Shown: positions 1-21,263 of the stretch, piece after piece
How the letters are laid out: each line of letters begins with the position of its first letter
Position numbering within the stretch: position 1 is the stretch's first letter
Origin: a virus
Length of the DNA stretch: 21,263 bases
Strand: one strand, 5' to 3'
IMG/VR virus record: IMGVR_UViG_3300022752_000458
Location: 1-21,263 of that record
Notes under the pieces: generated by a model
What the model was told of the DNA's origin: nothing
What the model saw: only the letters and a program-made list of their open reading frames with translations
Database searches by the model: none
Made by a program: the position numbers and the translations under genes

Positions 1-1638
1 TTCTACCGAGACATTGATCTGGGTGAGCCGGTGATGAGCCACACGGACGTTGAGAAGAAGAAAGCTGAGGAGCAAGGCTATTCAGTTACTGACGACGATC
101 GGTATCAGGTGTATGAGATTCAGGTGGACTGGAACCTCAAAGGGTATGAGGACGAAGATGAAGTAGCTGTCCCCTACATCGTGACAATCGACAAGGGTAC
201 ACAAGAGGTTCTGGCAATCTATCGCAACTGGGAGCAAGATGATGAGAACTACCAAAAGCGTCAGCATCTGGTGCAGTATGACTATATCCCTGGGTTCGGG
301 GCGTATGGCATGGGTCTTATCCACATTATTGGTGGTTACGCCCGTGCTGGCACAAGTCTTATCCGGCAGTTGGTAGATGCAGGCACTTTAAGCAATTTGC
401 CGGGCGGCTTGAAATCTAGGGGTTTAAGGGTTAAGGGAGACGATACCCCGATCGCCCCAGGAGAGTTCAGAGATGTGGATGTCCCCTCTGGGAGCATCAA
501 GGATAACATCATGACTCTGCCTTACAAAGAGCCAAGCCAAGTATTGATGGGCCTGCTCAACCAAATCACTGATGAAGGCCGACGGCTGGGTTCTATTGCT
601 GACATGAAGGTCAGTGACATGAGTGCTCAGGCTCCTGTTGGTACGACGCTGGCGTTGCTTGAGCGGCAGTTAAAGATCATGGGTGCTGTGCAGGCGCGGG
701 TACACAACTCGATGAAGCAGGAGTTCAAGATACTCAAGGCCATCATCAGGGATAACACTCCGAGCCAGTATGACTATGAACCTGAGTCAGGAGATGCGTC
801 TGCTAAGCAAGAAGACTATGACATGGTGGAGGTCATTCCAGTCAGTGACCCCAACAGCAGCACGATGGCTCAGCGGATCATGCAGTATCAAGCTGTGATT
901 CAGTTGGCTCAGCAAGCTCCTCAGATATACAACCTGCCTAACTTGCACAGACAGATGATTGAGGTACTGGGGGTTAAGAATGCGGAGAAGTTAGTTCCGA
1001 TTGAAGATGATCAGACCCCGCGTGACCCGATCAGTGAGAACATGGCGTTCCTGAACGGAGAGCCAACCAAGGCGTTTATCTACCAGGATCATGACGCACA
1101 CATTGCGACGCACTCGACGTTTATGCAGGACCCGATGATCATGCAACAGATGGGGCAGAACCCGATGGCGCAGCAGATGATGGGGGCGATCCAGGCTCAC
1201 ATTGCTGAGCACTTGGCGTATCTGTACCGCAAGAAGATTGAGGAACAGTTGGGTGTGGCTTTGCCCAAGCCTAATGCACAGTTGCCTGAAGATGTAGAAG
1301 TCCAGTTGTCACAGCTTGTAGCGCAGGCGTCTACTCAGTTGCTCCAGCAGAACATGGCTATGGCACAGCAGCAGAAGAACCAGGAGTTGGCAAAAGACCC
1401 GATCCTCCAGATGCAGCAGGCTGAGTTGCAGATCAAGCAGCAAGAAGCTCAGACTCGGGCGCAGAAAATGAAGGCTGATATTCAGTTGAACCAGCAGAAA
1501 CTCCAGCTAGAGCAGGCCCGTGTTGCAGCCGACTTGCAGAAAGAAAACACTCGTGTCACCGCACAAGAACGGCAAGCTGACAAGAAGATAAAGCTTGATG
1601 CTGTTAAGCACATCACTACCTCAAGAGGGAATAAATGA
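1..1638 (+). CDS. Portal protein, C-terminal part (5' end outside window)
   Basis: The frame is open from base 1, so the visible 545 residues are the C-terminal part of a larger protein and the GTG at 31 is not a true start. The central stretch fits the portal (head-tail connector) of podoviruses: it contains FRDVDVPSGSIKDNIMTLPY and then a region ending in SAQAPVGTTLALLERQLKIM. A portal forms the ring at the capsid vertex through which DNA is packaged and ejected. The last 130 or so residues are Gln/Ala-rich, charged and predicted helical. That resembles the long helical barrel at the C-terminus of P22-type portals, which is an inference from composition. The position upstream of scaffold and capsid genes agrees. 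The exact portal family is not proven. Confidence 0.85.
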   Translation, partial: FYRDIDLGEPVMSHTDVEKKKAEEQGYSVTDDDRYQVYEIQVDWNLKGYEDEDEVAVPYIVTIDKGTQEVLAIYRNWEQDDENYQKRQHLVQYDYIPGFGAYGMGLIHIIGGYARAGTSLIRQLVDAGTLSNLPGGLKSRGLRVKGDDTPIAPGEFRDVDVPSGSIKDNIMTLPYKEPSQVLMGLLNQITDEGRRLGSIADMKVSDMSAQAPVGTTLALLERQLKIMGAVQARVHNSMKQEFKILKAIIRDNTPSQYDYEPESGDASAKQEDYDMVEVIPVSDPNSSTMAQRIMQYQAVIQLAQQAPQIYNLPNLHRQMIEVLGVKNAEKLVPIEDDQTPRDPISENMAFLNGEPTKAFIYQDHDAHIATHSTFMQDPMIMQQMGQNPMAQQMMGAIQAHIAEHLAYLYRKKIEEQLGVALPKPNAQLPEDVEVQLSQLVAQASTQLLQQNMAMAQQQKNQELAKDPILQMQQAELQIKQQEAQTRAQKMKADIQLNQQKLQLEQARVAADLQKENTRVTAQERQADKKIKLDAVKHITTSRGNK

Positions 1639-1826
1639 CAGAAATAGAGTTTTTAAAGAAACAAAACGACGAGTACCGCCAGCAGGCGGTAGACAGGCTT
1701 TGTACGGGCGCAGCTAAAGACTATGCCGAGTACCGAGAGTTGGTGGGGGTGATTCGAGGTCTTGACCACGCCAACTTAACACTTCAAGACTTCGCTAAAC
1801 GAATGGAGCAATTAGACAATGAGTGA
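1635..1826 (+). CDS. Small hypothetical protein (63 aa)
   Basis: The start overlaps the portal stop in an ATGA junction and the 3' end overlaps the next gene by 8 bases, so it is probably translationally coupled. The product is charged and mostly helical, with no membrane segment or recognisable motif. The middle region (AAKDYAEYRELVGVIRGL) looks like an amphipathic helix. It may be a small head-assembly factor or chaperonin partner, but the sequence gives no function. Confidence 0.7.
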   Translation: MTEIEFLKKQNDEYRQQAVDRLCTGAAKDYAEYRELVGVIRGLDHANLTLQDFAKRMEQLDNE

Positions 1827-2220
1827 AATCCTCGTAAGCCAAGACGGTGCAACATCAACTGTCCTTCCCGAAACGGCTGAAGAGAAAGCACGGCAGGTTC
1901 CCGATCCCGCCACCTTCCATCTTCTGTGTGTTTTACCTGAAATCGATGAGTCCTACGACAGCGGCATAGTGAAAGCTAGTCAGACGCTGCACTACGAGGA
2001 GGTCCTCTCCCCTGTGTTGTATGTCGTCAAGATGGGACCTGATGCGTACAAAGATGAAAAGCGTTTCCCCAGTGGTGCGTCATGCAAGACAGGGGACTTT
2101 GTGTTGGTTAGACCCAACACCGGTACACGGATCAAGATTCATGGCAAAGAGTTCCGCATCATCAACGATGACTCGGTCGAAGCTGTGGTTCAAGACCCGC
2201 GTGGTATTTCCCGTGCATAA
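1819..2220 (+). CDS. GroES-like phage co-chaperonin
   Basis: Residues 33-126 follow the GroES/Cpn10 layout. A first beta-strand (FHLLCVLPEIDE) is followed by a mobile-loop-like stretch near 48-63, a strand with GPDAYKDEKRFPSGASCKTG that matches the Cpn10 pattern before the conserved 'GD.V', and then GDFVLVRPNTGTRIKIHGKE and a final strand NDDSVEAVV. It has about 30 extra N-terminal residues compared with bacterial GroES. In T4 and related phages such proteins (gp31) replace host GroES so that GroEL can fold the major capsid protein. The location between portal and scaffold genes supports the same role here. The mobile loop lacks the standard hydrophobic tripeptide, as is usual in divergent phage versions. 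The gene overlaps its upstream neighbour by 8 bases. Confidence 0.82.
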   Translation: MSEILVSQDGATSTVLPETAEEKARQVPDPATFHLLCVLPEIDESYDSGIVKASQTLHYEEVLSPVLYVVKMGPDAYKDEKRFPSGASCKTGDFVLVRPNTGTRIKIHGKEFRIINDDSVEAVVQDPRGISRA

Positions 2221-2230
2221 GGAGTAACTC

Positions 2231-3202
2231 ATGGCCGAATTTGAAAAGACTACGTTCGAGTTTCCGGACGAAAAGGAAGAGGCTGAAGCAAAGGCGGCAA
2301 AGGACTTGGAAGAGTCTGGAGTCTCTATAAGCGAGCCTGAGATAGAAATCGTTGACGATACACCCGCACAGGACAGAGGCCGTAAGCCCCTGGACACCCC
2401 CCCTGATGAGGTGACGGACGAGGAACTGTCTAAATACAGCGACAAGCGACTCAAGGAGCGATTGGCTCACTTGGGGCGTGGCTATCACGATGAACGCCGG
2501 GCAAAAGAGGCGGCTTTCCGTGAAAAAGAAGAGGCTTTGCGGTTGGCGCAGACGGTCGTAGATGAGAATAAAAAGCTCAAAGGATCGTTGAATACTAACC
2601 AAGAAGCACTACTTGAGCAGGCTAAACGGGTTGTTGCCAACGAAGTTGAGACAGCCAAGCGTGCTTACAAAGAAGCGTATGAGTCTGGAGACTCTGACAG
2701 GCTTGTGGAAGCCCAGGAAAACCTGACCACCGCCAAGATTCGTGCGGACAAGGTAAGTAATTTTAAAGCTACCCCTTTACAAACGGATGATGTTGAGGTA
2801 CAAACTACACCAATCACGCGGGAAGCACCGTCTGATCCTAAAGTGGATGCTTGGCAAGCTAAGAATCCATGGTTCGGAAAAGACCGGCTAATGACCAGCT
2901 ATGCTCTCGCGTTGCATGAAAAGCTGGTTTTGGAAGATGGTGTTGACCCTACTTCGGATGAGTACTACAAGAGACTCAACGGAGAGATTCGCCAAAGGTT
3001 CTCGGATAAATTTGCGTCCGATGATCCCGCTGAAGCTAACTCTTCTCAGCGCCCGAAAGCAAATGTTGTTGCACCCGCAACGCGCAGCACTGCATCTAAA
3101 AAAATCGTGCTCAGCCCGTCGCAGGTGAATATCGCCAAGCGGCTTGGAATTCCTTTGGAACTCTATGCTCGTAAGGTTGCGGAAGAAATGAGGAAAACAT
3201 GA
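2231..3202 (+). CDS. Capsid scaffolding/assembly protein
   Basis: This 323-residue protein is very acidic at the N-terminus (about 1-75). It has a long Lys/Glu/Ala-rich coiled-coil region at about 80-175 and a variable linker. A conserved-looking block follows with WQAKNPWFGKDRLM and SDEYYKRLNGEIRQRF, and the C-terminus is basic and helical (RLGIPLELYARKVAEEMRKT). This arrangement, lying just upstream of the capsid gene, is typical of podovirus scaffolding proteins, which shape the procapsid and then leave. The NPWFG block is one I associate with phage capsid-assembly proteins. The start has a GGAG Shine-Dalgarno at 2221-2224, six bases upstream. The stop overlaps the next start as ATGA. Confidence 0.75.
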   Translation: MAEFEKTTFEFPDEKEEAEAKAAKDLEESGVSISEPEIEIVDDTPAQDRGRKPLDTPPDEVTDEELSKYSDKRLKERLAHLGRGYHDERRAKEAAFREKEEALRLAQTVVDENKKLKGSLNTNQEALLEQAKRVVANEVETAKRAYKEAYESGDSDRLVEAQENLTTAKIRADKVSNFKATPLQTDDVEVQTTPITREAPSDPKVDAWQAKNPWFGKDRLMTSYALALHEKLVLEDGVDPTSDEYYKRLNGEIRQRFSDKFASDDPAEANSSQRPKANVVAPATRSTASKKIVLSPSQVNIAKRLGIPLELYARKVAEEMRKT

Positions 3203-3666
3203 CTGAACAGACTAGAACCAATCGTATTGCAGAATCTCGCGCTCGTGAAGTGCGCCCAATAACCAAATGGGCACCCGCTGAACTTCTACCCGAAGTTGAC
3301 GAAGAGCCGGGCTATGCGTTTCGCTGGATTCGTACCAGCATGATGGGTCAAGCTGATGCCAAGAATGTATCTTCAAAATTCCGCGAGGGCTGGGAGCCTG
3401 TGAAGGCTTCGGATCACCCTGAGGCGCAGCTTTTTGCCGAACCCAATAGTCGGTTTAAAGATGCGATCGAAGTAGGTGGACTCATCCTCTGTAAAACCCC
3501 GGTGGAGTTTGTCGGTCAGCGTAGTCAGTTTTTCCAAAATATTACTGATTCGCAAATTGATTCGGTAGACAACACCTACATGCGCGAGAGCGATGCCCGT
3601 ATGCCGCTGTTTAATGAGCGCCGCTCAACAGTGACTAAGGGACGAGCTTTCGGTTCTGGTTCTTAA
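3199..3666 (+). CDS. Conserved hypothetical head-region protein (155 aa)
   Basis: The gene overlaps the scaffold stop by four bases (ATGA). The N-terminus is basic (RTNRIAESRAREVRPITKW). It is followed by a globular region with alternating hydrophobic residues (EVGGLILCKTPVEFVGQRSQ) and a polar C-terminus rich in Arg, Ser and Gly. There is no signal peptide or membrane segment. Proteins of this type sit just before the capsid genes in related uncultured podoviruses (from memory), so a virion or assembly role is likely. A specific function is not visible. Confidence 0.7.
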   Translation: MTEQTRTNRIAESRAREVRPITKWAPAELLPEVDEEPGYAFRWIRTSMMGQADAKNVSSKFREGWEPVKASDHPEAQLFAEPNSRFKDAIEVGGLILCKTPVEFVGQRSQFFQNITDSQIDSVDNTYMRESDARMPLFNERRSTVTKGRAFGSGS

Positions 3667-3683
3667 TCTTTAGGAGTCTTTCA

Positions 3684-4280
3684 ATGGCTTACCCCACTGT
3701 CTCCGCACCCTATGGCCTAAAGCCTGTCAATCGTATTGACGGCATGCCATACGCTGGTGCTATTCGACAGATTCCCGTTGCCGCTTCTTTTGGTACTGCT
3801 ATCTTCTCTGGAGATACGGTTCAAATCGACAGCACCGGCTATCTGATTCTCTCAACCACCACCAACTCTGGCACTATTGTTGGCGTAGTTGTTGGCGGTC
3901 AATATGTGAACTCTAGCGGCCAAACCGTTCAGAGCCAATATATTCCCGCTTCAATCAGCACGACTAGCAACTATGCTTATGCGTATGTTGTGGATGACCC
4001 CATGGCCCTGTTCAAGGTCGCCGTTGTGTCTTCTGGCACTACCATGAGTTCCGCTGGACGGACTGTTGTCGGCACTAACTTGGCTCTGGTTCTCAACGCT
4101 GGCAGCACTACCACTGGTAATTCTGCTTACGCTGTGACCCTGACCGGTGCTGGTACGACCGCTACCATCCCAATCCGTGTGATCGACGTTGTGCCTGAGA
4201 CCGCCACTGCTGCCGACACTTACACTGAACTCTTGGTGAAGATCAACACTCACCAATACAACAACACCACTGGTGTTTAA
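3684..4280 (+). CDS. Putative capsid decoration/structural protein
   Basis: The product has 198 residues rich in Thr, Ser, Ala, Gly and Val, with many short alternating hydrophobic stretches that suggest an all-beta fold. It begins with a conserved-looking APYGLKPVNRIDG and continues through a GDTVQ...GY...IVGVVVGGQYVN pattern and VVDDPMALFKV. Such proteins are often encoded directly before the major capsid gene and may coat or cement the capsid. That is an inference from position and composition. It could instead be a minor head protein. An AGGAG Shine-Dalgarno precedes the ATG. Confidence 0.68.
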   Translation: MAYPTVSAPYGLKPVNRIDGMPYAGAIRQIPVAASFGTAIFSGDTVQIDSTGYLILSTTTNSGTIVGVVVGGQYVNSSGQTVQSQYIPASISTTSNYAYAYVVDDPMALFKVAVVSSGTTMSSAGRTVVGTNLALVLNAGSTTTGNSAYAVTLTGAGTTATIPIRVIDVVPETATAADTYTELLVKINTHQYNNTTGV

Positions 4281-4290
4281 GGAGTAAGAA

Positions 4291-5199
4291 ATGGCAATTT
4301 CACGCGCACAACTACTTAAAGAACTGCTCCCCGGCCTGAACGCTTTGTTCGGCTTGCAGTATGCGACCTACCCTGAAGAGCACAAAGAAATCTACGAAAC
4401 CGAGACTTCTGAGCGTTCCTTTGAGGAAGAGACCAAACTGTCGGGCTTCTCTGCCGCACCGGTCAAGAACGAAGGTTCTGCGATCCAGTACGACAACGCC
4501 CAGGAAGCATGGACTGCTCGCTACAACCATGAAACCATCGCAATGGGCTTCGCCATCACGGAAGAAGCAGTGGAAGACAACTTGTATGACTCGTTGTCCA
4601 GCCGCTACACCAAATCGCTGGCTCGCGGTATGGCTTACACCAAACAGGTCAAAGCTGCCTTTGTGTTGAACAATGCGTTCAACACCACGGTGACTTACGG
4701 TGACGGCGTGAGCTTATGCTCTACCGCCCACCCGTTGATCTCTGGTGGAACCAACAGCAATCGCCCGGCTACCGCCGCTGACTTGAATGAGACTTCGTTG
4801 GAAAACGCAGTTATTCAGATCGCTGCATGGACGGACGAGCGTGGCCTGTTGATCGCAGCCAAGCCCAAGAAGTTGATTGTTCCTCCTGCTCTGATGTTCG
4901 TTGCAACTCGTCTCTTGGAGACCGAATTGCGTGTTGGCACGACCGACAACGACATCAACGCGTTGAAGAACAACGGCTCTATCCCCCAGGGCTACTGTGT
5001 CAACCACTACCTGACCGACACCAATGCGTGGTTCCTGTCTACCGACGTGCCTAACGGGCTGAAGCACTTTGTGCGTATGCCTTTGGACACCAAGATGGAT
5101 GGTGACTTCGACACTGGTAACGTCCGTTACAAGGCCCGTGAGCGTTATAGCTTCGGCGTGTCAGACCCCTTGGGTATCTTCGGGTCCCCTGGCGCTTGA
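4291..5199 (+). CDS. Major capsid protein (HK97 fold, Mu gpT-like)
   Basis: The 302-residue product reads as a major head subunit of the Mu gpT-like branch of the HK97 fold. The N-terminal arm contains FEEETKLSGFSAAPVKNEGS. An E-loop-like region with YNHETIAMGFAITEEAVEDN follows, and then a long helix with SLARGMAYTKQVKAAFVLNN. The A-domain region has the usual 'STAHPL' segment and KPKKLIVPPALMFVATRLLE. The C-terminal part (VRYKARERYSFGVSDPLGIF) is the conserved P-domain strand and ending. Length is normal for the family. An AAGGAG site lies just upstream, and a strong terminator directly follows the stop, as expected for the most abundant late product. Confidence 0.88.
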   Translation: MAISRAQLLKELLPGLNALFGLQYATYPEEHKEIYETETSERSFEEETKLSGFSAAPVKNEGSAIQYDNAQEAWTARYNHETIAMGFAITEEAVEDNLYDSLSSRYTKSLARGMAYTKQVKAAFVLNNAFNTTVTYGDGVSLCSTAHPLISGGTNSNRPATAADLNETSLENAVIQIAAWTDERGLLIAAKPKKLIVPPALMFVATRLLETELRVGTTDNDINALKNNGSIPQGYCVNHYLTDTNAWFLSTDVPNGLKHFVRMPLDTKMDGDFDTGNVRYKARERYSFGVSDPLGIFGSPGA

Positions 5200-5207
5200 T
5201 GAAACTG

Positions 5208-5236
5208 AAAAAGGGGCCTTGTGCCCCTTTTTCTTT
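5208..5236 (+). terminator. Intrinsic terminator after the capsid gene
   Basis: Arms 5208-5217 (AAAAAGGGGC) and 5223-5232 (GCCCCTTTTT) pair perfectly over 10 bp around the five-base loop CTTGT. The run of T continues after the stem (CTTTT to 5237). It begins nine bases after the capsid stop, so it should end or strongly reduce transcription from the head genes. The following genes would depend on readthrough or a new promoter. Confidence 0.9.
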
Positions 5237-5247
5237 TAGTGTATATT
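5219..5247 (+). promoter_or_regulatory. Weak candidate sigma70-type promoter
   Basis: TATATT at 5242-5247 matches five of six bases of the -10 consensus. TTGTGC at 5219-5224, with a 17-base spacer, matches only the first three bases of the -35 consensus and overlaps the terminator. It would restart transcription upstream of the structured RNA element. The evidence is weak, and phage late promoters may follow other rules. Confidence 0.2.
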
Positions 5248-5256
5248 GCATTTATT

Positions 5257-5324
5257 CCGGGAAAACCGGTGTATCAAACAGTCCCGGCTGACTGTCATGC
5301 AAGATTGATACGCCTTAACGCATG
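5257..5324 (+). ncRNA. Structured RNA element with two possible pseudoknots, downstream of the capsid gene
   Basis: Hand pairing gives an outer stem 5268-5277 with 5305-5314 (10 pairs, one G-U) stacked on an inner stem 5278-5282 with 5291-5295 (5 pairs). The hairpin loop 5283-5290 is CCCGGCTG and a nine-base bulge CATGCAAGA lies at 5296-5304. CCGGG at 5257-5261 is complementary to loop bases 5283-5287. Bulge CATGC (5296-5300) is complementary to GCATG at 5320-5324, which touches the GGAG Shine-Dalgarno (5324-5327) of the next gene. CCGG 5257-5260 could instead pair with 5266-5269, which excludes the end of the outer stem. I recall a metagenomic RNA class named Mu-gpT-DE found downstream of gpT-like capsid genes, and this location would fit. 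The identity is unverified. Confidence 0.65.
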
Positions 5325-5335
5325 GAGAATTGATT

Positions 5336-5860
5336 ATGGGTTTCGCTACTCACCTTGGCCCCTGGCTGTTGGGCACTGTTCGTAACACCACCGGCACCAC
5401 TGTCGGTACTATGGAAAACTGCGGCGCAACCGTTGTTTCTCAAACCTTCAAAAAGAACTACACCGGTCAAGCTGCTTCAGCTACTACCGACACCATTTGT
5501 GTGCTGCCTGCTGGCGCTCAAATCCTTGAAATCAACATTGACACCATTGTTGCGTTTACAGGTTCAACCGCCGCCAACGTCAGCATTGGGGATGGCACTA
5601 CCGCCGCTTTGTACTGGGCCGCTACAGATGTGACTTCTGCTGGCCGTGCGGCTATCAGCAACGCAGCCGCCAAATTGGGCGCATGGTGTGGCGCAGCTTC
5701 TACTGCATCCCCCAACGGGATTGGTATTGGCGCAACGGACGTTAAAGTGATTGCCACAATGACTCCCACTGTGGCTGCTGTTACCGCTGGTACTGTGCAG
5801 TACACCATCGTGTATGTGGTTGCCGACTCTAACGGTACGCAGTTTCCAGCATCCGCTTAA
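5336..5860 (+). CDS. Putative virion protein, Ala/Gly/Thr-rich (174 aa)
   Basis: ATG at 5336 is chosen over an in-frame TTG at 5330 because GGAG at 5324-5327 is spaced eight bases from the ATG. The product is rich in Ala, Thr, Gly and Val and has no membrane segment. Segments such as ICVLPAGAQILEINIDTIV and VKVIATMTPTVAAVTAGTVQ suggest beta-strands of a capsid-surface or fibre-like protein. It is the first gene after the terminator and RNA element, so that element may control it. Its function is not recognised. A second small protein of similar composition follows. Confidence 0.7.
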   Translation: MGFATHLGPWLLGTVRNTTGTTVGTMENCGATVVSQTFKKNYTGQAASATTDTICVLPAGAQILEINIDTIVAFTGSTAANVSIGDGTTAALYWAATDVTSAGRAAISNAAAKLGAWCGAASTASPNGIGIGATDVKVIATMTPTVAAVTAGTVQYTIVYVVADSNGTQFPASA

Positions 5861-5868
5861 TTGATCCA

Positions 5869-5884
5869 GGGGGCTTCGGCCCCC
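5869..5884 (+). other. Intergenic GC hairpin with UUCG tetraloop
   Basis: GGGGGC (5869-5874) pairs perfectly with GCCCCC (5879-5884) around TTCG. UUCG loops closed by C-G pairs are unusually stable in RNA. No T-run follows, so this is more likely an mRNA-stabilising or processing hairpin, or a weak attenuator, than a full terminator. The Shine-Dalgarno of the next gene (AGGAG near 5892) lies just after it. Confidence 0.6.
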
Positions 5885-5903
5885 GCTTCACAGGAGATTA
5901 ATT

Positions 5904-6185
5904 ATGGCAATGCAAACAGACGTTAAGTCAGCGGCTGCGGCTGCTGGAGCGACTACTACTATCTTTGGTGGGCCCGCCCGCATTAAAGGTATATCAATCA
6001 GTTACTCAACGGGCGCAACGGTTGTATTAAATGACGGAACAGGCGGGACAGCTATGTTTTCATTCACTGCGCCAGCGGCGGCGGGTTCTATCTACATTCT
6101 GTTCCCTGGAGAAGGTATTAAATGTAATACCAACATCTCCGCAGTGGTAGGCGCAACAACAACCGCAGTGGTGTTCTATGGCTGA
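5904..6185 (+). CDS. Small putative virion protein (93 aa)
   Basis: The N-terminus is Ala-rich (VKSAAAAAGATTTIFGGPAR). It is followed by alternating hydrophobic strands (IKGISISYSTGATVVLNDGT and SIYILFPGEGIKC), which suggests a compact beta protein. The pattern resembles small capsid-surface or decoration-type proteins, but I do not recognise a family. The gene overlaps the glycosyltransferase gene by eight bases, so the two are probably coupled. Confidence 0.68.
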   Translation: MAMQTDVKSAAAAAGATTTIFGGPARIKGISISYSTGATVVLNDGTGGTAMFSFTAPAAAGSIYILFPGEGIKCNTNISAVVGATTTAVVFYG

Positions 6186-6921
6186 TAAGAGCTTCAACTT
6201 GGTGGGACGCAAGCTTATGATTGCGATCCCTTGTTACGATGGTAAGGTCAACATCAAGACCTGCTTTGCCATAGCGCAACTTGTCCCCAAGTTGGACAAG
6301 ATGGGTGTCCAGATTCATCTGGTGCACCTGTCTGGCTGCTCAATCATCACCAAGGCTCGGAACAAGCTGGTGATGAACTTCATGGACTCAGACTGCACTG
6401 ATCTGCTGTTTGTAGACGCTGATGTGGTCATCAATGTGGACGCTGTAACCCGCTTGCTGGCTCTGTCTACAGACCGGGACATTGTGGCTGGGACGTACCC
6501 CCGCAGGGCAGCAGATGCCAAGTTCTTCCTAGACTTCTATCTGGATAAACACAACCAGTTGGAGTTTGACGAGAACGGCCTAATGCGGGTTGAGAGCGTG
6601 GCAACCGGGTTCATGTTAATCCGCCGCCATGTCATTGAGTCCCTGATCGCAGCTCACCCTGAGTGGAAGTACAAAGGCGACGGCGACGGCGCAGATGAGT
6701 ACGCGGTCTTTGACTTTGCTATTGTCAATGGAGAGTACATTGGGGAAGACTACCTGTTCTGCCGCAGGGCCAGAGAGCACGGGTACAAGATTTACCTCGA
6801 CCCAATGATCAGCTTGCCGCACATCGGCACACAAGAATTCACCCGTAACTTTGAGCAAGACGCTTTGCAACCACTCCTCAAGGAGCATGCAAAACCGCAC
6901 TTGAAAGTAGCAAATGGCTAA
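6178..6921 (+). CDS. Glycosyltransferase, GT-A fold (GT2-like)
   Basis: The 247-residue protein opens with a Rossmann-like strand (LMIAIPCYDG, 13-22). A helix with ITKARNKLV follows, then the strand DLLFVDADV, whose Asp-Ala-Asp at 80-82 fits the metal/nucleotide-sugar site of GT-A enzymes. Further on come AGTYPRR and VATGFMLIRR, and then GEDYLFCRRAREHGYKIYLD with Glu-Asp at 190-191, the usual position of the catalytic base. His 215 in LPHIG matches the late metal-binding His of the family. It should transfer a sugar to an unknown acceptor, such as a virion protein, DNA or host polysaccharide. Placement directly after the head genes favours a virion target, but this is an inference. Confidence 0.82.
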   Translation: MADKSFNLVGRKLMIAIPCYDGKVNIKTCFAIAQLVPKLDKMGVQIHLVHLSGCSIITKARNKLVMNFMDSDCTDLLFVDADVVINVDAVTRLLALSTDRDIVAGTYPRRAADAKFFLDFYLDKHNQLEFDENGLMRVESVATGFMLIRRHVIESLIAAHPEWKYKGDGDGADEYAVFDFAIVNGEYIGEDYLFCRRAREHGYKIYLDPMISLPHIGTQEFTRNFEQDALQPLLKEHAKPHLKVANG

Positions 6922-7168
6922 GTCACCAGCATGGCAACGCAAAGAAGGCAAATCGGAGAAGGGCGGCTTGAACGCCAAAGGCCGAGCTTCCTACAACAAA
7001 GCCAATCCCGGCAAGCCGGGCTTGAAAGCACCGCAGCCCGAGGGCGGCAGCAGGCGCGACTCTTTCTGTGCAAGGATGACTGGGATGAAGAAAAAGCTCA
7101 CATCCGAGAAGACAGCCAAAGACCCAAACAGCCGGATTAACAAGAGCCTTCGGGCTTGGAAGTGTTGA
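6914..7168 (+). CDS. Small basic conserved phage protein (DUF6321-like)
   Basis: The 84-residue product is strongly basic and Lys/Gly/Ser-rich. It starts with AWQRKEGKSEKGGLNAKGRA and continues with PEGGSRRDSFCARMTGMKKK and DPNSRINKSLRAWKC. This pattern (WQRKEGK...GGLN.KGR.SYN...RR.SF..R) is one I associate with a widespread small protein of marine and freshwater phages, named DUF6321 as I recall. The charge suggests nucleic-acid or capsid-interior binding, but no function is proven. It overlaps the glycosyltransferase gene by eight bases. Confidence 0.75.
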   Translation: MAKSPAWQRKEGKSEKGGLNAKGRASYNKANPGKPGLKAPQPEGGSRRDSFCARMTGMKKKLTSEKTAKDPNSRINKSLRAWKC

Positions 7169-7169
7169 G

Positions 7170-7418
7170 ATGGAACTGATGATATGGAATCTCTTGCTGA
7201 CTACATTGCTCGGGTTGCTAGGTTGGAATCTGAGGGAGAAGTCAGCAGAGTTGGCAAGGATCACAATCCTTCTGAACAAGACTCGGGAAGAGCTTCCCAA
7301 AGAGTACGTGACGAAGGTAGACTTGCACACGGATATCAACAGAATAATGGACAGGTTGGACAGGTTAGAGAACAAAATTGACCTGTATATGAAAGAACAA
7401 CGCAGTGCTATTAGCTAA
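7170..7418 (+). CDS. Single-TM coiled-coil protein (82 aa)
   Basis: One hydrophobic N-terminal helix at about 4-20 (MIWNLLLTTLLGLLGW) is followed by a long charged heptad-like region to the end (INRIMDRLDRLENKIDLYMK). The topology, a short N-terminal anchor followed by a coiled coil, resembles i-spanins and other small phage membrane proteins. It is far from the lysis genes, however, and no partner lipoprotein is visible. It could also be a virion-ejection or superinfection factor. The start lies one base after the upstream stop. Confidence 0.7.
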   Translation: MELMIWNLLLTTLLGLLGWNLREKSAELARITILLNKTREELPKEYVTKVDLHTDINRIMDRLDRLENKIDLYMKEQRSAIS

Positions 7419-7427
7419 GGAGCAATC

Positions 7428-8096
7428 ATGAAGAAGCGCAAATTTAAATTTGATGATGGCGGTGATGTCGGTCTTGACGTTATGGATGAGACAGGCGCAG
7501 AGTCAAAATCAAAACGCAATCCAGAAACGGGTGAGTTGTATAACCCGGTGATGAAACGCAACAAAGAAACAGGTGAGATGTACACCTCAGAGATGAGTCC
7601 AAAAGCATCGAAGCCTCGTAGCAAGCCTGCGGCTAAACCTGCCCCTAAAGCTACTCCTAAAGCTGAAGAGCCCGCTGGTCAGATTCCTGGTCAGAGTGCA
7701 AAGGCTCCGGAGTCTTCTGGTGGTGAACGTAGCACTGAGACCAGCCGTAACATTGAAGCTGCTCTTGGAGCCACAGGTCTTGGCCTTGGCGCAGCAGCTG
7801 CCTTTAAATCACTCAAAGCACTGAAAGCTGCCCGAGATGCTAAGAAGCCGATGGAAACAGTGGCTAAACAAGCTTCGGAAGTCGCCGCTAAAGGTCGTGA
7901 AGAAGTTACCAACCCCCTGATGTGGATGGCTGGACCCAAGAAAGCCAGTAAATTTAAAGAACCCAAAAAAGGTATGTCTGAAGCTGATACTTCGGGTGGA
8001 GCAATTGGGTACAAGCGTGGCGGTGGAGTCTCCTCCGCATCATCTCGTGCTGATGGTATTGCCCAGCGTGGTAGGACCAAAGGTCGGATGTACTAA
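7428..8096 (+). CDS. Basic modular protein with C-terminal RADGIA tag (222 aa)
   Basis: The N-terminus is basic (MKKRKFKFDDGG). A tandem repeat of about 14 residues follows: KRNPETGELYNPVM, then KRNKETGEMYTSEM. Next come a Lys/Pro/Ala linker (about 60-85), a Gly/Ala hydrophobic segment (ALGATGLGLGAAAAFKSL, about 112-129) and a charged helix. The last 17 or so residues include SSRADGIAQRGRTKGRM, which recurs at the ends of the next two proteins. A Lys-Arg-Gly-Gly-Gly motif precedes the tag. No enzyme motif is seen. A role as a minor virion or ejected protein is possible but inferred. The stop overlaps the next ATG as TAATG. Confidence 0.72.
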   Translation: MKKRKFKFDDGGDVGLDVMDETGAESKSKRNPETGELYNPVMKRNKETGEMYTSEMSPKASKPRSKPAAKPAPKATPKAEEPAGQIPGQSAKAPESSGGERSTETSRNIEAALGATGLGLGAAAAFKSLKALKAARDAKKPMETVAKQASEVAAKGREEVTNPLMWMAGPKKASKFKEPKKGMSEADTSGGAIGYKRGGGVSSASSRADGIAQRGRTKGRMY

Positions 8097-8527
8097 TGCC
8101 TAGCTCATCGGGTAAGCAGCACAGGTTCATGGAGGCGGTGGCCCACAACCCATCGTTTGCCAAGAAAGTAGGAGTCCCACAGTCCGTGGGAAAAGAGTTC
8201 AGCAACGCCGATAAAGGCAAAACTTTTAGAAGAGGTGGTGATATGGCAGGCAAAATGAACCCCGGCATGATGGCCATGATGGCCAAGAAAAAATCTACAA
8301 AGATGGCCAGTGGCGGTATGCCCATGGTTATGAAAGACGGCAAGAAAATGCCAGCTTTTGCTGCTGATGGCGAAGGCAAAATGAAACACGGCGGCATGGC
8401 TAAAAAGATGATGGGCGGCGGCATGGCCTACGCCAAAGGTGGCTCTGCATCTAGTCGCGCTGATGGTATTGCTCAAAAAGGCAAGACCAAAGGCAAGATG
8501 ATGGCTAAGGGCGGTCGCGCCTGCTAA
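8096..8527 (+). CDS. Met- and Gly-rich basic protein with RADGIA tag (143 aa)
   Basis: The N-terminal 45 residues form a conserved-looking block (GKQHRFMEAVAHNPSFAKKV, then GVPQSVGKEFSNADKG) seen, from memory, in other phage small proteins. The middle is a Met/Lys/Gly-rich low-complexity region; I count 20 Met in 143 residues. It contains KMNPGMMAMMAKKKSTKM and GKMKHGGMAKKMMGGGM. The C-terminus has YAKGG followed by SSRADGIAQKGKTKGKM, the tag shared with both neighbours, and a short extra tail with a Cys. The function is unknown. Basic charge fits binding to DNA or the inner capsid surface. Confidence 0.75.
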   Translation: MPSSSGKQHRFMEAVAHNPSFAKKVGVPQSVGKEFSNADKGKTFRRGGDMAGKMNPGMMAMMAKKKSTKMASGGMPMVMKDGKKMPAFAADGEGKMKHGGMAKKMMGGGMAYAKGGSASSRADGIAQKGKTKGKMMAKGGRAC

Positions 8528-8538
8528 AGGGGTAAATC

Positions 8539-8985
8539 ATGGCTGATAGAAAAACCGCACGGCAAATAGCACGGGACATAAACGATGAGCAAAACATGCC
8601 GGTTACAAAAAAGTTTGTTGATACTGTGGGTTCACGGATAGACAAAATTGAAAACGAACCGGGCAGAGCAATTGCTACTGGATTGGGCTTGGCTGCTATG
8701 GGGCCGACAATAATAGCGGACCTTGCTCGAACTGCTGTGACAGGACGCAAGCCTAGAAGTAACGAAGATTTGAATGAATTGACCCGTGAGGTTTCTCGTG
8801 GGCAAGGGCAAGAAAAAGAAAAGTCTGGCACTGAAAAAGCGCGGGAAGCCGCTAGACAGATGCGGGAAGAAGAAAAGTACACCAAGGAAAGGCCAGAGCA
8901 GAAGTACGCCAAAGGCGGCATGACTGCTTCCAAACGTGCAGATGGCATTGCTACCAAGGGTAAAACCCGTGGGAAGTTTGTATGA
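8539..8985 (+). CDS. Protein with hydrophobic segment and RADGIA tag (148 aa)
   Basis: The N-terminal helix is charged (RKTARQIARDINDEQNMPVT). A Gly/Ala hydrophobic segment lies at about 49-66 (ATGLGLAAMGPTIIADLA) and recalls the GLGLGAA segment of the tagged protein encoded at 7428. A Glu/Lys/Arg-rich helix follows. The C-terminus has YAKGG followed by SKRADGIATKGKTRGKF. It is the third consecutive protein with this tag. The hydrophobic stretch could insert in a membrane or pack as a helix pair. No function is recognised. The stop overlaps the next start by four bases (ATGA). Confidence 0.72.
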   Translation: MADRKTARQIARDINDEQNMPVTKKFVDTVGSRIDKIENEPGRAIATGLGLAAMGPTIIADLARTAVTGRKPRSNEDLNELTREVSRGQGQEKEKSGTEKAREAARQMREEEKYTKERPEQKYAKGGMTASKRADGIATKGKTRGKFV

Positions 8986-9257
8986 TTGCTAGTCGCGGCA
9001 TGGGGGCCATGAACCCGTCCAAGATGCCCAAAGGCGTTAAGAAGGCCCGTCGGGATGACACTAACTTTACTGAGTACGCTGAAGGCGGAACGGTGAATGC
9101 GGCTGGAAACTACACTAAGCCGGGCATGCGTAAACGGATTGTGTCTCAGGTAAAAGCTGCGGCTACACAGGGAACAGGCGCGGGTCAGTGGTCAGCCCGT
9201 AAGGCACAACTTGTGGCTAAGAAGTACAAAGCTGCTGGTGGGGGATACAAAGATTGA
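8982..9257 (+). CDS. Small basic phage protein with SARKAQLVAKKY motif (91 aa)
   Basis: The product is basic, with an N-terminal Met/Lys/Arg block, a YAEGG motif near residue 30 like the YAKGG of its neighbours, and a C-terminal domain with GAGQWSARKAQLVAKKYKAA followed by GGGYKD. The GQWSARKAQL block is one I recognise from small proteins of many aquatic phages, without a known function. It lacks the RADGIA tag. Both ends overlap neighbouring genes by four bases (ATGA), so translation is probably coupled. Confidence 0.75.
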   Translation: MIASRGMGAMNPSKMPKGVKKARRDDTNFTEYAEGGTVNAAGNYTKPGMRKRIVSQVKAAATQGTGAGQWSARKAQLVAKKYKAAGGGYKD

Positions 9258-9487
9258 AAGCACCGCAGACTTCCCTTAAAAACTGGGGTGACCAGAAATG
9301 GCGTACCAAGTCGGGGAAGCCCTCGTCAAAAACAGGTGAGAGATACTTACCTGAAGCAGCAATCAAGTCTTTGTCTTCTTCGGAGTACGCAGCAACCACC
9401 AAAGCCAAACGTGCGGGTAAGGCGGCAGGTAAACAGTTTGTGGCGCAGCCCAAAAACATTGCAAAGAAAACGGCAGGATTTAGATGA
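9254..9487 (+). CDS. Small basic phage protein (DUF5872-like)
   Basis: The 77-residue product carries LKNWGDQKWRTKSGKPSSKT, then GERYLPEAAIKSLSSSEYAA and TTKAKRAGKAAGKQFVAQPK. This KWRTKSGKPS...GERYLP...EYAATT pattern is a conserved small-protein family of phages and large viruses. I recall the name DUF5872 but cannot confirm it here. It is strongly basic and has no membrane segment. A DNA-associated or structural role is plausible. The gene is coupled to both neighbours by ATGA overlaps. Confidence 0.72.
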   Translation: MKAPQTSLKNWGDQKWRTKSGKPSSKTGERYLPEAAIKSLSSSEYAATTKAKRAGKAAGKQFVAQPKNIAKKTAGFR

Positions 9488-10416
9488 CCACAACCGGCTC
9501 CACAGCGTTTAACCCTGACTTCACGGAGATTGCCGAGGAAGCGTGGGAGAGGGCTGGCCGTGAGATGCGCTCTGGTTACGATCTGCGTACTGCACGCAGG
9601 TCTATGAACCTGATGACCATTGAGTGGGCCAACCGTGGTCTAAACATGTGGACGATTGAGGCTGGGTCTTTCCCGCTGGTGCAGGGGTTGAACACGTACC
9701 CGCTGCCGTTGGATACGATTGACCTGCTGGATCATGTGATCCGCACGGGCGGCAACAGCGCCACCACTCAAGCTGACTTGTCCATCACGCGTATTAGTGT
9801 TTCTACCTACGCCACAATCCCCAACAAATTAACCCAAGCCCGGCCTATTCAGGTCTGGATTCAACGTCTGTCTGGTGAGACCAGCACGACCACTTTGACT
9901 TTGGCGAGCACCATTACCAGCACAGCCACCACACTTACTCTAAGTTCGACTGTGGGACTGGCATCATCTGGCTACATCAAGCTGGACAATGAGACCATGT
10001 ACTACGGCTACATTGACGGGAACACTTTGAACAGTGTGTTTCGCGGGCAAAACAACACTACGGCAGCGGCTCACACCGCCTCAACAGCCGTCTATGTGCC
10101 CCAGCTACCCGCTGTGACTGTGTGGCCAACCCCTGATGGGTCTACCTCATACGAGTTTGTCTATTACCGCATGCGTCGAGTTCAAGACGCTGGTGCTGGT
10201 GTGGAGACTGCGGACATGAATTTCCGCTTCCTGCCGTGCGTTGTGGCGGGCTTGGCGTACTACATTGCAATGAAGGTTCCTGAACTACAAGGGCGCATGG
10301 ACATGCTCAAAGCGGTCTATGACGAGCAGTTCAACCTTGCCGCAGGTGAAGACCATGAGAAAGCCGCGATCCGCTTAGTGCCCAGGCAGTCCTTCATCGG
10401 GGGGAGTACTCCGTAA
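9484..10416 (+). CDS. Head-tail adaptor-like protein with inserted beta domain
   Basis: Residues 12-60 form a helical N-terminus (EEAWERAGREMRSGYDLRTA then SMNLMTIEWANRGLNMWTIE) typical of podovirus adaptor/tail-tube-A-like proteins that attach below the portal. The core resumes with RPIQVWIQRL, the strand VTVWPTPDGSTSYEFVYYR and a C-terminal helical part (RFLPCVVAGLAYYIAMKVPE). Between about 131 and 207 lies an inserted Thr/Ser-rich beta module (TLTLSSTVGLASSGYIKLDN, ETMYYGYIDGNTLNSVFRGQ, AAAHTA), a pattern found in various phage tail proteins. The family assignment rests on pattern and position. It could be closer to P22 gp4 or to T7 gp11. Confidence 0.68.
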   Translation: MTTTGSTAFNPDFTEIAEEAWERAGREMRSGYDLRTARRSMNLMTIEWANRGLNMWTIEAGSFPLVQGLNTYPLPLDTIDLLDHVIRTGGNSATTQADLSITRISVSTYATIPNKLTQARPIQVWIQRLSGETSTTTLTLASTITSTATTLTLSSTVGLASSGYIKLDNETMYYGYIDGNTLNSVFRGQNNTTAAAHTASTAVYVPQLPAVTVWPTPDGSTSYEFVYYRMRRVQDAGAGVETADMNFRFLPCVVAGLAYYIAMKVPELQGRMDMLKAVYDEQFNLAAGEDHEKAAIRLVPRQSFIGGSTP

Positions 10417-10805
10417 TGGGTAATCGGTTCTCCTCTGGCAAGTTTTCAATTGCCGAGTGCGATCGGTGCGGGCAGCGTTTTAAACTCAAGCAGCTTAAAA
10501 ACGAGGTCATTAAGACCAAGCTGTTCCAGATCAAGGTGTGCCCAGAGTGCTGGGACCCAGACCAACCGCAGTTACAGTTGGGTATGTATCCGGTGGATGA
10601 TCCTCAAGCGGTTCGTCAACCCCGTCCGGATACGACTTATGTGACTTCGGGTATTAACGTGGGTGGGTTTCCATCTGGTGGGTCAAGAGATATTCAGTGG
10701 GGCTGGAGGCCGGTGGGTGGGTCTAGCTTCTTTGATGTAGATTTAACGCCAAACTACTTGGTGGCAACGGCAAGTGTTGGTACAGTAACGGTAAGCGTAA
10801 CTTAG
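10416..10805 (+). CDS. Zinc-ribbon phage protein (129 aa)
   Basis: Cys15-x2-Cys18 and Cys42-x2-Cys45 (CDRCG and CPEC) form a rubredoxin-like zinc ribbon over a basic stretch (RFKLKQLKNEVIKTK). The rest is Pro/Gly-rich and ends in short strands (NYLVATASVGTVTVSVT). The stop of the adaptor gene and this ATG overlap by one base (TAATG). Proteins with this N-terminus accompany adaptor genes in related aquatic phages (from memory). A structural zinc site in the tail or DNA contact are both possible. Confidence 0.75.
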   Translation: MGNRFSSGKFSIAECDRCGQRFKLKQLKNEVIKTKLFQIKVCPECWDPDQPQLQLGMYPVDDPQAVRQPRPDTTYVTSGINVGGFPSGGSRDIQWGWRPVGGSSFFDVDLTPNYLVATASVGTVTVSVT

Positions 10806-10813
10806 GAGCGAAC

Positions 10814-11005
10814 ATGGACAAGAAAGATATGGCACAAGACAAGGCTATGATTAAAAAAGCCTTTTCACAGCACGACGCCCAAAAACACAAGGGTGGCAAG
10901 GGCACTGCCTTGAAACTTAAAAAAGGTGGGCCCACCAGCATGGACCGTAAAACATACGGGAAGAATCTTTCTCGCGCAATGAACCAGAAATCTGGGAGCA
11001 AGTAA
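10814..11005 (+). CDS. Tiny basic protein (63 aa)
   Basis: The product is Lys-rich with no hydrophobic core. It starts with MDKKDMAQDKAMIKKAF and later has LKLKKGGPTSMDRKTYGKNL and SRAMNQ. The KKGG element recalls the GG motifs of the proteins encoded at 7428-9257. An AGGAG site at 10804-10808 is well placed. The stop overlaps the next ATG as TAATG. It probably belongs to the same class of small virion- or DNA-associated proteins, but no function can be read. Confidence 0.72.
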   Translation: MDKKDMAQDKAMIKKAFSQHDAQKHKGGKGTALKLKKGGPTSMDRKTYGKNLSRAMNQKSGSK

Positions 11006-11256
11006 TGGGTAAATTCAGCAAAAAGATGATGGGTAAAGAGGTTGGTTCTGCCAGCGTCTATGCTCAACCGCACACCATGGACGGCAAACCCGGTGTACCT
11101 ATGCGCCCCAAAAACCCCATCAGCCGCAAAGCTGATTGGACTCCCATGGACGGCGTGAGCATTGGCATCAATGACGAAGTCAAAACCAGCGGTATCAAGA
11201 TGCGTGGTACTGGCGCGGCCACCAAAGGTGTGATGTCACGAGGCCCAATGGGTTGA
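11005..11256 (+). CDS. Small conserved hypothetical protein (83 aa)
   Basis: The product is basic and rich in Gly, Lys, Met and Pro. Its middle reads YAQPHTMDGKPGVPMRPKNP and its C-terminus IKMRGTGAATKGVMSRGPMG. The ending (GTGAATKG) is loosely similar to the Gly/Lys-rich tags of the upstream proteins but lacks RADGIA. There is no membrane segment. It is packed between the zinc-ribbon group and the second adaptor gene, which suggests a connector-assembly or virion role without proof. Confidence 0.7.
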   Translation: MGKFSKKMMGKEVGSASVYAQPHTMDGKPGVPMRPKNPISRKADWTPMDGVSIGINDEVKTSGIKMRGTGAATKGVMSRGPMG

Positions 11257-11263
11257 TATAACC

Positions 11264-11923
11264 ATGGCACTGACTTATGCCCAGCTTGTAGTCGCTGTCA
11301 GCGATTATTGTGAAAACACGTTCAACACAACGGACATGAACACAATGATCAAGCAGGCGGAGCAGCGTATCTACAACACTGTCCAGATTGCAAACCTTCG
11401 CAAGAATGTGACAGGAACGCTCACGGCTAGTAATAAGTATTTGGCGTGTCCAGATGATTTCTTGTCTGTGTATTCGCTGGCTATCTATCCAAGCGGCGGG
11501 GGGAGCTACATCTACTTGCTCAACAAAGATGTGAACTTCATGCGGGATGCGTATCCCAACCCCGCCACAACGGGTACACCCAAGCATTACGCCATTTTTG
11601 GCCCTCAGTCTACCAATGTGAACGAGTTGTCGTTCATTGTTGGCCCAACACCAAACACCGCCTATGGCGCTGAACTGCATTACTACTACTACCCAGAGTC
11701 TATTGTGACCGCCTTGACCACATGGTTGGGGGATAACTTTGATTCTGCGCTGCTGTACGGAACTCTGTGCGAGGCTTACACCTACATGAAGGGTGAGCCA
11801 GACATGGTTGCATTGGTCAATCAACGGTATGTCCAGGCGATTGCTCTGCTCAAAAACTTGGGTGACGGCAAACAGCGTATGGATGCTTATCGTGACGGGC
11901 AAGTTAGGGTTTCTGTATCGTGA
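11264..11923 (+). CDS. Phage adaptor-like head-tail connector protein
   Basis: The 219-residue product has an N-terminal helical part (SDYCENTFNTTDMNTMIKQA then EQRIYNTVQIANLRKNV). A strand-rich core contains CPDDFLSVYSLAI and GPTPNTAYGAELHYYYYPES. The C-terminal helices include LLYGTLCEAYTYMKGEPDMV and end with RMDAYRDGQVR. This is the layout of SU10-type adaptor proteins, which ring the portal and link it to the tail. It is the second adaptor-like protein in the window; the one encoded at 9484 may occupy another ring. It ends in a GTGA junction with the next gene. Confidence 0.72.
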   Translation: MALTYAQLVVAVSDYCENTFNTTDMNTMIKQAEQRIYNTVQIANLRKNVTGTLTASNKYLACPDDFLSVYSLAIYPSGGGSYIYLLNKDVNFMRDAYPNPATTGTPKHYAIFGPQSTNVNELSFIVGPTPNTAYGAELHYYYYPESIVTALTTWLGDNFDSALLYGTLCEAYTYMKGEPDMVALVNQRYVQAIALLKNLGDGKQRMDAYRDGQVRVSVS

Positions 11924-12339
11924 GTATTGTCCAAACCCAAACCACCAGCTTCAAGGCTCAGCTTTATCAGGGCATCCATGACTTGACCACGGATGTGATC
12001 AAGATTGCTCTGTACACAGGCAATGCCAATCTAAACGAGGACACCACGGTGTATACCTCAACCGCTGAAGTGGCGGCTACAGGCACTTATGTGGCTGGTG
12101 GAGCAACAATGACCGGCATCACGGTCAGCACATCTGGCTATACGGCCTATGTAGGGTTTGACAATGTATCGTGGACAGCGGCCCTGACGGCCCGATGCGC
12201 CTTGATCTACAACTCGACCCAGGGCAATAAATCGGTAGCCGTGCTGGACTTTGGGTCTGACAAAACATCAACCACCACGTTTTTAATCACAATGCCAGCC
12301 AACACATCAACTACAGCATTGATCAGGAGTTCAAATTGA
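11920..12339 (+). CDS. Small tail/virion protein, paralogue A (139 aa)
   Basis: The gene starts at GTG, overlapping the adaptor stop (GTGA). The product is Thr/Ser/Ala-rich and beta-like. Its C-terminal part (LIYNSTQGNKSVAVLDFGSD followed by FLITMPANTSTTALIR) matches the protein encoded at 12541 (LIYNSTQSNKAVSVHTFGSQ, FTLTMPSNTTSTALLR), so the two are paralogues. Both N-termini carry TTSF and a segment ending in ALYT or ALYL. The family recurs before fibre genes in related phages, which suggests a tail or fibre-base component. Confidence 0.75.
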   Translation: MSIVQTQTTSFKAQLYQGIHDLTTDVIKIALYTGNANLNEDTTVYTSTAEVAATGTYVAGGATMTGITVSTSGYTAYVGFDNVSWTAALTARCALIYNSTQGNKSVAVLDFGSDKTSTTTFLITMPANTSTTALIRSSN

Positions 12340-12530
12340 TAGTCACAACCACCAAAGGCGATATGGATGATTCCTTGCTTGAGAAGCGGGAAGGAACCGT
12401 GGACAATGACAATGAACTGACCACTTGGGTTGAGTATTGGTTGGAGGGCGAACTTGTACATCGTTCTGCCCATGTCCAGTTGAAGAAAATGCCGGTTTTT
12501 GCCGGTGCTGAAGCCGCATCAATAGGTTAA
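12336..12530 (+). CDS. Small hypothetical protein with TTG start (64 aa)
   Basis: TTG at 12336 overlaps the upstream stop (TTGA), and AGGAG at 12325-12329 is six bases away, which makes it the best start. The first in-frame ATG (12363) would cut nine residues and lacks a good ribosome site. The product is acidic with a Trp-containing beta-like core (TTWVEYWLEGELVHRSAHVQ) and ends in AEAASIG. It lies between two paralogous tail genes and recurs beside them in related phages (from memory). Its function is unknown. Confidence 0.72.
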   Translation: MIVTTTKGDMDDSLLEKREGTVDNDNELTTWVEYWLEGELVHRSAHVQLKKMPVFAGAEAASIG

Positions 12531-12540
12531 AGGAAACATC

Positions 12541-13017
12541 ATGGCAAACACACAATCAATGACCACTTCGTTTATGGGTGAGTTGCTGACAGCAACGCAC
12601 AACTTTGGCACTGCTCCCACACGGGGCACTAGCGCTACTGACACGTTTAAAGCTGCGCTGTATCTAACTTCAGCCACTTACAATGCCGCAACTACGGCAT
12701 ATTCCGCTACTGGGGAAGTGTCAGGTACTGGGTATACAGCGGGTGGGGTAGCCGTAACGGCTGCAACTCCTCCTACGGCAACCAATAGTTCTGCAACCGC
12801 TGGCGTAGCCTTCTTCACTCCTTCGGCTTCAATCACCTATACCACGGTAACTTTGACCACGGCGTTTGATGCGGTGTTAATCTATAACTCAACACAAAGC
12901 AACAAGGCGGTCAGTGTCCACACCTTTGGCTCCCAGACGATCACGGCTGGAACCTTCACCTTGACGATGCCCTCCAACACCACATCAACCGCTTTGTTGC
13001 GCTTGGCTACCACCTAA
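12541..13017 (+). CDS. Small tail/virion protein, paralogue B (158 aa)
   Basis: The product is Thr/Ala/Ser-rich with a likely all-beta fold. It aligns with the protein encoded at 11920, most clearly in its last 45 residues (LIYNSTQSNKAVSVHTFGSQ). The N-terminus shares TTSF but has an insertion (GTAPTRGTSATDT) before FKAALYL. The gene pair probably arose by duplication and then diverged. An AAAGGAAA ribosome site precedes the ATG. The likely location is the tail tip or fibre base, inferred from the neighbouring fibre genes. Confidence 0.75.
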   Translation: MANTQSMTTSFMGELLTATHNFGTAPTRGTSATDTFKAALYLTSATYNAATTAYSATGEVSGTGYTAGGVAVTAATPPTATNSSATAGVAFFTPSASITYTTVTLTTAFDAVLIYNSTQSNKAVSVHTFGSQTITAGTFTLTMPSNTTSTALLRLATT

Positions 13018-13027
13018 GAGGTAGTTC

Positions 13028-13855
13028 ATGTCTCTTGGCTGGGGTGACGGTACATGGAGTAGCGGCCCTTGGGGTGGAGGGACGGTATATCCAACAGGCA
13101 ATGAGGCAAATGGCTTTGTTGGATCAGTCTCGCCTGAACTGATTCTTGCCCTAACGGGCGTGTCAGCTTCTGGTGCAGTTGGGACGATGGCTCCCAGCAC
13201 ATCAGAAGGCGAGGATGGCGATGTAGCTTTTGGTGAGGTTGGCAGTGTAGGGACAGCCCTAGAGATTGCCCTGTTTGGTGTTACTGCGGCTGGGGCGGTT
13301 GGAACGGTTGACCACGGCAAAGAGATTGCCCTGAGTGGCAACTTGGCTACCGGCGATGACGGGACTGTGGCGGTAGGGACTCGTTCTCTGGCGTTGACGG
13401 GCAATGCAGCATCTGGGGCGGTTGGAACCGTTATTGGGGACAAAGCAACGGCCCTGACTGGGGTTTCAGCATCTGGGGCGGTTGGCACAGTTGTCCAGAG
13501 CGCACAGGTTGAACTGACCGGGAATTTTGCGTCTGGCTTCCCCGGCGGGGTTATTGTCCCAATGAACAGTAACCAAGCGGATGGGGCGGTTGGAACAGTT
13601 GTCAAAGAGGTGTCGATTGCCCTGACAGGTGTCTCAGCAGATGCGGCAGTTGGAACCATGTCGATGGCGGCAAGGACATTTGCCCTGACAGGTGTAAACG
13701 CAACAGGATCGGTGGGCAGTGTGATTGCCGTCTACTGGAAGATCATAGATGACACGCAGATACCTTCGTGGCAAAATATCAACAACCCGCAGACACCGGG
13801 CTGGGGAGATGTATCAGATGTACAGACTCCAGCTTGGGCAGAAGTCGTAACTTGA
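13028..13855 (+). CDS. Repeat-rich tail/fibre-associated protein (275 aa)
   Basis: The N-terminus is Trp/Gly-rich (GWGDGTWSSGPWGGG). Residues 28-234 hold about ten copies of a roughly 20-residue unit, with consensus ALTGVSASGAVGTV plus a variable linker; clear copies begin near 41, 81, 101, 122, 142, 162, 198 and 219. The C-terminus has three exact-spaced 11-residue units at 241-273 with the pattern QxPxWxxV (QIPSWQNI, QTPGWGDV, QTPAWAEV). Such regular beta-like repeats fit a fibrous or surface tail protein. No adhesion or enzyme domain is recognised. The gene lies just before the fibre genes and is likely to vary in repeat number. Confidence 0.75.
   Translation: MSLGWGDGTWSSGPWGGGTVYPTGNEANGFVGSVSPELILALTGVSASGAVGTMAPSTSEGEDGDVAFGEVGSVGTALEIALFGVTAAGAVGTVDHGKEIALSGNLATGDDGTVAVGTRSLALTGNAASGAVGTVIGDKATALTGVSASGAVGTVVQSAQVELTGNFASGFPGGVIVPMNSNQADGAVGTVVKEVSIALTGVSADAAVGTMSMAARTFALTGVNATGSVGSVIAVYWKIIDDTQIPSWQNINNPQTPGWGDVSDVQTPAWAEVVT
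13109..13729 (+). repeat. Approx. 60-bp coding repeats
   Basis: These bases encode the roughly 20-residue repeat units of the 13028 gene. Two adjacent units keep an identical 19-base core, CAGCATCTGGGGCGGTTGG, at 13407-13425 and 13467-13485, exactly 60 bases apart. Other units are diverged in DNA but retained in protein. Confidence 0.75.
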
Positions 13856-13864
13856 GGTTTAAAC

Positions 13865-14767
13865 ATGGCAACAGCAGCAACATCACTATTGGGTTTGGCC
13901 CTTCCGGTCACGGGAGAGCTAAGTGGCACATGGGGCGACACGGTCAACAACAGCATCACGGCGCTGTTGGACACGGCTATTGCAGGCACAACCACCATCA
14001 CCTCTGATGCGGATGTAACGCTCACCACTACAACCCTTGCTGCCAACACATCACGGCAAGCTGTTCTTCTGTGGACGGCCAGCGGGACAGCTACCCGCAC
14101 CATCACGGCCCCGGCTCAATCCAAGATATACATCGTCATCAACAAGACCGGTAGCACCCAGAGCATCAAGCTGGTGGGCGTAGGCCCAACCACCGGGGTC
14201 ACCATCGTTGCCAATGAATACGCAGTCTGTGCGTGGAACGGCACTGACTTCATCAAGATCAGCAACACCAACGGGGCGGTATCGTTTACCACCCTGACAG
14301 CAACGGCTGACTCCAGCTTCACCTCCACGGGTGCATTGACGATCAGCAAGGGAACGACTGGGCAACAGCCCGGCTCGCCTGTAACGGGCATGATGCGCTA
14401 CAACAGCACGACCAATCAGTTTGAAGGCTACAGCGGGGCATCTCCTGCTTGGAAATCAATTGGTGGATCGGCTCTTAGCAACGACACCAGCACCGCAAGC
14501 AACTTGTACCCAGTGTTTGCCGGGGCAACGACAGGCACGGCAGAGAACCTGTACACCGGGAACGCTTTCCTGCTGTACAAGCCCTCCACGGGTGAATTCC
14601 AAGCCAGAGTGCCAGTGGCAAGCAACGGGATTGTGGTGAACAGTTTGACGGTGGCTACCAGCTACACAATTGCGGCTGGGTATTCAGGCTCATCCGCAGG
14701 CCCGATCACTATTTCTGGCGGTGCTGTAGTTACTGTTTCCAGCGGCTCACGCTGGGTTGTCCTTTAA
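13865..14767 (+). CDS. Tail fibre/appendage protein (300 aa)
   Basis: The N-terminus (TSLLGLALPVTGELSGTWGD then TVNNSITALLDTAIAGTTT) is a widely used phage fibre N-terminal module that probably attaches to the tail. A beta-rich region with WTASGTATRTITAPAQSKIY and EYAVCAWNGTDFIKI follows. Next comes the fibre-type segment GMMRYNSTTNQFEGYSGASP-AWKSIGG. The C-terminus is a Ser/Gly/Val-rich beta region ending SSGSRWVVL. No self-cleaving chaperone domain is visible. Locally its GC is higher than in the following fibre genes. It may be the base or anchor fibre on which the others are assembled. Confidence 0.75.
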   Translation: MATAATSLLGLALPVTGELSGTWGDTVNNSITALLDTAIAGTTTITSDADVTLTTTTLAANTSRQAVLLWTASGTATRTITAPAQSKIYIVINKTGSTQSIKLVGVGPTTGVTIVANEYAVCAWNGTDFIKISNTNGAVSFTTLTATADSSFTSTGALTISKGTTGQQPGSPVTGMMRYNSTTNQFEGYSGASPAWKSIGGSALSNDTSTASNLYPVFAGATTGTAENLYTGNAFLLYKPSTGEFQARVPVASNGIVVNSLTVATSYTIAAGYSGSSAGPITISGGAVVTVSSGSRWVVL

Positions 14768-14776
14768 GGAAAGAAT

Positions 14777-16123
14777 ATGAGTTCAATTGTTGTTTCAGGC
14801 GATACATCAGGGGCAGTGACTCTGAGCGCACCAGCAGTGGCTGGTACTGTGACTGTGACCTTGCCGTCCACATCGGGGACGATGGCATCTTTGGCCTCTG
14901 TAACTGCCAACGGTGTGGCTTATATTAATTCCAGCGGTCAGCCAACATCGGGCAGTTCTCTGACTTGGGATGGCACAAATTTAACTGTAAATACAGGCAC
15001 TGTCTCTGCAACTTATGGAAAACTTACTGTTGCTGGTGGCATAAGCATTACACCAGATTCATCCTCAAAATTTCAAATTGGTAGATACAGTGCGGGTGTG
15101 CCTTACAGCTACATCAAGATGGGGTCAACATCGTCTGGATTGAAATTCACAGACCCTGCGGATTCAGTGGATTTAATGACCCTTGACTCCAGCGGTAACT
15201 TGGGATTGGGTGTTACGCCTAGTGCTTGGAGTTTGGGTAAAGCAATTGAAGTTGGATATGTTGGTCATGGCATTTGGGGTAATGCTACCAACGAAACAAT
15301 TTTGATGACCAATGCTTATTACAATTCTGGTTGGAAATATTCAGCAAACAGCCAGTATGCAACGCAGTATGCACAGCGTGATGGACAACATGCTTTTTAC
15401 AACGCTCCACAAGGCGGCGTTTCTTCAATAGGAACGGCTATTACTTGGACTCAAGCAATGACGCTTGATGCTAGTGGTAACTTGCTGGTGGGGACTACGA
15501 GTGGGTCTAACCACATAATTTATAAAAATGCTGCTGTTGCTTCAAGAATTATTGCTTTTCAAGGTGAAAACAGCGGCGCATATACATCTGTTGCATGGGC
15601 TACGGCAGACAACCAAGGTTGGAACGGGGCAAATACTGTTCAAATAATTGGTAAAAATACTGGAACTGGTCGCTCAATCAATGCCGCAGGAACTGTAAAC
15701 GCATCAGGCGCAGACTATGCTGAATACATGACCAAGGCTGACGACTTTACTATTGCCAAAGGTGATGTTGTTGGTATTAATGTTGAAGGTAAGCTGACTA
15801 ATGTATTTGCTGACGCTGTGTCATTTGTTGTTAAATCAACAGACCCATCTTATGTTGGCGGTGATACATGGGGAGTCGGGTTAGCTGGAGATGAATTAGA
15901 AGATGCTCGTCAAGTTGTTGACCGTATTGCTTTTGCGGGTCAAGTTCCCGTTAATGTGACAGGCGCAATTGCTGGTCAATATATTGTTCCCGTGAACGAC
16001 AATGGCGCTATCAAAGGCGAAGCAGTCAGTAACCCAACTTTTGAACAGTATCAACAAGCGGTCGGAAAAGTCATTGCAATTGAAGCCGATGGCCGAGCAC
16101 GCATTATTGTGAAGGTGGCGTAA
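14777..16123 (+). CDS. Tail fibre with peptidase-G2-like autocleaving C-terminal domain
   Basis: The 448-residue protein starts with a Ser/Thr/Val-rich stalk (SSIVVSGDTSGAVTLSAPAV). It continues with typical fibre repeats such as LDSSGNLGLGVTPSAW and TQAMTLDASGNLLVGTT. From about residue 309 comes SGADYAEYM, then FTIAKGDVVGINVEGKL and a domain to the end. This SGADYAEY...GDVVG pattern matches the peptidase-G2 (IMC) family known from phi29-type appendages, where the C-terminal chaperone helps trimerisation and cuts itself off. The G2 call is from motif memory. Parts of the DNA are exact repeats of the 17314 fibre gene. The stop overlaps the next micro-gene as TAATG. Confidence 0.78.
   Translation: MSSIVVSGDTSGAVTLSAPAVAGTVTVTLPSTSGTMASLASVTANGVAYINSSGQPTSGSSLTWDGTNLTVNTGTVSATYGKLTVAGGISITPDSSSKFQIGRYSAGVPYSYIKMGSTSSGLKFTDPADSVDLMTLDSSGNLGLGVTPSAWSLGKAIEVGYVGHGIWGNATNETILMTNAYYNSGWKYSANSQYATQYAQRDGQHAFYNAPQGGVSSIGTAITWTQAMTLDASGNLLVGTTSGSNHIIYKNAAVASRIIAFQGENSGAYTSVAWATADNQGWNGANTVQIIGKNTGTGRSINAAGTVNASGADYAEYMTKADDFTIAKGDVVGINVEGKLTNVFADAVSFVVKSTDPSYVGGDTWGVGLAGDELEDARQVVDRIAFAGQVPVNVTGAIAGQYIVPVNDNGAIKGEAVSNPTFEQYQQAVGKVIAIEADGRARIIVKVA
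15206..15230 (+). repeat. 25-bp direct repeat shared with 17491-17515
   Basis: The 25 bases beginning TTGGGTGTTACGCCTAGTGC are identical at 15206-15230 and 17491-17515. They encode the GVTPSAW segment in two different fibre genes. Confidence 0.9.
15452..15477 (+). repeat. 26-bp direct repeat shared with 17731-17756
   Basis: The 26 bases beginning CAAGCAATGACGCTTGATGC are identical at both places. They encode QAMTLDASG in the two fibre genes. Confidence 0.9.
15476..15500 (+). repeat. 25-bp direct repeat shared with 17968-17992
   Basis: The 25 bases beginning GGTAACTTGCTGGTGGGGAC are identical at both places. They encode GNLLVGTT in the two fibre genes. This repeat abuts the 26-bp repeat in the first gene but lies about 210 bases from it in the second, so module order differs. 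Confidence 0.9.
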
Positions 16124-16188
16124 TGAAACAACAAGCCCTCATCACCCAACTGCAAGCCGATGTAGCGGCACTTAAAGGAGCCGCATAA
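16123..16188 (+). CDS. 21-codon micro-gene, likely remnant of an S74 chaperone coiled coil
   Basis: ATG at 16123 overlaps the preceding stop (TAATG) and its own TAA overlaps the next ATG in the same way, so it is perfectly tiled between two fibre genes. The product is MKQQALITQLQADVAALKGA plus Ala. It closely resembles the coiled-coil end of peptidase-S74 fibre proteins, such as KEQQAIIQSLTARITVLENK at the end of the 17314 gene product here. An AAAGGAG site at 16174-16180 inside it serves the next gene. It may be a relic left when the chaperone domain of the upstream fibre was replaced, or it may simply carry ribosomes onto the next gene. Confidence 0.55.
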   Translation: MKQQALITQLQADVAALKGAA

Positions 16189-17015
16189 TGGCCTCATCAA
16201 TCAACGCATCCACTACCGCCGGGGTAGTAACGACTGCTGACACCAGCGGGGTGTTAAACATCCAAACTGCTGGGACAACGGCGGTTACTGTAGACGCTTC
16301 ACAAAGGGTGGGGATTGGTACTGCTTCTCCTGCCACAAAACTGAACATCTCAAGCGCAGGTGCTGATGTGGAAGTTCGTGCGTCTACAACAACTTCTGGA
16401 AATGTGCGTTTTGGTTTTGATGCTGATGGTGCATATTACAACTGGATTCAAACAAACCGATCTAGCGGAGCCATTCAGTTTGCAATTTCGAATTCTGAAG
16501 TTATGCAGATTAATGCCGTTGGTGGTCTTAAAGTCATAAATACCATTGGCGTTGGTAACGCAACCCCCTCAACCTCTGGTGCTGGCATCACCTTCCCCGC
16601 AACTCAATCAGCATCAACTGACGCAAACACGCTAGATGATTATGAGGAGGGGACTTGGACGCCTAGTTTAGGAGGAAATACAACTTACGGAAGACAGCAA
16701 GGTACTTATACAAAAATTGGCCGCATCGTTTACATCACTGGAAGAATTGATTTGACTTCATTAGGGACTGGATCAAATTCCACAATATCAGGATTGCCAT
16801 TTACATCAAAAGCAAATTTTCAAGAACAAGGCTTATCCGTTGGATATTTTGGAGACCTAGCAGTAAACACTACTTTTTTAGCACCTCGTGTCATAGGTAA
16901 CTCCACAACAATAACTGCCGTTGGAATTGCCTCTTCTGGCGCAACAATGAGTGCACTAAACATTTTTGGAAATTCAACAGTTTTAATTTTTACTGGCTGT
17001 TACGAAATAGCATAA
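16188..17015 (+). CDS. Tail fibre with receptor-binding-type C-terminal module (275 aa)
   Basis: The N-terminal half has fibre stalk patterns (VLNIQTAGTTAVTVDASQRV then GIGTASPATKLNI). A hinge follows with GAGITFPATQSASTDANTLD, and DDYEEGTWTPSL begins a C-terminal beta domain (YTKIGRIVYITGRIDLTSLG). This FPATQ...DDYEEGTWTP module is a common interchangeable fibre tip in phages of aquatic bacteria (from memory), and the tip probably contacts the host. There is no S74 or G2 chaperone. The start overlaps the micro-gene stop. The last 300 or so bases are notably AT-rich. Confidence 0.75.
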   Translation: MASSINASTTAGVVTTADTSGVLNIQTAGTTAVTVDASQRVGIGTASPATKLNISSAGADVEVRASTTTSGNVRFGFDADGAYYNWIQTNRSSGAIQFAISNSEVMQINAVGGLKVINTIGVGNATPSTSGAGITFPATQSASTDANTLDDYEEGTWTPSLGGNTTYGRQQGTYTKIGRIVYITGRIDLTSLGTGSNSTISGLPFTSKANFQEQGLSVGYFGDLAVNTTFLAPRVIGNSTTITAVGIASSGATMSALNIFGNSTVLIFTGCYEIA

Positions 17016-17062
17016 ATTATCTGCATTGAATTAAACAAATGGACTTTTAAAAAGGAACCACC

Positions 17063-17311
17063 ATGCCAATCACCAAAACCACCTCAATCGATCAAATCAC
17101 CGTCACTGAGAATGGCACTGTTCTCTACCGTGAAGCCACCAAGATCATGGAAGATGGCAACGAACTGAGCAAGACCTACCATCGTTCAAGCCTTGCGCCG
17201 GGTCAAGACTTGACGGGTATCCCTGCCAATGTCGTTGCAATCTGCAATGTGGCTTGGACTGCTGAAGTCATTGCGGCGTATCAAGCACAAGCACAACAAG
17301 CTGGAGCATAA
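17063..17311 (+). CDS. Conserved small fibre-associated protein (82 aa)
   Basis: The product begins PITKTTSIDQITVTENGTVL and continues with YREATKIMEDGNELSKTYHR and DLTGIPANVVAICNVAWTAE, ending in an Ala/Gln-rich tail. The pattern is one I associate with small proteins encoded beside phage fibre genes. It might be a fibre-assembly or spacer protein, but no function is established here. AAAGGAA lies just upstream. It is separated from the 16188 gene by a 47-base AT-rich gap in which I see no clear signal. Confidence 0.72.
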   Translation: MPITKTTSIDQITVTENGTVLYREATKIMEDGNELSKTYHRSSLAPGQDLTGIPANVVAICNVAWTAEVIAAYQAQAQQAGA

Positions 17312-17313
17312 CC

Positions 17314-18441
17314 ATGTCACTGATTCTTTCTGGAACAGACGGGCTGTCGGATGTTGACGGTTCTGCCGCAACCCCTGCTATCAGGGGAACGGACGCAAAC
17401 ACAGGCATCTTCTTCCCTGCGGCTGACACCATTGCCTTTGCTGAAGGCGGTGTGGAGTGTGCAAGGTTTGATAGCTCTGGTAACTTTGGCTTGGGTGTTA
17501 CGCCTAGTGCTTGGATAAGTGTTTATAAAGGTTTGCAAATAAATGAAGCATTTTTTGGTTCACAAAACAATGCTCAAGTGGCTCATGTGCAGACAAATAC
17601 ATTTGTAAATAGTGCTGGAGATTACAAATATATTGCAACCAATTACGCAAGTCGATACAGACAGTTTAATGGTCAGCATGAGTGGTACAACGCCCCCTCT
17701 GGCACAGCAGGAAACACAGTCACCTTCACCCAAGCAATGACGCTTGATGCTAGTGGGAATTTGGGTGTTGGTACTACAAGTCCTGCAACTAAATTCAACG
17801 TTGCTGATTCCTCTAATAACTGCACGATAACAGTAACTAACTCATCGTCTAATTTTCAAATTCAGTCCAATACCAATGACGGTTACTTTAACTTAAACGG
17901 TAGTGGAAACATTATTTTTAGAAGCGGAACACCTTCAGTTACAGAACGCGCCCGTATCGACTCCAGCGGTAACTTGCTGGTGGGGACTACGACAGGGGCA
18001 TCATCAACATCAGCATTAATGCAACTTAAAAAGGGTGGCGTTCAATGGGATACCGGCCCTAATGGTAGTAATGGTGGTTTTAATGTATTAAAAGATGGAA
18101 CAACAGGTGTTTATTTAACAAGCGGTGCTACGGCTTGGTCTGGTCTTTCTGATGAAACAATGAAAGATATTATTGAGCCGATTGAAAACGCATCACAAAA
18201 AATATCGACACTTAGAACTGTAATTGGCAAATACAAAACAGATGAAGAAGGAACACGCAGGGCTTTCTTGATTGCACAAGATGTTAAAGAAGTTTTGCCA
18301 GAAGCAGTTAATGAAAACGAAAATGGAAAACTGGGCTTGCAATACACAGATGTAATGCCCTTGTTGGTCGCCGCAATCAAAGAACAACAAGCCATCATTC
18401 AATCACTCACCGCCCGTATAACTGTTTTGGAGAACAAATGA
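17314..18441 (+). CDS. Tail fibre with peptidase-S74 intramolecular chaperone
   Basis: The N-terminal half has fibre modules (DANTGIFFPAADTIAFAEGG, SSGNFGLGVTPSAW, TQAMTLDASGN). The C-terminal 97 residues are a peptidase-S74/endosialidase-type chaperone. Ser279 in LSDETMKDI begins the domain and Lys284 lies five residues later, matching the Ser-Lys self-cleavage pair. IAQDVKEVLPEAV, LQYTDVMPLLVAAIKEQQAI and a coiled-coil end follow. This domain drives trimer folding of the fibre and then releases itself. The final third of the DNA is AT-rich: I count 18 G+C in 60 bases at 18181-18240. The stop overlaps the next gene (ATGA). Confidence 0.85.
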   Translation: MSLILSGTDGLSDVDGSAATPAIRGTDANTGIFFPAADTIAFAEGGVECARFDSSGNFGLGVTPSAWISVYKGLQINEAFFGSQNNAQVAHVQTNTFVNSAGDYKYIATNYASRYRQFNGQHEWYNAPSGTAGNTVTFTQAMTLDASGNLGVGTTSPATKFNVADSSNNCTITVTNSSSNFQIQSNTNDGYFNLNGSGNIIFRSGTPSVTERARIDSSGNLLVGTTTGASSTSALMQLKKGGVQWDTGPNGSNGGFNVLKDGTTGVYLTSGATAWSGLSDETMKDIIEPIENASQKISTLRTVIGKYKTDEEGTRRAFLIAQDVKEVLPEAVNENENGKLGLQYTDVMPLLVAAIKEQQAIIQSLTARITVLENK

Positions 18442-18599
18442 TAAAACTAGAACTGCCAATTGACGCTGTAAACATGATCCTTGGGGCTTTGGGGGAACTC
18501 CCAGCCAAGACCAATGCAATGGCTTTGATGTTGCACATCAAGGAACAGGCTGACCCCCAAGTGCCACCTGAAACCGTGGAGCAGCCATTGACCCAATAA
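18438..18599 (+). CDS. Small conserved phage protein (53 aa)
   Basis: ATG at 18438 overlaps the fibre stop (ATGA). The product starts MIKLELPIDAVNMILGALGE and continues LPAKTNAMALMLHIKEQADP, then a Pro/Glu-rich tail. The first 38 or so residues look like a small helical bundle, and I recall similar short proteins with LPIDAVNxILxALGxLP in other phages. A role in the tail or lysis region is not known. Its tail overlaps the next gene by 13 bases if that gene begins at ATT. Confidence 0.72.
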   Translation: MIKLELPIDAVNMILGALGELPAKTNAMALMLHIKEQADPQVPPETVEQPLTQ

Positions 18600-19156
18600 C
18601 GGCGTTTGCCCTGTGCAAAGGGGCATATGAAGGAATCAAGGGCTGTATCAGCGTTTACCAAGACCTGAAGAAAACCGGGTCTGATCTGTCAAAGATCACA
18701 GGTGAAGTTGGTTCAGCCCTTTCAAGTTTTTTCAAGGGCCACGCAGAGTTGGAGGCCAGCCATGAAAAGGCCCAGTATCAGCGTGAAGAGAATCAAAAGA
18801 AGGGGGTCAAAGACGATCTTGCCACACAAGCCATAGACAATGTGATGTATCTGCGGCAGACCAAGCAGTTCTATGCCGATCTTGAGAGAATGGTGCGCTG
18901 GGAGATGGGTCAACCCGATCTCTGGCGTGAAATTGTTGAAGAGTATCAAAAGCTGTTGGATCAGAAATCGGAGCAGGCGGCACGGGAGTTGCACGAAAAG
19001 CGGGTGAAGGCATGGCGGCGACAAAGGTTAAAAAATCAGATATTGGACAGGGTGCTGGAAACGCTGGTGGTGGTTTTCGTAATCGGATACCTGATATGCC
19101 TAATGTGGATGATCAGTCTTCATCATCGGGGTCGTTTGGATACCTTTTTGTCCTGA
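18587..19156 (+). CDS. Membrane-anchored phage protein, likely ATT start (189 aa)
   Basis: The frame is open from 18572, just after a stop. ATT at 18587 has GGAG (18578-18581) five bases upstream and gives an N-terminus of M/I-DPITAFALCKGAYEGI. That agrees with a phage family I recall as starting with IDPITA. The only other usable start is TTG at 18749, which would discard 54 residues of family-like sequence and leave a 150-base gap. Residues 55-150 are charged and helical (KQFYADLERMVRWEMGQPDL). A single membrane helix lies near the C-terminus (TLVVVFVIGYLICLMWMISL). The function is unknown; it sits before the holin and may act in lysis or virion assembly. The last 145 bases are also coded in the next gene. 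Confidence 0.65.
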   Translation: MDPITAFALCKGAYEGIKGCISVYQDLKKTGSDLSKITGEVGSALSSFFKGHAELEASHEKAQYQREENQKKGVKDDLATQAIDNVMYLRQTKQFYADLERMVRWEMGQPDLWREIVEEYQKLLDQKSEQAARELHEKRVKAWRRQRLKNQILDRVLETLVVVFVIGYLICLMWMISLHHRGRLDTFLS

Positions 19157-19317
19157 CACTGTTTGCACTGGTCTTTGTGCTGATGATCCCTCTGGTGGGG
19201 ATGCTATATGTGGATACCATGGTTGTGAAACGGGAGGCCAAGGCCCAGATGGAGAAGGTGGAGAAGCTGCGTAAACAGGTTGAAGAAGATGCCAAACGAG
19301 AAGCCGAACCCAGATGA
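19012..19317 (+). CDS. Single-TM protein with coiled-coil tail (101 aa)
   Basis: The first 42 residues are polar and Gly/Ser-rich (GQGAGNAGGGFRNRIPDMPN). A membrane helix follows at about 43-66 (YLFVLTLFALVFVLMIPLVG), then a charged coiled-coil tail (KAQMEKVEKLRKQVEEDAKR). The gene overlaps the upstream gene by 145 bases in another frame. A shorter start at ATG 19096 would reduce the overlap, but neither start has a strong ribosome site. The layout is similar to inner-membrane spanins or other lysis helpers. No lipobox partner is seen, so the role stays open. Confidence 0.65.
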   Translation: MAATKVKKSDIGQGAGNAGGGFRNRIPDMPNVDDQSSSSGSFGYLFVLTLFALVFVLMIPLVGMLYVDTMVVKREAKAQMEKVEKLRKQVEEDAKREAEPR

Positions 19318-19906
19318 CACCTTGAGCAAGGTGCTGGCCTATGTGGACAGCCCATTCAAGCTAATCGCCATCCTGGTGATGGGGGTGGTAACGTTTACAG
19401 GGTATTTTCTTTGGCAGAACCAAGAATTGTTGGTGGGGGCATACCGGGAGAACCAGAAGATGCCCTCCATTGCAGAAGACAGAATTGAGGATGCGGCGTC
19501 ACACCTGTTCAAGCATACTGGGGCAGTGGTTGTGGCAGTGTTCAAGGTCAACCCCATGTTTGGCACACGGGTGCTACACAGAGCCTACACAAAGGAAGGC
19601 CGGGACAAGATTAATGACGGGCTGGACATTGGGCTGTTTACATCCAATGCGGCCAACAACAAGGATGTGGTGGCGCTGATGGCGGGGGAGATACCCTGCG
19701 GCAGCTACACCCAGGCGCAGAGTGAGATTGGCCTTTGGTACATTGAGAAGGGAATGACCTATGGGTGTAGAGTGGGTGTTCCACCTGACCCCAGCAGGTT
19801 CATTGGACAGATTACCGTTGGATGGGCCGAACAGCCTGAAGACATGGAAAAGATTAACAACCTGCTGCTCATAGCGGCAACAATGCTTTCAAGGAGTAAA
19901 CAGTAA
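19289..19906 (+). CDS. Membrane-anchored phage protein of unknown function (205 aa)
   Basis: ATG at 19289 is preferred to the in-frame TTG at 19280 because AGG lies about ten bases before the ATG and only one base before the TTG. A membrane helix spans about 23-43 (FKLIAILVMGVVTFTGYFLW). A globular domain follows, with AAVVVAVFKVNP-like strands (HTGAVVVAVFKVNPMFGTRV), two Cys (in EIPCGSYTQAQS and TYGCRVGVP) and a helical end (MEKINNLLLIAATMLSRSKQ). The soluble part is probably periplasmic or cytoplasmic depending on topology, which the sequence does not settle. It is coupled to the holin gene by TAATG. No known enzyme motif is seen. Confidence 0.72.
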   Translation: MPNEKPNPDDTLSKVLAYVDSPFKLIAILVMGVVTFTGYFLWQNQELLVGAYRENQKMPSIAEDRIEDAASHLFKHTGAVVVAVFKVNPMFGTRVLHRAYTKEGRDKINDGLDIGLFTSNAANNKDVVALMAGEIPCGSYTQAQSEIGLWYIEKGMTYGCRVGVPPDPSRFIGQITVGWAEQPEDMEKINNLLLIAATMLSRSKQ

Positions 19907-20421
19907 TGCTGACCCTATTTTCAACCCTGATCTCTTTCCTGATGGGTGGCTTGCCCAAGTTGCTGGAGTTCTTCCAAGACCGCAGCGACAAGAAGCATGA
20001 GATGGCCCTGGCCCAGCTTCAGATTCAGCGGGAGTTGGAGATGCGAAAACTGGGCTTTGAGGCCCAAGAGCGGGTCGAGCATATCAAGTCAGAGCAACTG
20101 GAGATGGAAACCAAATCCAATGAGAAGCAAGCCCTGATCGGCGCTCAACAGGCTGAGATGCAGGCCATATACGCTCACGACACTAGCTTAAATGAAGGCA
20201 CAAGCACTTGGATGAAAAACCTGCGTGCCAGCGTGCGCCCGGTCATTACCTACGGCTTCTTCCTGCTTCTGGTGGGCATTGACTGTGCCTTGATCTGGCA
20301 TGGCTTCACCAACAGCGTAAGCTTTGCGGAAATGGCAAACCAACTGTGGGATGATGAAACCCAGGCTCTGTTCGCTTCGATTATTGCGTTTCACTTCGGT
20401 GGCAGGGCGTTCGGCAAATGA
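19906..20421 (+). CDS. Holin, 3-TM type (GTA holin-like)
   Basis: The N-terminal hydrophobic helix (LFSTLISFLMGGLPKLLEFF) is followed by a long charged helix at about 25-85 (LAQLQIQRELEMRKLGFEAQ). Then comes WMKNLRASVRPVITYGFFLL, whose W...SVRPV..Y pattern matches three-TM phage and gene-transfer-agent holins, with a second membrane segment to LIWHG. The last segment is LFASIIAFHFGGRAFGK. Holins form inner-membrane lesions that time the release of the endolysin. The lysozyme gene follows with an ATGA overlap, which strongly supports the call. Confidence 0.82.
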   Translation: MLTLFSTLISFLMGGLPKLLEFFQDRSDKKHEMALAQLQIQRELEMRKLGFEAQERVEHIKSEQLEMETKSNEKQALIGAQQAEMQAIYAHDTSLNEGTSTWMKNLRASVRPVITYGFFLLLVGIDCALIWHGFTNSVSFAEMANQLWDDETQALFASIIAFHFGGRAFGK

Positions 20422-20894
20422 AGCTCAGCCCAGAGGCCATCAAGGTCATCTGTCACCATGAGGGCATTCGATACAAGCCGTATCGGTGCCCAGCCCTGCT
20501 TTGGACAATAGGAGTTGGACATGTACTTTACCCAGACCAAGCTAAGATACCAATGGATCAAAGAGGAGCTTACCCGCTTCGGCCAGAAGATAACCGGGTT
20601 TTTTCAAAGGATGAAGTAGATGGGATTCTCAGAAGCGATCTTGCAAGGTTTGAGCGTGGAGTGGCTCAGTTCTGCCCCGTTCCCCTTACACAAGGTATGT
20701 ATGATAGCCTTGTTAGCTTTAGTTTCAATGTCGGTCTTGGAACACTCCAGCGTTCAACGCTTCGTCAGAAGCTGCTTCGGGGCGATAAAGCGGGTGCTGC
20801 GGAAGAACTCTTGAAGTATTGCATGGCTGGTGGGAAAATACTCAAAGGGCTGCAAAATCGGCGTATCGATGAACGAGCCATGTTCTTGTCATAA
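20418..20894 (+). CDS. Endolysin, T4-type lysozyme (GH24)
   Basis: The 158-residue enzyme cleaves the N-acetylmuramic acid/N-acetylglucosamine bond of peptidoglycan. HHEGIRYKPYRCPALLWTIG followed by VGH fits the GH24 catalytic motif. Glu15 is the acid, Cys24 sits nine residues later where T4 lysozyme has Asp20, and Thr30 follows six residues on. The Glu-8-Cys-5-Thr spacing is an accepted family variant. The C-terminal half has the usual helices (YDSLVSFSFNVGLGTLQRST) with FNVG and GLQNRR. There is no N-terminal signal or SAR anchor, so export should depend on the holin. The ATGA overlap with the holin gene completes the lysis pair. Confidence 0.92.
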   Translation: MKLSPEAIKVICHHEGIRYKPYRCPALLWTIGVGHVLYPDQAKIPMDQRGAYPLRPEDNRVFSKDEVDGILRSDLARFERGVAQFCPVPLTQGMYDSLVSFSFNVGLGTLQRSTLRQKLLRGDKAGAAEELLKYCMAGGKILKGLQNRRIDERAMFLS

Positions 20895-20902
20895 GGTAGA
20901 CC

Positions 20903-21263
20903 ATGCCACTCAAAAAGATTCAACTCAAGCCCGGTGTAAACAGAGAAAACACACGTTACACCAGTGAGAATGGGTGGTATGACTGCGACAAGATTCGCTT
21001 TCGCCAGGGTACGCCAGAAAAAATTGGTGGCTGGCAACAAATCTCTGCAACCACGTTTCTTGGGTTTTGCCGCTCTCTGTGGGCCTGGGTGACTCTGGGC
21101 AATTTAAACCTGCTGGGTGTTGGCACAAACCTGAAGTTCTACATTGAGCGGGGCGGTGTTTACAACGACATCACTCCCATCCGTGAAACGGTAACCCTGA
21201 CCAACCCGTTTACAGCAACAAATGGCTCCACCACCATTACGGTGGCTGACACAGCCCACGGGT
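20903..21263 (+). CDS. Conserved tail/virion protein, N-terminal part (3' end outside window)
   Basis: ATG at 20903 opens a frame that runs off the window after 120 codons. The start MPLKKIQLKPGVNRENTRYT followed by SENGWYDCDKIRFRQGTPEK and IGGWQ is a pattern I know from a widespread structural protein of aquatic podoviruses, often followed by a beta-rich body. The visible end contains the Thr-rich motif LTNPFTATNGSTTITVADTA, similar to the inserted module of the 9484 adaptor. It may be a tail-hub or stabilisation protein of the P22 gp10 type; that link is a guess. AAGGT lies upstream of the ATG. Confidence 0.75.
   Translation, partial: MPLKKIQLKPGVNRENTRYTSENGWYDCDKIRFRQGTPEKIGGWQQISATTFLGFCRSLWAWVTLGNLNLLGVGTNLKFYIERGGVYNDITPIRETVTLTNPFTATNGSTTITVADTAHG

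What the first reader, a model, noticed from the sequence alone, without database searches (positions are those of the whole stretch)
8019..8982. Same C-terminal tag (GG ... RADGIA.KG.T.GK) on three consecutive unrelated proteins
Seen: SSRADGIAQRGRTKGRM, SSRADGIAQKGKTKGKM and SKRADGIATKGKTRGKF end three neighbouring proteins whose remaining parts differ, each preceded by a Gly-Gly motif (YAKGG in two). DNA copies at 8037-8090 and 8447-8500 use different synonymous codons, including Ser TCT versus AGT, so the tag is kept by selection on protein rather than by recent copying. It could be a docking, packaging or processing signal for virion or ejected proteins, possibly an undescribed sorting system.
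Basis: partly seen in the sequence, partly recalled or inferred. Interest (0 to 1): 0.78.

Follow-up and report, generated by a model that had tools for sequence, protein, structure and literature searches.

The report
C-terminal address tag on phage proteins
A group of uncultivated water phages ends a fast-changing set of small, otherwise unrelated proteins with the same short peptide, and a sister group of phages uses a different peptide on the same kind of protein, which suggests an undescribed address label that loads proteins into the virus particle.

Summary
It is a protein-level C-terminal tag, R[AG]DG[ICV]A-x-x-GKT[KR]G-xx(x), after a Gly-Gly linker. Of 242 distinct tagged proteins from viral contigs, 177 end exactly three residues after the motif and 240 within fifteen. 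Their remaining parts fall into about 60-120 groups with no known domain. The tag occurs only in one island of a conserved head-gene cassette (120 of 120 pattern-hit loci). Bodies turn over far faster than the capsid protein.

Two natural experiments reject plain paralogy. The conserved DUF6321 protein, untagged in the window, carries the tag as an extension in 18 of 94 homologues. Sister phages (capsid protein 63-66% identical) use another tag, [RK]GQGxVxRxKxT, and one homologous body carries tag 1 in one lineage and tag 2 in the other.

Best explanation: a lineage-specific docking signal that brings variable cargo to a head component, working like T4 capsid-targeting or encapsulin cargo-loading peptides but not a shown member of either. 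Virion location is indirect: a DUF6321 module ends a protein recorded as a virion protein of cyanophage S-SCSM1. Partner and packaging are unproven.

The parts
7428..8096 (+). Gene A (222 aa): variable, Cys-free body with a C-terminal tag; residues 1-69 differ from relatives that share residues 70-222
8019..8093 (+). Tag of A: GGGVSSASS + RADGIAQRGRTKGRMY, at the very C-terminus
8096..8527 (+). Gene B (143 aa): N-terminal KQHRFM module (PHROG 16759) plus Gly/Lys/Met-rich middle plus tag; its start overlaps the stop of A (TAATG)
8429..8503 (+). Tag of B: YAKGGSASS + RADGIAQKGKTKGKMM
8504..8524 (+). Extension after the tag of B: AKGGRAC, typical of B-type proteins, most of which end in Cys
8539..8985 (+). 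Gene C (148 aa): variable body with a C-terminal tag; its end overlaps the next gene (ATGA)
8905..8982 (+). Tag of C: YAKGGMTASK + RADGIATKGKTRGKFV, at the very C-terminus
6914..7168 (+). DUF6321 protein (PF19846), untagged here and ending SLRAWKC*; homologues in the same position carry the tag as an extension
4291..5199 (+). Major capsid protein; the conserved gene (71-100% identical in the compared tag-bearing loci) whose divergence goes with tag type
11005..11256 (+). p83: conserved cassette protein whose C-terminus RGTGAATKGVMSRGPMG resembles the tag

Best explanation
The tag is a short, flexible C-terminal recognition peptide on a Gly-Gly linker. During late expression it brings a hypervariable set of small proteins to a conserved component of the assembling phage head (capsid shell, portal, scaffold or another cassette protein), so that they become virion cargo. 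Shown: the tag is C-terminal, modular, under purifying selection, attached to dozens of unrelated bodies, confined to one island of one head cassette, gained or lost on a conserved domain, and replaced by a different tag in sister phages with a more distant capsid. Inferred: that the partner is encoded in the head cassette, that tagged proteins end up in the virion, and that they act after ejection (for example against host defences, which would explain the fast turnover).
For: (1) Position: 177 of 242 distinct tagged ORFs end exactly 3 residues after the motif (2.5 expected for uniform placement) and 240 within 15. (2) Bodies: 234 proteins give 84-120 BLAST groups or 64 phmmer groups. An alignment of 106 representatives has its invariant columns in the tag only and 7% mean column identity. 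(3) Synonymous differences are near saturation both within genomes (pS 0.66) and between them (0.68), with pN 0.21-0.23. (4) In 23 long records all tag hits fall in one island of 0.4-4.8 kb, inside the cassette portal-GroES-scaffold-capsid-DUF6321-island-adaptor; 120 of 120 pattern-hit loci contain cassette families; 118 of 119 islands have at least one tag or tag variant. (5) Tag gain/loss: 18 of 94 DUF6321 homologues carry the tag after ...SLRAWNC, the core tree needing 7 changes, at least 4 on starred branches. (6) Tag type follows the capsid: of 38 loci found with the second tag, 35 hold cassette families, with capsid 63-66% identical wherever the capsid gene is held. (7) Tag swap: body YRKPTEKE...EARAYEAE carries tag 1 in L184-L186 and tag 2 in phage DSL-LC04 and others, 49-55% identical over 67 residues, best E 1e-20. 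(8) Turnover: at capsid identity of 98% or more, loci share 50% of tagged bodies; at 90-95%, 10%; at 80-90%, about 4%. (9) DUF6321 is the C-terminal module of QFG06285.1, annotated 'virion protein' in S-SCSM1, a phage whose virion proteins were identified by mass spectrometry (PMC9602691). (10) In the model of protein C the tag region scores about pLDDT 53, consistent with a flexible peptide.
Against: No tagged protein has been seen in a virion. No partner was identified; complexes could not be modelled. Within a genome tags are only slightly more alike than between genomes (76.3% versus 73.2%), so co-adaptation is visible between lineages but hardly within them. Tagged genes could serve late lysis or replication functions, since neighbours such as the membrane protein at 7170-7415 are not clearly structural. 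The S-SCSM1 link is to an untagged relative of one module, and the paper's list of detected proteins was not read.
Confidence: 0.58

Rival explanations
1. Ordinary paralogy: the proteins are diverged copies of one ancestor and the tag is its most conserved part.
For: Many bodies share a Lys/Gly-rich style and an N-terminal KxKRYxxGG-like start, and phmmer joins up to 96 of 234 bodies into one group.
Against: The tag is also on the KQHRFM family and, as an extension, on DUF6321, whose core is complete without it. One body carries a different tag in sister phages. Bodies range from a few residues to over 400 with no common alignment outside the tag.
Confidence: 0.05
2. The tag is a basic tail that binds DNA or RNA without a specific protein partner, for example to neutralise packaged DNA.
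For: The tag carries 4-6 Lys/Arg, Lys and Arg exchange freely at two positions, and bodies are Lys/Arg-rich, 18.7% against 10.7% in larger cassette proteins.
Against: Asp, Gly, Ala and Thr positions are as fixed as the charge, and the distance to the C-terminus is fixed, which a charge tail would not need. Sister lineages keep a different specific sequence.
Confidence: 0.15
3. Processing signal: a protease cuts at the Gly-Gly and the tag is a removed propeptide or trafficking signal.
For: Gly-Gly upstream of the tag is nearly invariant; T4 capsid-targeting peptides are cut off by the head protease (PMC7697877).
Against: Gly-Gly recurs all through these proteins as a linker; none of the cassette proteins scanned was identified as a stand-alone head protease, though not every one was scanned; the last residues are conserved in type, as expected for a retained end.
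Confidence: 0.1
4. Address for a host target or a phage replication site during late infection, not for the virion.
For: The proteins vary fast, as expected for proteins that fight the host.
Against: In 23 long records the tag is never found outside the head-cassette island, and its type follows the capsid lineage.
Confidence: 0.1

Closest known systems
Capsid targeting sequence (CTS) of phage T4 internal proteins
   Same: A short terminal peptide shared by variable proteins; in T4 it is enough to bring unrelated proteins into the head (PMC7697877, PMC5694885).
   Different: The T4 CTS is N-terminal, about 10-20 residues, and is removed by the head protease; this tag is C-terminal, unrelated in sequence, and no cleavage is shown.
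Encapsulin cargo-loading peptide (CLP)
   Same: A short, usually C-terminal peptide conserved on different cargo proteins encoded beside the shell gene, which docks in a luminal pocket of an HK97-fold shell and is sufficient for loading (PMC7355545).
   Different: Different sequence; here the shell is a phage capsid, docking to it is only a hypothesis, and the cargo is hypervariable and without known domains.
Bacterial C-terminal sorting signals (LPXTG, PEP-CTERM, GlyGly-CTERM)
   Same: C-terminal, shared by unrelated proteins.
   Different: Those carry a membrane helix and a basic cluster (own knowledge); this tag has no hydrophobic helix and is viral. One LPXTG-type model was matched weakly by one protein in NCBIfam (E 0.07) and one in Pfam (E 7e-4).
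DUF6321 (PF19846) and the KQHRFM module (PHROG 16759)
   Same: Small recurring modules of phage proteins, present in this cassette and in cyanomyoviruses, pelagiphages and phiKZ-like phages.
   Different: They are larger conserved domains; the tag is a peptide of 16 residues with a linker that can be added to either.

Membership tests
T4 capsid targeting sequence | Short peptide shared by otherwise different proteins | tested here: met
   64-120 body groups, one tag
T4 capsid targeting sequence | At the N-terminus | tested here: not met
   C-terminal in 240 of 242
T4 capsid targeting sequence | Removed by the head maturation protease | tested here: inconclusive
   None of the cassette proteins scanned was identified as a stand-alone protease, but not every one was scanned and cleavage itself cannot be tested here
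T4 capsid targeting sequence | Tagged proteins lie inside the virion; tag sufficient for packaging | not testable with these tools
   Only indirect: DUF6321 module in an annotated S-SCSM1 virion protein
Encapsulin cargo-loading peptide | C-terminal peptide on different cargo genes beside an HK97-type shell gene | tested here: met
   Island lies in the same cassette as the capsid gene; capsid matched to phage major head protein families; its HK97 fold is taken from general knowledge of tailed phages
Encapsulin cargo-loading peptide | Docks in a pocket on the inner face of the shell | not testable with these tools
   No complex modelling available; the tag profile matches no solved structure
Encapsulin cargo-loading peptide | Sequence of known cargo-loading peptides | not tested
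   No such profile was run; the tag matched no family covering it in Pfam, PHROGs or NCBIfam
LPXTG / PEP-CTERM / GlyGly-CTERM sorting signals | Match to curated sorting-signal models | tested here: not met
   106 proteins against NCBIfam and Pfam: one weak LPXTG hit in each library
Paralogous protein family | Homology runs through the full length | tested here: not met

The most novel reading that the evidence does not exclude
Tailed phages of this group possess a lineage-specific C-terminal address code: each capsid lineage reads its own tag, and any protein that acquires the tag, by fusion or exchange of its body, becomes virion cargo. The head thereby acts as a delivery vehicle with freely exchangeable contents.
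Probability: 0.38. Interest if true: 0.9.

Novelty: new variant of a known kind. Interest (0 to 1): 0.78.

Why it matters
Terminal peptides that send proteins into a capsid are documented for T4 and encapsulins. This would be a third and independent case, C-terminal, widespread in viral contigs, with at least two tag types. It would give a sequence handle for finding virion cargo proteins, which have no recognisable domains, and candidates for delivered counter-defence proteins. The lineage-specific tags offer a ready specificity test and possibly a way to load chosen proteins into phage heads.

Tried and rejected
tblastn of tag peptides against cultured phages gave nothing, although a profile search later found a divergent tag in MinM2 and Pag-Yong1, so those empty answers were a limit of the method. 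Searches with p83 found no convincing cultured relative. The tag profile matched no solved structure and the capsid and adaptor have no sequence relative there. The DUF6321 model had no useful match among solved structures. Literature searches for the motif, DUF6321 and C-terminal motifs of virion proteins returned nothing relevant. Recent gene conversion between tags was rejected by saturated synonymous differences. Chance was rejected. My first ORF caller had an ineffective length filter (and the gene set behind); long ORFs were unaffected because they were taken longest first, but the island content was recounted with a corrected caller, and the untagged-ORF counts are not used. pN is biased low because tags were picked by motif; pS is not.

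Full report
What is in the window. Three adjacent genes, A (7428-8096), B (8096-8527) and C (8539-8985), carry the motif RADGIA-x-[RK]-G-[RK]-T-[RK]-G near their C-termini, each after a Gly-Gly. A degenerate pattern for it matches exactly three times in the window, with none expected in shuffles. In A and C the motif block closes the protein; in B seven more residues, AKGGRAC, follow. A and B overlap at TAATG, and C overlaps the next gene at ATGA, so the genes look translationally coupled to their neighbours (sequence). The window is a virus record of 21,263 bases. A 62,438-base IMG/VR contig encodes the same three proteins identically; it also holds terminase, family A DNA polymerase and SNF2-type helicase genes.

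How common and where in the protein. Six-frame reading of all loci gave 242 distinct closed ORFs with the motif: 177 end exactly three residues after it and 240 within fifteen, against 2.5 and 39.6 expected for random placement. Those with a longer end carry a short extension of the type ...GG..C or ...CGGG.... A matching scan of 84,980 bacterial and archaeal species genomes gave five stretches. Three of them lie on contigs with this phage cassette (L207, L208, L210), one is a chance hit and one looks like a misjoined contig. The tag belongs to phages.

It is a tag and not a domain of paralogues. With the tag and linker removed, 234 proteins fall into 84-120 groups by BLAST and 64 by phmmer. 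In an alignment of 106 representatives the invariant columns are all in the tag and mean column identity is 7%. Pfam, PHROGs and NCBIfam have no family covering the tag; the only consistent hits are to the KQHRFM module of B-type proteins. Synonymous differences between tags are near saturation and equal within and between genomes (pS 0.66 and 0.68) while pN is about 0.2. So the copies are old and held by selection; pN is biased low by selecting on the motif. Tags within one genome are only slightly more alike than tags of different genomes (76.3% versus 73.2%).

Genomic setting. In 23 long records the tag hits (two to ten per record) lie in one island of 0.4-4.8 kb. The island sits in a conserved order: portal, GroES-like protein, scaffold-position protein, capsid, cement-like protein, DUF6321, membrane protein, island, p91, p77, SU10-type adaptor, p129, p83, second adaptor. 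All 120 loci found by the tag pattern hold at least one cassette family, and 70 hold six or more. In 119 islands delimited by DUF6321 and p91, 118 have a tag or variant; 204 ORFs carry the strict tag and 100 a variant. The rest are mostly the membrane protein and a recurring 58-residue family.

Fast turnover. Loci whose capsid proteins are at least 98% identical share on average 50% of tagged bodies; at 95-98%, 29%; at 90-95%, 10%; at 80-90%, about 4%. L129 and L132 are about 96% identical in DNA on both sides of the island yet carry different tagged bodies.

First natural experiment: tag gain or loss. DUF6321 is 84 residues in the window, ends SLRAWKC and has no tag. In 18 of 94 homologues (14 distinct) the protein continues, for example AWNC-AEGG-YVNSADGMAQRGKTRGKMY in L156, whose core is about 94-95% identical to the window's. 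A DNA tree of the core needs seven changes of state, at least four on starred branches. The direction of change was not inferred.

Second natural experiment: tag swap. The cultured phage DSL-LC04 (capsid 65% identical) has no RADG tag but a protein ending YAKGGLVTSKGQGRVIRSKKTRIC. A scan for that ending found 38 stretches; almost all are C-terminal, 3 residues from the end, after a Gly-Gly or similar, on several different bodies including two per contig in L235 and L237. Of these loci, 35 hold families of the same cassette, with capsids 63-66% identical to the window's wherever the capsid gene is held. The body of the DSL-LC04 protein is 55% identical over 67 residues (best E about 1e-20) to tag-1 proteins of L184-L186; the alignment continues through YAKGG and the tags differ right after it. 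Pag-Yong1 and MinM2 (capsid 73-74% identical) have one divergent form, GRDGCAKRGRTKGRFI. Tag type therefore goes with capsid lineage.

Link to virions. DUF6321 is found in 513 cultured phage records, mostly cyanophages. In cyanophage S-SCSM1 it is the C-terminal module of a 517-residue protein, QFG06285.1, annotated 'virion protein'. The paper on that phage reports mass spectrometry of purified particles with 45 detected proteins (PMC9602691); I did not see its protein list. PHROG families that begin with the KQHRFM module are labelled virion structural protein. These are indirect arguments.

Mechanism. The tag region of C scores about pLDDT 53 in the model, consistent with a flexible peptide, though the alignment is poor outside the tag. 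A short C-terminal peptide on unrelated cargo, encoded beside an HK97-type shell gene, is how encapsulins are loaded (PMC7355545); a short N-terminal peptide does this in T4 (PMC7697877, PMC5694885). The best reading is that this tag docks to a head component of its own lineage and loads variable proteins into the particle. What is shown: C-terminal, modular, selected, head-cassette-bound, lineage-specific. What is inferred: the partner, packaging and later delivery. Rivals are a nucleic-acid-binding tail, a processing signal and a host-directed address; plain paralogy is rejected.

Novelty. It works like known loading peptides but is not shown to belong to either family: T4 CTS fails on position, and encapsulin docking could not be tested. 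No description of the tag was found in the held literature, which is incomplete.

Noticed in passing
window 11005-11256 (p83): Its C-terminus KMRGTGAATKGVMSRGPMG resembles the tag (R-x-x-G-x-A-x-K-G); homologues in other loci keep RG[TAN]GAATKG.xARGPMA, so p83 may be a fixed member of the same tag superfamily.
   Followed up: partly
bodies of 234 tagged proteins; B-type proteins: Bodies contain 13 Cys in 32,030 residues, yet 107 of 234 tagged proteins and 59 of 66 B-type proteins end in Cys, and DUF6321 also ends in Cys. Unexplained.
   Followed up: partly
window 8096-8240 (KQHRFM module): The first 42 residues of B match 58-residue proteins of phiKZ-like jumbo phages (PA7) and a 52-residue protein beside the probable portal gene of Stenotrophomonas phage BUCT555, 71-76% identical.
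   Followed up: partly
window 1819-2220: A GroES-like co-chaperonin gene lies inside the head operon, next to the scaffold-position gene, and recurs in cultured relatives.
   Followed up: no
window 6178-6921: A glycosyltransferase-like gene (PHROG 1574 and 12406) sits between the cement-like gene and DUF6321, present in only some relatives.
   Followed up: no
window 13028-13855: 275-residue protein built of repeats of the type ALTGVSASGAVGTV; probably a repetitive virion or tail protein.
   Followed up: no
L140, L148, L156, L011, L042, L191: Some tag variants end early or differently (...RGKTRA*...RGKTKYKIY*...RTKCKTY*), and two proteins (L071, L113) end ...[KR]GWGIARG.RKAK.., possibly a third tag form.
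   Followed up: partly
L155, island region near 3264: A 159-residue ORF that looks like a homing endonuclease lies in the island, a possible agent of island exchange.
   Followed up: no
L211 (Patulibacter MAG, contig JALRCL010000652.1): An acyltransferase-like ORF runs straight into a tag near the contig end with no cassette genes present: probably a misassembly or phage contamination in the MAG.
   Followed up: partly
OQ594354.1, OL906435.1, PP438419.1: Phages recorded for three different cyanobacterial hosts (MinM2, Pag-Yong1, Pra-JY27) have equal length (65,014) and equal capsid and DUF6321 scores, so they may be one phage or an unrecognised contaminant.
   Followed up: no
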